A DNA stretch of 64,000 nt from Verrucomicrobiota bacterium JB024. Lineage in GTDB: Bacteria; Verrucomicrobiota; Verrucomicrobiia; Opitutales; Cerasicoccaceae. Below, one piece after another: positions 1 to 64,000 of the stretch; position 1 is the first letter of the stretch; each line of letters begins with the position of its first letter. The position numbers were made by a program, and so were the translations under genes. The stretch covers positions 1 to 64,000 of the forward strand of contig JAUTCS010000119.1 in assembly GCA_030673825.1 (NCBI GenBank), read 5' to 3'. A model generated the notes under the pieces. It saw nothing but the letters and a program-made list of their open reading frames with translations, ran no database searches and was not told where the DNA came from.

Positions 1-65
1 CTGGCATAGGTGGAGGCGGTCAGGGCCGCCGCGGATACGAAGGAGATCAGGAGGGAACGTTTCAT
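1..65 (-). CDS. PEP-CTERM-type protein, 5' fragment (runs off window)
   Basis: Only the first 21 codons are in the window; they encode a signal peptide starting MKRSLLISFVSAAALTAS. The next gene (starts at 1057) begins MKRSLLISFVSAAVLTAS, so the two are near-identical over this stretch, and their leaders just upstream of the ATG are also similar. This is the N-terminus of a tandem paralogue of the complete PEP-CTERM gene. The rest of the product, including any sorting tail, is outside the window, so the PEP-CTERM label rests on the paralogy. Confidence 0.75.
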   Translation of the reverse strand, partial: MKRSLLISFVSAAALTASTYA

Positions 66-121
66 AGGATACTGGGGTTGAAAGATGAGACCGGTCAGGA
101 GGATGATAACATATGCGATGC

Positions 122-1057
122 CTAGCGGCGGCGGCGCAGCCATGCGCCCAAGACAACAACCATCCCCAGCATGAGTGCATACTCGGCCGGCTCGGGAACG
201 GCACCGTAGGAGACCTCGTCCAGATCGAATGTCCAACCGGACGAGGAGTTGTTTTCCAGATTGCCCGTGCTCAGGCGCAGACCGCCCGCCACCGCAGAGG
301 AACCAAGCTCATCGATGGCCGTAACGGCGGTCGACACGACCGAATTATTCGTCTCGTCAGTCAACGTAAGGGTCAACGTCCCGGCCGTCGTGTCCGCAGT
401 GATGGCCACGTCATAGGCTGTATCCAGCGACCAGGTCGCCGCATTGGCAAAACCGACCCAGCTAGAGCTTCCCGAGTCCCAATACTGCAGCGTGCCGCTG
501 CTGTTGGTCCGCGTGATCTGGATATTATTGCTGTTGATCTGAAAGGAGACACAGATCGCAACCGCGAAATCGATCCCGGTCGTCACGGATTGCGTCTGGC
601 CGATCGTGTAGGCGTTGCCCGACCCGATCGCGTTATAGGCGAACAGGCCGGTACGAATCGCGCCGCTGTCACCCACTCCGGAAATCGTGTACTTGCTGTG
701 CCACTCCACAGTCTGCCCCGACGCCAAGGGATTAAAGGCGGTCGTCGTGCTCACATGCGACCAGGGGCGTCCGCTCGGCGATGCAATCGAGGCCAGCATC
801 CGCGCGTAGTTGCCACCGGCCCCGCTATACACCGTCGCGCTGGTCTCGGCGGTGGAACCGCCCGTAAAGCCTTGGTAAAGGGAGAACTCGGTATCGCCGG
901 AACCGTCTTGCAGAACAGCGACACTAGTGCCCGTACCGGACGTCGACGTGCCAATAACGGCGCCGGGCGAATAGGCCGAAAAATCGACCGTACTGGCATA
1001 GGCGGAGGCGGTCAGGACCGCCGCGGATACGAAGGAGATCAGGAGGGAACGTTTCAT
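122..1057 (-). CDS. PEP-CTERM sorting domain protein
   Basis: A 311-aa exported protein. Residues 1-22 are a signal peptide. The middle is Ser/Thr/Gly-rich and beta-like, with no catalytic motif that I recognise. The C-terminus has the tripartite PEP-CTERM signal: VPEPAEY, a hydrophobic helix (ALMLGMVVVLGAWL) and a final RRRR. Such tails are normally processed by an exosortase and fix proteins to the surface or matrix. It is the fourth gene on the minus strand after a sulfatase and two glycosidases, but a 179-bp gap with a possible operator (1151-1165) suggests its own promoter. A near-identical paralogue starts at 65. Role in binding or displaying polysaccharide is inference. Confidence 0.85.
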   Translation of the reverse strand: MKRSLLISFVSAAVLTASAYASTVDFSAYSPGAVIGTSTSGTGTSVAVLQDGSGDTEFSLYQGFTGGSTAETSATVYSGAGGNYARMLASIASPSGRPWSHVSTTTAFNPLASGQTVEWHSKYTISGVGDSGAIRTGLFAYNAIGSGNAYTIGQTQSVTTGIDFAVAICVSFQINSNNIQITRTNSSGTLQYWDSGSSSWVGFANAATWSLDTAYDVAITADTTAGTLTLTLTDETNNSVVSTAVTAIDELGSSAVAGGLRLSTGNLENNSSSGWTFDLDEVSYGAVPEPAEYALMLGMVVVLGAWLRRRR

Positions 1058-1150
1058 GCATACTTGGGGGTTGGGGATGAGATATTCGGCCCGGTTACAC
1101 GCCCAGACCGCCGATAAAACCGGCTTTCAGGGGCATAAAACACAAGCCAT

Positions 1151-1165
1151 GTGACATCGATTACC
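1151..1165. promoter_or_regulatory. Putative operator, GACATCGAT family
   Basis: GTGACATCGATTACC lies about 95 bp upstream of the PEP-CTERM start. The core GACATCGAT (either strand) also occurs in front of both sulfatases (6907-6924, 7041-7058) and of the glycosidase that starts at 24497. The palindromic ATCGAT centre with a middle CG resembles LacI-family operators; assignment to that family is inference. Confidence 0.45.
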
Positions 1166-1236
1166 ACTTGGCGGTTAGGACCGCAAGCAAAAAAAGTGAA
1201 CACTACTCATTAAGTCGGGTCCAAATGGCCGCCCAA

Positions 1237-2946
1237 TCAGGGAAAATTGAGGCTGATCAGGGAATACGCCGGAAGAATCACCTCCGCTCCTGACTGGTGT
1301 AGTTCGTTGCGCTTGGGGATGTCCGCAGTCGCAGTGCCCGGCTCAGGCCGATGGGCGGCCCCCAGGCTGGCGGCCAACTCCGGACAGCTCAACGCCGTCC
1401 CCTGCCCCGCTGCCACATCCAGGCCAAGATCCCGCAGGGAAACCGTCACGGGCCGGTCACTCAGGTTGACCGCGAGCAGTTCCTGCCCGTTGGCCTCGCC
1501 CCCGCTCAGCAGCCAGGCCGCCACCGGGCTGTAGCGATAGTCGCCCCTGCCAGCCATCTCCAGCCCAGCCACAGTAAGCTTCTGAATGTGATCGTGCGCA
1601 GTCAGCGCCGCACCGAGCTCTTCCATGACAAAGTACGGGATCGTTCGGGCGAGCTCCCCGGTCCAGGATTTGTCAGCCGTCCGCACCGGGTAGAACAGCT
1701 CGAAACGCCGCCCGGTCAGGATGTGATAGCAGGACAGATCCCAGACTTCGCCCTGGGCAGCAAGGTTCAGCAGAAAGTCAGCTACAAACAGCCCGTGGGC
1801 CCAGTTCTGAAACCACGGCTCAACCTTGTGCAAAACGCCCCACTCCGTCAGCAGGAGTTTTTTCCCGGGGAACTGCCGGGCGAAACGCTCGGTCAGCCAA
1901 GCCGGACTGTCCTCGGCCTCATAGAAGAGCGCGTCATACTGGAAATCGGTGTCATTACCATCCATTTCCGCCGCGCCCTTATCCACAACTTCGGGGATAC
2001 GATATCCCGCATAATGGTGTACGATGACAGCGTCGAAAAACGAGTCGGCTGCGAGAGCGGCGTTCCAGGCCTCGGCGCGTTCGAGATTGGCCCGGGTTTT
2101 ATCGTCGAGTTGCTCATCGACCGCCCCGGCGACCGTGGCGTACCCGTGGTGGTTTCCCCCGACGGGCACGGCGATGCAAACCTCGGGAAAGACCGAGCGG
2201 ACGGCCTCGGCATGGGCGCGCAGCTTCGGCATGAACGCCTCAGGCTTGCCCGTCCATTTTTCGTACCCGGCGTAGTAGAGCTCGTTGCCCAGCTCGGCGT
2301 ACTTCAGGTCGATGCCCTCATCTTTGAGGGCCTGGGCGAAGCGGCGGGTCTCCTGCGGCGGGTGCAGCACGTTGAAAACAACGATGGGCTCGGTCCCCAG
2401 ACCGTCCATGACTGACGCGCAGTCCTCCACCGTCAGGATATTTTGGTTTTGCGCGACGTCGGCCTGGCGCTCGGGCGGGAAGCTCGCCAGCGCAGGAACG
2501 ATGCGCTCGTTGAAAAACCAGTTATCGTACCCGCCGGACTCCCAGCGGTAGGCGTTGGCGGAGCTGCCGCCGGGGAAGCGCAGGACACGGAACTGGAGCG
2601 GACCAGCCACCTCAGGATAAACCGGAGATTCCGGCGCGTAGGGCAGAAACAGGTAGTTGTTGTTCGCCCCCCACAGATTCGGGCTGTAGGCGACCGACTC
2701 ATCGTCGGCCACGAGCGGGTAAACCGGAGCCGGGGTTGCCTTTTCAGAGACAGCGACGGCGGACTTGGAAGAGACAACCGTCGGCGTAGAAGACGCGGAA
2801 GGCGCGGACGCACTCGCGGAGGGGGCCGACACACCGGTATCCTCCGGGGACTTCGGCTGGCAGGCGCTCAGCAAGAGGGAGACGACGCCTAGCAGGCAAG
2901 CCGTCCGTGTTGACCATACGGAGTCCAGAGCATTGAAACTGGCCAT
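1237..2946 (-). CDS. Clan GH-A-like glycoside hydrolase, lipoprotein
   Basis: A 569-aa product. The ATG at 2946 gives a classical lipoprotein signal: MASFNALDSVW, a hydrophobic stretch and the lipobox LLSACQ. A Ser/Ala/Pro-rich linker follows, then a TIM-barrel-like hydrolase. Two glutamates look catalytic: the acid/base in AELGNELYYAG and the nucleophile in LLLTEWGV, the pattern of clan GH-A (GH39, GH51 and GH79 relatives). I cannot fix the family number. It lies 16 bp after the GH51-like gene and is probably co-transcribed with it, so both likely act on the same sulfated, arabinose- or uronate-containing glycan. The longer upstream reading frame is rejected because it precedes the signal peptide. 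Confidence 0.75.
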   Translation of the reverse strand: MASFNALDSVWSTRTACLLGVVSLLLSACQPKSPEDTGVSAPSASASAPSASSTPTVVSSKSAVAVSEKATPAPVYPLVADDESVAYSPNLWGANNNYLFLPYAPESPVYPEVAGPLQFRVLRFPGGSSANAYRWESGGYDNWFFNERIVPALASFPPERQADVAQNQNILTVEDCASVMDGLGTEPIVVFNVLHPPQETRRFAQALKDEGIDLKYAELGNELYYAGYEKWTGKPEAFMPKLRAHAEAVRSVFPEVCIAVPVGGNHHGYATVAGAVDEQLDDKTRANLERAEAWNAALAADSFFDAVIVHHYAGYRIPEVVDKGAAEMDGNDTDFQYDALFYEAEDSPAWLTERFARQFPGKKLLLTEWGVLHKVEPWFQNWAHGLFVADFLLNLAAQGEVWDLSCYHILTGRRFELFYPVRTADKSWTGELARTIPYFVMEELGAALTAHDHIQKLTVAGLEMAGRGDYRYSPVAAWLLSGGEANGQELLAVNLSDRPVTVSLRDLGLDVAAGQGTALSCPELAASLGAAHRPEPGTATADIPKRNELHQSGAEVILPAYSLISLNFP

Positions 2947-2962
2947 GGGCAAAAAACGAAAA

Positions 2963-5362
2963 TTACTTTGATGCCGGGGCCGTCGCCCGCGGCAGGAGGA
3001 TGCCCATGACGGAATTCGGCGGCACCGGCAGCGGCTCCTGCGGATTGAAGGCAAACGTACCCTCAAAGCTTTTGGCCAGCTCCCGGTCGTTTTCGGTCCC
3101 GGTCAGGGCGTGGGCGGTCGTCTGCAGGAAGTACGTGGCCTCACCGGAAGTCAGCCCCTCGAACTCCGGCACGACCGAGACAAAGTCCTCCGCCCCGCGG
3201 TTAATCAGCAGCAGTCCATAACCATCCGGGCGCTCGAAGATCATGGCCTTGAGATCGTCGGTCTCGCCGGTCGGCTCGTAGCGCTCGTCACCGAGCACCT
3301 GCGCATAGGCGGCAAAGCTCCCCTGATCCGGGCGCACCCGGTAGGGCCGATCATTGCCACGGCTCGGACCGCACACGGAGGTAAAGTAAAAGTTCTCGTA
3401 CAGGCACCAGCGGTTCGCCCCAAACACGACCGGATGCTCCAACAGTTGGCGAACCATGTCCGCGACCATGACCGCGCAGCCTTGCGAGCTCATGACGGCG
3501 GGGCCGCCGCGAGAGCCCATCCCAAACTCGCTCACGATCACTTGGAGGTCGTCGCGGCCCGAGTATTCCTCGATCCACCCCTGCACGGACTCGACCGTAT
3601 GGGCGACGGAGTCGGCCACTTTCATCTGGTTATCGAACCACGCCTGCGTGGGTTCGCGGTCCACCGAGCCGCCGGAGAGGTAATCGTGGAACTGCACGAG
3701 GTCGGCGGCATGTCCGCCCAGCGGCAGCCCGCCCTTGAGCCAGTCTTCTTTCTCCTGGCCGTTGTAAATCACCTTGATCGAAGGATCGCGCGCCTTCATC
3801 GCCTCGACGTAGCGCGGGAAGGCAGCCCCATACTGTTCAGCGGTGCAGGAGCCGACCGGGTCCGCACCCCAGGTCTCGTTACCCACTTCCCAGTACACGA
3901 CATTGTAGGGCTCGGGGTGGCCGTTCTCGGCGCGGAGCTTGCCCATCGGCGTATCCACGGAACCATTACAATATTCGACCCAGTCGGCGGCGAGCTTCAC
4001 ACGGTCTTCGCAGGTCTCGAGGTACTCCTCGATCCAATCCTGGCGGCGGCGCTCGGGGAGGTTCGCGGCGACGACTTCGGGCGTATCATAGAGAAAGGCT
4101 GTGGTGATGATCGGCGTGATGCCCTCGCGCTCGCAGAAGCGCAGGAACTCGTCCACCCCGAACCATATCACATCGGTGTAGCTGCGGTTGTAGTAGGTCT
4201 GCTCGCCGCGCTCCTCCATCGGGCCGATGGCCTCGCGCCAGTCGAAGACGTCCGCGTTGCAGCCGCCGGGATAGCGCAGGAAGTTAATACCCATCGGGCG
4301 CACGCGGGAAAGGAACTCCTCGTTGAAGCGGCCGGTCTCGTGGTCCATGACCATGCCGAACTCGCCCCAGTTGATGTTGTTGCCCAAGACCATCTTGTTC
4401 ACCGGCACGGGATCGCCGGTGGTGCCCAGGATGACCTCCTGGCCCGGCATCGGGTCATCTGCCAGGCGGGCGGCCCGCAGGCGCATCCCGGCGATTTCGA
4501 CGGCGCGGTCATTGGCCGCACTGTCGGGCAAACCAGCCATGCCTGCGCTCAGCTCCTGCGCATACTGCGCGAAATCGCGCGCAAGCACATCGGCCAGCAG
4601 GTCGCCGGTAGCGGCGGGCGGCTCGGGTGTAGCCAGCAGCATGTCGCGGACTTTTCGGCCCCAGGCCTTGCGGGGGACGCCGACGTCCCCGGCGAAAACA
4701 TCAATCGCACCGCCGGGCATGATCTCCAGCTGGGGCGGATTCTTGGCCAGGATAGCCGCCATTTCCTCACGGGCCACACGGGCCTGCATGCGGTTAAAGT
4801 CCGCCTTGGTGCGCACGTCCGTGTCCGTGTACACCCGCACATTGGAAAAAGCCGCCTCGCCGGTGCAGGCTTCCAGTCCGATACGCAGGGTGGCCGCCTG
4901 CACATCCTCGGACATATCGAGAGCGTAGCTGCGCTTCACCCAGCCAAAGCTGCCGGAGAAATCCGACTGCTGCACGTTGGTCCAGTGTTTGCCCTTGGGC
5001 GTTTCCCAAGAGAGGAAGACCTTGCCGCAGTTGTAGGAATTCTTACCGGGCTGGATGTCCTCGGCCCGTATCATGGCCTCGACGATGACGAGCTTGCCCG
5101 ACATCTGGTCCGCCGGTAGTGCGTGGACGAGCGAATTGTTCGCGGGCCGGTCGGCCTTCATGAAAAGTGCGTCCTGCCCGTCAGGCAACACCTCGGTCCA
5201 AACCTCGGCAGTGTTGTAGTGCTTGGTCCAGCCGGGCAGCTCCGGGTTGGAAAAGTCCTCGGCGAGGAGCGTCTGCTGCTCCGCCTTCAGCGAGGTGCCA
5301 AGCAGGGTGAGTGAACAAAAGGCAAGCGCCAGCCAGCGGCCGGGAACGGGTCGGTCAAACAT
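2963..5362 (-). CDS. GH51-like alpha-L-arabinofuranosidase, exported
   Basis: A 799-aa product with a signal peptide (MFDRPVPGRWLALAFCSLTLL). Residues about 30-180 look like a beta-sandwich carbohydrate-binding module (EDFSNPELPGW onward). The catalytic barrel follows: FLRYPGGCNADVFDW, the acid/base in YWEVGNETWGAD, and the nucleophile in VIVSEFGMGSRGG, with a C-terminal beta domain. These are hallmarks of GH51-type arabinofuranosidases, which release terminal alpha-L-arabinofuranose. The start at 5362 places the signal peptide at the N-terminus. It lies 71 bp after the sulfatase stop, with a perfect hairpin in the gap, and 16 bp before the next glycosidase. Substrate specificity cannot be read from sequence. 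Confidence 0.8.
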   Translation of the reverse strand: MFDRPVPGRWLALAFCSLTLLGTSLKAEQQTLLAEDFSNPELPGWTKHYNTAEVWTEVLPDGQDALFMKADRPANNSLVHALPADQMSGKLVIVEAMIRAEDIQPGKNSYNCGKVFLSWETPKGKHWTNVQQSDFSGSFGWVKRSYALDMSEDVQAATLRIGLEACTGEAAFSNVRVYTDTDVRTKADFNRMQARVAREEMAAILAKNPPQLEIMPGGAIDVFAGDVGVPRKAWGRKVRDMLLATPEPPAATGDLLADVLARDFAQYAQELSAGMAGLPDSAANDRAVEIAGMRLRAARLADDPMPGQEVILGTTGDPVPVNKMVLGNNINWGEFGMVMDHETGRFNEEFLSRVRPMGINFLRYPGGCNADVFDWREAIGPMEERGEQTYYNRSYTDVIWFGVDEFLRFCEREGITPIITTAFLYDTPEVVAANLPERRRQDWIEEYLETCEDRVKLAADWVEYCNGSVDTPMGKLRAENGHPEPYNVVYWEVGNETWGADPVGSCTAEQYGAAFPRYVEAMKARDPSIKVIYNGQEKEDWLKGGLPLGGHAADLVQFHDYLSGGSVDREPTQAWFDNQMKVADSVAHTVESVQGWIEEYSGRDDLQVIVSEFGMGSRGGPAVMSSQGCAVMVADMVRQLLEHPVVFGANRWCLYENFYFTSVCGPSRGNDRPYRVRPDQGSFAAYAQVLGDERYEPTGETDDLKAMIFERPDGYGLLLINRGAEDFVSVVPEFEGLTSGEATYFLQTTAHALTGTENDRELAKSFEGTFAFNPQEPLPVPPNSVMGILLPRATAPASK

Positions 5363-5396
5363 GGGATATCTGGAAGGGGTTTGAGGGAACGGGAAA

Positions 5397-5426
5397 GCGG
5401 ATATCCGTATTCGCCCGGATATCCGC
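5397..5426. other. Perfect 11-bp inverted repeat between sulfatase and GH51 gene
   Basis: GCGGATATCCG (5397-5407) and its exact complement (5416-5426) are separated by 8 nt. There is no T-run on the minus strand after the stem, so it is not a canonical terminator. It may be an mRNA-processing or stabilising hairpin within the operon, or an operator, since each arm contains the palindrome GGATATCC. Confidence 0.5.
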
Positions 5427-5433
5427 CGCAAAG

Positions 5434-6888
5434 TCAGGATTTCTTCGGCTCGGGATGCAGCTCATCGATCCGGGCCTTGAGCGAGGCGACCAGCGCCTTG
5501 TACTGCGGATCGTTGACGAGGTTCGTTTCCTCATCGGGATCATTGAGCTCGTCAAAGAGTGCCATGGGCTTGCCCTTGGGCGTAAGGACGAGCTTCCAGC
5601 GATCGGTGCGGACGAATTCCATGCCCGCGTTATTCACGCTGAAGACCGCGTCCTTCCAGGCCTGATCAGGCTGCTTGAGCAGCGGAACAAAACTGCGACC
5701 CTCGACGGAATCGGGTGCCTTGAGGTCGCACAGCTCGGCCAGCGTCGGATAAATGTCCACAAACTCGATCATCCCCTCGGTCGAGGAACCGGGCTGAGTG
5801 ACGCCGGGCACGACCATCGCCATAGGTGTGCGCCAGACCGGCTCAAAGAACGAGCTCTTACCGAAATGCGCGTGCCCGCCCACGAGGAAACCGTGGTCCC
5901 CGGCGAAGACGATGATGGTGTTCTCGGCCAGGCCGGCCTCCTCAAGAGCCTGCAGGACCTTGCCCACCTGCGCGTCCACGAACGAGGTGCAGGCGTAGTA
6001 GGCGCGCAACGCGCCGGGGCGGAACTCCGAGCTGATGAAAGCGTCGGTGTTGTCAAAGAGGTTTTCGTAGCCGATGTACCAGTCCTGGCGGGGCTTGATC
6101 TTGTTGTCGTAGTCGTGCTTGAAATCGAAGTCCACGTCGCGGTACAGATCATAGTACGCTTGCGGGGCGGAAAAGTCCACGTGCGGGCTCTTGAAGCCCA
6201 CGCCGAGGAAGAAGGGCTTGTCGGGGCTCTTGGCCAGCTCCTTGATCATCTCGCAGGCTTCGTTGGCCATGGCGCCGTCACCGAGGAGCTCCTCATTGTC
6301 CACCTCGACCTCGGCCCAGTAGGCGTAGAACCAGCTGTTTTCATCGACGCGCTTCTGGATCTCTGCGCCGTTCTTGGTCGGCAGCTCATTGTAGTTCTCG
6401 TGGAAGCGCAGGTTCTTCTTGTACGACTCGGACCACATGGCGGGGTCGTCGTTGCGCGTGTCGGAGATCTTACCAATCTGGATAACCCGGTAGCCGTTGT
6501 CCTTGAAAAGCATGGGCAGCGTGACCAGATCCGGGAAGCGTTTGGTATAGAAAATGTTTTCCTCGGGCTTGGGACCATACACCCCGGTGGTCTGCGGACG
6601 CTGGCCCGTCAGGATGGCTGTGCGCGAGGGGATGCACGTCGTGGCCGAGCAGTACGCCCGGTCGAAACGCACGCCCTGGTCGAAGAGCTTGTCCATGTTC
6701 GGCGTCTTCGCGATCGGGTCGCCGTAGGGCGAGATATTGGTGTTGAGGTCGTCCGACATCAGGAAGAGCACGTTGTACGGCTTTTCCTGGGCCTGGGCGC
6801 AAACGCCCAGCAGAAGCAGGGCGGCCACGGCGCCCCAACGCACGACACGGCCCGACAGGGCCACGAGACACGAACAGGGTTCAAGCAT
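5434..6888 (-). CDS. Sulfatase (iduronate-2-sulfatase-like, S1 family)
   Basis: About 484 aa if started at 6888, which has an AAGG box 7 nt upstream; starts at 6894 or 6951 are also open. An N-terminal hydrophobic signal ends at CAQAQ. The catalytic signature CIPSRTAILTG (Cys at about residue 85) is the C-x-P-S-R site where an anaerobic or FGE-type enzyme makes formylglycine. Metal ligands are visible in LMSDDLN and GDHGFLVGGH. The sequence resembles iduronate-2-sulfatase-like S1 members. It is divergent from the second sulfatase, sharing the regulatory region 6889-7138, and is followed by two glycosidases. It probably desulfates a glycan before glycosidic cleavage. Confidence 0.85.
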   Translation of the reverse strand: MLEPCSCLVALSGRVVRWGAVAALLLLGVCAQAQEKPYNVLFLMSDDLNTNISPYGDPIAKTPNMDKLFDQGVRFDRAYCSATTCIPSRTAILTGQRPQTTGVYGPKPEENIFYTKRFPDLVTLPMLFKDNGYRVIQIGKISDTRNDDPAMWSESYKKNLRFHENYNELPTKNGAEIQKRVDENSWFYAYWAEVEVDNEELLGDGAMANEACEMIKELAKSPDKPFFLGVGFKSPHVDFSAPQAYYDLYRDVDFDFKHDYDNKIKPRQDWYIGYENLFDNTDAFISSEFRPGALRAYYACTSFVDAQVGKVLQALEEAGLAENTIIVFAGDHGFLVGGHAHFGKSSFFEPVWRTPMAMVVPGVTQPGSSTEGMIEFVDIYPTLAELCDLKAPDSVEGRSFVPLLKQPDQAWKDAVFSVNNAGMEFVRTDRWKLVLTPKGKPMALFDELNDPDEETNLVNDPQYKALVASLKARIDELHPEPKKS

Positions 6889-6906
6889 AGCCATACCTTC
6901 GCGCAC

Positions 6907-6924
6907 ATTGTACATCGATGTCAA
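6907..6924 (-). promoter_or_regulatory. Putative operator in front of minus-strand sulfatase
   Basis: Read on the minus strand this is TTGACATCGATGTACAAT. It matches the site at 7041-7058, which precedes the plus-strand sulfatase, in 16 of 18 positions, and both copies point the same way relative to their own gene. The centre ACATCGATGT is a perfect 10-bp palindrome. It lies about 20 bp upstream of the chosen start codon, so a bound protein would block transcription or initiation. Confidence 0.6.
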
Positions 6925-7035
6925 ACATGATTTCCATAAATTGTCGGACACTCAAATCCTCTCAATACATAGCGGAAAAGCCTCTTCATTTTTATATAAA
7001 AATAATCCAGGCGTTCGATAAACCTAAAAAAGTCA

Positions 7036-7063
7036 TTGATTTTACATCGATGTCCAATATGAT
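7036..7063 (+). promoter_or_regulatory. Putative promoter with embedded operator for plus-strand sulfatase
   Basis: A possible -35 box TTGATT (7036-7041) and -10 box TATGAT (7058-7063) are 16 bp apart. The palindrome ACATCGATGT (7044-7053) fills the spacer, inside the 18-base motif TTTACATCGATGTCCAAT (7041-7058). The region is AT-rich against the GC-rich flanks. A repressor or activator binding here would act on RNA polymerase directly. The regulator itself is not in this window. Confidence 0.5.
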
Positions 7064-7138
7064 TAACTCCGCAAATCCGGTCCCTCCCCGGAGCCCGAGT
7101 TGCTTTCCAACGTACCCAATTATAACCCGACTTTACCC

Positions 7139-8698
7139 ATGCCCAGCGACCGCCCTGCCCTGACCTCCCACTTCAACCGCCGCACGTTCCTCAAGAGCGC
7201 CCTCATGGCCGGTACCGCGATGGCCCTGCCCAGCGCGGGCTTCGCCAGCAGCCCGTCGAAGTCGAAGCGGCAGAACGTGCTGTTCATCCCGATTGACGAC
7301 CTGCGTCCCCAGTTGGGCTGCTACGGGGCCAAGTACATGCATACGCCCAACATCGACATGATCGCGGAGTCCGGAAGCGTCTTCGAGCGAGCCTACTGCC
7401 AGCAGGCCGTGTGCAGCCCCTCGCGTACCTCGCTCATGACAGGCCTGCGCCCCGACAATACCGGCGTCTACGACCTGCACACCCATTTCCGCAAAAATAT
7501 CCCGGACGCCGTCACCATCCCCGAATACTTCAAACAACAGGGCTACTACACCCAGGCCATTGGGAAGATCTTTCACGGGCCGCTGGACGACCCGCAATCC
7601 TGGTCCGTGCCGTGGAACCGCGGCGGTACCCGCACCCCCGGCCTCCCCGACCTCCCGAACGAGTATAACTACTACAGCGAGGAAGGCATCAAGGCCGTGC
7701 GAGACCGGCGCGAAGAGTACAAGCGCACCGGCAAAAAAAGCTCGCTGCCGGGCTTCATCTTCGGCCTGCCCTACGACTGCGCCGACGTACCCGACGAGAT
7801 CATGGGCGACGGCTGTGTGGCTACCGCGGGCGTCAACGCCCTGGCCAAGCGCGCCGAAGCGGGCAACCCGTTCTTCCTCGCGGTCGGCTTCCGTAAGCCG
7901 CACCTGCCCTTCTGCGCGCCCAAAAAATACTGGGACATGTACCCCGAGGACGAAATCGACCTCGACGACAACCCCTTCCGCCCCAAGGGCGCACCGGACA
8001 TCGCCCTGCACGAGTGGGGCGAACTGCGCGCCTACTACGGCGTCCCGGCCACCGGCCCGCTCAGTGACGACCTTGCCCGCAAGCTCATCCGCGGCTACTA
8101 CGCCTGCGTCTCCTACATCGACGCGCAGGTCGGTCGCCTGATCCAGGCCCTCAAGGACAACGGCCAGTGGGACAACACCATCATCGCGCTCTGGGGCGAC
8201 CATGGCTTCCACCTCGGCGACCATGGCCTGTGGTGCAAGCACACGAACTTTGAGACCGCCGTACACGCCCCGCTGATTTTCCGCGACCCGCGCTCGACCG
8301 GCGGCCAGCGCAGCAGCGGCCTGTGCGAGTTTGTGGACATCTTCCCCACCCTCTGCGACCTGGCCGACCTGCCCATCCCGACCAACCTCCAGGGCATGTC
8401 GCTGGCCGAGGCCGTCGCCCAGAGCCGCAGCGAGATCAAGGAGGCTGCCTTCAGCCAGTATCCACGCCCCGGCAATATCATGGGCTACTCCATGCGTACC
8501 GACCGCTACCGCTACACCACCTGGCAAGAGCTGGGCAACGGCGCGCAGGTCGCCGACGAGCTTTACGACGAGTTCGACGACCCGGTCGAAATGAACAACG
8601 TCGCTCCCGAGGATAAGGCCGAAGTCGCCCGACTGGCCGAACTGATGAACCGCATGTCGCCCGAGGTCTTCTCCAAGCGCAAGATCCCCGCCGCGTAG
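7139..8698 (+). CDS. Sulfatase (iduronate-2-sulfatase-like, S1 family), Tat signal
   Basis: A 519-aa product. The ATG at 7139 is chosen over the TTG at 7100 because it places a twin-arginine signal (NRRTFLKSALMAG) near the N-terminus. The sulfatase signature CSPSRTSLMTG has its Cys at about residue 92 for conversion to formylglycine. Other motifs are FIPIDDLRPQLGCYG, AIGKIFHG, VGFRKPHLPF and WGDHGFHLGDHG, typical of the iduronate-2-sulfatase-like S1 subfamilies. Tat export fits folding of the modified enzyme in the cytoplasm. It is divergent from another sulfatase with a matched operator on each side. The natural substrate is unknown. Confidence 0.88.
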   Translation: MPSDRPALTSHFNRRTFLKSALMAGTAMALPSAGFASSPSKSKRQNVLFIPIDDLRPQLGCYGAKYMHTPNIDMIAESGSVFERAYCQQAVCSPSRTSLMTGLRPDNTGVYDLHTHFRKNIPDAVTIPEYFKQQGYYTQAIGKIFHGPLDDPQSWSVPWNRGGTRTPGLPDLPNEYNYYSEEGIKAVRDRREEYKRTGKKSSLPGFIFGLPYDCADVPDEIMGDGCVATAGVNALAKRAEAGNPFFLAVGFRKPHLPFCAPKKYWDMYPEDEIDLDDNPFRPKGAPDIALHEWGELRAYYGVPATGPLSDDLARKLIRGYYACVSYIDAQVGRLIQALKDNGQWDNTIIALWGDHGFHLGDHGLWCKHTNFETAVHAPLIFRDPRSTGGQRSSGLCEFVDIFPTLCDLADLPIPTNLQGMSLAEAVAQSRSEIKEAAFSQYPRPGNIMGYSMRTDRYRYTTWQELGNGAQVADELYDEFDDPVEMNNVAPEDKAEVARLAELMNRMSPEVFSKRKIPAA

Positions 8699-8710
8699 TA
8701 AAGAGGGTTG

Positions 8711-8790
8711 TTTAACAGGAAGGACGGGAAGAGCCGCAAGAGGTGCCTTCCGGCTTTCCTTTCAGGCCTTTCCGGTCTTCCCGGTGATAA
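8711..8790. repeat. Dispersed hairpin element (AACAGGAAGG family), copy 1
   Basis: Starts TTTAACAGGAAGGACGGGAAG and continues into complementary CGGCTTTCC and CCGGTCTTCCCGG blocks, giving an imperfect hairpin. The same opening AACAGGAAGGnCGGGAAG recurs in a better-paired copy at 16117-16187. It sits between the convergent sulfatase and hybrid kinase genes, so it may act as a bidirectional terminator or be a REP-like element. Confidence 0.5.
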
Positions 8791-8835
8791 CGCCGTCTTA
8801 TTGATTGCGCGAAAACGGCTTCCCTGGGCACGCGG

Positions 8836-11094
8836 TCAGCCTTCCTTCAGGACTTTGCTCACGAGAGTACCGAGCACATGGATGCTGTGCGGCTTGGGCA
8901 GGAGTGCACTGATACCCGCGTCCTCGATCACCTCAGGGGTGAGCTTGGCCGAGTAGCCGGTGGTCAGGATGATACGCTGGCCGGGACGAAGCTTGAGGAC
9001 CTCGCGGATAAAGTCCATCCCGGTCATACCCGGCATGGTTTCGTCCGTGATAATGAGGTCATAACGGTCCGGCTGCTGCTTAACCCGCTCCAGAGCCTCG
9101 ATCACATTGGCGCAGCCTTCGGCCTCGTAGCCGATCAGCTCCAGTGATTTCTCCCCGAGCAGAAGCAACGATTCTTCGTCATCCACAATCAGGATGCGTT
9201 CGCCATTGCCTTGGGGCACCGGTGCGCTTTCGTCGTCCACATCCACCACCGTATCGATGTGCACAGGAAAATAAAGGCGAAACGTCGTGCCGACGTTGCG
9301 CTGGCTGTATACCGTGATGGCGCCGTCGTGGCTTTTCATGATACCGTGGACAACGGCCAAGCCCAGCCCGGTCCCCTCCCCCGCCGGTTTCGTGGTAAAA
9401 AACGGATCATAGATACGCTGGAGCGTCTCCTTGTCCATTCCGTGTCCGCTGTCCGAGACGGAGATGCGCACGTACTTGCCGGGCTGAAGGTTCGGGTTCT
9501 GCTCGGCCACATGCGTGTCCACCTCGAAGGGTTCGAGGATAAATTCCAGGTGCCCGGTCAGCCCCTTCATCGCATGCAGGGCATTCGTGCCGAGGTTGAG
9601 CAGGACCTGCTGGATTTGCCCGGCGTTGGCCAGGACGGTGGGCGCTGCAGGTTCAAGCGTGGTCACGATCTCGATCGACGACGGCAACGAGGCCCGCAGA
9701 AGCGCGATGGTCTCATCGATGACTTCGTAGAGCTGAGTGGGTTTACGCTCCTGGGGCTGCTGGCGGCTGAAGGTGAGAATCTGCTTGATCAGGGTCGTCG
9801 CCCGTGAACACGCGCGCGTGACCGTGTCGAGGTGCTCGCGTACCTCGGGCTGGTTGGACGCCATATTCGCCAGCTGCGTGTAGCCGTTGATGGCCATCAT
9901 GATGTTGTTAAAGTCATGGGCAATGCCGCCGGCCAGTGTGCCGATGGCCTCCATCTTCTGGGCCTGGTTGAGCTGGCCTTCGAGCTTCCGCTTATCCGAA
10001 ACATCGCGGAGTATAATCAGGATACCGTTGGGCTGGCCCTCACTGTCCAAGGTCGAGTACGCGAGCGCCTCAACCCAGACCTTTGAACCGTCCTTGCGAA
10101 TCTCTTCGCGCTCGCGGTGGATCGCATGCCCGGCTCGCAGACGCTCCAGCCGCTTCAACGTGGCCGCACGTTCCTCTTTGGAATAGCGACAGAGGTAGGA
10201 CTTTCCAACCATCTCCTCGGCCGTCCAGCCCAGCAAGTTCGTCGCCCCTTCGTTCCAGTACTCGATCTTCGTCTCCAGGTCGGTAAAGATGATCGCATCG
10301 CGCAGCCGGGAGAGGATCTCCGCGTCACGCTTGAGTGTGGCCTCGTTGAGCTTGCGCTGGGTGATGTCGCGCATGGAGACCAGTACGGCCTCACGGTCGT
10401 TCCAGACGGTTTCGACCATGCGCAGCTCAGCCACCAGCATCGAGCCATCCCGGTGGGAAATGTCCAGCTCGCAGGGCTCCTCCTGCCCGCAGGTTCCGAC
10501 CCGCGACAGCGGATAGGCAAAGGGTCGACCAATCAGGTCCAACAGGCGACTGTCGAGCATCTGCTCAGCCGCCGGGTTGGCAAACTGGACGATCTTGTCC
10601 CGGTCAACGACGAGGATAGCATCCGTGTTCGCATCGATGATCTGCCGGATGCGGGATTCACTGGCGGCGAGCTGGCGGGTCTTGCTGCGCAGTTCGCTGT
10701 CAATGCGCTGGCGCTCAACCGCGTAGCTGATGGACCTCCCCAACAGTGCTCCCTCGAACTGGTTTTTGCGCAAAAAATCCTGAGCCCCCATCCGCAACGC
10801 GCGCGTACCAGCCTCATCATCTTCAAGTCCGGTCAAAACGAGGACCGGCACATCGGGGAATTCTTTTTTCAGCCGCAGGCAAGTCTGCTCGCCCTGCGAG
10901 TCCGGCAGCCCGAGATCGAGCAGAACCGCGTCGTAGGTCTCCCGTCCAAGCTCGGCCAGGCAATCGGCCATGCGGGAAACATCTTTAACCGTAAAGTCAA
11001 AGTCGTGCACCTCTTCCAATAACTCCTCAAGGATCAGGACATCCGCCGGATTATCCTCCACCAAAAGGATACGAAAGTGATGGTGCTTACGCAT
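8836..11094 (-). CDS. Hybrid histidine kinase: REC-PAS-PAS-HisKA-HATPase-REC
   Basis: A 752-aa cytoplasmic protein without membrane helices. The order is an N-terminal receiver ([19 protein letters not shown]), two PAS domains (including [25 protein letters not shown]), a HisKA H-box ([10 protein letters not shown], His near 393), a HATPase ([21 protein letters not shown]) and a C-terminal receiver (ILIVDDEES, Asp near 684 in ITDETMPG). The start at 11094 overlaps the stop of the single-receiver gene, suggesting translational coupling. It is the third gene of a kinase - receiver - hybrid operon. The likely role is phosphorelay integration of redox or small-molecule PAS signals; no output domain is encoded nearby. 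Confidence 0.9.
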
Positions 11095-11536
11095 CTTCTC
11101 CGGAGGGGAGCTCGACCACGCAGAACCAGAAATCATGGATAGACCTTACTATTTGAGAGAATGTGTCGAAATCGACGGGTTTGACGACATAGCAGTTTGC
11201 GTGGAGACCGTAGACGGCCTTGACGTCATCGTCGGAGTTGGAGGTGCTCAGCACCACGACAGGGATCTTCTGCAGCGAGGGGTCGGCCTTGATATCGGCC
11301 AGCACCTCGCGCCCGCTCTTGCGGGGCAGATTCAGATCCAGCAGGATGAGCCCGGGCCGGGAAGCATCCGCGTATTTCCCACGCCGGTGGAGGAAATCCA
11401 GCGCTTCCACACCGTCCTGTACGACATGGAGCACGTTGAGCACCTTCGAGTACTCAAGCGCCTCGCGCGTCAGCATGATGTCGGCGGGACTGTCTTCCAC
11501 CAGAAGGATTTCAACAGGACGTGTAGGAAGAGGCAT
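11087..11536 (-). CDS. Single-domain response regulator, Rcp1-like
   Basis: A 149-aa lone receiver domain: [19 protein letters not shown] (acidic pocket), phosphoacceptor Asp67 in [21 protein letters not shown] (Thr/Ser switch) and the conserved Lys in YVVKPVDF. The long loop with [11 protein letters not shown] and the NLPRKSG motif are typical of Rcp1-type receivers, which usually pair with bacteriophytochrome- or PAS-type kinases. It lies 46 bp after the membrane kinase gene and overlaps the hybrid kinase by 8 nt. It probably carries phosphate between the two kinases. Confidence 0.9.
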
Positions 11537-11582
11537 GATAGTACCGGTGTTTTAATTTATATCATAAAAAACTTCAATGCAT

Positions 11583-13928
11583 TTAATCCAGCCAGTCCTC
11601 CGCATAGTCGTCACGAAGGCTGAAGTAAAAGGTACTGCCCTCGCCGGGTGCGGACTCCACCCAGATGCGGCCACCGTGGCGTTCGGCAATACGCTTGCAC
11701 AGGGCCAGGCCAATCCCCGTGCCACTGTATTCGTCGCGGGTATGCAGGCGCTGGAAAATGACAAAGATGCGATCAAAGTAGTCGGGCTCGATGCCGATGC
11801 CGTTATCGCGCACGCTGATGATCCACTCGCGTCCCTCCTGCCTCGCACCAATGTGGATCTCCGGTCGTTTCTCCCCGCGGAACTTGAGGGCGTTACCGAT
11901 CAGATTCTGAAAAACCATGGCAAGCTGACCGGCATCAACCTTCACGTCGGGGAGCGTGTCGTGGGTGATGGAGGCCTGCCCTTCACTGATCAGCACGGAA
12001 AGGTTTTTGAGCGCCGTGTCGAGGGGCTGTTGCAGGTTGACCGGCTGCATGGTGTCGCCCCGTGTGCTCACACGCGAAAAGGCCAGCAGGTCGCGAATGA
12101 GCCGTTGCATGCGCTCCGCCCCGTCCACCGTGTGCGCGATGAACTCGTCCGCCTTCGCATCGAGTTTACCTCCATAGCGTTTTTTCAAGAGCTGGACACA
12201 GCCGGCGACCGCGCGCAGGGGCTCCTGCAAGTCGTGCGAAGCGATATAAGCAAACTGTTCCAGGTCCTTGTTCGAGCGGGCCAACCGGGCGGCCTGCCGG
12301 GCGAGCGTATCGGCCACCATCATGTTCTCAGTGATGTCGGAACGCACTGCCACGTACTGGCGGGGTTTTCCGTCCTCGCCCAGGAAAGGTACGATCGTGG
12401 TTTCGACCCAGTAGATGCTGCCGTCCTTGGCCACATTGCGGATTTTCCCGTGAAAGACCTTCCCCTGCTGGATCGTATTCCAGAGATCAGCCATGAACTC
12501 TTTCGGGTGGAAACCGGAGTTGAGGATGCGGTGGTCCTTCCCGATCAATTCTTCGCGGGGGTACTTGGAAATGGCGCAGAACTTGTCGTTGACGTAGGTG
12601 ATCTTCCCCGTTGGGTCGGTGATGGCGACGATGGCGTGCTCGTCGAGCGCGGTCTTCAGGTCCTGAATCTCGCGCAAGCTTGCCCGCATGTCCGCCTCGG
12701 CCTTTTTCTTGTCCGAAATATCGCGCGCGATTCGCGAGAGGCCGATCTGTTTGCCGGAGGGATCGGTAATGCTCGACACAACCACCGAAACATCTACCAG
12801 TCTGCCGTCCTTGCAGCGGCGCTTGGTATCGAAGTGTCCGCGGCTTGAGCCACGGCGGATGCTCATGATGACGTCCGCCTCGTCCGAAAGGATATCGTGA
12901 GGGATCAGTCGCGCCATGGTCTGACCGATCATTTCCTCAGCCGTGTAACCGTAGATACGCTCCGCCGAGGCGTTCCAGGTCAGAATCTTGCCGTCCGTGC
13001 TTTCGCTGACGATAGCTGCATCCGAAGAAGAGACCACAGCCGCGTACAGGGCGTTCTCCTGCTCCGCAGCGATCAGGCGGTCGGTCTGGCGGATCAGCTT
13101 TTGATGGGCAAGGTTCAGATTCACCCCTTGGTAGAGGATCACCCCGCACAGGATCAGCATCATGATAACCGCAAACAGATCGACGATCATGAGCGGCGGA
13201 TAAAGGTCCGCCTGCGCCCCCTCCAGCAAGAGCCACCCGAGCGCCATCGGCAACAGGAGCGCCACCGGCATAAGCCGCCGCGAGAAGCGTCCGCCCATTA
13301 GCTTGCTGGTAAAGATGGACGACAGCCCCCGATCGGGCCGGGCCAGCAGGACGCCTGCCCCCAGCAGAACAAACAAGAGGGAGGTGTGCACCGCCATGGA
13401 GGAGAACCAGAAAAAGTTATACAGGGCGGAGACTTCCAGCAGGTAGCCGTTCACCCCGATCATGCCCCCCAGAAAGGCCACCAACGCCGTAATCTGCGCT
13501 GGCAGCACGAGCCGCTCCTTCTTCGTCATCAGCAACAGCAGAGAGCAGTCGAGCATGGCAAAACAAAAGGCCGTCGCCTGCGACATGCGGCCCGGAAAAT
13601 CCTCTGGCGCCGTATCCGGATCGACCACCACCAGCTCATCAATCCGTAGTTCAAGGCCCAGCCAGTACTCCACGAGTGTGGCCAGCGCGATCACCAGGGA
13701 CAGACCTGCCAGCACCATACCGGCTTCCGGCCAACGCTTTCTCGCTATCGTCAGCAAGGCCAACGCCGAAAGCACGAAGCACAACGCGGTGTTGAATTTC
13801 ATCGTAGCCAGTCCCGGCCCGACACTCTTCACCACCGCGACATCCGTAAACCAGCCAATGAGAACTACCCCACTAACGACCACACTGATCGCACCTAAAA
13901 CCGCTGATTGTCGGGTATAGCGATGCAT
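11583..13928 (-). CDS. Membrane PAS sensor histidine kinase
   Basis: A 780-aa product if started at 13928; an in-frame ATG at 14012 would add 28 residues that do not look like part of the sensor. Residues 1-300 contain about seven hydrophobic helices in a MASE-like membrane sensor. Two PAS domains follow (ASERIYGYTAEEMIGQ and NDKFCAISKYPREELIGKDHR, the latter with a PAC-like tail). The H-box SHDLQEPLRAVAG has its His near residue 564, and the ATPase lobe shows NLIGNALKF, DNGIGI and GTGIGLALC. This H-box type is common in phytochrome-like kinases that use Rcp1 receivers, matching the next gene. The signal is unknown. Confidence 0.88.
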   Translation of the reverse strand: MHRYTRQSAVLGAISVVVSGVVLIGWFTDVAVVKSVGPGLATMKFNTALCFVLSALALLTIARKRWPEAGMVLAGLSLVIALATLVEYWLGLELRIDELVVVDPDTAPEDFPGRMSQATAFCFAMLDCSLLLLMTKKERLVLPAQITALVAFLGGMIGVNGYLLEVSALYNFFWFSSMAVHTSLLFVLLGAGVLLARPDRGLSSIFTSKLMGGRFSRRLMPVALLLPMALGWLLLEGAQADLYPPLMIVDLFAVIMMLILCGVILYQGVNLNLAHQKLIRQTDRLIAAEQENALYAAVVSSSDAAIVSESTDGKILTWNASAERIYGYTAEEMIGQTMARLIPHDILSDEADVIMSIRRGSSRGHFDTKRRCKDGRLVDVSVVVSSITDPSGKQIGLSRIARDISDKKKAEADMRASLREIQDLKTALDEHAIVAITDPTGKITYVNDKFCAISKYPREELIGKDHRILNSGFHPKEFMADLWNTIQQGKVFHGKIRNVAKDGSIYWVETTIVPFLGEDGKPRQYVAVRSDITENMMVADTLARQAARLARSNKDLEQFAYIASHDLQEPLRAVAGCVQLLKKRYGGKLDAKADEFIAHTVDGAERMQRLIRDLLAFSRVSTRGDTMQPVNLQQPLDTALKNLSVLISEGQASITHDTLPDVKVDAGQLAMVFQNLIGNALKFRGEKRPEIHIGARQEGREWIISVRDNGIGIEPDYFDRIFVIFQRLHTRDEYSGTGIGLALCKRIAERHGGRIWVESAPGEGSTFYFSLRDDYAEDWLD

Positions 13929-14402
13929 GAGAGAGAAGAGGGGGGTGAGAGCGAGAAATCTGCAAGAGAAGCTTCTATGCGCTATAAGGCGAGGTTGACA
14001 GTTTTTTGACATCAGTCAAACACAAGCTGTTATACAATGCCCGTACGCTTATTCATAACGTAACATGATGAGCCGTTGCCGGACTCTTTTATTCCCGAAA
14101 AAAATCTCTGCTACAATCCTAGTGGTGATCAGCGATTGCGGCCGGTCCCGTTCTTGCGACAAGGCATGCCTTTCCCAAGAGGATCAAGCGAAGGCCCTCC
14201 CAGATCTGGGTGTCTGACCTCAGCCGACCAAGGCCGTTCATCCTCGGTCAATATTTTTGAAAACCAGAGGTGTCTGCGAAACGAAGATGAAGACTCCCTG
14301 CCCCCATCTTGGGGTAACGGACAATCGAGTCAGTGCATTTCGCTCCTAGGCATACAGACGGGTACGCCCATGGGCGTTGCCCCTTTTACGCGTAAGCTCG
14401 TT
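13929..14402. other. Intergenic region between kinase and HutW-like gene
   Basis: No gene is supported here; the open frame on the plus strand is antisense to the HutW-like gene further on and has no recognisable content. A short inverted repeat, TTTGACATCAGTCAAA (14005-14020), lies upstream of the kinase and could be a control site. A 14-bp palindrome ACGCCCATGGGCGT (14364-14377) lies just downstream of the HutW-like stop and could help termination, though no T-run follows. Confidence 0.4.
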
Positions 14403-15950
14403 TCAACGCACAAGCGTCCCGGTATAACCACGCGGATGACCACCTCCTGCTTCTCCGGGATGGGAACGATGGCCCGACGTATGCGGATGAGACCCGCCGA
14501 TGTGCCCCGGCATCGAGGGACAGCTCCCTGGATGCCCGTGAGGAGGTTTGCCTCCGCCGTGCGGATGACTACCGCCCGGATGCGCGGACTCCGCAGAAGC
14601 TGGAGACAAGCAGCCGATGATGAGGCGCTGCATGACCTTGGCCCAGTACGCGCCCGCGGGTGTCATCTTAAGAGTCTCTGCGTTCTCCCCGGGAGCGGGA
14701 GCCTCCAGCAGGCCCACCTGGGTCCAGTTTTCCAGCAGCGGAGCGGCCCAGCCACGGGCTGCTAGCGGCCACTGCGAAGGGGTTGGCACACTCAGGCGTT
14801 CGGCAGCCTCGGCCAGAGATGTCTTGAAACGCTCCTGCTCGCTGATGGGCTCCGTCGGCGCGAGACAGCGTGCGGGAATCTTCCCGGCGTGGATCTGCGC
14901 GGCGTAGGCGTCGATATCGCGCTCCATCATGATGGAGACACGGCTGAGATTGCCCCCGGCGGACGAACCGATGGGCAGGATGTCGGCGTTGCTCTTGGCC
15001 AGGCGGTTGTAAACGGAGCGTTCGCGTGTGCCACGCCGCCAGTGCTGCGGCGTGAAGTGCTCGAAGCCATACCCCGCGAGCGCCTCGGCGGCGGCGGCAA
15101 ACATCCGGGCCCGCCCGGCGCGGTCCGGGGGCTCACCGATCCCGGCGCGCCCCTCGGCCACGGCGCGGGCCAGCGGGCTGTTCGGGAACTGGATCAGCTC
15201 GTACAGGTCGAGCCCGTCGATATGCGTCTGCTGCGCGAGGAAGCGCAGGTCCTCCAGCAGCAGCTCGCGCGTCTGCCCCGGCAGGCCGAAGATCAAATCC
15301 ACAATGAGCACAGCGCCGGTATCGGCCAAGCCGTTAAGCACGGTCAACATCTCGTGGCGGTCGGCCAGGCGGCCCAGGCGGCGGCGCAGCGCCACGTCGG
15401 TGCTCTGGAGGCCGAGGGAGAAGCGGTTGGCCCCGGCTTCGCGCCAGAGGACGGCCTTCTCCGGGGTAAAGTCGCGGATGCGCCCCTCCACCGTGATCTC
15501 GGTCTCATCGGTGATGGCGAAAAGCGCCCGCAGGCGCTTCAATACACGGGCCAGGTCGGGCGCTGACAGGTCGCTGGGCGTCCCCCCGCCGAAAAAGACG
15601 GCATCGACGGGACGGCAGTCCGCCCCACGCCCCAGCGCCTCCTCCAGCAGGTCGAGGTGGCGCATGAGCAGGTCCGCGTAGTATGCGCTGAAGCTCTCCG
15701 TGCTGCGGTTCTGGTAAAAGGGACAGAACAGGCAGCGGTGACGACAGTAGGGCACATGGATGTACAGGGCCAGTGGCTTGCAGCTGCGCTGGGCGAACAG
15801 CCGCGGCGCCCATTCGCCAAAGGGCTTGTCCAGTAGGCGGGCTCCCGCCGCAGTCCGTCCATGCGTCGGACGCATCTCCGCCCCCGCGAACGCCTCCGTC
15901 CACACATCCGCCCCCTTGGCCACATAGCAATCTTCCGGTTTCATCATCAT
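14403..15950 (-). CDS. hutW: HutW/ChuW-like radical SAM protein with His-rich tail
   Basis: A 515-aa product started at 15950, after a G-rich ribosome-binding stretch; the longer frame upstream runs through a hairpin repeat and is rejected. The radical SAM site is YCRHRCLFCPF (Cys 69, 73, 76), with a HemN-like core: VDAVFFGGGTPS, GANRFSLGLQS, LIFGLPGQT. The motifs RRGTRERSVYNRLA and PIGSSAGG resemble anaerobic haem-degrading radical SAM methyltransferases ChuW/HutW rather than coproporphyrinogen dehydrogenase HemN. After about residue 449 comes an unusual tail of about 67 residues rich in His (11), Gly and Pro, with repeated SHPH units. No haem transport gene is adjacent, so the haem role is by family only. 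Confidence 0.7.
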   Translation of the reverse strand: MMMKPEDCYVAKGADVWTEAFAGAEMRPTHGRTAAGARLLDKPFGEWAPRLFAQRSCKPLALYIHVPYCRHRCLFCPFYQNRSTESFSAYYADLLMRHLDLLEEALGRGADCRPVDAVFFGGGTPSDLSAPDLARVLKRLRALFAITDETEITVEGRIRDFTPEKAVLWREAGANRFSLGLQSTDVALRRRLGRLADRHEMLTVLNGLADTGAVLIVDLIFGLPGQTRELLLEDLRFLAQQTHIDGLDLYELIQFPNSPLARAVAEGRAGIGEPPDRAGRARMFAAAAEALAGYGFEHFTPQHWRRGTRERSVYNRLAKSNADILPIGSSAGGNLSRVSIMMERDIDAYAAQIHAGKIPARCLAPTEPISEQERFKTSLAEAAERLSVPTPSQWPLAARGWAAPLLENWTQVGLLEAPAPGENAETLKMTPAGAYWAKVMQRLIIGCLSPASAESAHPGGSHPHGGGKPPHGHPGSCPSMPGHIGGSHPHTSGHRSHPGEAGGGHPRGYTGTLVR

Positions 15951-16116
15951 GCCCCCCCTCTTTGAATCATTAAAAATGTAAATGAGTCCCGGTTTCAATA
16001 AAACAAAATCACTATCCCTCCCCCAAGCCTTTAATGCAACTAATAATCCAACAGTAACCCAACTAATCCACCCCATTAGCCATGGAATCGGAAACATTTT
16101 TGACCAGCCATTTTTC

Positions 16117-16187
16117 AACAGGAAGGCCGGGAAGTACGGGAGTAAAGCCTCCTGCTCTCGCTTTCCGTACTTTCCGGCCTTACTGTT
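16117..16187. repeat. Dispersed hairpin element (AACAGGAAGG family), copy 2
   Basis: The left arm 16117-16139 begins AACAGGAAGGCCGGGAAG; the right arm 16165-16187 is its complement in 21 of 23 positions, with a 25-nt loop. The arms share the sequence AACAGGAAGGnCGGGAAG with the element at 8711. It lies between the OPT transporter stop and the HutW-like start. It may terminate the OPT transcript or be a REP-like mobile palindrome. Confidence 0.65.
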
Positions 16188-16236
16188 AAATTCATGACGC
16201 TTATCCAAGCGTTCCCGGTTGAGGGCGGTATGGACT

Positions 16237-18066
16237 TTAGTGGAAAAAGCTAATCACGGCCTGAATGACGCCTGCCAGGCTTTCCCCGGCGACGAGTCCC
16301 GCCGCCAGGACGATGACGTACTTGGCGCTCCAGTGCCTCCACAGCCGTTCGGCGATCACCCGCAGCATCGCCCCGAGGAAAATCCCCAGGCTGATAAAGG
16401 GCGGGATGATGAACGCGAAGCCCAGGCTCGACGCGCTCGGCACCCAGTGGCGGCGCCTTTCGGGCAGCAGCGCCTCCAGGCAGGCCAGGACGACGCCGAT
16501 CACGACCGCCGCGACCACCGCCGGACCGCAGCCGTCGGGAATCGTGTCCAGCCCCTGCGCGAGCACCTCGGCCACGGCCTTCCACGTGGCCACGGCGGGC
16601 GCGGGCCACTCCTCGGTTAAAAGCATTTCCTGCGGGTTGGGGATCAGGATGAGGTACGCCGCGCAGCCCGCCAGCGACCCGGCGAGGATGCCGAACACCT
16701 GCGCCACGACCTGCGCCCGCAGGCTCGCGCCAATGAGCTTGCCGGTCTTGAGGTCGTGCAAGAGGTCCGAGCACTGCCCGGCGGCCCCGCCGGTGACGTT
16801 GGCCGTCATGAGGTTGACCGTGGTGTTGGCCGGGGAGAGAAAGCCGAACGTGACCTGCGTGATCTTGCCCAGCGCGCCGATGGGCGGGATACCCGTCTCG
16901 CCCGCGACGCGGGCCGCCACCACCGCCAGCAGGAACGACAGCCCGAAGGCCACTGTCCCCAGCCACAGCGGGATGCTGAACACCCACTGCTGCGCCACCA
17001 CGCACCCCACAAACGCCACCACCAGCATCGTGACGAACCACTTTTTGGGAAAGTACCGCACGCCGCCCGGCACGTTGGCGGCATCGTCGGCAGCGCTCGT
17101 TTCGGGATCGCTGCCGGGGAGTTGGCCGTTGCCGCGAAGTAACTTGTGTTTAAAAATCTTCACCATCGACAGCGCGAACGAGGTCAGCGCCCCGGCCACC
17201 ATCAGGCTCACCCCCGGCCACAGCAGCCACTCCAGCATGACCGCGTACCACGAGTCCCCCGCCAGCGCGGGCTCGGCCCACCCGCGGGCCAGCAGTTCGC
17301 GCGGCAGCGCCATCCACGCAACCACCGTGCCCAACAGCAACGACACGCCCACGCGCGGTCCCACGATCGCCCCGAACCCCAGCAAGAGCAGCGACGGTTG
17401 CAGCTCGACCCCGAGCGCCCGCCAGCTCACCCGCTCGACACCCTGCGCAGCGACATTGGCCGGGGCCTTGAAGCCCCACCCCGCCGGGAGCGCGAGCGCG
17501 GGGATTTTCCACGACGCCGTCACAAAGGCGTTATACAAAAAAAGCGACCCCGACAGCAGCCCGGCGCCGAGGAGCGCCTTAACGCGCTTGGCCGCTTCCT
17601 TGCCGCGGGCGTAGATCTCGGTGATCGTCTCGGCGGTGGCCACGCCGTTGGGGAATGGCAGCCCCTCGCGCTCCAGCATCTGCCGCCGCACGGCCAACGC
17701 GCAGGCGATCCCGGCGAAGCTCACCGTGAAGACCCACGCCGCCAGCACCGGGTACGAAAGTTCCTGCCCCGTGATCAAGGTTAGTGCCGGAATGGGCGCG
17801 ACTAGCCCCGCGGAAAGAATTGACGCCGCTGAGGAGGCCGCCGTCTGGTTAATGTTGTTCTCCAACAGGCCCCAGTGCTTGGCCGCGCCGAAACGGTGCA
17901 GCCCGTTCCACCACGCGTAGCTCAGCAGCGCCGCCGCGATGGACATGTTAAAGGAAAAACCGATGCGCAGCCCGGTGTAGATGTTACACGGGGCCAGCAG
18001 CGCGCCGAGCACGAAGCCCGTCACAATCGCACGGACGGTCAGTTGTCTTTCCGGAGCCGGGACCAT
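16237..18066 (-). CDS. OPT family transporter
   Basis: A 609-aa integral membrane protein with about 14 hydrophobic segments. Family features are the N-terminal APCNIYTGLRIGFSFNMSIAAALL, the NINQTAASSAASI loop, FPNGVATAETI and ETGIPPIGALGKITQVTFG. These match the bacterial oligopeptide transporter (OPT) superfamily, whose members move peptides or metal chelates, driven by protons. It is divergent from the NAGGN amidotransferase gene, with 161 bp between start codons. Peptide uptake would fit a neighbour that makes a glutamine dipeptide, but this is inference. Substrate specificity is not visible. Confidence 0.88.
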   Translation of the reverse strand: MVPAPERQLTVRAIVTGFVLGALLAPCNIYTGLRIGFSFNMSIAAALLSYAWWNGLHRFGAAKHWGLLENNINQTAASSAASILSAGLVAPIPALTLITGQELSYPVLAAWVFTVSFAGIACALAVRRQMLEREGLPFPNGVATAETITEIYARGKEAAKRVKALLGAGLLSGSLFLYNAFVTASWKIPALALPAGWGFKAPANVAAQGVERVSWRALGVELQPSLLLLGFGAIVGPRVGVSLLLGTVVAWMALPRELLARGWAEPALAGDSWYAVMLEWLLWPGVSLMVAGALTSFALSMVKIFKHKLLRGNGQLPGSDPETSAADDAANVPGGVRYFPKKWFVTMLVVAFVGCVVAQQWVFSIPLWLGTVAFGLSFLLAVVAARVAGETGIPPIGALGKITQVTFGFLSPANTTVNLMTANVTGGAAGQCSDLLHDLKTGKLIGASLRAQVVAQVFGILAGSLAGCAAYLILIPNPQEMLLTEEWPAPAVATWKAVAEVLAQGLDTIPDGCGPAVVAAVVIGVVLACLEALLPERRRHWVPSASSLGFAFIIPPFISLGIFLGAMLRVIAERLWRHWSAKYVIVLAAGLVAGESLAGVIQAVISFFH

Positions 18067-18227
18067 CCCGCAGTATTAGGTGACAAGCGCGTTACAAGGC
18101 AAGGCCAACCCGCAAGGCGCTTCCAATAAGGTTTTTCAGGCTTTATCCTTTGACACTCCCCAACGGCTGTGTGATTGTAGTCATGACTACGCCCGATGCC
18201 CCTTCTGACGGGCGCTCTCACCTAGTT

Positions 18228-20003
18228 ATGTGCGGAATCAGCGGAATAATGAAGTTCGACGGACAGGCGCCCGACCCGGCGCAGGTCTCGCGTATGATGG
18301 AAACGATGGTCCCCCGGGGACCCGATGGCGACGGCCTGATCGTCCGCGGCGCGGTGGCGCTCGGGCACCGGCGGCTCAAAATCATCGACCTAAGCGAGGC
18401 CGCGCAGCAGCCCATGGTGGACGCCGCGCTCGGGCTCAGCCTCGTCTATAACGGCGCCATCTACAACTACCCGGAGCTGCGCAAGGAACTGGAGGGCAAG
18501 GGCTACACCTTTTTCAGCCACGGCGACACCGAGGTGATTTTAAAGGCCTATCACGCCTGGGGCGCGGACTGCGTCAAGCGGCTCAACGGCATGTTTGCCT
18601 TCGCCATCCTCGAACGCGACAGCGGACGGCTCACGCTCGCCCGCGACCGCCTCGGCATCAAGCCCCTTTACTATACCAAGGACGCCACGAGCCTGCGCTT
18701 CGCTTCCACCCTGCCCGCCCTGCTCGCCGCGGGGGGTGTGGACACCTCGCTCGACCCTGTAGCGGTCAACCACTACATGAGCTTCCACTCCGTGGTGCCG
18801 CCCGAGCGCACGATCCTTAACGGCGTGAAAAAGCTCCCCCCCGCCACCGTGGCAGTAGTCGAGCCGGACGGCAAGATGAGTCAGCGCGTGTATTGGGATC
18901 TCCAATACGGCATGCGCGAGGACGAGAAAAGCCTTTCGCAGTCCGACTGGGAAGACGCCACCCTCGAAGTCATGCGCCGCGCCGTCAAGCGCCGCCTCGT
19001 GGCGGACGTGCCGGTGGGCGTGCTGCTCTCCGGCGGCCTCGACTCCAGCCTGATCGTCGGCCTGCTGGCCGAGCACAGCTCGCAGCAGATCGAGACCTTT
19101 TCCATCGGCTTCGAGACGGTCGGGGACGAGGCCGGGGACGAGTTCAAATACTCCGACATCATCGCCGAGCATTTCCAGACCAAGCACCATCAGCTGCCCA
19201 TCGACTCCACCCGCGCCCTCCCCGCGCTGAAGGCCTGCATCTCGCAGATGTCCGAGCCCATGGTCAGCCACGACAACGTCGGCTTTTACCTGCTCTCGCA
19301 GGAGGTGGCGAAGTTCGTCAAGGTCGTCCAGAGCGGCCAGGGGGCCGACGAGATTTTCGGCGGCTACCACTGGTACCCGCCCATGATGACCGCGAGCGAT
19401 CCGCTCGAAAGTTACTCCAAGGCGTTTTTCGACCGCGACTACGCCGAGTACTGCGGGGCGGTGGAAAAGAAATGGCAGCAGGGCGACTTCGCCCGCGAGT
19501 TCGTGCAGGCGCACTTCGCCAAGCCCGGCGCGGACGCCGCCATCGACAAGGCCATGCGCCTCGACGCGCAGGTCATGCTCGTGGACGATCCGGTCAAGCG
19601 CGTGGACAACAACACCATGGCCGCCAGCCTGGAGGCCCGCGTGCCCTTCCTCGACCACGAGGTGGTGGAGTTCGCCGCCCGCGTCCCCCCGGAGCTCAAA
19701 ATCAAAGACGACGGCAAGTACGTGCTCAAGGAGGCCGCCCGGCGCGTCATCCCCGCCGGGGTCATCGACCGCCCGAAGGGCTATTTCCCCGTGCCCGCGC
19801 TCAAGTACCTGCGCGGCGAGTTCCTCGAAATGGCCCGCGAGGCCCTTTGCAACGACACCGCCCGTGGCCGCGGCCTGTTCCAGCGCCCCTACGTGGAGAT
19901 GCTCCTGGCCTCCCCCGAGCAACACATCACCCCGCTGCGCGGCTCGAAGCTGTGGCAGCTCTCCCTGCTGGAGCTGTGGCTCCAGTCGCACGGCATTTCC
20001 TGA
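18228..20003 (+). CDS. NAGGN amidotransferase (asparagine synthase family)
   Basis: A 591-aa product. The start at 18228 is fixed by the N-terminal nucleophile: Met-Cys-Gly-Ile-Ser, whose Cys must become residue 1 of the class II glutaminase. The C-terminal ATP-pyrophosphatase domain has VLLSGGLDSSLIVGLL and SGQGADEIFGGYHWY. In isolation it would be called AsnB, but it is followed by the GNAT/ATP-grasp synthetase and an M42 peptidase, the conserved trio for N-acetylglutaminylglutamine amide. In that pathway it amidates the C-terminus of N-acetylglutaminylglutamine. A TTGACA hexamer at 18150 may belong to its promoter, but no convincing -10 box follows. Confidence 0.88.
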   Translation: MCGISGIMKFDGQAPDPAQVSRMMETMVPRGPDGDGLIVRGAVALGHRRLKIIDLSEAAQQPMVDAALGLSLVYNGAIYNYPELRKELEGKGYTFFSHGDTEVILKAYHAWGADCVKRLNGMFAFAILERDSGRLTLARDRLGIKPLYYTKDATSLRFASTLPALLAAGGVDTSLDPVAVNHYMSFHSVVPPERTILNGVKKLPPATVAVVEPDGKMSQRVYWDLQYGMREDEKSLSQSDWEDATLEVMRRAVKRRLVADVPVGVLLSGGLDSSLIVGLLAEHSSQQIETFSIGFETVGDEAGDEFKYSDIIAEHFQTKHHQLPIDSTRALPALKACISQMSEPMVSHDNVGFYLLSQEVAKFVKVVQSGQGADEIFGGYHWYPPMMTASDPLESYSKAFFDRDYAEYCGAVEKKWQQGDFAREFVQAHFAKPGADAAIDKAMRLDAQVMLVDDPVKRVDNNTMAASLEARVPFLDHEVVEFAARVPPELKIKDDGKYVLKEAARRVIPAGVIDRPKGYFPVPALKYLRGEFLEMAREALCNDTARGRGLFQRPYVEMLLASPEQHITPLRGSKLWQLSLLELWLQSHGIS

Positions 20004-20045
20004 GTCCGTCTCATCACACCTGTAGTTAAAAACCGCTACACACCC

Positions 20046-21719
20046 ATGGAAGTCCTCCAAACCAAGCCCGGCACCATCCTGCAATGCGGCTGGGGCCGCC
20101 TGCTGTTCGCCGACACCTTTCCCGCCCCCGAGTCGCTGGCCGAGTCCATCCTGGCCGAGCGTGACGACCAGCGCGACATCGCGCTGTACCTGCTCGACCC
20201 GCACCTGGTGCTCAACTGCGCCCCGCAGCAGATCTTTCTCGATCCTTCGAACACGTACCGGGCCCACTTCAGCCAGTACAAGAAACCCGCCCGCGAGCCC
20301 TCCGGGTTCGAGATCCGCGAGGTCGCGCACAAGGAGGACCTCGACGAGGTCAACCGCATCTACAGCGCGCTCAACATGGTCCCCGTGGACAAGGAGTACG
20401 TCTGGAAACAGCGCGATCACGAGGCCTTCACCTATTTCGTCGCGGTGAAGACCGACACGCAGGAGGTGATCGGCGCTACCATGGGCGTGGACCACCGCAG
20501 TTGCGGCGAGCACATGCCCAACCGGTGCAGCCTGTGGGCGCTCGGGGTGGACCCGCGCGCGGAGCTGCCCGGCGTCGGCCTGGCCCTGGTCAACCACCTG
20601 GTCGAGTACTACGGCTCACGCGGGCGCGAGGAGATGGATGTATCCGTTATCCATGACAACGTGAAGGCCCAGCGCCTCTACGAGAAACTCGGCTTCCAGC
20701 GCATCTACATCTTTGCCGCGAAGCGCCGCAACCGTATCAACGAGCGGCTCTTCGTCGGCGCTCCCGCCCCCGAGGGCTACAACCCGTACGCGGCCATCAT
20801 CATCAACGAGGCCCTGCGACGCGGCATCGCCGTGGACCCGCTCTCGCCCGAGCGGGGGTACTTCCGGCTCAGCCTCGGCGGGCGTACCGTCACCTGCTGG
20901 GAGTCGCTCTCGGAGCTGACCAGCGCCATCGCCCTCATGCGCACGGGGGACAAGCAATACACGCGCGAGATTTTAAACGAGCACAAGCTCTGCACTCCCG
21001 ACCAGATCACCGCCGGCGACCGCCGCCAGGAGCTGCGCTTCCTCAACACGCACAAGAGTGTAGTGGTCAAGCCGCTACACGGCGAGCAGGGCCAGGGCAT
21101 CTCCGTCGATGTGCGCTCGGAGGAGTCGCTGAAGAACGCCATCGAGAAGGCCCGCGAGCACGACGACACTGTCCTGATCGAGCAGTACGTCGAGGGGCAG
21201 GACCTGCGCGTCATCGTCATCAACCAGGAGGTCGTGGCCGCCGCCGTGCGTCGCCCCCCGAGCGTGATCGGCACCGGCGAGCACACCGTCCGCGCCCTCA
21301 TTGAGAAGCTCAGTCGCCGACGCGCCGCCGCCACCGGCGGCGAAAGCACCATCCCGCTCGACGAGGAGACCGAGCGCTGCGTGCGTATGGCCGGGTACGA
21401 ACTCGACGATGTGCTGGAAAAGGACACCGCCATCGCCGTGCGCAAGACCGCCAACCTCCACACCGGCGGCACCATCCACGACGTCACAGCGGAGCTTCAC
21501 CCCGTGCTGGCTGACGCCAGTGTGCGGGCCGCCCGCGCCCTCGACATCCCCGTGGTGGGGCTCGACCTCATGGTGCCTTCGCCCGACCGGCCCGAGTATG
21601 TCTTTATCGAGGCGAACGAGCGTCCCGGCCTCGCCAACCACGAGCCCCAGCCCACGGCCGAGAAGTTCATCGACTTCCTCTTCCCCCAGACCATCACGCC
21701 GCCCGCCCCGCAGGCTTGA
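20046..21719 (+). CDS. N-acetylglutaminylglutamine synthetase (GNAT + ATP-grasp)
   Basis: A 557-aa two-domain enzyme. Residues about 90-240 form a GNAT acetyltransferase (GATMGVDH, LGVDPRAELPGVGLALVNHL, YEKLGFQRIY). Residues about 290-550 form an ATP-grasp ligase related to cyanophycin synthetase and RimK (VVKPLHGEQGQGISVDV, LIEQYVEGQDLRVIVI, VGLDLMV and FIEANERPGL). This fusion is specific to synthesis of the compatible solute NAGGN: one part acetylates glutamine and the other joins a second glutamine. It is 42 bp downstream of the amidotransferase and 38 bp upstream of the M42 gene, so a single operon is likely. Induction by salt is known for this pathway elsewhere; no control site is evident here. 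Confidence 0.9.
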   Translation: MEVLQTKPGTILQCGWGRLLFADTFPAPESLAESILAERDDQRDIALYLLDPHLVLNCAPQQIFLDPSNTYRAHFSQYKKPAREPSGFEIREVAHKEDLDEVNRIYSALNMVPVDKEYVWKQRDHEAFTYFVAVKTDTQEVIGATMGVDHRSCGEHMPNRCSLWALGVDPRAELPGVGLALVNHLVEYYGSRGREEMDVSVIHDNVKAQRLYEKLGFQRIYIFAAKRRNRINERLFVGAPAPEGYNPYAAIIINEALRRGIAVDPLSPERGYFRLSLGGRTVTCWESLSELTSAIALMRTGDKQYTREILNEHKLCTPDQITAGDRRQELRFLNTHKSVVVKPLHGEQGQGISVDVRSEESLKNAIEKAREHDDTVLIEQYVEGQDLRVIVINQEVVAAAVRRPPSVIGTGEHTVRALIEKLSRRRAAATGGESTIPLDEETERCVRMAGYELDDVLEKDTAIAVRKTANLHTGGTIHDVTAELHPVLADASVRAARALDIPVVGLDLMVPSPDRPEYVFIEANERPGLANHEPQPTAEKFIDFLFPQTITPPAPQA

Positions 21720-21757
21720 GGCGGCAGTCTTTTTCTCTCACTCCCTTCACCCACTGT

Positions 21758-22972
21758 ATGCCCAAAAAGAAACCTGACGGCCCCGACGCCGAGTACCTGC
21801 AACAGGTCCTGCTCAAGCTTTTGAGCATCCACAGCCCCTCGGGCTACACCGACCCGATCGTGCGCGAGCTGTGTAACGAACTCGACGCCCTCGGACTGCC
21901 TTATGAGCTGACGCGCCGCGGCGCTGTGCGCACGACCCTGCCCGGTCGCGCCTACAGCCCGGACCGCGCCCTCGTCGGCCACGTGGACACGCTCGGGGCC
22001 GTGGTCAAGGGGCTGAAGGACAATGGTCGCGTCGAGCTCGTCCCCGTCGGCACCTGGTCGGCACGTTTCGCCGAAGGCGCCCGCGTCTCGCTCTACACCG
22101 ACACCGGCATCCACCGTGGCACCATCCTGCCGCTAAAAGCCTCCGGGCACACCTATAACGACGCCATCGATACCCAGCCGAGCATCTGGGAAAATGTCGA
22201 GCTGCGCATCGACGAAGACTTCAACAGTCGCGAAGACCTGATCAAAGGCGGCGTGCAGATCTTAGACTTCGTCTGGGTTGACACACAGGCGGAAATTTAG
22301 CAAAACGGCTACAACAACGCCCGCCACCTCGACGACAAGGCCGGGGTCGCCGCCATGCTCACCGCGGCCAAGTATGTCAAGGACCACGGCATCGAACTAC
22401 CCGTGGAGTGCCACCTGCTTTTCACCATCTCGGAGGAGGTCGGCTCCGGTGCCTCAGCCGTGCTGCACGGCGACGTGGCCGAGATGGTCTCCATCGACAA
22501 CGGCACTGTCGCCCCCGGGCAGAACTCCCGCGAGCACGGCGTGACCATCGCCATGGGCGACTCGACCGGGCCCTTTGACTACCACCTCACGCATCACCTG
22601 CTGAACCTCTGCGCGAAGAACGCGATCGGCCACCAGCGCGACATTTTTAAGTATTACCGCTGCGACAGCGCCTCGGCCCTTGAGGCTGGCAACGACATCC
22701 GTACCGCGCTGGTGACCTTCGGGGTGGATGCCTCACACGGCTACGAGCGCACGCATCTGGACGCGCTCCTGTCCGTGACGCGACTAATGGTCGCCTACTG
22801 CCAGACAAACCTCGTGTACCAGCGCCAGCGCAAGCACCTGGGCACGCTCCAGACCTTCCCGAAGGTGAAGAAGACCGACGTGCCGCTGACCCAGCTTGAG
22901 CAGACAGAGTCACAGGCACAGATCCCCCCGCCCGCACCCCGCGAGAAAAAAGCCCCCAGGGCGAAGAAGTAA
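21758..22972 (+). pseudogene. NAGGN-system M42 family peptidase, interrupted by in-frame TAG
   Basis: The frame starting MPKKKPDG at 21758 reads well to an amber TAG at 22298-22300, then continues in the same frame to 22972. Joining the halves restores a full M42 aminopeptidase-like protein of about 404 residues: VGHVDTLG (metal His/Asp), then after the stop QNGYNNARHLDDKAG (bridging Asp), FTISEEVGSG (catalytic and metal Glu), SIDNG and VDASHGYERTH (metal His). The stop falls in a loop before the bridging metal ligand. It is a single-base lesion (for example CAG to TAG), a suppressed codon or a sequencing error. The gene completes the NAGGN trio; the peptidase role in the pathway is not well defined. 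Confidence 0.85.
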
Positions 22973-23090
22973 GGCGCTGGTCTTTACCGTCCAGTCCCGG
23001 GGACATAGACACGCAGGGCGTGTATTGAAAAATCGATACAAGGAGGCATTGACTTCGCTGGCCTCGCCACGAGCGGCTGCGTCCGACGTC

Positions 23091-24497
23091 TCAAGGTTGC
23101 ATGAGGCCATTTTCCATGGCCGCACCGAGAAAGGCTGCCGCCGTCCACAGTTGGTGGTCGGAGCCGATGAGTTTCCCCGTGTACGCCTCGGTCAGCTCGC
23201 GGAAGCCCCGCTCGTCGCGGCAGGCACGGGCCGTCAGGTCGAGCCAAGCTTGGCGCGCGGGCGCAGGGTCTTTGTCTAACCGTGCGCGGGCCTGCATCAG
23301 GAGGCCATCGGTGTAGGGCCAGCAGGTGCGGTTGTGGTAGACATGCGGGTTGTCCTCGTAAAAGGGCTCCAGCAACGGCACACCCCAACGGTGCACGGGG
23401 CAGGACAATCCCCGTGATTCTTCGCCGGGCTCGAAGACGCCCGCCTGCCCGCCGAACGCCGCCGAGAGCGGGTTCAGGCGCGGGTTGACCATGCCGTCGC
23501 GGTCCTTGTAGTAGGCCAGCTGTCCGGTGGGCAAAAGCAGTTCACGACGGATGGCGGTACGGAGAGCGTCGGCCCGTTCCCGCCAGCGTTGGCTCTCGTC
23601 GGGCTTGTTCAGACGGGCGGCGGTACTCGCCATAACGCGCAGGGCGATGAGGTAAAGACAGTTCGTGCTGGCGGCCTTCAGGGTGACGCAGTAGTGCAGC
23701 GAGGCCGGGGCGCGACCGAAGTCCCACCGCGAGGGGTCTTCGCGCACATCGACGTGGCCGATCCAGAAGTTTTTGTGGTCACGCGGATCCTCGGGCGCGT
23801 CCTGCGTCGGGTAGCCACACATCATGGTGTCGGCGAAGCACGCCTGCCCGCGGTAAAGGCCGTCCGAAGGATCGTAAAAGATGTTGTAGAACTCGCGGAA
23901 AGAGCGCTGAGCGTTTTCATAGAGCCAGGTCCACTCGTCATCGCCGGCGGCGGTCTTCTCCAACAGGTCGGCGTAGCCCCAGATCCAGACCACGTCGTCC
24001 GTGCGCCGCCCGATGTCGGCCGTGCGGTATTTGCGGATAAAGCCGTCCCAGTCGAGCCCGGTCTGTCGAACGGGCCAGCCCTCAACGCGATCGAGGCTGG
24101 AGGTCGAGGAGACGTTCCACCCGGCGGTGAAGCGCGCCTCGCGGTCCACCCGCAGGCTGGTGCGCATGATCTGCGGATAGAGGCGGTTGAGCCCGAGCAC
24201 ACCGGAGAGCGCGAGATCACGCGTGAAGAGCACCGGCCCGAACTCCTTGCCCGCGCCGAAATACTTGCCCTCGACGCGGTTCGACTCCACATCCCAGAGC
24301 GCCTGGGCGATCAGCCGTCGCAGGATCGGTGTGGCCGCCTCGGCCATCCCCACCGCGCGCTCCACCTGCCGCTCCGGAATATCCGTCACTGAAACCGTGC
24401 CCAGCATGTCTTCGTACCCTTCCGGGCTCCAGCGCATCTGCGTTCCCTCCCCCCAGGTGCCTTCAGGCAAAACGTTCGGCATTGTGGCTTTGCTCAT
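23091..24497 (-). CDS. Six-hairpin (alpha/alpha barrel) glycosidase-like protein
   Basis: A 468-aa protein without a signal peptide. Helical repeats with LFTRDLALSGVLGLNRLYPQ, SRWDFGRAPASLHYCV and TCWPYTDGLLMQ resemble the six-hairpin glycosidase fold (amylo-alpha-1,6-glucosidase, GH37/GH63 and rhamnosidase relatives). I cannot assign the family or substrate. The ATG at 24497 has no clear Shine-Dalgarno box; instead a GACATCGAT-type site ends 8 bp upstream (24505-24519), linking it to the sulfatase locus at 1-8.7 kb. It is convergent with the interrupted M42 gene. A cytoplasmic step in breakdown of the same glycan is plausible but inferred. Confidence 0.65.
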   Translation of the reverse strand: MSKATMPNVLPEGTWGEGTQMRWSPEGYEDMLGTVSVTDIPERQVERAVGMAEAATPILRRLIAQALWDVESNRVEGKYFGAGKEFGPVLFTRDLALSGVLGLNRLYPQIMRTSLRVDREARFTAGWNVSSTSSLDRVEGWPVRQTGLDWDGFIRKYRTADIGRRTDDVVWIWGYADLLEKTAAGDDEWTWLYENAQRSFREFYNIFYDPSDGLYRGQACFADTMMCGYPTQDAPEDPRDHKNFWIGHVDVREDPSRWDFGRAPASLHYCVTLKAASTNCLYLIALRVMASTAARLNKPDESQRWRERADALRTAIRRELLLPTGQLAYYKDRDGMVNPRLNPLSAAFGGQAGVFEPGEESRGLSCPVHRWGVPLLEPFYEDNPHVYHNRTCWPYTDGLLMQARARLDKDPAPARQAWLDLTARACRDERGFRELTEAYTGKLIGSDHQLWTAAAFLGAAMENGLMQP

Positions 24498-24504
24498 AAA
24501 AAAA

Positions 24505-24519
24505 TGCTATCGATGTCAC
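24505..24519 (-). promoter_or_regulatory. Putative operator, GACATCGAT family, before glycosidase
   Basis: On the minus strand it reads GTGACATCGATAGCA, sharing its first 11 bases with the site at 1151 (GTGACATCGAT). It ends 8 bp before the start codon at 24497, in an AT-rich leader. Its position at the ribosome-binding region would allow repression. It is the most distant member of the four-site set. Confidence 0.45.
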
Positions 24520-24634
24520 TTTTAATTTAGCAAGCCTGAAGTTACGTCATACAGATGGTTTTCAGCCGCTGCCACCCGCACACCATCGGGGAGAAAGACT
24601 GGCGAGGCTCCCGGGAATGTGATAAGCAGTAGGT

Positions 24635-25126
24635 ATGATGCAAAACATGAAAGTCGCCGGGATCAGCGTGGTAATCGTGGCCATTGTACTGGGGATCATC
24701 ATGATGGGACGGGGCGACGACGAGCAGCAGATCCACGACCTGCTCGACAAGCTGGAGGAACTCGGCTCGAAGCCCGATCGCGAAGGACAAATCCAGAGTC
24801 TCGCCGCCGCCAAGCAGATCGCCGACTGCTTCACCGAGCAGGCCGAGGTGCGCATCATGCCCGAGCTCTCCTACGCCACCGACCGCAAGGAGCTCACCGG
24901 AATGATGGTCGCCGCGCGCAGCCGCGTCAGCAGTGCCGACGTGAGCCTGGGCAACCGCTCCATCAGCGTCTCCGAGGACGGGCGGCGGGCCACGGTCATC
25001 ACCACCGGCACAGCCAACGTCATCATTGGCGGCGAACGCGACCGCCACAAAGACCGCTACCGCATGGAGCTGGTCAAGGTGGACGGCGACTGGCTCATCT
25101 CCAGTGTCGAACCGGCGGACGGCTAA
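24635..25126 (+). CDS. Membrane-anchored hypothetical protein, NTF2/SnoaL-like
   Basis: A 163-aa product. Residues 6-24 are one hydrophobic helix (VAGISVVIVAIVLGIIMM) with no clear cleavage site. The rest has the alpha-helix plus curved-sheet pattern of NTF2-like domains: a helical start with ADCFTEQAEVRIM, and an end with YRMELVKVDGDWLISSVEP, typical of proteins that bind small ligands or adapt to partners. No catalytic residues are identifiable. It stands alone, divergent from the six-hairpin glycosidase. The assignment is fold-level only. Confidence 0.6.
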   Translation: MMQNMKVAGISVVIVAIVLGIIMMGRGDDEQQIHDLLDKLEELGSKPDREGQIQSLAAAKQIADCFTEQAEVRIMPELSYATDRKELTGMMVAARSRVSSADVSLGNRSISVSEDGRRATVITTGTANVIIGGERDRHKDRYRMELVKVDGDWLISSVEPADG

Positions 25127-25163
25127 GAGGTCTGTACGATGAAAAAGCAGGCCAGCCCTTTAC

Positions 25164-25547
25164 TCATGGCGTGACTTTTGAGAGCCAGCCGCGGTTGCGG
25201 GCAACCCAGCGGTAGAGCGCTTCGCTCACGCAGCGGAAGAGCCCACACCGCTGGTAGCAGCGCCAGCCCAGTGACCAGCCGCGTACATCCTTCAAGGCGC
25301 AGAAAACCGCCTCGGCTCCGCGGGTGACGCGCCCGTCCGGCTCGATCAGGTGGACCGCTTTGGTGAAAGCCTCCTCCCCCACCTCGGGGAAGCGTGTAGC
25401 GACTTCCTGATACGAGGCCGTGTCGAAGGCCGGGCCAACACGCCGCTCCAGCCGCCGCACCCAGCGCGCGCAAAAGCGGCAATCCCCGTCCCAGACCAGA
25501 AGCGGACGGACGGGTGGCGATGAGACGGTGAGACGGGCTGCGGACAT
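25164..25547 (-). CDS. DCC family thiol-disulfide oxidoreductase-like protein (DUF393)
   Basis: A 127-aa protein. The hallmark is LLVWDGDCRFCARWVRRLE near residue 17, the D-x-x-C-x-x-C motif of DCC-family proteins, followed by the typical ALKDVRG and a C-terminal helix. The start at 25547 gives the motif its usual position near the N-terminus; the longer frame upstream reads through a dispersed repeat and is rejected. Members are small thioredoxin-fold proteins of poorly defined redox function. Confidence 0.8.
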   Translation of the reverse strand: MSAARLTVSSPPVRPLLVWDGDCRFCARWVRRLERRVGPAFDTASYQEVATRFPEVGEEAFTKAVHLIEPDGRVTRGAEAVFCALKDVRGWSLGWRCYQRCGLFRCVSEALYRWVARNRGWLSKVTP

Positions 25548-25573
25548 CGTTGCGAGTGTTTTGCGGGGAGAAC

Positions 25574-25712
25574 TTAACCGCAAAGGCGCGAAGACGCAAA
25601 GGGACGGACGCATTCTGAGAATACTCGTACGCGCAGGAGTCCTCCTCCGGCACGGATAATCGCTGACCATTTTTTTGCCAAAGCCTTTGCGCCGACGCGG
25701 CTTTGCGGTTAG
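25574..25712. repeat. Inverted repeat pair, AACCGCAAAGGCGCGAAG family
   Basis: TTAACCGCAAAGGCGCGAAG (start 25574) and its near-complement ending 25712 match in about 24 of 29 positions and face each other across 81 bp. The phrase resembles the other G/A-rich dispersed phrases in this window. It lies in the divergent gap between the DCC-family gene and the 40-codon gene. Confidence 0.5.
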
Positions 25713-25739
25713 AGATATGTCCTCTCCCGCCCGATCCCC

Positions 25740-25862
25740 ATGAGCAAGACCGCCTGCGATATCAAGGACTACAAATCCCCCAAAGACGCCGCCTACATCT
25801 GCAAAAAGTGCGGGCTCAAGGCCGACAAGGAAAAGAAGCTGTGCAAGCCGAAGAAGCGGTGA
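25740..25862 (+). CDS. Small CxxC protein, 40 aa
   Basis: A short ORF, ATG to TGA, encoding a 40-residue basic protein: MSKTACDIKDYKSPKDAAYI, then CKKCGLKADKEKKLCKPKKR. The two CKKC cysteines plus two others (Cys 6, 21, 24 and 35) could bind one zinc in a rubredoxin-like or zinc-ribbon knuckle. It lies 47 bp before the HPP gene on the same strand. No clear ribosome-binding site is visible, so the coding call rests on the structured composition and the cysteine spacing. Confidence 0.5.
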   Translation: MSKTACDIKDYKSPKDAAYICKKCGLKADKEKKLCKPKKR

Positions 25863-25909
25863 GCAGTTCAGGGTTGGCAGGGACGTCCCGGCTCGGCTAT
25901 CTGTAGCGC

Positions 25910-26401
25910 ATGGGACAACTCTCGCGGGCGACCTATGTCGGGACCGGATCACTGCTGAGCATGGGCAGCCTCGCCGTCGTGGCCGCGATCACGCAAAGCC
26001 CGTTTATCTTCCCGTCGCTGGGGCCGACCGCGTACCTGCTCTATTTCAGCCCGTCCTCGCCCGCCTCCACGCCCCGGGCCTGCCTGCTCGGGCACGCCGT
26101 CGCGCTGGTGTGCGGGTACTTCGCGCTGACTGTCGCCGGGCTGGCCGACCGCCCCCCGGACGCCGCCGTGCAGGTGGAACTGGCTCGCGTCATCGCCGCC
26201 GGGCTCTCGCTCGGGCTGACCTGCTTTTTTCTCGTCCTCCTCAAGTGCGACCACCCGCCCGCCGGAGCCACCACGCTCATCGTGTCCCTCGGCCTGATCA
26301 CCCAGCCCTGGCAACTCGTCGTCATGGAAATCGCCGTTGGCGTGCTCCTGCTCCAGGCCCTCGCCCTCAACGCCCTTACCCGGCGAAGGTCGCAATCATG
26401 A
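25910..26401 (+). CDS. HPP family membrane protein
   Basis: A 163-aa protein with four hydrophobic helices. The family motif HPP is present as CDHPPAGATTLIVSLG near residue 115, after FPSLGPTAYLLYFSP, another conserved segment. HPP proteins are linked to nitrite transport in plants and cyanobacteria, and some bacterial forms carry CBS domains; none is present here. Function in this organism is unknown. The gene ends directly before a repeat-rich gap. Confidence 0.8.
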   Translation: MGQLSRATYVGTGSLLSMGSLAVVAAITQSPFIFPSLGPTAYLLYFSPSSPASTPRACLLGHAVALVCGYFALTVAGLADRPPDAAVQVELARVIAAGLSLGLTCFFLVLLKCDHPPAGATTLIVSLGLITQPWQLVVMEIAVGVLLLQALALNALTRRRSQS

Positions 26402-26698
26402 ATATTGGGGGCTCCGCGCCCCGATTGCTGGTCCAGCCGGCCCCCCGCAGCAGACAAAGTCTGCACTTTCGATGCTACGCATCGCGTCAGCGTTTAGGGG
26501 AAAGAGCGACGCTCTTTTCCCTGAACGCCGAGAAGCATCCAAACTGAGTGCACCCAACGTGCATGCCCAAGGCTTACTGCACCTTGAGAGGCGATAGCGT
26601 GAAAACACAAGCCGCGTGCGCACAGGCGGAGGATTCCTTCGCGCCTCTTCGCGTGGCTTCGCGGGCAACTTTCGGAACTGCTCGTTGGTGCAGCGGTG
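26402..26698. repeat. Repeat-rich intergenic segment
   Basis: No gene seen. It opens with AATATTGGGGGCTCCGCGCC and GATTGCTGGTCCAGCCGGCC (26423-26442), matching 41751 in 23 of 24 positions over its full length. A stem GGGAAAGAGC..GCTCTTTTCCC follows near 26500. Near the end, 26637-26669 is an inverted copy of the GTTGCCCGCGAAG repeat. The gap lies between convergent HPP and hemL genes. Confidence 0.55.
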
Positions 26699-28003
26699 CT
26701 ACTTCGCCTCGCCGATCTTCTTGATGGCGGAGGCGAGGACTTCGGCGGTGCGGGCGATGTCGTTTTTGGAGTGGGAGGTGCTGATGAAGCAGGTCTCGTA
26801 GGCCGAGGGCGGCAGGTATACGCCCAGGTCGAGCGCAGTCTGGAAGAGCGGCTTAAACAGCTCGGCGCGGCTGGCCATGACCTGGTCGAAGTTCGTCACC
26901 GGCTTGTCCGAAAAATACAGGCTGAACATCGACCCGGCCTGCGGCACCTGAAGCGGTACCCCAAGGTTGGCCGCAGCCAGCTTTAAGGCGATGGCGAGCT
27001 GCTTGCCGGAGGATTCCAGGCGCTTGTAGGGCGGGTCTTCGCGCAGGAGCTTGAGCGAGGCGATCCCGGCGGCCATGGCCAGCGGGTTGCCACTGAGCGT
27101 GCCCGCCTGATAAACCGGCCCGAGCGGGGCGAGGTGGTCCATCAGGTCCACCCGTCCACCGAAGGCCCCCACCGGCAGGCCACCGCCGATGATCTTGCCC
27201 AGGCAGGTCAGGTCGGGGGTGACGCCGGTTTTCTCCTGCACACCGCCGGGGGCGATACGGAAGCCCGTCATCACCTCGTCAAAGATCAGGACCGCACCAT
27301 GGCGGGTGCACAGCTCGCGCAGCCCCTCCAGGTAGCCGGTCTGGGGCAGAATGAGCCCGCAGTTGGCCGGGTACGGCTCAAGGATAATGCCCGCGATCTG
27401 GTCCGGGTGCTCGGAAAAGGCGAGCTGCACCGCGCCCAGGTCGTTGTAGGGCAGGACAATGGTCTCGGCGGCAAGAGCGGCGGGCACGCCCGCGCTGTCC
27501 GGGTTGCCCAAGGTGAGCGCGCCCGAGCCGGCCTTGACCAGCAGGGAGTCCACGTGGCCATGGTAGCAGCCGGCAAACTTGATGATCTTGTCGCGCCCGG
27601 TGGCACCGCGGGCCAGGCGGATGGCGGACATGGTGGCCTCGGTCCCGCTGTTGGTCATGCGGACTTTTTCGACGGAGGGGACCATGTCCACGATCAGCTC
27701 GGCCATCTCGACCTCGTAGGGGTTGGGCGTGCCAAAGCTCGTGCCCCGCGCCAACGCCTCGGCCACGGCCTCGCGGATGGCGGGGTGGTTGTGTCCGTGG
27801 ATGGCCGGGCCCCAGGTGCACACGTAGTCGATCAACTCGCGCCCGTCGGCGGTGACGAGGCGCGGCCCCATCGCGCTTTGGGTAAAGAAGGGCGTCCCGC
27901 CCACGGCGCGGAAGGCCCGCACGGGCGAGTTGACCCCGCCGGGGATGAGCTTGAGGGCGCGGTTAAAAAGGTCGTTGGAAACGGGCGTGTCTTCAGCTGA
28001 CAT
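26699..28003 (-). CDS. hemL: Glutamate-1-semialdehyde 2,1-aminomutase
   Basis: A 434-aa PLP enzyme of the C5 tetrapyrrole pathway, turning glutamate-1-semialdehyde into 5-aminolevulinate. Motifs are [44 protein letters not shown] and the PLP lysine in [17 protein letters not shown]. The length is normal for the family. The start at 28003 (MSAEDTP) overlaps the nadE 3' end by 11 nt; an in-frame ATG at 28015 is also possible. Overlap with nadE suggests one transcript. Confidence 0.95.
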
Positions 28004-29633
28004 ATTTCTGGACAATCGGGATGCGCCGCCCGACCCCGAAGGCCAGAGGCGTGATTTTCAGGCCGGGGGCGGCCTGCTTGCGTTTGTATTCGTTTAAATC
28101 CACCTTGCGGACAATCTCGCGCACCGTTGGTTCGTCGAAACCGGCGGCGACGATCTCGTCGGAGACCTTCCCCTCCTCCACGTAGAGGCGCAAAATCTCG
28201 TCGAGCACCGGGTACGGCGGGAGCGAGTCCTCGTCTTTCTGGTCGGGACGCAGTTCGGCGGAGGGTGGCTTGTCGATCGTGTTTTGCGGGATGACTTCGC
28301 CGTCGCGGTTGATGTAGCGGGCCAGCGCGTACACCTGCATCTTGGGCAGGTCCGAAATCACGGCGAGCCCCCCGGCCATGTCGCCGTAGAGGGTGCAGTA
28401 GCCCACGGCTACCTCGCTCTTGTTGCCGGTGGTCAGAAGGAGCGCTCCGAACTTGTTGGACACAGCCATGAGGAGCAGGCCACGTGCCCGCGCCTGGATA
28501 TTCTCCTCGGCCACGCCGAGCGCGGTCCCGGCGAAGATGTCCGCCAATGCGCCCCCGGCGGCCTCGACGATCCCGGCGATGGGGAGCGTCTCGAAGCGGA
28601 TACCGAGCTTTTCGGCTAAAATGCGGGCGTCGTCGCGGCTGTGCTGGCTGGAAATGGCCGAGGGCAGGCTGACGCCGATCACGTGGTCCGCGCCAAAGGC
28701 TTCCTTGGCCAGGGCGGCGACCACGGCGGAGTCGATCCCGCCGGAGAGGCCAATCAGGGCGGAGCGGAAGCCGCTCTTGTAGGCGTAGTCGCGCAGGCCC
28801 AGCACGAGGGCGTCGTGGATGTCCGCCAGGTCGTCCTGGTCGTAGCCGGGAGCGGGAGCGGTGGCGGGCGCGGCGGTATCGACCACACGCAGCTCTTCGG
28901 CAAAGCCGTTCAGCCCGGCCAGCAGGGAGCCGTCGGGGGCCATGACCTTGCTGTGGCCGTCGAAGATGAGCTCGTCGTTCCCGCCGACGAGGTTGCAGTA
29001 TACCAGCGGGCAGCCGCAACGCACGGCGACCTCGGCCAGGAGGCGTTCACGCAGGTGCTTTTTACCGCTGTGCCAGGGGCTGGCGGACAGGTTGAGCACG
29101 AGGTCCACCCCGGCGGCGGCAAGCTGCCCGACCGGGTCCACCTCGTAGTGGCGGCGCGTGGGCACGGCGGGGTGGTTCCACACGTCCTCGCAGATGGTGA
29201 TGCCGATACGGATGCCCTTCCACGTGACCAGCCCGGTCTCACGCGCGGGCTCGAAGTACCGGTCCTCGTCGAACACATCGTAGGTCGGCAGCAGGCACTT
29301 GCGCACAACATGGCGGACCTCGCCCTTTTCGCACCAAGCGGCGGCGTTATAGAAGCGCCGTCCGCGCTCGGCGGAATTCTTTTCGACAAAGCCGATGAGC
29401 GCGGGCACGTCGCCGATTTCTTTCGCAATGCGGCGCAGGGAGGCCTCGTTGTCGGCCACGAAACGGCTCTTGAAGAGCAGGTCGCGCGGCGGGTATCCGG
29501 CCACGGCCAGCTCGGGCGTGAGGACCAGCTCGGCCCCGGCGGCCACAAGTTCGCGGTAGGCGCTTAGAATCTTGTCGGCGTTCCCGGCAAGGTCGCCCAC
29601 GATGGTGTTAATCTGCGCGAGGCCGATCTTCAT
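27993..29633 (-). CDS. nadE: Glutamine-dependent NAD+ synthetase
   Basis: A 546-aa bifunctional enzyme. The N-terminal nitrilase-type glutaminase ([56 protein letters not shown]) supplies ammonia. The C-terminal synthetase ([40 protein letters not shown]) adenylates and amidates deamido-NAD+. It overlaps hemL by 11 nt at its 3' end and is divergent from maf. Confidence 0.95.
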
Positions 29634-29784
29634 TGGGGGCCACTATTCGCGATCCGGCACGGCTGTTCCAGCCCTTTTTATAAAAGCTTGAGGCTAAATG
29701 AAAAATAAGAGTGGCCGCGGCGGGGGATTTGCCCATGCTGCCCGGCTGTGTGTGCTCTCCCGAGCGCACAAGGACATCCTCACC

Positions 29785-30369
29785 ATGACCGACACGCTCA
29801 TCCTCGCCTCGGCTTCGCCGCGCCGCAAGCACCTGCTGGAGCAGGCGGGGCTGCGCTTCGCCGTCGATCCGGCCCGCGTCGAGGAGCACGAGGACCCGGC
29901 ATCGTGCCCCCGCGAGACCGTCCTGCACAATGCCCGGATCAAGGCCGCCGACGTCAGCGCCCGGCACCCGGAAGCCCTTGTGCTGGGCTCGGACACCGTG
30001 GTCGCGCTTGACGATGAGGTTTTGCACAAGCCCGCCGACATGGACGCGGCCCGCGCCATGCTCCGCCGCCTGGCCGGACGCACTCACACCGTTTACACCG
30101 GCGTGTGCCTGCTCGGGCCCGGCATCGACGAGTGCCACGCCGTGACGAGCGCCGTCACCTTTAAGCCGCTGGACGACGAAGCCATCACACGCTACTTCTC
30201 GCTCGTCAATCCGCTGGACAAAGCCGGGGCCTATGGTATTCAGGAGGGGAAAGAAATGATCATCGCCGGGCTTGAGGGCTCCCTGAACAACGTCATGGGG
30301 CTACCGACCGAGTTTTTACTCGATCTGCTCGACCGGCTGCACCTGCTCGACACGCTACGCCTGACATGA
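29785..30369 (+). CDS. maf: Maf family nucleotide pyrophosphatase
   Basis: A 194-aa product beginning MTDTLILASASPRRKHLLEQ, the Maf signature. Further family motifs are VLGSDTVVALDDEVLHKP and DKAGAYGIQEGKEMI, followed by GSLNNVMGLP. Maf/YhdE proteins hydrolyse dTTP, UTP or modified nucleotides and are tied to septum control. The start at 29785 is chosen because the signature must be at the N-terminus. Its stop overlaps the next start as ATGA, so the two genes are translationally coupled. Confidence 0.92.
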   Translation: MTDTLILASASPRRKHLLEQAGLRFAVDPARVEEHEDPASCPRETVLHNARIKAADVSARHPEALVLGSDTVVALDDEVLHKPADMDAARAMLRRLAGRTHTVYTGVCLLGPGIDECHAVTSAVTFKPLDDEAITRYFSLVNPLDKAGAYGIQEGKEMIIAGLEGSLNNVMGLPTEFLLDLLDRLHLLDTLRLT

Positions 30370-31595
30370 CGACCGCACCTCTGCCGCCGCCCCGCCGGAC
30401 TCCTTCCGCCTGGCCGCGTTGGGACCGCGAGTCCGACGACGCCCGGAGCTCCTACAAGCAGTCCGTCGCCATCGGGCTGGCCGCGACCGTCCTCTTTCAC
30501 CTCATGCTCATCTACGTCGTGCCGTGGCCCGACGTGAACTTCGAGGAAACCCTGCCCGAGCCGCCCAACCCGCCCATGGAGGTCGAACTCGTGGAGGTCG
30601 AGCCGCCGCCAGAACGCTTTGTCGAGACGAACCCGAATGTGCCCGAGGAAAAGCCCGAGGACACACAGAATATCGCCGCGCAGGACCAGGTGGCCGCTCA
30701 GGAGCAGCCCGACCCGACACAGGACTCCGACACCCCGAAGGTGGACGGCGAGATGGCCGAGTCGCAGAAGATAGTCACCGGCGACCTGTTCGAAGAGAGC
30801 ACACCCCCGCCCGTTCCCCAGGGCCAGCCCGACGCGCAGCCCGCCCAGGAACAGCCCGAACAACAGGCTCAGCCCGCCGAGGAGCAGCAACAGCCGACCG
30901 AGCAGATGCCGCCCGATCCGCAGGACATGACCGAGCCCACGGAACAGCCTTCCGATGCCGAGGACAAGGAGGCTCCGCAGGAAGAGGCTCCGATGATGCC
31001 CGAGCAGGAAGCCATCGAGGACGAGGGAGCGCCCAGCATTGAGAAGGCCGCCGAGAACCAGGAGATTCCCGAGAAGCCGGAGGAAGAGACCGTCAAGCCC
31101 GCCCCGGCCCCGCGCCCCCAGCGCCAGATCGAGGTGCAGATGGAGGAGGTCACCCCCACGCAGCAGGCCCAGCAGGGCGAGCCCAGCCCCAAGCCCCGCC
31201 CACGCATCAACTTCAAGGTCCCGCCCGGTCCGCTCATGCAGACGCCCGTCTCGGCCAGCAAAATGGGCGCGCTGGCCATCGACTCGAACTTCAGCGACTT
31301 CGGCGCGTACCAGCAGCGCATGATCGAGGCCATCTCCGCCCAGTGGAACCTCCTCGGCCGCCAGTTCAACTACACTTCCACCGACTATGGGACGAAGGTC
31401 GTGGCCGAGTATGTTCTCAACCGCGAGGGCCAGGTCACGGACCTGAAGATCATCTTCACCAGCGCAAGCCGCCCGGCCACCCTGCTTGTGCAGGACGCCA
31501 TCCTCTCCCGCGCGCCCTTCGGCCCGTGGACCAAGGAGATGGTTGCCACCCTCGGCGAACAGCAGACCATCCGCATCACCTTCTTCTACCGCTAG
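30366..31595 (+). CDS. TonB-like energy transducer with long acidic Pro/Gln-rich linker
   Basis: A 409-aa protein with a cytoplasmic start, one membrane helix at about residues 32-52 (SVAIGLAATVLFHLMLIYVV), and a linker of about 230 residues dominated by Pro, Glu, Gln and Asp. The C-terminal 100 residues (FGAYQQRMIEAISAQWNLLG to RITFFYR) have the TonB C-terminal pattern. A typical TonB linker is rich in Lys-Pro and Glu-Pro; here Glu/Gln/Pro dominates, so it is strongly acidic. No exbB or exbD is nearby. It overlaps maf by 4 nt. It could serve an outer-membrane transporter or be a TolA-like protein. Confidence 0.75.
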   Translation: MTTAPLPPPRRTPSAWPRWDRESDDARSSYKQSVAIGLAATVLFHLMLIYVVPWPDVNFEETLPEPPNPPMEVELVEVEPPPERFVETNPNVPEEKPEDTQNIAAQDQVAAQEQPDPTQDSDTPKVDGEMAESQKIVTGDLFEESTPPPVPQGQPDAQPAQEQPEQQAQPAEEQQQPTEQMPPDPQDMTEPTEQPSDAEDKEAPQEEAPMMPEQEAIEDEGAPSIEKAAENQEIPEKPEEETVKPAPAPRPQRQIEVQMEEVTPTQQAQQGEPSPKPRPRINFKVPPGPLMQTPVSASKMGALAIDSNFSDFGAYQQRMIEAISAQWNLLGRQFNYTSTDYGTKVVAEYVLNREGQVTDLKIIFTSASRPATLLVQDAILSRAPFGPWTKEMVATLGEQQTIRITFFYR

Positions 31596-31607
31596 ACCTT
31601 GCGGTCG

Positions 31608-31755
31608 TTTGTCACTGGTCATTTGTGATTTGTCACCGGAGAACAGAGACCGCTAACGTCTGCACTTACGCCGCAGCAAAAGAGTAAATATCTCGGAACC
31701 AAACACCCGGCTCCACGCACCCAGCACGAAGAACCAAGAACAAAGCACCAAGAAC
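31608..31755. repeat. Phrase-repeat region between TonB-like gene and pseudouridine synthase
   Basis: The left block has short iterations of TTTGTCA (GTTTGTCACTGG, CATTTGTGA, TTTGTCACCGG) at 31608-31640. The right block has AAGAACCAAGAACAAAG iterations at 31729-31755. A block pair around a mixed core is the same layout as the 8-bp-phase repeats near rnhB. No gene is seen in this gap. Confidence 0.45.
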
Positions 31756-31766
31756 TTTCATCCGCC

Positions 31767-32606
31767 ATGTCCTTTGAAGAATGGGAAAAGCGCTACCCGC
31801 TCGGGCCCAAGGTCCGCGTGCTCGCCGTGCATCCGGCGGGCCTGATCGCGCTGGAGAAACCCGTCGGCATCCTCTCCCACCCCAACGGCAAGGACGACAA
31901 GCACCGCTCCCTGCTGGCGGCCCATTACGATCTCAAGACCGAGCGTTACCACGACCTGAACGACTCGGATGACGAGCTGTACCTGTGCCACCGGCTGGAC
32001 TCGGCGACCTCGGGCGTGATCCTCCTGGCGCAAAACCCAGAGATGGCCCACACCGTACGCGAGCTCTTCAGCTCGCACCGGATGGAAAAGCACTACTACG
32101 CCGTCGTGCAGGGCCACCCCCGAGCCCAGGATAACTGGATCGATCTCTTTCCCCCCTCCTCCATGCCCTACGGCAGCAAGGGCGGCGGCGGACGCCCCGT
32201 GCAGATGCGCTGCCGCATGCAGTTCATCAAACAGGACGCCAACCGGCTCGGGCTCTCGCTCATCCGGCTGATTCCCACCACCGGTCGTACCCACCAACTG
32301 CGTATCCAGTCCTCCAAGCGCGGCTTCCCCATCCTCGGGGACCGTACCTACGGCGATTTCCGGTTCAACCGCAACCTCGCCCGCGCCCTGAACTTTGACC
32401 GGCTCTATCTGCACTCCGCCGTGCTGGGGCTCGATTTTATGCATGAGGGCAAGCTGGAGAAATTCCGGGTCGAGTCACCCGTGCCCGGCTCGTTCAAGTT
32501 GGTGCTCGACAACAACCCCGCGCTCGCCCGGCTCAACCTCTCCTCACGCCCCTCCCGCCAGGGCGTACCCCATGTACACCGCCCACACGGGCCTGGGCAC
32601 CGATGA
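31767..32606 (+). CDS. RluA-family pseudouridine synthase
   Basis: A 279-aa product without an S4 domain. The catalytic Asp lies in CHRLDSATSGVILLAQN, the RluA motif II, with ALEKPVGILSHPN before it and GRTHQLRIQSSKRGFPILGD after it. It isomerises uridine in rRNA or tRNA; the target base cannot be decided. It is followed by DAHP synthase after 65 bp on the same strand. Confidence 0.9.
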   Translation: MSFEEWEKRYPLGPKVRVLAVHPAGLIALEKPVGILSHPNGKDDKHRSLLAAHYDLKTERYHDLNDSDDELYLCHRLDSATSGVILLAQNPEMAHTVRELFSSHRMEKHYYAVVQGHPRAQDNWIDLFPPSSMPYGSKGGGGRPVQMRCRMQFIKQDANRLGLSLIRLIPTTGRTHQLRIQSSKRGFPILGDRTYGDFRFNRNLARALNFDRLYLHSAVLGLDFMHEGKLEKFRVESPVPGSFKLVLDNNPALARLNLSSRPSRQGVPHVHRPHGPGHR

Positions 32607-32671
32607 AGAGTTGCCCAGTGTATCCGTCTTCGCTCCGCCCCCTTTTCTGACACCCTGAAATCTCTCCTCTC

Positions 32672-33709
32672 ATGATCATCCCCCGCGAAACCCGCCTCAC
32701 CCCGGAACAACTGACCGAAGTCGAAAAGATCGTCGGCGAGTTCGGCTGCCGTATCCAGACCATCGTCGGCGCCGAGCGCTCCATCTACGCCATCCTCGGG
32801 GACGAACGCCACGAGACCATGATGAACCGCCTGCTCGGGCTCGACTATGTCGCCCGCGTGGACGCCATCGACTCGCCCTACAAGCTGATGGACATCAAGT
32901 CCTCCCTGCGCGAGGGCAAGCTGCGCCTGGCGGGCGTGGAAGTCGGCGCGGAGCCACTTTTCATCGCCGGCCCTTGCACCATCGACCCGAAGAACCCGAA
33001 CCTTTTCTACGAGACCGCCCAGGCGGTGAAGGAAGCCGGCGGGCACGTCCTGCGCGGGGGAGTGTGGAAGCCCCGCACCATGCCCTACTCCTACCAGGGC
33101 GACAACGCCGCGCTCGACATCCTGCTGGAGGCCCGCGCCCGCACCGGCCTGGCCATCAACACCGAGGTGATGGAGCCCGACCACCTACGCCTCGTACTGG
33201 AGGCCGGAATCGACGTCGTCCAGATCGGCGCCCGCAACGCGCTCAACTACCCGCTGCTGCGCCACATCGGGGCACAGACCGCGGGCTCGAAGACCACCAT
33301 CCTGCTCAAGCGCGGCCGCCCCATGGCCCCGGTGGACGAGTTTCTCGCCGCCGCCGAGTACATCGTCTCCGCCGGTAACCCGAATGTCCTGCTGTGCCCA
33401 CGCGGCACCCTGCCCTCCATGGACGGCTACCGCAACCACCCGGACGAGTCGATCACGCAACTTTTGAAGGCCAAGAGCTGGGCCGCCGTCATTGTGGATC
33501 CCTCCCACTCGGTGGGCCGCGCGGCCTTCGTGCCCGGCGCGTGCCTCGCTGCCATGGGCTACGGAGCCGACGGCCTCGTCGTCGAAACGCACATCGACCC
33601 GAAGTGCGGCATCGGGGACGACCCGAAGCAGTCCATCACCCCCGCCGTGCTCGCCGATGTCATCGCCGACGCCCGCGAAATCTGGAAACTGCGCCGCAAG
33701 TACCGCTAA
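32672..33709 (+). CDS. aroF: 3-deoxy-7-phosphoheptulonate synthase (type I beta)
   Basis: A 345-aa product. Residues 1-75 form the ferredoxin-like regulatory domain of Thermotoga-type enzymes. The barrel follows: FIAGPCTIDPKNPNLFYETA, LRGGVWKPRTMPYSYQG, NTEVMEPDHL, LLKRGRPMAPVDEFLAAAEY, LCPRGT and VDPSHSVGRA. It condenses erythrose-4-phosphate and phosphoenolpyruvate, the first step to chorismate. The N-terminal domain usually mediates feedback inhibition by Tyr or Phe. Confidence 0.93.
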   Translation: MIIPRETRLTPEQLTEVEKIVGEFGCRIQTIVGAERSIYAILGDERHETMMNRLLGLDYVARVDAIDSPYKLMDIKSSLREGKLRLAGVEVGAEPLFIAGPCTIDPKNPNLFYETAQAVKEAGGHVLRGGVWKPRTMPYSYQGDNAALDILLEARARTGLAINTEVMEPDHLRLVLEAGIDVVQIGARNALNYPLLRHIGAQTAGSKTTILLKRGRPMAPVDEFLAAAEYIVSAGNPNVLLCPRGTLPSMDGYRNHPDESITQLLKAKSWAAVIVDPSHSVGRAAFVPGACLAAMGYGADGLVVETHIDPKCGIGDDPKQSITPAVLADVIADAREIWKLRRKYR

Positions 33710-33930
33710 GCGGTGGGCCAGCTCCCAGGTTAACAGTTGCCTCCGGTTAAAGCACCGCCGGTTAACGGTTGATCCATTGGCGGTTCTTGCATTAGCTACC
33801 CAAGCATCGCCTGCGTGCTGATCCGCGACGCACAGCCGCCGGGTTCGGTCCGGTTGGCCAGTTGGACATTCGGCACGCATCCGGCTGTGTTGCATCCACG
33901 CTCTCACTCACGACACAGACTCTCCCTCTG

Positions 33931-34464
33931 ATGACGAACCTGACTCGCAACCCCTTCCGTTTCCTTCTGATCTGTCTCGCCGCCGGGGCCATTCTCGGTC
34001 TGATCGACAGCTGGATCAGCCGCCCGCTGGCCAGCCGCCCCCCCACCCCGGAGCGGGTCTGGAAGTACATGTCCAGCCGCGCCCCGGCGTATGGGCTCGA
34101 TCCGGGCTTCGTGTACGCCATCGCCATGGCCGAGAGTAGCCTCAACGCGACCGCCACCACCGGCTACGCCAACGGCATGATGCAGCTCAGCCGTCCCGCC
34201 TGGGCCGAGGTCAGCAACAGCTCCTACCGCCTGGCCTGGAACTGGTACTCCAACGTCACCGTGGCCATGGAGTACCTGGAGTTCTGCAAAGCCTTTCTGG
34301 AGCAAAACGGCAAGTTTTCCTACCCCCTGTTGGCCGCCTGCTACCGCTACGGTCCCTACAAGGTCAAGGCCGAGGGCTTTGACCTGGCCAAGCTCCCCTC
34401 CCCCAACAACAAAATCTACCAGCAGCTCTTCGCCGGGAACCAGAACCCCGTCAAGACGCCCTGA
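33931..34464 (+). CDS. Membrane-anchored lytic transglycosylase-like protein (SLT fold)
   Basis: A 177-aa product if started at 33931; an ATG at 33862 is also open. An N-terminal hydrophobic anchor (FRFLLICLAAGAILGLI) is followed by a short SLT-like domain: IAMAESSLNATATTGYANGMMQLSRPAW has the catalytic Glu, then a Gly-x-Met-Gln turn. LLAACYRYGP is near the family's third motif. At this size it holds only the minimal lysozyme-like core. It would cut peptidoglycan in the periplasm. The upstream gap (33710-33930) holds three copies of CCGGTTAA-like text but no gene. Confidence 0.75.
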   Translation: MTNLTRNPFRFLLICLAAGAILGLIDSWISRPLASRPPTPERVWKYMSSRAPAYGLDPGFVYAIAMAESSLNATATTGYANGMMQLSRPAWAEVSNSSYRLAWNWYSNVTVAMEYLEFCKAFLEQNGKFSYPLLAACYRYGPYKVKAEGFDLAKLPSPNNKIYQQLFAGNQNPVKTP

Positions 34465-34473
34465 GCGGAAAGA

Positions 34474-34689
34474 GTTGCCCGCGAAGTCACGCGAAGGGGC
34501 GCGAAGCAATAACCGCCTCTCACCGTTCATAAAATTACTTTAACCACGGATAACACGGATGGCACAGATGATGAGAAATATCCGAGTCATCCGTGTTATC
34601 CGTGGTTAAACATTACCCTTTCGATACAGGCGAAAAAGATAGATGGTTTTCACAGGCTTCGCGCTCCTTCGCGTAACTTCGCGGGCAAC
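34474..34689. repeat. Nested palindromic repeat cluster
   Basis: Two inverted copies of the 33-bp GTTGCCCGCGAAG repeat (34474-34506 forward, 34657-34689 reverse) bracket a perfect 23-bp stem. The stem's arms, 34539-34561 and 34588-34610, contain ACCACGGATAACACGGATG and its exact complement with a 26-nt loop. The gap has no gene. Similar ACCACGGAT hairpins are widely scattered in many environmental genomes. Confidence 0.7.
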
Positions 34690-34705
34690 TTTCCCTTCCC
34701 CCCCC

Positions 34706-34739
34706 AAAAAAAATGCGCAGGCCGGAAAGCCTGCGCATT
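34706..34739 (-). terminator. Rho-independent terminator of the trxA operon
   Basis: On the minus strand a perfect 11-bp stem (AATGCGCAGGC / GCCTGCGCATT, 6-nt loop) is followed by a run of eight T residues. It lies 54 bp after the thioredoxin stop and ends the minus-strand gene series. Confidence 0.92.
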
Positions 34740-34792
34740 GCGTGTAAAGGTTGTGTGAGAGCGACTCCGAAACGGACCCGCGACGGGCGAGC

Positions 34793-35122
34793 CTAGAGCT
34801 GGGCCTGGATCTTGCTGGTCAGGTCAGCCTTGCTGGTCATGCCGACGACCTGATCGACCACTTCCCCGCCCTTGAAGAGCAGGATGGTCGGGATGGCGCG
34901 GATGTTGAACTTGCCAGCGAGCTCGCTGTTGCTGTCGACATCCACTTTGCAGATGCTGACCTTGCCGTCCATCTCCTCGGCCAGTTCCTCCAGGATGGGA
35001 GCAATGGCCTTACACGGACCGCACCAGGGGGCCCAGAAGTCCACCAGAACGGGCGTGGACGCCTCGGTCACCGTGGCGTCGAAGCTATCGTTATCGAGGT
35101 TTTGAATCTTTTCGGATGCCAT
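34793..35122 (-). CDS. trxA: Thioredoxin
   Basis: A 109-aa product with the active site WCGPC (Cys34, Cys37) in VDFWAPWCGPCKAIAP and the cis-Pro loop RAIPTILLFKGGE. It is a standard cytoplasmic disulfide reductase. It is the last gene before a strong terminator, 40 bp after the proline-rich tail-anchored protein. Confidence 0.97.
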   Translation of the reverse strand: MASEKIQNLDNDSFDATVTEASTPVLVDFWAPWCGPCKAIAPILEELAEEMDGKVSICKVDVDSNSELAGKFNIRAIPTILLFKGGEVVDQVVGMTSKADLTSKIQAQL

Positions 35123-35162
35123 AAGTTGAATAACGTTCGGAATCTAAGTCGAGCCCGGGGGC

Positions 35163-35657
35163 CTAACCTTTCATACCAACAAAAATAAGGGCGGCGAAAA
35201 CCACGGCCACGACCGCGCAAACGGCGTCCAGGGACAGGCCCAGCACGCTGACCGGGGCGGCTTCGGGTTCAAGCGGCTCGGCGGGCTTGCCAGGGCGGGC
35301 CTTCGGCACGGGCTTGGCCGGTTTCGGGCGGGCGACGGGCGCAGCGGGAGCACCGGGAACCACAGCCGACGGCTTGGGGGCGCCAACCGGGGCGATACCG
35401 GGGGCCACCGGCGTGGGCGGCTTCGGGCTCCCCATCGGCGAGGGCGGCTTGGGCGCACCGACCGGCTTGGGCGGGGTCGGGAGCTTGACGGGGCCACCGT
35501 CAGCGGCACCGCCGGGCTTCGCGGTAAAGGGCGAGCGCGTCACCTTGAACTGGGGCTTCTCGGCGGGGGCGGCCGGTTGATCGTTTCCGTCCGAAGGCGG
35601 CGTCTGGGCAGCTTCCGGAGCGGGGGGCGGGGTATCCTTTTTTTCTTCGTCGCTCAT
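35163..35657 (-). CDS. Proline-rich protein with C-terminal membrane helix
   Basis: A 164-aa product. The start at 35657 (MSDEEKKDTPPPAP) avoids an unlikely basic extension. About 130 residues are low-complexity, rich in Pro, Ala, Lys and Gly, with a repeated KPPxPxGxPKPP pattern. The last 25 residues are hydrophobic (VLGLSLDAVCAVVAVVFAALIFVGMKG), so it looks tail-anchored. It may be a linker or scaffold at the inner membrane. No family is recognised. It is followed by trxA. Confidence 0.65.
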   Translation of the reverse strand: MSDEEKKDTPPPAPEAAQTPPSDGNDQPAAPAEKPQFKVTRSPFTAKPGGAADGGPVKLPTPPKPVGAPKPPSPMGSPKPPTPVAPGIAPVGAPKPSAVVPGAPAAPVARPKPAKPVPKARPGKPAEPLEPEAAPVSVLGLSLDAVCAVVAVVFAALIFVGMKG

Positions 35658-35835
35658 GCGTATGCGGGATTGTTCGTCTTCGGGCGGCAAAGTCAAGCGC
35701 CGGGCGAAGAAACCCCGGCTCAAAAACCCGATAAAATCAGGTGTGAGCGCCCTTTTGAGCCTGTACGGGGCCGGATTACGCCTAATGCGGCGGCATGGAC
35801 GCGAAAAGCCCGTCGCAGGCGTGCTGCCAGAGTAC

Positions 35836-36075
35836 CTACTGCGAGTGCTTCTGCAGGAGATCGGCGACTTCGCGGTGGTCGGCCTGTTCCAGCTCTTTAC
35901 CCCGGCGTTTGAGGTCCTCAAAGGTCTTCATCACGGTCTCGGTCATGCGCTCGTGCGTCTCGGCCGAGCCGCCGACGATGGCGAATTTCTCGGCCTGGGT
36001 CACGCGCTTGTGCCCGTCCTTGTTGTCGAGGCCGACGCCAAGGAGTCCCGTGATTTTCTGTTCTTTGCGTTCCAT
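35836..36075 (-). CDS. Conserved small hypothetical protein
   Basis: A 79-aa charged, soluble protein: MERKEQKITGLLGVGLDNKD, a middle with KFAIVGGSAETHERM and a helical C-terminus (FEDLKRRGKELEQADHREVADLL). No family is recognised. It lies between scpA and the proline-rich gene on the same strand, with 178 bp of non-coding sequence downstream in which I see nothing. Confidence 0.65.
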   Translation of the reverse strand: MERKEQKITGLLGVGLDNKDGHKRVTQAEKFAIVGGSAETHERMTETVMKTFEDLKRRGKELEQADHREVADLLQKHSQ

Positions 36076-36204
36076 GATAAGTTAAACTGCTAGAAACGTG
36101 CCGCATATGCACAAAAATGCAAGCCCATCCGGGCGATCCGGACCACGGGCCACATGCGCCCGCCAAGAGTAGGAAGCATCGGAGGCCGGACCTATTCCCC
36201 CGGA

Positions 36205-37395
36205 TCAAGAGCGCGGGTTTTCCGCGTCGTCTTCCGCGTCGGGGCCGGTTTCATCTTCCTCGTCCTCGTCGGCGTCGAGATCTTCCTCCTCATCGAGGTC
36301 GTCCTCTTCGTCCAGATCCTCGTCGTCGAAGTCGTCGTCTTCCTGCGAATCGCCGGTATCCTCAGAGGCTTCGGACTGAGACACGGACTCGGAGTTTGCG
36401 GGTTCGGCGTCAGCCGGGGAGTTCTCTCCGTCAGCGGAGTCTTCGTCGTCCGCCTCGGGGTCCCATTCAAAATCGCCGTCTTCGTCCTCGTCGTCAAACA
36501 ACGCGTCCTCTTCATCGGCGGTCAATTCCGCACTGGCGGTGCTCGCGGCAGCAACGGCAGTCGGCGCGGGCTCCTCCTCGTCCTCATCGGGAAGCGGCGG
36601 CAGCTCCTCCTCTTCGGGGCGGGCGAGGCAGCGGATATCGCCAAAAACCTCCTCCTGCTCGACGAAGAGCTTTTTCAGGCGGGTCAGCTCCAGCACGGCC
36701 AGAAGCGAGGCGACAATGAGCGGGACAGTGATCTTCTGGCCCTCTTCGAAAAGCTCGGTAAAAAGGAAATCAGGTGAGGTCTCCAGCTTGGTCAGGATGT
36801 ACTCCATGCGGTCGGCCACGGTGACCTGCTCGTCGCGGATTTCGCCCTGAACGATTTTTTCGGCCAGGCGGCGAAGGACGAGGTTGAACATATTCCAGAT
36901 CTCGATCCGGTCGCTGCTCTTGACCGGGCGCGGGCTGGTCTCCTCCTCATCCTGCTTGAACAGTCGCGGCAGGAAATCCTGCTGCTCCTCGACCAGTTGG
37001 CGGATCTGCTCGGCGGCATCCTTGAAACGCTTGTACTCCAGCAACTGCTCGACAAGCTCCCAGCGCGGGTCGGCCTCTTCGGCCTCGTCCTCGGGCTGCG
37101 CCTCCTGGTCGTTGACGGGCAGGAGCATGCGGCTCTTGATGTACATCAGAGTCGAGGCCATGACGAAGAACTCGCCCGCGACCTCCAGGTTGAGGTCCTC
37201 CATGGCGCGGATCACGTCCATGTACTGGCGGCTGACCTCCTGGATCGGGATGTCGTAAATATCGAGCTCGTTCTTGCGGATGAGGAACAGGAGCAGGTCC
37301 AGCGGCCCCTCGAACACGGGCAGCCGGATAGCCATCTCCCGGCTGGGCAGCAGGGCGTCCTGTTCTTCGGCGTGCTCGGCGGGCGGCGGCGTCAT
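36205..37395 (-). CDS. scpA: Segregation and condensation protein A, extended acidic tail
   Basis: A 396-aa product. Residues 20-110 have the ScpA N-terminal domain that contacts the SMC neck (FEGPLDLLLFLIRKNELDIYD, MASTLMYIKSRMLLP). Residues about 150-265 include the C-terminal winged helix (SLLAVLELTRLKKLFVEQEEVFGDI). Typical ScpA ends about there; here about 120 further residues follow that are almost all Asp and Glu (EEDALFDDEDEDGDFEWDPE and more). No scpB is in the window. The protein would form the kleisin of the SMC-ScpAB complex. Confidence 0.9.
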   Translation of the reverse strand: MTPPPAEHAEEQDALLPSREMAIRLPVFEGPLDLLLFLIRKNELDIYDIPIQEVSRQYMDVIRAMEDLNLEVAGEFFVMASTLMYIKSRMLLPVNDQEAQPEDEAEEADPRWELVEQLLEYKRFKDAAEQIRQLVEEQQDFLPRLFKQDEEETSPRPVKSSDRIEIWNMFNLVLRRLAEKIVQGEIRDEQVTVADRMEYILTKLETSPDFLFTELFEEGQKITVPLIVASLLAVLELTRLKKLFVEQEEVFGDIRCLARPEEEELPPLPDEDEEEPAPTAVAAASTASAELTADEEDALFDDEDEDGDFEWDPEADDEDSADGENSPADAEPANSESVSQSEASEDTGDSQEDDDFDDEDLDEEDDLDEEEDLDADEDEEDETGPDAEDDAENPRS

Positions 37396-37486
37396 GGTTG
37401 GGAGATCGGTGAGAGCGGACGGCGCGTTTGCGAGGGCCCATCCATTTTCCCAATGAGACGGTCCCGGCGGCGCTTGTCAAGGCGCG

Positions 37487-39685
37487 TCAAATCCTCACGA
37501 GGCTGAAGCTGACCTGGAAGCGGAAGCCGTTCTCGCGGCTGGACCCGGTGGTGTGAACGATCGCGAAGGTCGCCTCCCAGGAGTTGCCCAGCATCGTTTC
37601 CCACATATAGACCTGCTCGGTCAGCTCGCCCAAGTCCGCGTCGATGTTCCAAGAGGCGGCCAGCAGGTTGCGGCTGTCGAGGCGGTAGCGCACATCCACG
37701 AGGAACTGGTTGACGGCCCCGCCGGGGACATCGGCGACGTAGTTGTTACCGAAGAAGGCGGTCCACTCCTCCCCGTCGGTGAAGCGCACCCCGGAGGTGA
37801 CCTGGTCGAGGTTGAGCTTGTTGGGATCGACGCGCAGGAGCGAGCCGAACTGCACCCAGTAGGCGGGCTCGAACTTGAGAACCAGGTAGGTATCGGAAAA
37901 GTCCTGCTGCGCGGGCTGGGCACTCTGGCCGTAGCGGGCGGGCTGGGCCGGGCTGGTGGAGAAACGGAACTCCTGATACAGATCCACGCCAATCAGGTCG
38001 CGGGAGCCGTACTCGGGATGGCGGGTCTGGAGCAGGTTCTGCACGCCCACACGGATGGCGTTCTCCTCATAAAGGTCGTCGATGTTGCGCTTGTTAGCCA
38101 GGCCGAGGGGCTCCAGGTAGGTGTCAAAGTCAGCCGTGCGGTCGATGGGCGGGATGAGCGTGTCGCCAGCCTGAGCGCCGGGAATGTAGCGGTACTGGAT
38201 CATCGGCTGCATGTAGTGGCGCAGCCCCTCGATCTCCCAGAACTCGTTCGTGTAGTCCCAGGTGCCGACGATGTCCATGTCCACGTCCACCCCGAACTCG
38301 CCCAGCACACGGGTGTAGTCCCCCCCACTGCCGAGGGTGACCGCGTAATGAGTGGCCATGATGCCCGCGACCGGGTTGATCGTCAGCCAGTCGGTGGCCG
38401 CAATCGGGTAGTTCACGCCGTAGTAGGCGTTGATCCGGTTACTGTTAAGCTCCTGATAGGTCCCGGTGGGGGACTTTTCCTGCAAGGTGGCGTAGCTGAC
38501 GTCAAGGCGCTGGTACAGACCGGTCTCGAAGAGCTCCGTCGGCACCAGGTCGAAGCGCACTTCCGGCAAGCGCTGGGCGATGGTCTGCCAGTCGTTGAGC
38601 TGGAGGCGACCGATGGCGTTGAGGTACCAGTTTTCGCCGCGGTAGGTCGCTTCCAGAAAGTTGTCCGGCTCCTGGTTGTCTTCGAACAGTCCTTCGCGGA
38701 AGTCGCGCTCAACGGCGGAGTCGCTCCACCAACTGATCGAGGAGGTCAGCTCCAGGGACTCGTCCTCGAGGGCGAACTGCTTGTGCCGCCACTCGATGAA
38801 GTAACGGTCGCGCTGAATCGGCTGGCCGAGGACATCGGTACCCAGCTCGCTGGTCGTACCCTGGTCGTGGATGTAGCCGGTATCGACCCAGCCCCACATG
38901 CGGCCAAGGTCCGGGTCGTCCCAGTTATAGTCGAAGATCGGACCGGCGAGCACGCCGCGCTCAGTGTACCCGTCGATGTTCAACCCCGCGGCCAGCTCAG
39001 GGATGAAGCGGAAGGCGATGGCGTTCTGGACGTAGAAGCCGAGATCACTTTGGTAGCCGATGTTGCCCGTGTACTCGACCGGCGTGCCGGTCTGGATGTC
39101 GTACTCGACGTAGGGCAGGTAAAAGAAGGGAACCTCGCCGATCCGGAAAACCACGTCCTCCATGGCGATGGTTTCCTGGTTCTCCACCGTCATCTTGTCG
39201 GCGTTGAGGTTGAGCGCGAAAGCGTCGGGCTCCTGCACGTAGATACGGGCGTCGTCTACCTCGATGAGGTCGCGGTCGCCCTTGGCCTCCTTACCCAGGA
39301 CGTACACGGCGTCGTTGCCCAGGCGGAAGTCACCCGTCAGGAAGGTCCGGTTAAAGTAATCGTAATCGGCGGTGTCCGTGAGCATGCGGAAGCTCCCGCT
39401 GGTCAGCTGGACGGTGTCGCGCGCCTTGACGGTGGAGTCCTTCTGCTCGAAGACGATCTTCTCGGCACGCAGGCGTGTGTCGCCATGGTCGAGGATGGCG
39501 TTCCCGCGGGCGGTCATGCGGTTGTTTTCCGCGTCAAACTCGATCGGTTGGTCAGCGGATAGTTCGGGGGGGACCACTTGCGCCTGGGCCGTCCACGCGG
39601 CACCCAGGAGCGCCAGTCCTGTCAGGAGGTAGCAATGCACTCGCAGCACGGCAGGAACTTTGGGCACCCACCCCGCCTCGGGCAA
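37487..39685 (-). CDS. lptD: LPS-assembly protein LptD-like
   Basis: A 732-aa product. A signal peptide (LTGLALLGAAWTAQAQ) precedes an OstA-like domain (IEFDAENNRMTARGNAILDHGDTRLRAEKIVFEQ) and then a C-terminal beta-barrel with alternating aromatic and polar strands, ending in FQVSFSLVRI. It should insert LPS into the outer membrane, showing that the host has an LPS-type outer leaflet. The start is uncertain: 39685 is TTG and a GTG at 39640 is also possible. It is the upstream gene of the minus series lptD - scpA - trxA. Confidence 0.85.
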   Translation of the reverse strand: MPEAGWVPKVPAVLRVHCYLLTGLALLGAAWTAQAQVVPPELSADQPIEFDAENNRMTARGNAILDHGDTRLRAEKIVFEQKDSTVKARDTVQLTSGSFRMLTDTADYDYFNRTFLTGDFRLGNDAVYVLGKEAKGDRDLIEVDDARIYVQEPDAFALNLNADKMTVENQETIAMEDVVFRIGEVPFFYLPYVEYDIQTGTPVEYTGNIGYQSDLGFYVQNAIAFRFIPELAAGLNIDGYTERGVLAGPIFDYNWDDPDLGRMWGWVDTGYIHDQGTTSELGTDVLGQPIQRDRYFIEWRHKQFALEDESLELTSSISWWSDSAVERDFREGLFEDNQEPDNFLEATYRGENWYLNAIGRLQLNDWQTIAQRLPEVRFDLVPTELFETGLYQRLDVSYATLQEKSPTGTYQELNSNRINAYYGVNYPIAATDWLTINPVAGIMATHYAVTLGSGGDYTRVLGEFGVDVDMDIVGTWDYTNEFWEIEGLRHYMQPMIQYRYIPGAQAGDTLIPPIDRTADFDTYLEPLGLANKRNIDDLYEENAIRVGVQNLLQTRHPEYGSRDLIGVDLYQEFRFSTSPAQPARYGQSAQPAQQDFSDTYLVLKFEPAYWVQFGSLLRVDPNKLNLDQVTSGVRFTDGEEWTAFFGNNYVADVPGGAVNQFLVDVRYRLDSRNLLAASWNIDADLGELTEQVYMWETMLGNSWEATFAIVHTTGSSRENGFRFQVSFSLVRI

Positions 39686-39953
39686 GGACTATTTTGCAAG
39701 CCTGTGACAGAAAATGCCCCCGGCGCTTTCTTTAGAGGAAAATCCCTCTCCCACCCCGCTCCGGGGCAGGTCCCGTGCCGTCTGCACGCGGGTACCCATG
39801 CGCCAGTTAAGACCCCGTCTCACATCCGCGCGGAAGAAACAGCCTCATTGCGGGCAAATCGGCTTGCCATCAAAGATGATTCCGGTGTCATAACCGTTAT
39901 GTGAACGGGCTATTAGTCCGCCGCATAAATGATTTCTCTCACCCGCTACTCAA

Positions 39954-41558
39954 ATGCCGAGATTTTTCCCGACGATTCTGGCGTGCCTGTGCCTGTGCGC
40001 GCCGATTTTCGCCCACGCCTCCAGCGAAGCTGCCGCTGAAGATCTTCCCGCCTTCCCGCTGCCGCTCGAAGACTACCACGAGGCCGAAACGCAAGCCGCC
40101 GCCGAAAAGGGCGTCGCCGAGCTGGGCCTGTGGGACACCCTGGTGGTACGCGCCAAGGAGGAGCCGATCAACATCGTCGTGACGCTCCTGTTCCTGGGCG
40201 CGATCGTGCACACCTTTTTCGCCGGCAAATTCATGAAGATCGCTCACCGGCTCGAACACGAGCACGAGGAGCAGCTCCAGAGTAATATCAAGGGCAAGAA
40301 GCCGGTCAGCTTCTGGGCCACGCTCTTTCACTTCCTCGGTGAAGTGGAGGCCATTTTCGGCATCTGGGTCTTCCCGCTGTTCTGGATCGTCGCCCTGTGG
40401 CCGGGCCTGGACATGAAGGTGGCCATTAACTACATCGACAGCCAGGACTACACGGAGCCGGTCTTTGTCGTGGTCATTATGGCCATCGCCTCCTCGCGCC
40501 CGATCCTCCAGTTGGCGCGGGACGCCCTCAGCATCGTGGCTGGCATCGGCAAGCGCAGCCCGGCGGCCTGGTGGCTGTCCATCCTGACGATCGCGCCGAT
40601 CCTGGGCTCGTTCATTACCGAGCCGGCGGCCATGACCATCGCCGCCCTCCTGCTGGGCCAGCAGTTCTATAAGTATAAGCCCGCCCCGCGCTTCGCCTAC
40701 GCGACGCTGGGTCTGCTCTTCGTCAACGTCTCGGTCGGCGGCACGCTGACGCACTTTGCCGCCCCGCCGGTGCTGATGGTGGCGGGCACGTGGAGCTGGG
40801 ACTTCCAGCACATGATCCTGACCTTCGGCTGGCGCGCGGTGGCCGGCATCATCATCGCCAACACGATCTACTTCCTGGCCTTCCGCAAGCAGTTCGCCAC
40901 GCTGGTGACGTCCGCCCCCGATGTCATCCCCACCCAGGAGGGCGAACCCGAGGAGGAACCCGTCCCGTACTGGATCGTGCTCGTGCACGTGCTCTTCGTG
41001 GGCTGGACGGTCTCGACCCTGCACCACCCCCCGCTCTTCGTCGGCGGGTTCCTGGTCTTCATCGCCTTTACCGTGGGCACCTCCCACTACCAGTACCAGA
41101 TCAAGCTGCGCGGCCCGATGCTGGTGGGCTTCTTCCTGGCGGCCCTGAAAATCCACGGCGGCCTGCAAGGCTGGTGGATATCGCCCGTGCTGGGCAGCCT
41201 GGAGCAGGTTCCGCTCTTCATCGGATCGACCATCCTGACCGCCTTTAACGACAATGCGGCCATCACCTACCTGGCCTCACAGGTGCCGATCTTCGACATC
41301 CACACCGCCACCGGCGCCCTCAAGGAGGGCTCTGAGTGGATCCGGGCCGAGTCGCTCCAGTACGCGGTGGTCGCGGGCGCCGTCACCGGCGGCGGCCTGA
41401 CCGTCATCGCCAACGCCCCCAACCCGGCCGGCCAGAGCATCCTCAACAAGTTCTTCAAGAACGGGATATCCCCGCTGGGCCTGCTGCTGGGCGCAGCCAT
41501 CCCGACCGTCGTGATGGCATTCTGCTTCATGATCCTGCCGCACATCTCGCTCAAGTAA
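39954..41558 (+). CDS. Putative Na+/H+ antiporter
   Basis: A 534-aa membrane protein with a signal-like N-terminus (FFPTILACLCLCAPIFAHAS) and about 11 helices. Conserved-looking segments are PVFVVVIMAIASSRPIL, TEPAAMTIAALLLGQQF, GGTLTHFAAPPVLMVA, FNDNAAITYLASQVP and VTGGGLTVIANAPNPAGQSIL. These match the putative Na+/H+ antiporter family related to NhaD and the IT superfamily. It would exchange sodium and protons, which fits a marine or saline habitat with NAGGN. It is divergent from lptD; the 268-bp gap shows no gene. Confidence 0.85.
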   Translation: MPRFFPTILACLCLCAPIFAHASSEAAAEDLPAFPLPLEDYHEAETQAAAEKGVAELGLWDTLVVRAKEEPINIVVTLLFLGAIVHTFFAGKFMKIAHRLEHEHEEQLQSNIKGKKPVSFWATLFHFLGEVEAIFGIWVFPLFWIVALWPGLDMKVAINYIDSQDYTEPVFVVVIMAIASSRPILQLARDALSIVAGIGKRSPAAWWLSILTIAPILGSFITEPAAMTIAALLLGQQFYKYKPAPRFAYATLGLLFVNVSVGGTLTHFAAPPVLMVAGTWSWDFQHMILTFGWRAVAGIIIANTIYFLAFRKQFATLVTSAPDVIPTQEGEPEEEPVPYWIVLVHVLFVGWTVSTLHHPPLFVGGFLVFIAFTVGTSHYQYQIKLRGPMLVGFFLAALKIHGGLQGWWISPVLGSLEQVPLFIGSTILTAFNDNAAITYLASQVPIFDIHTATGALKEGSEWIRAESLQYAVVAGAVTGGGLTVIANAPNPAGQSILNKFFKNGISPLGLLLGAAIPTVVMAFCFMILPHISLK

Positions 41559-41603
41559 TCCGGCACGGCCCGGATCGACAGGTTTTGTTTTTTTGATTAA
41601 GAT

Positions 41604-41639
41604 GCGAGAAACCCTTTTGTGGACAAAAGGGTTTCTCGC
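41604..41639. terminator. Perfect 17-bp hairpin after the antiporter gene
   Basis: GCGAGAAACCCTTTTGT (41604-41620) and its exact complement (41623-41639) are separated by 2 nt. No T-run follows on either strand (a T-run precedes it on plus), so classical intrinsic termination is uncertain. It lies between convergent antiporter and GPP34 genes. Confidence 0.6.
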
Positions 41640-41718
41640 GCTCTTCCTAAAAAACGGTACTCGCGGCGCTGACGCGCCTTTGTGCAGTACGGAAGTATAC
41701 GTGGCATCTCACGCTCTT

Positions 41719-41774
41719 GGGGTAGCGGCCTGTCTGGCCGCGTAGGGGCGGATTGCTGGTCCAGCCGGACCCCC
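41719..41774. repeat. GC-rich mini-hairpin repeat
   Basis: GGGGTAGCGGCCTGTCTGGC (start 41719) forms a GCGGCC/GGCCGC stem and recurs at 58988. GATTGCTGGTCCAGCCGGAC (start 41751) recurs at 26423. The composite is 24 bp from the GPP34 stop. A related text with GGAGCC TTTT GGCTCC stands at 42630-42650. Confidence 0.6.
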
Positions 41775-41797
41775 TCAGTGCCAGCGGGGGCACCCCG

Positions 41798-42454
41798 CTA
41801 CATGCCGATGTAGGCGATGGTTTCGAGGATGGCCTCCTGGATGTGCTGGATGGCGCGGGCGAGGGCTTGGCCGATGAAGTCCATCTTGGCCACTTCGGCG
41901 ATGCGCGGGCGGGCCTTTTCCAGCTCCTGCTCGGTAAAGACATAGGGGCTCAGGTCGCAAGCCTTCATCAGGCAGATGATGACCACGTCCTTGGGGTCGG
42001 GAATGGCACCGCTGAGGATGACCTCGCGGATGCGGGACTTGACCTCGGCCTCCTGCGAGCCGTCGATCACCGGGTAGCGCCGCTCGGGCATGACCCAGAG
42101 GAAGCGGCACTTCTCCTGTCGCAGGATACCCTTGCCCACGAGGGTCTGAAAAAGCTTCTGACGCACCTCCTGAATGTTCCGCAACCCGGCAGAGAGGGCG
42201 TTCTGGATGGGCAGGTGATCGCGGTCTTTGGGCATAGCGCCGAGCACGAGGTCGAGCAACTCGTCGCCCGTGGGGGTGCGGTCGAGGACGCTCAGCTCCT
42301 TGTCGTCGGTGTCGATCTTCTTCGCGAAGGCCAACTCCATCAGCAGCGCACCGGCCAAGGCCAGGTCGAGAGCCCGATCAGGCAGCGGATGCAGCTTTCC
42401 GCTGGCATCGTCGAGCGCCAGCAGGAGGATTTCTTCGGCGAAACGCAAAGGCAT
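41798..42454 (-). CDS. GPP34 (GOLPH3/Vps74-like) family protein
   Basis: A 218-aa soluble, mostly helical protein beginning MPLRFAEEILLLALDDASGK. The pattern of EEILLLALDD, ALAGALLMELAF, VRQKLFQTLVGKGILRQEK and VILSGAIPDPKDVVIICLMK matches the GPP34 family, whose eukaryotic members bind phosphatidylinositol-4-phosphate at the Golgi. Bacterial copies are of unknown function and best known from actinobacteria. The start at 42454 gives the family N-terminus; longer frames are antisense to metY. Confidence 0.8.
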   Translation of the reverse strand: MPLRFAEEILLLALDDASGKLHPLPDRALDLALAGALLMELAFAKKIDTDDKELSVLDRTPTGDELLDLVLGAMPKDRDHLPIQNALSAGLRNIQEVRQKLFQTLVGKGILRQEKCRFLWVMPERRYPVIDGSQEAEVKSRIREVILSGAIPDPKDVVIICLMKACDLSPYVFTEQELEKARPRIAEVAKMDFIGQALARAIQHIQEAILETIAYIGM

Positions 42455-42766
42455 GGAGAGATCGAGTCGAGTTGCGCGCCAGCCTCGGCCGCCAAAAGGG
42501 GTACGCGACGGAAGCAGTGCTTGTTGAGAACGCTTCCCACTATCCTCCCCGCCCCTGAGCTTAGCAATCCAAATCTCTCTATTCCAGGAGCGCAATTCAG
42601 CCGTGTCCCCCACAGCGTTCAGGGGCTCGGGGTAGGAGCCTTTTGGCTCCGTAGGGGGACCACACAGTCCCCCCTCACGATCCGGAGGATCGAGGGTGCA
42701 GGGCATGTGCCCTGCCGTGAGATCGCGCTTGCCTTTGAGCGGGGAGCATTTGGGATAGCGGGACCT
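42455..42766. other. Divergent gap between GPP34 gene and metY
   Basis: No gene is supported. The middle has short stems in GC-rich repeat text: GGAGCCTTTTGGCTCC (42630-42645), a GATCCGGAGGATC palindrome and GCAGGGCATGTGCCCTGC. These resemble the mini-hairpin repeats at 41719 and 58988. I searched by eye for SAM riboswitch landmarks because metY follows, and saw none. Confidence 0.4.
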
Positions 42767-44077
42767 ATGAGCGACAAAGCAATCCCCATGAAAGGTCTCG
42801 GTACTCTCGCCGTTCACGCCGGTCAAAGCGTCGATAGCGACTTCGGCTCGCGCGCGGTGCCGATCCACCAGACCACGAGCTACCTGTTCCGCGACACCGA
42901 GCACGCGGCCAATCTTTTCGGGCTGAAGGAGCTGGGCTACATCTACACCCGCCTGGGCAACCCGACCAACGACGTGCTCGAGCAGCGCGTGGCCGCGCTC
43001 GAAGGTGGCACGGCGGGCCTGGCCCACAGCAGCGGCTCTGCCGCCATCACCAACTCGATCCTCAACCTCGCGGGCGCGGGCGACCACATCGTCTCCGTCG
43101 CGCAGCTTTACGGGGGCACCTACAACCTGTTCCACTACACCCTGCCCAAGCTCGGGATCGAGGTCAGCTTCGTGGACGGCGAGGATCCGGAGAATTTCCG
43201 TAAAGCCGTCAAACCGAACACCCGCGCCTTTTTCGGGGAAACGCTCGGCAACCCGCGCCTGAACGTCTTCCCCATCGCCGAGGTGGCCGCCATCGGGCAG
43301 GAACTGGGCATCCCCCTCATCCTCGACAATACCGTCACCCCGCTGCTGTGCCGCCCGATCGAGCACGGCTGCAACGTCGTCGTGCACAGCACCACGAAGT
43401 TCCTCGGCGGCCATGGTGTGGCCATCGGCGGGATGGTCGTGGACGGGGGCAACTTCGACTGGGGCCGCGGGCGTCACCCGGGCTTCACCGAGCCGGACAA
43501 CAGCTACCACGGCCTCGTCCACTGGGACGCGTTCCAAGCCTTCCCGCCCGCCGGCGGGGCCAACGTCGCCTACGCCTTTAAAATGCGCCTCCAGCTCCTG
43601 CGCGACACGGGCAACTGCCCCTCGCCTCACAACAGCTGGCTCACCCTGCTGGGGGTCGAGACCGCGCACCTGCGGATGCAGCGCCACTGCGAGAACGCCA
43701 TCAAGGTCGCCGAATACCTCTCCGCACACGACAAGGTCGCCTGGGTCAACTATCCCGGCCTGAAGGATCACCCGCACCACGAGAATGCGAAGAAGTACCT
43801 CAAGGGCGGCTTCGGGGCGCTCATGGGCTTCGGGATCAAGGGCGGGCTCGAAGCAGGCCGCAAGTTCATCGAGTCTCTCAAGCTCTTCAGCCACCTGGCC
43901 AACATCGGCGACGCCAAGAGCCTGGCCATCCACCCGGCCACCACCACCCACAGCCAGCTCAACGAGGGCGAACTGCTCTCCGCCGGGGTCACTCCGGACT
44001 TCGTGCGCCTGAGCATCGGGATCGAGGACTTCGAGGACATCCGCGCCGACCTCGACCAAGCGCTCGCACAAGCGTAG
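42767..44077 (+). CDS. metY: O-acetylhomoserine sulfhydrylase (MetY-type)
   Basis: A 436-aa PLP enzyme of the Cys/Met metabolism family. Motifs are FGSRAVPIHQTTSYLFRDT, YTRLGNPTNDVLEQRVAALE, ILDNTVTPLLCRPIEHG and the PLP lysine in VVVHSTTKFLGGHG, ending DFVRLSIGIEDFEDIRADL. The length and the long middle insert fit O-acetylhomoserine aminocarboxypropyltransferase rather than cystathionine enzymes. It makes homocysteine from sulfide. Sulfate from sulfatases and SulP could feed the sulfur pool, but this is inference. The start at 42767 gives the family N-terminus. Confidence 0.9.
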   Translation: MSDKAIPMKGLGTLAVHAGQSVDSDFGSRAVPIHQTTSYLFRDTEHAANLFGLKELGYIYTRLGNPTNDVLEQRVAALEGGTAGLAHSSGSAAITNSILNLAGAGDHIVSVAQLYGGTYNLFHYTLPKLGIEVSFVDGEDPENFRKAVKPNTRAFFGETLGNPRLNVFPIAEVAAIGQELGIPLILDNTVTPLLCRPIEHGCNVVVHSTTKFLGGHGVAIGGMVVDGGNFDWGRGRHPGFTEPDNSYHGLVHWDAFQAFPPAGGANVAYAFKMRLQLLRDTGNCPSPHNSWLTLLGVETAHLRMQRHCENAIKVAEYLSAHDKVAWVNYPGLKDHPHHENAKKYLKGGFGALMGFGIKGGLEAGRKFIESLKLFSHLANIGDAKSLAIHPATTTHSQLNEGELLSAGVTPDFVRLSIGIEDFEDIRADLDQALAQA

Positions 44078-44087
44078 GGCGGCAAGC

Positions 44088-44120
44088 GTTGCCCGCGAAG
44101 CCACACGAAGGGGCGCGAAG
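44088..44120 (+). repeat. GTTGCCCGCGAAG dispersed repeat
   Basis: The 33-bp phrase beginning GTTGCCCGCGAAGCCACACG follows the metY stop by 10 bp. Near-identical copies are at 34474-34506, and inverted at 26637-26669 and 34657-34689. All are intergenic, mostly just after a stop codon. Confidence 0.7.
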
Positions 44121-44252
44121 AAACCGCGTAGCGTCGCGACGTCTTTTTCGCCCCCGGTGCGCGGACGTACCGCCCGATCACAGCCCTGACCTTGACGACT
44201 CCCTGCCGCCTGCGCGGTGGGGAGTTCTTTTGTACGGGTTGATGGGGAGTGC

Positions 44253-44855
44253 CTAGGGCGCTGCGTTTTCCCGGCGGGCCTGCGCGACGTAATCCATCAG
44301 GTTGATTCCGCTGTCGGCGTAAAAGACACCCTCCCCTTTCAGCCGTTCGCCCAGCTCCGCCAGCGCCTGGCGCTCGAAGGCGTCCGGGGCGTACGGTGTG
44401 ACGGGAGGGATGCGCAGGTGGTGCTTCTCCACGAGCTCCTCGAATTCTTCCGGACTGTAGCGCAAATTTTCCACCTCGCCGTCGTCGTCCACCACGATCA
44501 GGTAACACCACGTACCGCTCTTGCCCGAGCTATAGGCGTGCTCCTCAAACGGGCGAGCCGTGGCGAGCAGCACCCGCCCCTCGGGAAGTCGGGGCAGCTC
44601 CGGCAGCCAGGCAAAGCGACGCGTCAGGTCGTATTGAAACTCCGGCGAACCCAGCCCGTCGTAGAGGTAGAGATCGCGCCAGAACCGGGGCAGCTGGCCG
44701 TCGTTGTTGTAGCCATAATACCGGATCCACATCGTCAGGCCGTTCGTCTGGCTCTGCCCGGCAGCGGCGTAACAGCCCACCGGCCTTGCGAGTACAATCA
44801 GCCCCAGACAGACGGCCACCAGCAGGCCCAATATCCAGAGTATCCACTTTTTCAT
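44253..44855 (-). CDS. Hypothetical single-helix membrane protein
   Basis: A 200-aa product. An N-terminal hydrophobic helix (KKWILWILGLLVAVCLGLIVLA) is followed by an exported or periplasmic domain with RYYGYNNDGQLPRFWRDLYLY, which has the NNDGxLP phrase seen after pseudopilin-like helices in related bacteria, but the start lacks a prepilin cleavage motif. No family recognised. It is followed by convergent repeat text and preceded by DUF134 on the same strand. Confidence 0.6.
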   Translation of the reverse strand: MKKWILWILGLLVAVCLGLIVLARPVGCYAAAGQSQTNGLTMWIRYYGYNNDGQLPRFWRDLYLYDGLGSPEFQYDLTRRFAWLPELPRLPEGRVLLATARPFEEHAYSSGKSGTWCYLIVVDDDGEVENLRYSPEEFEELVEKHHLRIPPVTPYAPDAFERQALAELGERLKGEGVFYADSGINLMDYVAQARRENAAP

Positions 44856-44930
44856 GGCGGGTGTAAGCGGGTGAGAGTCGGAGCGGCGTCCGCCCTTAAC
44901 GACAAATTATCACCTCGCCGCCCAATCCCG

Positions 44931-45218
44931 TCACTCCGGCTCGTCTGCCGCGCGCAGCTCGATGGCGTGCTGGCCGATGAGGGCGCGGGCGGTCTTGCCA
45001 CGGGCGCTTTCGAGGATACGCCCGAAGGTGGCCCGCGAGACGCCCATGCGGCTGCCCGCCTCCTCATGGTGGAGCCGCTCCACGTCCGCCAGACGCAGCG
45101 CCTCCAACTCGTCGGCCTCCAGCACGACCAGCTCCAGCTCACAGGTGGGGACGCCGCGGGGCTTGTACACGGTGGCCGTCAGCTCACAGCGAATGCAGCG
45201 GTTTTTTTTCGGACGCAT
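44931..45218 (-). CDS. DUF134 family DNA-binding protein
   Basis: A 95-aa protein starting MRPKKNRCIRCELTATVYKP, with basic residues and Cys 8 and 11, followed by a sigma-70 region 4-like helix-turn-helix (ELEALRLADVERLHHEEAGSRMGVSRATFGRILESARGKTARAL). This is the layout of DUF134, a family of predicted regulators often paired with NifX/NifB-C-like genes. It is divergent from such a gene, with 113 bp between start codons and a 14-bp palindrome in between. It is probably the local regulator; the ligand is unknown but the cysteines hint at metal sensing. Confidence 0.88.
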   Translation of the reverse strand: MRPKKNRCIRCELTATVYKPRGVPTCELELVVLEADELEALRLADVERLHHEEAGSRMGVSRATFGRILESARGKTARALIGQHAIELRAADEPE

Positions 45219-45297
45219 GGATCGAAGGAAAGGCTTTCTAATAAAAGTTCAACCGGGGATCAGTAAATCGCTTGACGGGTGGGCTCTGCAGGAGTTA

Positions 45298-45311
45298 TGA
45301 GCATATGCTCA
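45298..45311. promoter_or_regulatory. Perfect 14-bp palindrome, putative DUF134 operator
   Basis: TGAGCATATGCTCA is fully symmetric and lies 20 bp before the NifX-like ATG at 45332, between divergent DUF134 and NifX-like genes. Its position at the promoter and the adjacent helix-turn-helix gene suggest autoregulation. Confidence 0.6.
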
Positions 45312-45331
45312 ATTCTAGCAAGCCCAAAGCC

Positions 45332-45703
45332 ATGCATATCTGTCTTCCCGTCCTCGACAACAACGGCCTGGAAAGCGCGGTTTCGCCGCACTTCGGCCAG
45401 GCGCCCGCGCACCTCATCGTGACCGACACGGGCGAGGTCATCCACTACGCGGAGAAATCCGGCTGCGACCACGGCTCCTGCACCCCGGTGGACGTGCTGG
45501 CGCGCTTCGACGTGCAGGCGGTGGTCTGCATGGGTCTGGGGCGCGGGGCGTTCTTCCGCCTGCGCGACCTCGGAGTCGAGGTTTTCCAGACCGAGGCCGC
45601 GACCGTGGCCGAGGCGCTCGATGCCTACCGGGCCCGCGAGCTTGCCCTCATGGGCGAAGACGGCCTGTGCCATGGCCACCACGATGGCGATTGCGATCAC
45701 TAG
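45332..45703 (+). CDS. NifX/NifB C-terminal-like protein (dinitrogenase cofactor family)
   Basis: A 123-aa product. MHICLPVLDNNGLESAVSPHF and FGQAPAHLIVTDTG are the family signature, as are VVCMGLGRGAFFRLRDLGVEVF and the loop with GCDHGSC. The C-terminus is His-rich (LCHGHHDGDCDH), a likely metal-binding tail. In nitrogen fixers such domains carry FeMo-co precursors, but no nif gene is here, so it more likely handles another metal-sulfur cluster. An ATG at 45305 would add 9 residues and overlap the palindrome, so the later start is preferred. Confidence 0.85.
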   Translation: MHICLPVLDNNGLESAVSPHFGQAPAHLIVTDTGEVIHYAEKSGCDHGSCTPVDVLARFDVQAVVCMGLGRGAFFRLRDLGVEVFQTEAATVAEALDAYRARELALMGEDGLCHGHHDGDCDH

Positions 45704-45754
45704 GCCGCAGACATTTTACCCACCCACTCCCCGCGCATTCCCCTGATCTCTCCC

Positions 45755-46597
45755 ATGCCCGACATCCGCATCACGCTGCTGACGGAAAACACTGCCAAGG
45801 GCCGGGGCATCCTTGGCGAACACGGGCTGGCCTACTGGATCGAGACCCCGGACGGTCCCGTGCTCTTCGATACCGGGCAGGGCCAGACGCTCTTCGCCAA
45901 CGCCGAACGCTGCGGGCTCGACCTCTCGCGCACCACGGCGGTCGTGCTCAGCCACGGGCACTACGACCACGTGGGCGGGTTGGAGGCGCTGCTCAAGGTC
46001 GCCCCGGCGGCCCGGGTCCACCTGCATCCCGACGCGCTCCGGCCCAAGTACTCGGGCACGGCAAACGGTCGTACCCAGCCGGTCAATCTCCCCTACCTCA
46101 CTGAGGGCCAGCTCCAGCGCGAAGCCGCCGGCTGCGTTTATAACCGCGCCCCCTCCCGGGTAAACGCTACCCTGCACCTCACCGGCGAAGTCCCCCGGAC
46201 CCACGCCTACGAGGACACCGGCGGCGCGTTTTATCTGGACCCGGAGGGGCGCAAGCCGGACCCGATCTACGACGACCAGTCGCTGTACTTCCAGACGCCG
46301 CAGGGGCCGGTGCTGATCCTCGGTTGCGCCCACGCCGGGGTGGTCAATACCATGCGCCATGTGGCCAAGCTGTGCGGGACGAACCACCTGCACGCCGTCA
46401 TCGGGGGCATGCACCTGCTGCACGCCGCTGATTTCCGGCTGGAAAAGACCTATGAGGTTTTCCGCGAAATGGGCGTCCAGCTGATCGCCCCGTGCCACTG
46501 CACCGGCCTGCGGGCCGTGGCGGGCTTCTGGAGTGCCTTCCCGGGGCACTGTGTCGAGGTCCACGCGGGCAAAACCTTTACCTTCATGGTGCCGTGA
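45755..46597 (+). CDS. MBL-fold metallo-hydrolase
   Basis: A 280-aa product. The metal site is VVLSHGHYDHVGG (HxHxDH), with further ligands in LGCAHAGVVN and IAPCHCTG. It starts MPDIRITLLTENTAKGRGIL, as in the branch that includes the pterin-linked archaeal enzyme (beta-ribofuranosylaminobenzene 5'-phosphate synthase-like). The substrate here is unknown. It follows the NifX-like gene by 51 bp and overlaps the DUF89 start (GTGA), so it is in an operon. Confidence 0.88.
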   Translation: MPDIRITLLTENTAKGRGILGEHGLAYWIETPDGPVLFDTGQGQTLFANAERCGLDLSRTTAVVLSHGHYDHVGGLEALLKVAPAARVHLHPDALRPKYSGTANGRTQPVNLPYLTEGQLQREAAGCVYNRAPSRVNATLHLTGEVPRTHAYEDTGGAFYLDPEGRKPDPIYDDQSLYFQTPQGPVLILGCAHAGVVNTMRHVAKLCGTNHLHAVIGGMHLLHAADFRLEKTYEVFREMGVQLIAPCHCTGLRAVAGFWSAFPGHCVEVHAGKTFTFMVP

Positions 46598-47478
46598 AAA
46601 CGACCATCGACTGTTTCAGTTGCTTCATCCGCCAAGGACTTCAGGCGGCCCGGCTGGCGGGGGCCAGCGAGCGACAGCAGGACTTGGTCGTGCGGGCCAT
46701 CATGGGACACCTGCTGGCGGGCGATCCGGACGAGTCGCCAGTCGAGCTGGCCCGCGCCGTTCAGCGCATCGTGCGCGAGATCACCGGGCGCAGCGACCCT
46801 TACGACGAGATCAAGGCCCGCAGCAACGCCCAGGCCGCGACCTGGCTGAAAACCCTCGAAAAACGCCCCGCCTCCCCCGCCGACCCGCTGGAGCACGCCG
46901 TACGGCTGGCCGTGGCGGGCAACATCATCGACTACGGCCCGCAGGCCGCCTTTGACCTGGAGGCGACGCTTGAGCGCTGCCTGAGCCAGCGTTTCGCCAT
47001 CGACCGGCTGCCGATGCTGCGCGAGCGGCTCAAACACGCCCGCACCCTCGCCTATCTGGCCGACAACGCCGGGGAGATCGTCTTTGACCGGCTGCTGCTG
47101 ACGCAGTTACTGAAGGAGTTCCCGCTGGAAAAGGTGCTCTTTGTCGTGCGCGAGGAGGTTTTTCTCAACGATGCGCTGACCGCCGATGCCGAAATCGTCG
47201 GTATCCGGGCGCTCGACCGGGTCGAACTCGTCCAGATGGGCCCCGGCAAACCTGCTTCGGACGCGCCCAGCCGTGCGGTCTGGGAGCGCCTGACCCACTG
47301 CGACGTGCGCCTGGCCAAGGGGCAGGCCAACGCCGAGTGCTTCGACACCGAACCGGACTTTTTTCTGCTGTTCATGGTCAAATGCGAGATGGTTGCACAG
47401 GCCCTAACGTCGAAAAACAGGGGCCAAATCCGCCTCGGCGACCTCGTGCTTGCGCACACGGGAGTTGACACGGACTGA
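46594..47478 (+). CDS. DUF89 / ARMT1-like metal-dependent phosphatase
   Basis: A 294-aa product. The GTG at 46594 overlaps the MBL stop and gives the family N-terminus KTTIDCFSCFIRQGLQAARL, with the paired cysteines (C-x-x-C) seen in one DUF89 branch. The active site signature is YLADNAGEIVFDRLLL, with Asp/Asn ligands, and FVVREEVFLNDAL follows. Family members dephosphorylate damaged or over-phosphorylated metabolites with Co2+, Ni2+ or Mn2+. The physiological substrate here is unknown. It is the last gene of the DUF134-linked operon. Confidence 0.88.
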   Translation: MKTTIDCFSCFIRQGLQAARLAGASERQQDLVVRAIMGHLLAGDPDESPVELARAVQRIVREITGRSDPYDEIKARSNAQAATWLKTLEKRPASPADPLEHAVRLAVAGNIIDYGPQAAFDLEATLERCLSQRFAIDRLPMLRERLKHARTLAYLADNAGEIVFDRLLLTQLLKEFPLEKVLFVVREEVFLNDALTADAEIVGIRALDRVELVQMGPGKPASDAPSRAVWERLTHCDVRLAKGQANAECFDTEPDFFLLFMVKCEMVAQALTSKNRGQIRLGDLVLAHTGVDTD

Positions 47479-47589
47479 ACTTTGGCATCACTCCTGCATG
47501 GAATGGACTCCGTTTGCCCACCCGGCTGACGGACTTTTTATGAACCAATCGCAAGGGTGCCTGACTCAATGAGGCGTCCGTCAACAGCC

Positions 47590-49089
47590 ATGAGGTTACG
47601 CCTGATCATCCTGTTTGCCCTTTGCGGGCTCTCATCCCTTGCCGCCTTCGAACGCCGCGAGATCAACCTGGACTACGTCACAGGGATCGCCCGCGACCTC
47701 GCCGCTCAGCCCTATGCCAGCCCAAAGGCCGAACTCCCGCCCGAGCTGGCCGCGCTGGACTTCGACGGATACCGTCGCATCCGCTTCAACAAGGACAAGG
47801 CGCTGTGGAAAACGCCCGGGCTGCCCTTCCAGGTCGATTTCTTCCACAACGGGTACATCTACCCCGAGACGGTCGAGATCTATGAGTACAGCGACACGCA
47901 CTCGCAGCGCATCCCGTACGTAAAGGACTTTTTCAATTTCGACCTGATCGGCGTCAATCCCGACGACTGGGACCTCCAGGGTTACGCCGGGCTGCGTATC
48001 CGTGCTCCGCTGAACAAACCCGACGTCTTTGACGACGTGCTGGTCTTTCAGGGAGCCTCGTACTTTCGCGCCCTGGCCCGCGACCAGTACTACGGGCTCT
48101 CCGCGCGCGGTCTGGCCGTGGGCACCGGCGGTGCGAACGAGGAGTTCCCACGCTTCAGCCGTTTCTGGCTAAGAAAGCCCGCTCCGGACGCCCGTTCACT
48201 GGAAATGCTCGCCCTGTTGGAGGGCCCGAGCGTGACCGGCGCGTACAGGTTCGTGCTGACCCCCGGCGAGATCACGCAGATTGACACCACGGCCCGCATT
48301 TTCCGCCGTCAGGATGCCCGCGGGGACATTTACTTCGCGCCGCTGACGAGTATGTTCTGGTACGGCGAGGCCCGCGACAAGCTCTCCGGCGACTGGCGCC
48401 CCGAGGTCCACGACTCCGACGGGCTCCTTATCCATGCGGGTAACAACTGGAGCTGGCGTCCCCTCTCCAACTACCCCGGCAACCACCTGACCGCCATCCC
48501 CGTGGACAAGCTTCACGGCTTCGGCCTGCTCCAGCGGGACCGGCTGTTCGCCAATTATCAGGACCTGGGCGAACGCTACGACCTGCGCCCCTCCGTCTGG
48601 GTCCAGACCCACGGCACCTGGCCCGCGGGCGACGTCATGCTCTTCGAGTTTCACCAGGACCAGGAGACGGTGGACAACATCGTCGCCTTTTTCCGCCCCA
48701 CCACCGAGCCCCAGCCCGGCCAGCCCTACGAGCTGGGCTACACGCTCAACTTCCAGTTCGACGAGCCCGGTAACGACCACGAGCGGGTGGAGGCGTCCCG
48801 CATCGGCCGTTCGCTGCACTTTGACGGCGCCACGACATTCATCGTGGACTTTTCCGCCCCGGACAAGTTCAAGCCGGTTGAAATCCGCGACCTCAAGGCC
48901 CGGCTCTCCGCCGAGGGCGCGGAGATCGTTCAGGAGCCACAAATTATCTATAACCCTGTCACTTCCGGCCTGCGCGTACACTTTGATCTGCGCGCCCTGC
49001 CGGACACGCCGCTGGCCGACCTCAAGCTGCAACTGATGCGCGGGGACAAGCCGATCAGCGAGATGTGGATCTACCAATGGCGACCCTGA
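47590..49089 (+). CDS. opgG: Glucan biosynthesis protein OpgG
   Basis: About 499 aa started at 47590, which puts a signal peptide (MRLRLIILFALCGLSSLAAF) at the N-terminus; ATG at 47569 and GTG at 47557 are also in frame. MdoG/OpgG features: YRRIRFNKDKALWKTPGLPF, FFHNGYIYPETVEIYEY, QGASYFRALARDQYYGLSARG and RPSVWVQTHGTWPAGDVMLFE. It is a periplasmic protein needed to make osmoregulated periplasmic glucans, probably trimming or branching the beta-glucan. Its end overlaps the next gene by 13 nt. Confidence 0.9.
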   Translation: MRLRLIILFALCGLSSLAAFERREINLDYVTGIARDLAAQPYASPKAELPPELAALDFDGYRRIRFNKDKALWKTPGLPFQVDFFHNGYIYPETVEIYEYSDTHSQRIPYVKDFFNFDLIGVNPDDWDLQGYAGLRIRAPLNKPDVFDDVLVFQGASYFRALARDQYYGLSARGLAVGTGGANEEFPRFSRFWLRKPAPDARSLEMLALLEGPSVTGAYRFVLTPGEITQIDTTARIFRRQDARGDIYFAPLTSMFWYGEARDKLSGDWRPEVHDSDGLLIHAGNNWSWRPLSNYPGNHLTAIPVDKLHGFGLLQRDRLFANYQDLGERYDLRPSVWVQTHGTWPAGDVMLFEFHQDQETVDNIVAFFRPTTEPQPGQPYELGYTLNFQFDEPGNDHERVEASRIGRSLHFDGATTFIVDFSAPDKFKPVEIRDLKARLSAEGAEIVQEPQIIYNPVTSGLRVHFDLRALPDTPLADLKLQLMRGDKPISEMWIYQWRP

Positions 49090-49640
49090 GCAACGCGCAC
49101 CCCGACCTGGCGGCCTGGGACCGAGCCTACCGCAAGGTGGCTCTCCTCCTGCGCGCTTACCAGGTGGAGAATGCCTACGTACGCCACGAACTGGCGCGCG
49201 AGATCGTGCAGGAGACCCTGCACGCGCTGCCCGAGGGGCACGAGCCCGAGGCCCTCGCAGTGGAAAACCTGCGCCGCCGCCTCTCCGCCTGGTTGCGGCG
49301 GCTCAACGACGCCACGGACGACAAGGGCCGCAACGGCTACACCGAGGCCCGCATGTTAACCATCGTGCAGGCCTCACGGATCGTTCAGCGCTGGCCCCAG
49401 CACTTTCTCGGCACGGGCGAATTCGAGCCCGAGCTGCTCCAGGCCGTGCGCGAGGCGCGTATCGTCGGGGTGCCCAACCTGCACCGCGCCTCCATCGGCG
49501 TGCCCCAGATCCAGTTCGAAACCGTGAGCGACGTGGCCGAGGGCACGCGCCGCCTGTTCAGCAACTCGATCCTGCGCATCTGCACCTTTGTCGCCATTGT
49601 GGGCGCGGGAATCGCCACCGTCATTTACCTCGCCCGATGA
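49077..49640 (+). CDS. Unrecognised tail-anchored protein between opgG and opgH
   Basis: A 187-aa protein. The first 160 residues are soluble and helical with many charged residues (RAYRKVALLLRAYQVENAYV, ENLRRRLSAWLRRLNDATDD). The last 20 are a membrane helix (ILRICTFVAIVGAGIATVIYL). The start at 49077 lies inside the opgG 3' end and the stop overlaps the opgH start as ATGA, so the three genes form a tightly coupled unit. A role in coupling OpgH and OpgG is likely from position alone. No family is recognised. Confidence 0.75.
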   Translation: MATLSNAHPDLAAWDRAYRKVALLLRAYQVENAYVRHELAREIVQETLHALPEGHEPEALAVENLRRRLSAWLRRLNDATDDKGRNGYTEARMLTIVQASRIVQRWPQHFLGTGEFEPELLQAVREARIVGVPNLHRASIGVPQIQFETVSDVAEGTRRLFSNSILRICTFVAIVGAGIATVIYLAR

Positions 49641-51781
49641 GCGCCGAACCGCAGTCCACCTCCACCACCCCGGCCGGGGGCTTCGCCCGTCCGCTGTTCT
49701 TCGGGCTGCACGCGGTCCTGACGGTCTGCGCCGGGGCCATCTACTGGGACCTGCTCAACCGTGCGGGCTTCACCGCCACGAGTTTCCTGCTGCTGGTGCT
49801 CTTCGTCATTCTTTTCGCGCACATCACCTTTGGCTTTCTCCAGCCGCTTTTCGGGCTGGTCATCGCCCTGCGCGGGAACGACCCGCGCAGCATCACCCGC
49901 ACCGTCGATCTCGACCAGGACCCCGCCACGATCAAGCTCACCAGCCGAACCGCGCTGATCTTTCCCATCTATAACGAAGACCCCGACCGGTTCTTCGCGG
50001 GGGTGGAGACCGTTTACCGCCGCCTCAAGGCCCTCGGTCAGATCGAGCACTATGACGTCTTTGTCCTGAGCGACTCCACCGACGCGGACAACTGGATCGC
50101 CGAGGAGATCGCCTGGAACGAAACCGCCGTCCGCCTCGGTGCGCACGGCAAGCTCTTCTACCGCCGCCGCCGCAACAACATCAACCAGAAGTCCGGCAAC
50201 GTGTCCGACTTCTGCCGCCGCTGGGCGGGCTCCTACGACTACATGCTGTGCTTCGACGCGGACAGCCTGATGAGCGGCGAGTGCATCGTGCGCATGACCG
50301 AGATGATCGAGCGCAACCCGCAGGTGGGCATCCTCCAGACCATGCCCGGCCTGCTCAACGGTCGCACGCTTCTGGCGCGGCTCCAGCAGTTCACCAACCG
50401 CGTGCACGGGCACCTCTCCGGGGCCGGACTCAACGCCTGGCAGCAGGACTACGGCAACTACTGGGGCCACAACGCCATCATCCGCTTAAAGCCGTTCCTG
50501 AAGTACTGCACGCTGCCTGAGTTGCCGGGGGTGGAGCCCCTGGGCGGGCGCGTGCTCAGCCACGACTTCGTCGAGGCGATGCTCATGCACAAGGCAGGCT
50601 ACGAGGTCTGGCTGGCCTACGACCTGTGCGGCAGCTACGAGGAGATGCCCCCCACCCTCATCGACATGGCCAAGCGCGACCGGCGCTGGTGCCAGGGCAA
50701 CCTCCAGCACGCCTGGCTGGTGCTCTTCGGCAAGATTCCTTACCTGAGCCGCATTCACATGGTCAACGGCATCATGGGCTACATCTCCTCGCCCCTGTGG
50801 CTGCTCTTTCTCGGGCTGGTCACGCTGGCCACCTACCGCTGGGTTGGCAGCGACCTCACCCTTGTCGTCCGCGACAGCGCCTTTTCGTTTATGCCCGAGA
50901 CGCTCGCCGAGCAGGGGCTGCTCCTGCTCGGACTGACCGCGTTCATGATCTTCGGCCCCAAGCTGATGACCCTCGCCTGGCTGGCGTTCCGCCCGGGCGT
51001 GGCAAGGAGCTTCGGCGGATGGCCACGGGCGGCGGCCTCCGTGCTGTGCGAAATCTTCTTTTTTACCCTCATCGCCCCGTCGATGATGCTCTTTCACAGC
51101 GGCTTCGTCCTCACCATCCTGCTGGGGCAGAAAGTCAAGTGGTCCACCCAGGTGCGTGACTCCGGAGACGGCACCCCATGGCGGGCCGCGCTGGCCGCAC
51201 AGGGCGGGCACCTCGTGGTCGGCCTGCTGTGGGGGGCACTGGCCTGGACGGTCAGCCCGACGCTTTTCTGGTGGATGAGCCCGGTCCTGCTGGGCTGGCT
51301 GTTGGCCGTGCCACTTTCTGTCTATACCAGCCGCGAAAGCGCCGGGCAGTGGTTCCGCCGCCGTGGACTGTTGCTCACCCCCGAAGAGACCGAACCCTCG
51401 CCCGAGGTGTGCGAGTTGCGTTCCCTGACCGCCGAGGGGCCGCAGATGCCCGCGCACATGGAACGCTTTGAAGACATCGGCCTGCTCGGTGTCGTGCTCG
51501 ACCCGTATATCAACGCCCTGCACGGCCTGCTCATGCGCGAGAAGTCCCAACCGGACCCGAACGTGCGCGAGACCCTGCGCAAGCTGGAGCACAAGCTCCT
51601 GCAAGAAGGCGCCGAGGCGCTCAACAACGCCGAAAAGATGCGCCTGCTGCTCGACTACGAATCCATCGTACGCCTGCACAAGCAGGTCTGGTCCCAGCCG
51701 GACCACCGGCTCAGCCCCTGGTGGCAACAGGCCAGCCGCAGCTACACCTACCGGATGCTCTTCCACCAGCGCGGGGAGTAG
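49637..51781 (+). CDS. opgH: Glucosyltransferase OpgH
   Basis: A 714-aa membrane glycosyltransferase (GT2). Two N-terminal helices, then the catalytic domain: VFVLSDSTDADNW, RRRNNINQKSGNVSDF, YDYMLCFDADSLMSGE (Asp-x-Asp metal site), YWGHNAIIR, VEAMLMHKAG and DRRWCQGNLQHAW (the RW motif), then several helices. It polymerises UDP-glucose into the linear beta-1,2-glucan backbone at the inner membrane. It is the third gene of the opgG - X - opgH unit. Confidence 0.93.
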   Translation: MSAEPQSTSTTPAGGFARPLFFGLHAVLTVCAGAIYWDLLNRAGFTATSFLLLVLFVILFAHITFGFLQPLFGLVIALRGNDPRSITRTVDLDQDPATIKLTSRTALIFPIYNEDPDRFFAGVETVYRRLKALGQIEHYDVFVLSDSTDADNWIAEEIAWNETAVRLGAHGKLFYRRRRNNINQKSGNVSDFCRRWAGSYDYMLCFDADSLMSGECIVRMTEMIERNPQVGILQTMPGLLNGRTLLARLQQFTNRVHGHLSGAGLNAWQQDYGNYWGHNAIIRLKPFLKYCTLPELPGVEPLGGRVLSHDFVEAMLMHKAGYEVWLAYDLCGSYEEMPPTLIDMAKRDRRWCQGNLQHAWLVLFGKIPYLSRIHMVNGIMGYISSPLWLLFLGLVTLATYRWVGSDLTLVVRDSAFSFMPETLAEQGLLLLGLTAFMIFGPKLMTLAWLAFRPGVARSFGGWPRAAASVLCEIFFFTLIAPSMMLFHSGFVLTILLGQKVKWSTQVRDSGDGTPWRAALAAQGGHLVVGLLWGALAWTVSPTLFWWMSPVLLGWLLAVPLSVYTSRESAGQWFRRRGLLLTPEETEPSPEVCELRSLTAEGPQMPAHMERFEDIGLLGVVLDPYINALHGLLMREKSQPDPNVRETLRKLEHKLLQEGAEALNNAEKMRLLLDYESIVRLHKQVWSQPDHRLSPWWQQASRSYTYRMLFHQRGE

Positions 51782-51975
51782 GCCTCGGTCCGATATCGCC
51801 GCATTATCTGAACAGGCCCCTTGGGCGGCGTCTTTTATGGAGCCCGACAGGGCACATAATACCCCGGCCTCAGCTGCGATTACCCCCGGAATAGTATTGA
51901 GACAAGGGGCCTATCCGTGGTTATATCACGCCGGTTGCCTCGCCCACAGACCACCCTCCTTACCGCCCGGCTGAC

Positions 51976-52851
51976 ATGACCAGAATCGTTGCCACTCTTC
52001 TCGCCCTTGCCCTTACCGCCGGCAGTCTTTCCGCCCAGCACCCCACCGGGAGCCCAGACGAGACAATGTTCAGGCTCCCTTCGATTGTCGGGATGCGGCT
52101 GAAGTTCATGGAGCGCCAGAGCGAAGAGGTGCAGGCGCGCTACGCCGATGTCATTAGCTACCTCAAGGCACTCGAAGGCAATCCCGACCTGGCCCGGGAT
52201 TCGGAGGCGGTCGCGCGGGACTTTGGCCCGCAGGCGGCGATTCTCAACCGGGCGCTGGCCTCGGCCTGTTTTGATCAGCCCTACCTCGGCAACGATGCCG
52301 ATGAGTGGGTACGCCTGTGCCCGCCGGCCTTCTGGTCGTTCATGCCAATGGGTGCGCGAAACCGCGAGGCCGAAAGAACGATATACAACGACTACTGGCT
52401 GGCCTTCGCCAATGCCGACCGGCACTCGGAAGTCGACTGGGAGTATTTTGTGAACTCGGTCCAGCGGTACGGATACTGGTTCAGGGACCCGGTCGCGTCA
52501 CTGAGCTGGTGCCATATCCTCCTGCGCGCCGAAGGCGAGACCAAGCAGAAACTTTGGGACAAGCTGAAGGATGCATACTGCGCCGATCCCACGTATTTCC
52601 GCTACGCGGCCCTGCCGCTGATCCAGCAGCAGTGGAGGCTGTCCTCGATGCTCAGCCGCCGCCGGGCGGAGGTTTCAAACCAGTTCCGGGAGCAAACTGA
52701 AAGCGGGCTGAAGCTCAGCCTGCTGGACACCACCGAGGCCAATCAGATATTCAGCACGCTCTTCAAGGAGTATCAGACCCGGTACCTGGGGACCTACACG
52801 CTCGATGATTATCTGGAGAGCATCTACAAGGAGCCCAGGCAGTCCAAATAG
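51976..52851 (+). CDS. Secreted protein of unknown family, paralogue A
   Basis: A 291-aa product with signal peptide (MTRIVATLLALALTAGSLSAQ). The mature part is helical with no catalytic motif. Its YLGNDADEWVRLCPPAFW and NDYWLAFANA segments are mirrored in the next gene (YLGNNADTWVYACPPVFW, SDYLLAFANA), with similar order and length, so they are tandem paralogues. The gap before it (51782-51975) shows no gene. No domain family is recognised. Confidence 0.7.
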   Translation: MTRIVATLLALALTAGSLSAQHPTGSPDETMFRLPSIVGMRLKFMERQSEEVQARYADVISYLKALEGNPDLARDSEAVARDFGPQAAILNRALASACFDQPYLGNDADEWVRLCPPAFWSFMPMGARNREAERTIYNDYWLAFANADRHSEVDWEYFVNSVQRYGYWFRDPVASLSWCHILLRAEGETKQKLWDKLKDAYCADPTYFRYAALPLIQQQWRLSSMLSRRRAEVSNQFREQTESGLKLSLLDTTEANQIFSTLFKEYQTRYLGTYTLDDYLESIYKEPRQSK

Positions 52852-52877
52852 AGCCCTCCTGTCGTTCAACCGTCTTC

Positions 52878-53837
52878 ATGATGAACCCTACCCCTGCCCA
52901 TCCGCGCTTCTCCCGCCGTCTGCTGCCCGTGCTCCTGCTCGCCCTGACGCATCTCCTGGGCGCGGGGCTTCACGCCGCGTCGGCTCCGCCGGAGGAGATC
53001 ATTGCCCAGCTCGCCGCCAAACGGCTGGAAGCGTTCCAGTGGTACAGCGCCGCCCAGCAGAGCGAATACCACGGCCTGATCCGCTATCTGTCCCTCATCG
53101 CCAGCGATCCGGCCCAAGTTCAGCAATTGAGTGACATCGGTAAAGAATACGGCGACTATGCCGAAGCGCTCAACCGGAGCCTGCTCTCGGCCTTTTACGA
53201 CCAGCGCTACCTCGGCAACAATGCCGACACCTGGGTCTATGCCTGCCCGCCTGTTTTCTGGGACTTGGACGATGTGATGACCAAGTCTCCCCAGGCCGCC
53301 GCCATCATGTTCTCGGATTACCTCCTCGCCTTCGCCAATGCCAGCCCCGAGCGCCGAAACGAAACCACTTGGGGCAATTACAAACGCATGCTGCATCTGG
53401 CCAATTTTATCTTTTGGAGGAATTCCTATCAGCAGGACGAAAACGAACCGCCCTCGCCCAAGCTCAGCGAACTCGATGTCCTCAATGTCTGCCGCATCGT
53501 GCCGGAAACCGGAGAGGAAGAGATGGAGCGTGTCTCCCGGTTCCTCAGCGGTGCCTGGAGCAGCTCGCCTCATCTCTACCAGCTCGCCGCTCTCCCCCTG
53601 GCGGGTAGTTCCCTGCTGGAGATCAATACCAACCCCGCCGTGAGTGCGGCCCGGCAACGGTTCAGCCAGCTTACGGACGAAGGAATGAGGATTGAGCGCC
53701 TGGATTCGCGCGCGGTAAAGGCCATCTTTCCGGGCATCATCACCCCCGACCACCTCCGTCGGCTGTACGTCTATCGTCCCGATGAAAAGAGGGACTACCG
53801 CAGCGAGCTCCTGGCGGCCATCTACTCGGGCTCCTGA
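52878..53837 (+). CDS. Secreted protein of unknown family, paralogue B
   Basis: A 319-aa product with a signal peptide (RRLLPVLLLALTHLLGAGLHA). It shares the motif YLGNNADTWVYACPPVFW and SDYLLAFANA with the preceding gene, 26 bp upstream; a segment before the motif (ALNRSLLSAFYDQR) also aligns (ILNRALASACFDQP). Conserved tryptophans and a Cys-Pro-Pro turn suggest a compact helical periplasmic fold. The function is unknown. Confidence 0.7.
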   Translation: MMNPTPAHPRFSRRLLPVLLLALTHLLGAGLHAASAPPEEIIAQLAAKRLEAFQWYSAAQQSEYHGLIRYLSLIASDPAQVQQLSDIGKEYGDYAEALNRSLLSAFYDQRYLGNNADTWVYACPPVFWDLDDVMTKSPQAAAIMFSDYLLAFANASPERRNETTWGNYKRMLHLANFIFWRNSYQQDENEPPSPKLSELDVLNVCRIVPETGEEEMERVSRFLSGAWSSSPHLYQLAALPLAGSSLLEINTNPAVSAARQRFSQLTDEGMRIERLDSRAVKAIFPGIITPDHLRRLYVYRPDEKRDYRSELLAAIYSGS

Positions 53838-53979
53838 AAAGCCTCCCCCCACAAAAAAGCAGGAAAAAGGCTCATAGCTCCCAGAAGCGGAGTAATATTT
53901 TGCGTGCGCACCAACGGACGGCTTGACCCGCACGCGGAAACAGGCGTAATGACAAGTGCTTTTCAAGGGGTGTAAAAGC

Positions 53980-55653
53980 ATGAGATTTCTGACCTTTCGT
54001 CCTCGGTTGGTCGAGTGTATGCGCGGCTATGACCGCGGGCAATTCCGGGCGGACCTGATCGCGGGTATCACCGTGGGTATCGTCGCCCTGCCGCTGGCCA
54101 TGGCTTTCGCCATCGCCTCGGGCGTGACGCCGCAGGCGGGCATTTTCACCGCGGTGATCGCGGGCTTCATTATCTCGGCCTTCGGCGGGTCGCGGGTGCA
54201 GATCGGGGGGCCGACCGGGGCGTTCATCGTCATCGTGTACGGCATCCTGACCGAGTACGGCGCGGCCAACCTCGCCATCTGCACTGTGATGGCGGGCGTG
54301 ATCCTGCTGATCATGGGCTTCGCCGGACTGGGCCAGGCCATCAAGTACATCCCGTACCCCGTGACGGTGGGCTTCACATCGGGGATCGCGGTGCTCATCC
54401 TCAGCACGCAGATCAAGGACTTTTTCGGGCTTCAACTGGAGCACGTGCCCTCGGGCTTTCTCGATAAGTGCGCGGCCCTTGCCAGCGCCGCCGGGACCAC
54501 CCACCTGCCCACCGCGCTCCTGGCCGCCGCCGCGCTCGCGCTGATCATTCTGTGGCCGAAAAAGTGGATGCGCGTCATCCCCGGAACAGTCGTTGCGCTC
54601 GTCCTCGGAACGGTGGCCGTGGCCGTGTTCAAGCTGCCGGTGGAAACAATCGGGACGCGCTTCGGGGGCATCCCCGAGGGGCTGCCGCCACTGAGCTTTC
54701 CGGAATTTTCCTTCGCCAGCCTGCCCTCACTCATCCAGCCGGCCACGACCATTGCCCTGCTCGCCGCCATCGAGTCGCTGCTGTCGGCGGTGGTAGCCGA
54801 CGGCATGATCGACGACCGCCACGACTCCAATCAGGAACTCAAGGCGCAGGGCCTGGCCAACATCGTTTGCCCGCTTTTCGGCGGAATCGCCGCCACCGGG
54901 GCCATCGCCCGCACGGCCACGAACGTCAAGAGCGGGGGCCGCACCCCCATCGCCGGGATCACCCACGCGGTCACGCTGCTGATCATCCTGCTGGTGGCCG
55001 CCCCACTGGCCAAGTCCGTCCCGCTGGCCGTGCTGGCGGCGGTGCTGGTCAAGGTCGCCTACAACATGGGCGAGTGGCACCACTTCAAGCGCCTGTTCAA
55101 ATGGCCCCGCAGCGATGCCGCCGTGTTCCTGACGACCTTCGCGCTCACCGTGCTCTTTGACCTCACCCTCGCCGTCGAGGTCGGGATGGTGCTCGCGGCC
55201 ATGCTCTTCATCAAGCGCGTGGCCGACACCTCGCAGATCACCCCCGTCAGCGCCGACAACGACACCGAAGGCCCCCACCACAGCCTTCAGGGCCGGGACA
55301 TCCCTGCCGACGTGCAGGTCTTCCGCATCCTCGGGCCGTTCTTCTTCGGGGTGGCCGACCGGCTGGAGACCGCCCTCAAGCGTGCCCAGCGCGAGCCCAA
55401 GGTCGTCATCCTGCGCATGCGCAAAGTCACCGCCATGGACGCCACCGGCCTCAACGCGCTGGAAAACCTTTACGAAAAGCTGGCCCAGAAGCACCGCCGT
55501 CTCGTCATCAGCGCCCTCCAGCCCCAGCCCTACAAGGCCCTGAAAAAAGCCGGATTCCTCGACCGACTGGGCCAGGAAAATGTCTGCCCCGACATCGACC
55601 ACGCCCTCCAACGCGCCCAGGCCCTGCTGGAGGAAGGCCACCGGGAAAAATAG
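53980..55653 (+). CDS. SulP family anion (sulfate) permease with STAS domain
   Basis: A 557-aa product started at 53980, which has an AAGGGG box 10 nt upstream. The membrane domain has 10-14 helices with GGSRVQIGGPTGAFIVIVYG and AIARTATNVKSGGRTPIAGI. A C-terminal STAS domain follows from about residue 440 (VQVFRILGPFFFGVADRLE, MDATGLNALENLYEKL). SulP proteins move sulfate, bicarbonate or dicarboxylates; the substrate cannot be chosen by sequence. Sulfate handling would fit the sulfatases, but the gene is far from them. Confidence 0.9.
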   Translation: MRFLTFRPRLVECMRGYDRGQFRADLIAGITVGIVALPLAMAFAIASGVTPQAGIFTAVIAGFIISAFGGSRVQIGGPTGAFIVIVYGILTEYGAANLAICTVMAGVILLIMGFAGLGQAIKYIPYPVTVGFTSGIAVLILSTQIKDFFGLQLEHVPSGFLDKCAALASAAGTTHLPTALLAAAALALIILWPKKWMRVIPGTVVALVLGTVAVAVFKLPVETIGTRFGGIPEGLPPLSFPEFSFASLPSLIQPATTIALLAAIESLLSAVVADGMIDDRHDSNQELKAQGLANIVCPLFGGIAATGAIARTATNVKSGGRTPIAGITHAVTLLIILLVAAPLAKSVPLAVLAAVLVKVAYNMGEWHHFKRLFKWPRSDAAVFLTTFALTVLFDLTLAVEVGMVLAAMLFIKRVADTSQITPVSADNDTEGPHHSLQGRDIPADVQVFRILGPFFFGVADRLETALKRAQREPKVVILRMRKVTAMDATGLNALENLYEKLAQKHRRLVISALQPQPYKALKKAGFLDRLGQENVCPDIDHALQRAQALLEEGHREK

Positions 55654-55675
55654 CGCTGCTTAAGTCATATTTCTG

Positions 55676-55745
55676 GCCACAGAGAGCACAGAGCACACTG
55701 AGACTCGCCCGTTACGCCTGTGTGTCTCCGTGTGAGTTTCCTATA
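55676..55745. repeat. CCACAGAGAGCACAGAG dispersed repeat
   Basis: GGCCACAGAGAGCACAGAGC (from 55676) and GTGTGTCTCCGTGTGAG (from 55720) face each other in the gap between convergent sulP and dprA genes. Phrases of this CACAGAG kind are scattered in many environmental genomes. No gene is seen. Confidence 0.45.
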
Positions 55746-55771
55746 AAATGGAACCGGATTTGTGCACGGCC

Positions 55772-56932
55772 CTATCCCCTCGCCTCGAAGGTGCCGTCGG
55801 CGCGTTTGACGACGCACTTTTTGAGTTCGAGCATCATGAGGGTGACGGAGACGACGGGGACGGACAGGTCGAGGCTTTCCCCGATCTCGTCGGCGGCGCA
55901 CAGGCCGCGTTCGCGTAAAAAGCCGAGCAGGCGAGCCTCGTCGGAGCTGAGGTCCACGGCGGGCGCGGCAGAGCCCGAGGAGCCGCCACGCGGGGACGGA
56001 CCGCCTGCGCCGCTGTCGTCACCCAGACCGGGGATGGGGAGCTGCTCGCCGGCGAACTGGAGCTCTTCGAGCAAGTCCTCGACGCAGGTCAGCAGGGTGG
56101 CCCCGTCGCGGATCAACTGGTGGCAACCGCGGCTGGAGGGCTGGTCGATGCGGCCCGGCACGGCGAAGACCTGGCGGTTCTGCTCGGCGGCGAAGCGGGC
56201 CGTGATCATGCTGCCGCCGCTCGCGTCGCTCTCGACCACGATGACGGCGAGGCTCATGCCCGAGAGCAGGCGGTTGCGCATGGGGAAGGTGGTCTTGGTC
56301 GCGCGGGTGCCGAGGCGGAACTCGGAAAAGATCGCCCCGGACTTTTCCAGGCGGCGGTACAGCTCGATATTTTCGGGCGGGTAAATGATATCCAGCCCAC
56401 AGCCGAGGACGGCCACGGTCGGACCGCCCGCCTCCAGCGCCCCCTCGTGGGCGGCTGTGTCGATCCCCCGGGCCAGGCCGCTGGCCACGCAGATGCCCAG
56501 CCGTGCAAGGTCCCCCGCGAGGCGGCGGGCCACGCCCTGCCCGTAGAGTGTGGTGTGGCGGCTGCCGACAATGGCCACGGTCTTGCGGCCCACCTGGAGC
56601 GGGCCTTTCTTATACAAGCCGATGGGCGGGTCGTAAATTTCCTTCAGCAGTGGCGGGTACTCCGCGCTGCCGGGGTGAATGAAGCGGACCCCGCCTTTGG
56701 CCAGCTTTTCCTCCTCTTTGCCCAGGTCGAAGTGTTCGCGCCAGTTGGCCAAGAGGCCCGCTATCTCCGGCCCCACACCGGGGACGCTCTGGAGCGCCTT
56801 CATCCCCGCCCCGAGCACGGCGCGGGGGTCGTCCCCGAAGCGCTCAAAAAGCCGCCGCAGCGTGACCGGGCCGACGCCGGAAAGGCCGTTGAGCACGAGG
56901 GTGGCCTGCGCCTGGGTCAGTTCGGTTTCCAT
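55772..56932 (-). CDS. dprA: DNA processing protein DprA
   Basis: A 386-aa product. It has an N-terminal helix-hairpin-helix part (ATLVLNGLSGVGPVTLRRLF, MKALQSVPGVGPEIAGLL), the Rossmann DprA/Smf core (VAIVGSRHTTLYGQGVARRL, SGLARGIDTAAHEGAL, VAVLGCGLD) and a C-terminal winged-helix (LLGFLRERGLCAADEIGESL). It loads RecA on incoming single-stranded DNA. The start METELTQ at 56932 is exact: a second copy of its first bases stands at 57329-57346, where nnrD ends. The AT-rich insertion leaves no clear ribosome-binding box here. Confidence 0.92.
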   Translation of the reverse strand: METELTQAQATLVLNGLSGVGPVTLRRLFERFGDDPRAVLGAGMKALQSVPGVGPEIAGLLANWREHFDLGKEEEKLAKGGVRFIHPGSAEYPPLLKEIYDPPIGLYKKGPLQVGRKTVAIVGSRHTTLYGQGVARRLAGDLARLGICVASGLARGIDTAAHEGALEAGGPTVAVLGCGLDIIYPPENIELYRRLEKSGAIFSEFRLGTRATKTTFPMRNRLLSGMSLAVIVVESDASGGSMITARFAAEQNRQVFAVPGRIDQPSSRGCHQLIRDGATLLTCVEDLLEELQFAGEQLPIPGLGDDSGAGGPSPRGGSSGSAAPAVDLSSDEARLLGFLRERGLCAADEIGESLDLSVPVVSVTLMMLELKKCVVKRADGTFEARG

Positions 56933-57346
56933 CGGATCGTATATGTGCGAAAATAAAAAGTTATTCAACGTGGGGAGTGTTGCGATAGCATGTCTGTGCC
57001 TAGGCTTACCAATGATCTTTTTTAGAGTAATCTGATGGCGGATAAAAAAAACATAAATCTATTCGGTTTGATAAAAGCGCCCTACCGTGGAAGTAAATTT
57101 CAGATAGCCATTCACTATCTTTATCGCTGTACCCTCGTTCAATGAGGATGTCCCTCAAAGCAAATTTGCTTAGTTTAGTTTGTCCCTCGTGGGCAGCTTG
57201 AATGAAGTGATAAAAGCACTGCATATCCAACTGATGAAATGTTTTTCGATTAGTGAACTGGGTCAGGAAGTAATCCGTCCTCTTCGCTATTTTATGTAAC
57301 ACGCCTCCCCCTTCATTCTGCGAACTTACAGTTCGGTTTCCATCGG
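56918..57346 (-). mobile_element. AT-rich insertion bounded by 18-bp direct repeats
   Basis: CAGTTCGGTTTCCATCGG stands at 56918-56935 (covering the dprA start codon) and again at 57329-57346, 1 bp after the nnrD stop. Between them lie 393 bp that are visibly AT-rich (about 40% G+C by eye) in a GC-rich genome. On the minus strand the outer copy gives ATG-GAA-ACC-GAA-CTG-TAA, an aborted dprA start. Removing one repeat and the insert restores nnrD followed directly by dprA. The proximal end (CTGCGAACTT, 57318-57327) is also complementary to the nnrD 3' end (57351-57362). Element class unknown. Confidence 0.75.
57006..57302 (-). CDS. 98-aa ORFan within the AT-rich insertion
   Basis: GTG start at 57302 preceded by AAGGGG with 5-nt spacing. 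The product is soluble, with mixed charge and many aromatic residues: HKIAKRTDYFLTQFTNRK, HQLDMQCFYHFIQAAHEGQT, KLSKFALRDILIERGYSDKD and a C-terminal LCFFYPPSDYSKKDHW. No known domain is recognised. It is in the same direction as nnrD and dprA, so it could ride on their transcript. Codon choice is AT-rich, unlike the neighbours, which points to transfer. Confidence 0.55.
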   Translation of the reverse strand: MLHKIAKRTDYFLTQFTNRKTFHQLDMQCFYHFIQAAHEGQTKLSKFALRDILIERGYSDKDSEWLSEIYFHGRALLSNRIDLCFFYPPSDYSKKDHW

Positions 57347-57347
57347 T

Positions 57348-58883
57348 TTAAAGTTCGCGCAGGGCCGGGCCCATGTGGTCGAGCAAGTCGGTGGTGTAGA
57401 CGGCGACCTGCCCTTTTGTCCGGGCGAGGTGGTCTGCCGCCGCCCCGTGCCAGAGCACAGCCCGGCAGGCCGACGCGAAGGCGTCTTTCGCGTTTTGCGC
57501 CAGCAGGCCGCCGGTGACCCCGGCCAGCAGGTCGCCGCTGCCGCCACGGGCCAGCACGGGGCCGCCACGCAGGCTGAGCGCGACTTGGGAGCCGTCGCAG
57601 ACGCGGGTGTGCGGGCCCTTCAGGACGGTGACGACGCGGTGCTTGTTGGAAAAATCGATGAGCGCCTCCCGCGCATACTCCGCGCTCGAACGCCCGCTCA
57701 GGCGCATGAACTCGCCCATGTGGGGCGTCAACACGACGGGCCCGGCTTTGGCAGGGCGGGCGGCGGCGGTCTGGGCGATCTCCGGCTGGAGCGCGTCGGC
57801 GTCGAGGACCAGCGGAAGCTCCGTGCGGGCGACGAGGTCTTTGACCAGTTGCAGGGTCTCGGGTTCGCGGCCGAGGCCGGAACCGCACAGGATAGCGTCG
57901 GCGCGGGGGAGCTTTTCCTGTAAAAGGTGCCAGCCCTCCAGGGCGAGTCCGCCCGTGGGCGTTTCCGGCCAGGGGACCCACATGGCCTCAGGCACAGCGG
58001 CGGCGTACTGCGCGGCGAGCGACTCGGGCGCAAAGGCAGTGAGCAGCCCCACGCCGGAGCTGAGCGCGGCCTTGACGCTCATCAGGAGCGCCCCCGGATA
58101 GGAGCGCGAGCCGCTGAGCACGAAGAGGTGGCCGAAGGTGCGCTTGTCGCAGCGCGGGGGGCGCAGTCCACCGAGGGCGGCCAGCGCGGCGTCGGGCAGA
58201 ATGCTTTCGCCGAAGGCGCACGGTCCCTCGTAGGGGAGCTGGAAAAAGCCGATGTCGAGGTAGCGCAGGCGGCCCTCCTTGGCCGCACAGGCGGGGTCGA
58301 AGAGCGGGCTCTTGGCGATGCCGGTGGCGTAGGTGAAGTCGGCCTGAAAGGCGTCCGCGTCGCCGAGGCCGCTGGGCAGGTCCACCGCCGCCCGGAAGCG
58401 GATGCCCCGGTGCGCGTTGACCTCACGGATGAGCGCGGCCAGGTCGTCCTTGAGCGGCGGGTGAAACTGCATCCCGAGCAGGCCGTCGAGCACGATGTCG
58501 TAGGACTCCTGACGGTAGGTCAGCTCATTGCACATACTGGCGCGGGAGCTTTTTAAAAGGTCTTCGAGGGCACGCAGGGTGAGGCCGCGCAGCTCCTTTT
58601 TCTCCGCGCGCAAAAGCACCTGGACATCACCCCCTCCGTGGCGGCGCAGGATCTCGTCGGCAGCCAGGAGGGCGTCCCCACCGTTGTGGCCCTTGCCCGC
58701 GAGCACGAGCACACGCAGGCGTGAGGGTACCTCGGCCAATTCGCCGAAGTCCTGCAAGACGGCCCTCCCCACGCCGCGTCCGGCGTTGTTCATGGCCGTC
58801 CATTGCAGCTCGCGGCTGGGCAGGAGCGAACGCTCCAGTTCCAGGGATTCGTCGGTGGAGAGGATGGGATGGGCGATCGGCAT
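57348..58883 (-). CDS. nnrD: Bifunctional NAD(P)H-hydrate epimerase / dehydratase
   Basis: A 511-aa product. The N-terminal YjeF domain (LVLAGKGHNGGDALLAADEIL, FRAAVDLPSGLGD) epimerises NAD(P)HX. The C-terminal ribokinase-like domain (GHLFVLSGSRSYPGALLMSV, DALQPEIAQT, VVLTPHMGEF, GPVLARGGSGDLLAGVTGGLL) is the ADP-dependent dehydratase. The stop codon is 1 bp from the outer direct repeat of the insertion, so the natural nnrD-dprA junction can be read. It follows acpS on the same strand after 178 bp of repeats. Confidence 0.93.
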   Translation of the reverse strand: MPIAHPILSTDESLELERSLLPSRELQWTAMNNAGRGVGRAVLQDFGELAEVPSRLRVLVLAGKGHNGGDALLAADEILRRHGGGDVQVLLRAEKKELRGLTLRALEDLLKSSRASMCNELTYRQESYDIVLDGLLGMQFHPPLKDDLAALIREVNAHRGIRFRAAVDLPSGLGDADAFQADFTYATGIAKSPLFDPACAAKEGRLRYLDIGFFQLPYEGPCAFGESILPDAALAALGGLRPPRCDKRTFGHLFVLSGSRSYPGALLMSVKAALSSGVGLLTAFAPESLAAQYAAAVPEAMWVPWPETPTGGLALEGWHLLQEKLPRADAILCGSGLGREPETLQLVKDLVARTELPLVLDADALQPEIAQTAAARPAKAGPVVLTPHMGEFMRLSGRSSAEYAREALIDFSNKHRVVTVLKGPHTRVCDGSQVALSLRGGPVLARGGSGDLLAGVTGGLLAQNAKDAFASACRAVLWHGAAADHLARTKGQVAVYTTDLLDHMGPALREL

Positions 58884-58917
58884 GGCGGTGAGGGGTGGAA
58901 AATCCTAAAGTATGATT

Positions 58918-59018
58918 AACCACAAAGACACCAAGGCACAAAGAAGGTCAAGTATCCTCCGCTGGAAGCCACCCCACGGGTAATATCGGGGCAGCGGCCT
59001 GTCTGGCCGCGATGGGGC
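58918..59018. repeat. Two dispersed repeats between acpS and nnrD
   Basis: AACCACAAAGACACCAAGGC (from 58918) is a common scattered phrase. GGGGCAGCGGCCTGTCTGGC (from 58988) matches 41719-41738 apart from one base, with the same GCGGCC/GGCCGC mini-stem. The gap, 178 bp in all, shows no gene. Confidence 0.6.
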
Positions 59019-59061
59019 AGAGCCCCATCTACGCCACCGGGTGCAACCCGGACGCGGGGGG

Positions 59062-59475
59062 TCACCCGGCCCGGCGCACGATGAGGGCGACGGCGTGACC
59101 GACGGTGGCGGTGTGGGAGAGCGAGAGGAGGACGTTGGTGCCGCCGACGGAGGCCAGCAGGGCGCGGGCCTTGTCGTCGAGGACGGCCAACGGCTGCGAA
59201 CGCTCCCCGTGCTCCACACTGACCGAAGTCCACGAGAACTCCGCCCCGATGCCGGTGGAGAAGGCTTTCGAGACGGCTTCCTTCGCGGCGAAGCGGGCGG
59301 CCAGGTGCGGGTACGGGTCGGGGCGCGACAGGCAATACGCCTGCTCCTCGGCGGTGAAGACGCGCTTGAGGAAGCGCTCGCCGTGGCGTTCGTGGGAGCG
59401 GCGGATGCGCTCGACATCGACGAGGTCTGTCCCCAGCCCGAGCACGATGCCGCCCTCTTCCAGTTCGATCTTCAT
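59062..59475 (-). CDS. acpS: Holo-[acyl-carrier-protein] synthase
   Basis: A 137-aa product. The family motifs are VLGLGTDLVDVERIRRSHER and FTAEEQAYC, then LAARFAAKEAVSKAFSTGIG and the C-terminal LLSLSHTATVGHAVALIV. It transfers phosphopantetheine from CoA to ACP. The start at 59475 overlaps the pdxJ stop by 4 nt, a widespread pdxJ-acpS arrangement. Confidence 0.95.
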   Translation of the reverse strand: MKIELEEGGIVLGLGTDLVDVERIRRSHERHGERFLKRVFTAEEQAYCLSRPDPYPHLAARFAAKEAVSKAFSTGIGAEFSWTSVSVEHGERSQPLAVLDDKARALLASVGGTNVLLSLSHTATVGHAVALIVRRAG

Positions 59476-60242
59476 CGCAGCTGTCCGTTCATGAGGGCCT
59501 TCATCTCCCGCACGGCCTCGGTGATCCCGGTGTAAAGGGCGCGGCACATGATGCTGTGGCCGATATTCATCTCGTGTAGGTGCGGCAGGTGGCGGACCTC
59601 GCGGATGTTGACGTAGTTGATGCCGTGCCCGGCATTGACCTTGAGCCCGCCCTCGTGGGCGCGGACGGCGGCATCGCGCAGGCGTTCCAGCTCGGTCGCG
59701 GCCTCGGCGGCGGTCTCGTAAAAGGCGTTGGCGTAGGCCCCGGTGTGCAGCTCGACGTAGGCGCAGCCGGTGGCGACGGAGGCGGCGATCTGCGCCGGGT
59801 CCGGGTCGATAAAGAGGCTGGTGGAAATCCCCGCGTCGGCCAGGCGGGCAACCGCGTCGGTGATGGCGGCCTGATTGCCGATGATGTCGAGTCCGCCCTC
59901 GGTGGTGACCTCGTTACGGCCTTCGGGTACGAGCAGCACGACCTCGGGCTTCACGTCCAGGGCGATGGCAATCATCTCTTCGGTGCAGGCCATTTCGAGG
60001 TTGATCGGGACCTGGACCATCTGGCGCAGCAGGCGCAGGTCGCTGTCCTGCATGTGGCGGCGGTCTTCGCGCAGGTGCATGGTGATGGCGTCGGCCCCGG
60101 CACGCTGGGCGTGCAGGGCGATCTCGACCGGGTCGGGCTCGACCATCTTGCCGCGGTCGAGGGCGTGGTCCCGGTAGCGGGCTTGGCGCAGCGTCGCGCT
60201 GTGGTCGATGTTGACGCCGAGAAGGATGTCGGGGGATTGCAT
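59472..60242 (-). CDS. pdxJ: Pyridoxine 5'-phosphate synthase
   Basis: A 256-aa product. Motifs are LLGVNIDHSATLRQARYRDH, GADAITMHLREDRRHMQDSD, NLEMACTEEM, LVPEGRNEVTTEGGLDI, FIDPD, VELHTGAYA, and KVNAGHGINYVN. It closes the pyridine ring from 1-deoxyxylulose-5-phosphate and aminoacetone phosphate, so the host makes vitamin B6 by the DXP route. It begins the minus-strand series pdxJ - acpS - nnrD - dprA. Confidence 0.96.
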   Translation of the reverse strand: MQSPDILLGVNIDHSATLRQARYRDHALDRGKMVEPDPVEIALHAQRAGADAITMHLREDRRHMQDSDLRLLRQMVQVPINLEMACTEEMIAIALDVKPEVVLLVPEGRNEVTTEGGLDIIGNQAAITDAVARLADAGISTSLFIDPDPAQIAASVATGCAYVELHTGAYANAFYETAAEAATELERLRDAAVRAHEGGLKVNAGHGINYVNIREVRHLPHLHEMNIGHSIMCRALYTGITEAVREMKALMNGQLR

Positions 60243-60285
60243 AGGCTGTTCGAAAGGGGGAATTCAGTTCATCGGTTTTGGAGGG

Positions 60286-60413
60286 ATTCGTAAATTCACA
60301 AATTCGCAGATTCGTAAAAGGAAAATCTCCCTCGCTGCCCGGGAGCCCCCGGGCGCTCCCGTCCCATCTATAAATCTACAAATTCACAAATCTACGAATC
60401 TACAAATCTACAA
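60286..60413. repeat. 8-bp-phase tandem repeats on the 3' side of rnhB
   Basis: Four units of the type ATTCGTAA / ATTCACAA (60286-60317) and six of the type ATCTACAA / ATTCACAA (60366-60413) lie around a GC-rich core with GGGAGCCCCCGGGCGCTCCC. The period is exactly 8. The last two units overlap the rnhB 3' end, so its final four residues and stop codon come from repeat sequence. A similar structure stands on the other side of rnhB. Confidence 0.75.
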
Positions 60414-61125
60414 ATCCCGCATCACCGAGCACTTTTCTCAAAAAAAGGGCTCGGTGATGCGGGCTGGGTCCGTGGCGGCGGAGGGCGTCGCAGTGGGCGG
60501 TCGTGCCGTAGCCCTTGTGCCCGGCGAAGCCATAGTCCGGAAAGTCCGCGTCCAGCTCGACCATGAGGCGGTCGCGGGTGACCTTGGCCACGATGGAGGC
60601 GGCCGCGATGCACAAGCTGCGGCTGTCGCCCTTGACCAGCCCGGCGTGCGCGTAGGGGAATTTTTTTAGCGGCTTGCCGTCGATGAGGATGTGCAGGCGC
60701 ACGGACCCGGCGGGCTCCGGCGCAAAGAGCGGCATCTCCTCGGCCTCAATACGGGGCAGCGAATGCGGGAGCTCTTCCAACGCGCGCGCCATGGCCAGAC
60801 GGGTGGCCCCGAGGATGTTCAGCCGGTCAATCTCCTCCACCGACCCGGCGGCGGCGGCGAAGGCCACCCTCCCCTGCCCGCGCCAGGACTCCAGCCGGGC
60901 GAGAATGACCTCGCGGTGGGCGGGCGTGACCTGCTTCGAGTCGGTAATGTCGGCGCAAAGGCCGCGCACCTCGTCGTCTTCAAAAAAACCCTCCAACGGA
61001 CAGAACGCCGCAGCCACGACCGGCCCGGCCAGCGCCCCGCGCCCGGCCTCGTCCACCCCTGCCAGCGCCCCGTGCTCACCGAAGAGCGCGCAGTCGTGGT
61101 CCCAGAGCTGGAGGTTATTTTTCAT
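60400..61125 (-). CDS. rnhB: Ribonuclease HII
   Basis: A 241-aa product. The start at 61125 gives MKNNLQLW, 19 bp inside the nearest repeat block. The catalytic DEAGRG lies in AGVDEAGRGALAGPVVAAA, with DSKQVTPAHR, NILGATRLAMARAL and SIVAKVTRDRLMVELD following; GHKGYGTTAH is the usual C-terminal motif. It removes RNA from RNA-DNA hybrids. The C-terminus (GFVDL) and stop are encoded by 8-bp repeats, so the natural end may have been altered. Confidence 0.93.
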   Translation of the reverse strand: MKNNLQLWDHDCALFGEHGALAGVDEAGRGALAGPVVAAAFCPLEGFFEDDEVRGLCADITDSKQVTPAHREVILARLESWRGQGRVAFAAAAGSVEEIDRLNILGATRLAMARALEELPHSLPRIEAEEMPLFAPEPAGSVRLHILIDGKPLKKFPYAHAGLVKGDSRSLCIAAASIVAKVTRDRLMVELDADFPDYGFAGHKGYGTTAHCDALRRHGPSPHHRALFLRKVLGDAGFVDL

Positions 61126-61143
61126 CGCTGATGAAAAAGAACA

Positions 61144-61252
61144 GTTCAAAGTTTGAGGGTTTGAAAGTTTGAAAGTTCGCAAGAGGGAAAAAACCCGTCC
61201 CGCGCTCCCATAGAAAAACAACTCTCAAACCTTCGAACTCTCAAACTCTCAA
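61144..61252. repeat. 8-bp-phase tandem repeats on the 5' side of rnhB
   Basis: GTTTGAGG, GTTTGAAA, GTTTGAAA and GTTCGCAA (61151-61182) face ACTCTCAA, ACCTTCGA, ACTCTCAA, ACTCTCAA (61221-61252), which are their approximate complement, with core text CCCGTCCCGCGCTCCC. The spacing is 8, as in the block pair at 60286. It separates rnhB from rnhC. Confidence 0.7.
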
Positions 61253-61257
61253 ACCCA

Positions 61258-61291
61258 AATATTGGTGGCTCGCGATGCGGCCACTAATATT
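61258..61291 (-). terminator. Hairpin overlapping the rnhC stop
   Basis: AATATTGGTGGC (61258-61269) and GCCACTAATATT (61280-61291) pair in 11 of 12 positions with a 10-nt loop. The stem includes the rnhC stop codon. It opens like the repeat at 26402 (AATATTGG.GGCTC), so it may be a repeat recruited as terminator. Confidence 0.55.
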
Positions 61292-62249
61292 TGTGCCAGG
61301 GCTTCTTTTCCGGCACGGGCAGGCCGAGCACTTCGTAGGCGGTGCGGAAGTGCAGCTTGGCGTAGTCGCCGAGGGCGTCGGCGCCGAATTTCGCCACGAG
61401 CTCCTTGCCCTGCTTTTTGACCAGGGCGCTCGCACCCTTGCTCAGCTTGAACCCGGCCTGCTCGGAGAGCTTGTCCATTTGGCGGACGAACTCGGCGCGG
61501 GCGATGACGGAGGCGGCGGCCACCACGGGGTCCGACTCGGCCTTGGTCCGCATGCGCAGCTCGAAATCCTCGACTTTGAGCTGGCGCTGCACGAGCGGCT
61601 GCTTGGTAAACTGGTCGAGCAGGCCCCAGGGCACGTGACGCTTGGCCAGGGCGCTTTCGCAAGACTTGGCGTGCATCCAGGCCAGGAGTTTGTTCAGGTT
61701 GCTGCCGAACTTGGTGTAAAGCTGGTTGTACTTGGCCATCCCCGCCCAGGTGGTCTCGACGACGACGCCCTTGGTCTGGCGGATGAGCTTCTCCAGGCGC
61801 AGGATGGCGGCGTCGGAGGTGATCTTTTTTGAGTCCTGCAGGCCAGCCTCGCGCCACTTGTCGATCATGGGCTTGTCGGCGATGACGCAGGCCGAGATGA
61901 CCGGGCCGAAGAAGTCACCCTTGCCGCTTTCGTCGATCCCCGCGTGGGTCTCGAACCAGTCGGGGTTGAGCACTTCGTCGTAGCCGAGCTTCGGGTCGTG
62001 GGTGATCTCACCCTCCAGCACGTAGGTGACCCAGTCCTCGGTCTTCTTGCCCTGCACGACGAGCTTGCCGCTGGCGTAGCCGACGATGTTGACGGCGTCG
62101 CCCTTGAAGGCGAAGCGGGCGTAATCGACCTCGTAAAAGCTCCACAGGCGCTTGTCGCACCAGGCCTTCACCTGGTCCATCTGCTCATCGGTCAGCTTGA
62201 TCGTGTAGAGGGTCTTTTTCTTCGGGTCGGTATCGTCGGTCTTGGGCAT
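61284..62249 (-). CDS. rnhC: Ribonuclease HIII
   Basis: A 321-aa product. Residues 10-90 form the TBP-like N-terminal substrate domain. The catalytic domain starts HAGIDESGKGDFFGPVISAC, the HIII version (Glu-Ser-Gly-Lys-Gly) of the HII motif, with LQDSKKITSDAAIL and ASVIARAEFVRQMD. It removes RNA in hybrids and lies directly before rnhB on the same strand; such adjacency of HII and HIII is uncommon. It is divergent from mutY. Confidence 0.9.
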   Translation of the reverse strand: MPKTDDTDPKKKTLYTIKLTDEQMDQVKAWCDKRLWSFYEVDYARFAFKGDAVNIVGYASGKLVVQGKKTEDWVTYVLEGEITHDPKLGYDEVLNPDWFETHAGIDESGKGDFFGPVISACVIADKPMIDKWREAGLQDSKKITSDAAILRLEKLIRQTKGVVVETTWAGMAKYNQLYTKFGSNLNKLLAWMHAKSCESALAKRHVPWGLLDQFTKQPLVQRQLKVEDFELRMRTKAESDPVVAAASVIARAEFVRQMDKLSEQAGFKLSKGASALVKKQGKELVAKFGADALGDYAKLHFRTAYEVLGLPVPEKKPWHKY

Positions 62250-62391
62250 GGTTTTATCGAAAGCCCCCAGCACACCCGTTGTCGGCAGGCTTGTAAATGA
62301 CTTTTCCGGGCAAATGCGCCTCCTGACGCAACCGCAAAAAAGCGACGGGATGGATTGACCCGCGCCCAGACTGAGCCGACCTTGGGGCACC

Positions 62392-63462
<1,071 letters not shown>

Positions 63463-63565
63463 GGCAGGGCGCAAACGGTCACAAACGGATCATCGACCGG
63501 CGAATTCCGCGTCAAGGCAGCGTCATCGGGCTTGATTTTTAAGGCCTTCTCCCTACGCTGCCGAC

Positions 63566-64000
63566 ATGATCCTCACCCGCCTGCTGCGCGCCTATCTGGA
63601 AAAACGCGGGTACCGGATTTACAATCCGCAGAACCTCCCCGCCGGAATCGATCTGGCCCGCGACCTGCGCCGCGCCGCACCCGGAATCCCCGTGCGCACG
63701 GTCTTCGACATCGGCGCGAACGAGGGACAGACCCTGGCCAGCTTCAGCCGGGAGTTTCCCGAGGCCACCGTGTACGCCTTCGAGCCCGTGGGGACGACCT
63801 TTGAGATTTTGAAAAAGAACGCCGCCGGGCTGCCCCGTGTGGTGCTGGAAAACCTCGCCCTGGCCGACTCCCCCGGCACCCGCGAGATCGTCCTGAGCGA
63901 CAACAGCCACATCAACAGCCTGCGCCGCGCCGCCGACGCCTCCACCGAGGCCGCCCGCCGCGCCACTATCCAGGTGGACACCGTCGATGCCTACTGCGCC
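63566..64000 (+). CDS. FkbM family methyltransferase, 5' part (runs off window)
   Basis: An open frame of 145 codons from ATG 63566 to the window edge: MILTRLLRAYLEKRGYRIYN, then VFDIGANEGQTLASFSREFP, VYAFEPVGTTFEIL and an end IQVDTVDAYCA. The VFDIGANEGQ and AFEPV motifs are SAM-binding signatures of the FkbM family, which methylate sugars or polyketides. It lies 103 bp after mutY. The rest of the domain is outside the window. Confidence 0.85.
   Translation, partial: MILTRLLRAYLEKRGYRIYNPQNLPAGIDLARDLRRAAPGIPVRTVFDIGANEGQTLASFSREFPEATVYAFEPVGTTFEILKKNAAGLPRVVLENLALADSPGTREIVLSDNSHINSLRRAADASTEAARRATIQVDTVDAYCA

Follow-up and report, generated by a model that had tools for sequence, protein, structure and literature searches.

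The junction between nnrD and dprA in this genome carries a 393-bp AT-rich block that was inserted at the start of dprA together with an 18-bp duplication of the target, and the single small gene within it has homologues elsewhere in bacteria. We see about an even chance that the block is foreign DNA, an element that is non-autonomous or has decayed and that a recombinase or transposase integrated there. The features discussed lie in the window, the whole 64,000-nt stretch of DNA that was analyzed, as follows.

55772..56932, minus strand: dprA, an intact 386-aa ORF (Pfam DprA PF02481, E 1e-74)
56918..56935, minus strand: dprA-proximal copy of the 18-bp direct repeat (exact match), spanning the dprA ATG and codons 2-5
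56936..57328, minus strand: AT-rich insert between the repeat copies, 393 bp, GC 0.40, absent from congeners G001-G003
57006..57302, minus strand: 98-aa ORF with a GTG start, by sequence homology a solo C-terminal domain of an unnamed two-domain family
57304..57313, minus strand: AAGGGGGAGG, a putative Shine-Dalgarno-like stretch before the GTG (read from the sequence)
57326..57343, minus strand: mini-ORF ATG-GAA-ACC-GAA-CTG-TAA (METEL, stop), derived from the nnrD-proximal repeat copy and located at the former dprA start (read from the sequence)
57329..57346, minus strand: nnrD-proximal copy of the 18-bp direct repeat (exact match), CCGATGGAAACCGAACTG in gene sense, 1 bp from the nnrD stop
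57348..58883, minus strand: nnrD, an intact 511-aa ORF (Pfam YjeF_N + Carb_kinase, an NnrD-type fusion)

An earlier note on this DNA had reported that the same 18 bases stand at the dprA start and 1 bp past the nnrD stop, and exact matching confirms it: CAGTTCGGTTTCCATCGG occurs exactly twice in the window, at 56918-56935 and 57329-57346. The repeat is 18 bp long, with different bases beyond it on both flanks, and a search of the window allowing up to 3 mismatches gave no further copy (chance mean 0.07). In 60 Markov-simulated versions of the window, direct repeats with copies 100-1000 bp apart never exceeded 16 bp (the longest per version averaging 13.3 bp); an 18-bp repeat at this spacing is beyond chance. 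The 393 bp between the copies are AT-rich, as the same note had stated, with a GC content of 0.40 compared with 0.636 for the window and 0.65 for the 5-kb flanks, and the edges of the GC drop coincide with the exact 18-bp repeat. Just one repeat in the window is longer than 18 bp (40 bp, at 26/1018); it was weighed as another candidate insertion and dismissed, being the common start of two paralogous genes. Positions 1-1060 hold two tandem PEP-CTERM-like paralogs that share this 40-bp start region (26-65 and 1018-1057). A possible hairpin over the nnrD-side junction, between the end of nnrD and the beginning of the insert, was no more stable than shuffled sequences (z -0.04), and an Rfam scan returned no significant match.

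Of 36 related genomes, 32 had a dprA match, and the loci of 30 of these matches were taken to read the upstream junctions. All three congeners lack the block, their nnrD-dprA gaps being 8, 44, and 17 nt in G001, G002, and G003, whose DprA proteins share 85%, 84%, and 76% amino acid identity, respectively, with that of the window. These empty junctions, the outcome that the earlier note had said would support insertion, show that the block was inserted and that the dprA start was duplicated with it. As the 98-aa protein was also not found in the other 176 of the 177 related genomes searched, the block was gained in this lineage. The gain is probably younger than the splits between the congeners, since the two repeat copies are identical even though the nnrD-proximal one should drift freely. 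Four-fold degenerate sites of dprA differ from those of the congeners by 31-56%, and the probability that an unconstrained 18-bp copy as old as the congener splits would remain unchanged is about 0.05 to 0.003, a rough figure that makes a simple half-divergence assumption. The proposal of a recent gain is thus consistent with both the empty sites and the undiverged repeat copies. In a related genus (G006-G009; loci L006, L007, L009, and L010), a META-domain lipoprotein-like gene occupies an nnrD-dprA gap of ~430 nt, which indicates repeated gene gain at this junction. The presence of such extra genes in other genera is also what would speak for an ancient intergenic region that the congeners have lost; set against the exact repeat and its identical copies, the empty sites in 3/3 congeners, and the absence of the protein from other related genomes, that reading is very improbable. 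We consider an artefact of the draft assembly equally improbable: the assembly, 95% complete, comprises 163 contigs, but the site lies inside a 124-kb contig, and a chimeric join would leave no repeat of host sequence at the two ends of the insert.

On the minus strand, the dprA ATG occupies 56930-56932 and the nnrD stop 57348-57350. The duplicated 18 bp comprise 3 bp upstream of the ATG, the ATG itself, and codons 2-5, such that the right end of the insert maps to the boundary of dprA codons 5 and 6. Since the start codon was duplicated too, the complete 386-aa ORF of dprA persists. Under the integration model, a short piece of horizontally acquired DNA would have entered the 5' end of dprA between these two codons, and duplication of the 18 bp with the dprA start would have rebuilt the ORF, so that the insertion would end up between nnrD and dprA with neither gene broken. 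The enzyme responsible would have been either a site-specific recombinase or a transposase that makes a widely staggered cut, and the 18-bp repeat would accordingly represent an att core or a target duplication. What results is a clean, probably young gene gain that landed at a start codon in an operon and that, with dprA rebuilt by the duplicated target, is tolerated.

When one repeat and the block are removed from the window, the sequence reads nnrD-TAA-A-CCGATGGAAACCGAACTG-ACC, with an nnrD-dprA gap of 4 nt. This is the uninterrupted junction that the earlier note had called plausible, and the presumed pre-insertion gap is in line with the gaps in the congeners, among which the spacing itself varies. 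Loss of the 4-nt spacing would uncouple dprA translation from that of nnrD: a ribosome leaving nnrD would meet the five-codon METEL-stop mini-ORF instead of dprA. A promoter scan of the insert revealed no sigma-70-like promoter. Since the mini-ORF replaces the dprA start and such a promoter is missing from the insert, lower or altered dprA expression, and hence an effect on transformation, is plausible. If the insertion does alter dprA expression, it would offer a natural experiment on how DprA levels depend on operon context.

The only ORF in the insert is the one encoding the 98-aa protein, which, as previously noted, has its own GTG start, with AAGGGGGAGG just upstream. Searches of the protein against Pfam, PHROGs, NCBIfam, and PADLOC gave nothing significant, and its single-sequence fold was poor (pLDDT 58.7). 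Its earlier description as an ORFan no longer holds, as homologues were found in Shinella, a Verrucomicrobia MAG, and three Verrucomicrobiota genomes (G194, G398, and G427). A tblastn search of 7.3 Gb matched the C-terminal part of a 209-aa protein on a Shinella plasmid (E 4e-4; 37% identity over 57 aa). A scan of genome contigs with the single 98-aa sequence yielded no relative, and a two-row alignment with the Shinella relative added yielded five loci, in two Verrucomicrobia (a MAG and a bin), a Rhizobiales bacterium, Devosia, and Caulobacter; the protein of the LacPavin Verrucomicrobia MAG is 46% identical to the 98-aa protein over 80 aa. Profile searches of Verrucomicrobiota matched G194 (E 2e-27), G398 (E 4e-13), and G427 (E 1e-7), and besides the window's own genome these 3 of 388 genomes were the only ones with a convincing match. 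Neither viral contigs, searched with the 98-aa protein and two alignments as queries, nor phage records contained a relative.

Many of these relatives are proteins of ~210 aa (loci L033, L034, L035, L037, L038, L040, and L061) that combine an N-terminal alpha/beta domain of ~130 aa with a C-terminal four-helix domain of ~75 aa. Alignment and profile searches recovered the C-terminal pattern F..HxLDW..FYxF ... LL...GF ... LS.LY.H in the 98-aa protein, from which the N-terminal ~130-aa domain is absent, as it also is from the protein at L036 and apparently from that at L062. By homology, therefore, the window protein is classed as a solo-domain relative and not as a full member of the family; L036 encodes another solo form and L062 probably a third.

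The insert ends in TAAGTT and ATCGTA; the best end-to-end inverted match is 6 bp, which 30% of shuffled sequences reach, and within the insert there are no subterminal direct repeats beyond chance. There is no transposase or integrase gene in the insert and no integrase gene near the site. No copies with the same ends and other flanks, of the kind that the earlier note had suggested looking for, turned up: the genome contains no other copy of the insert or of its ends, bar one 3-mismatch match to one end, and outside the two repeat copies it has no other site within 2 mismatches of the 18-mer. Direct repeats of at least 12 bp flanking the relatives of the cargo gene were likewise missing at all seven loci inspected (L033-L038 and L040). 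Of the small element that had been proposed, then, the insertion with its target duplication stands, whereas its ability to move is conjecture, given the single copy, the lack of terminal inverted repeats, and the lack of a mobility gene.

Such properties could also result from illegitimate recombination, in which a random foreign fragment, for example after DNA uptake, would be caught at a staggered break or by template switching, and fill-in or back-switching would duplicate the 18 bp without any mobile element. Besides the single copy, the structureless ends, and the missing mobility gene, this explanation gains from the larger size of many cargo relatives, of which the insert could be a fragment; we hold it to be a serious contender with about one chance in three. 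Against it, no Ku gene for end joining was found in the 95%-complete genome, and the insert comprises a complete small ORF and a ribosome-binding-like site with little else. Given that solo domains also occur elsewhere (L036 and probably L062), the insert resembles a gene unit and not a random piece. Enzymatic integration is favored mainly because the insert is one such tidy unit and a long duplication requires an enzyme if it does not come from end joining, and we judge it somewhat more likely than illegitimate capture. Also counted in its favor were the repeat at the GC edges, the empty congener sites, the identical repeat copies, the homologues of the cargo, the low GC of family genes at several loci, the Caulobacter copy beside recombinase genes, and the lack of a Ku gene. 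With no terminal repeats, mobility gene, or second copy, no particular recombinase can be named.

One form of enzymatic integration, its likelihood overlapping with that of the main explanation, is that the block is the remnant of a larger tyrosine-recombinase integrative element, the 18-bp repeats being attL and attR around what a deletion left behind. Such elements are compatible with direct repeats that overlap a gene start and restore the ORF, G000 has eight phage-integrase matches, and one cargo relative lies beside recombinases. Islands that integrate at the 5' ends of genes are known: SpyCI islands target the 5' end of mutL (PMC3430984), and prophage HK022 integrates beside torS, between torT and torS (PMC6814406). 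Both resemble the present case in that the target is the start of a host gene or its close vicinity, in an operon or next to one, but they are large and encode their own integrase, whereas the insert is 393 bp without one. The 18-bp repeats could serve as attL/attR, in which role they are indistinguishable from a target duplication. The missing integrase near the site and the lack of any further close 18-mer match in the genome leave this form at roughly one chance in four.

Among transposable elements, the IS1202 group produces target duplications of 16-28 bp (PMC10132070), a range that includes the 18-bp repeat described here; members of this group differ in having 24-26-bp terminal inverted repeats, TGT ends, and a transposase, all of which are missing from the single-copy insert. 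Integron gene cassettes are similarly small and AT-rich, with one gene without assigned function, but a motif check of the insert found no attC-like pair of RYYYAAC and GTTRRRY on one strand. Insertion of an integron cassette is not known to duplicate 18 bp of the target. Mobile elements have been described in the competence genes comYC, comFA, and comM (PMC4774983), targets that, like dprA, are used in natural transformation; here, unlike in those cases, the gene is left undisrupted. The event is a modest case of an already known kind of gene acquisition. A more elaborate scenario, which we regard as a long shot, is a minimal cassette that lacks mobility genes and depends on an enzyme acting in trans, which would cut gene starts with an 18-bp stagger so that the duplication always rebuilds the target; its cargo would be a defence-related small protein, and its insertion at dprA would retune DNA uptake or recombination.

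More interesting than the insertion itself is its by-product, the unnamed defence-associated family. Its inheritance is patchy and its members are often near defence genes. In Shinella and the Rhizobiales relatives, a TIR gene lies nearby on the opposite strand, and the Shinella TIR protein matches Thoeris ThsB (E 4e-114). In G194, the family gene follows a DUF4917 gene that matches the PADLOC candidate PDC-S21; in G398, it lies between a DNA methyltransferase gene and a weak PIN_12 match; and in Caulobacter, it is found between a serine recombinase gene and a phage-integrase-like gene. The GC content of the family gene is below that of its surroundings in L033, L034, L036, and L037. This AT-richness, together with the defence and recombinase neighbors, suggests a gene of the mobile kind that populates defence islands. 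The two-domain family, some of whose relatives neighbor Thoeris-type TIR, PDC-S21, and methyltransferase genes, is a candidate component of a defence or toxin-antitoxin module. Those two-domain members that were scanned had no match in Pfam, NCBIfam, or PADLOC, and the family profile matched none of the PDB sequences. A structural model of the family (pLDDT 81.5) had no clear PDB match. For the fold of the N-terminal domain, which the window protein lacks, the best Z was 8.1, and the NRD of RnlA scored a Z of ~7 among unrelated folds of equal score; such middling values are within the tool's stated noise.

Two of the family loci have further features of their own. At L036, a ParE-type toxin gene (PF05016; 1394-1657) adjoins the solo C-terminal-domain gene on the opposite strand. 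At L034 (4625-5291), the N- and C-terminal domains are in different frames, switching around a T6 run, AAAATTTTTTC, possible readings of which are a sequencing indel, a pseudogene, or frameshifting.
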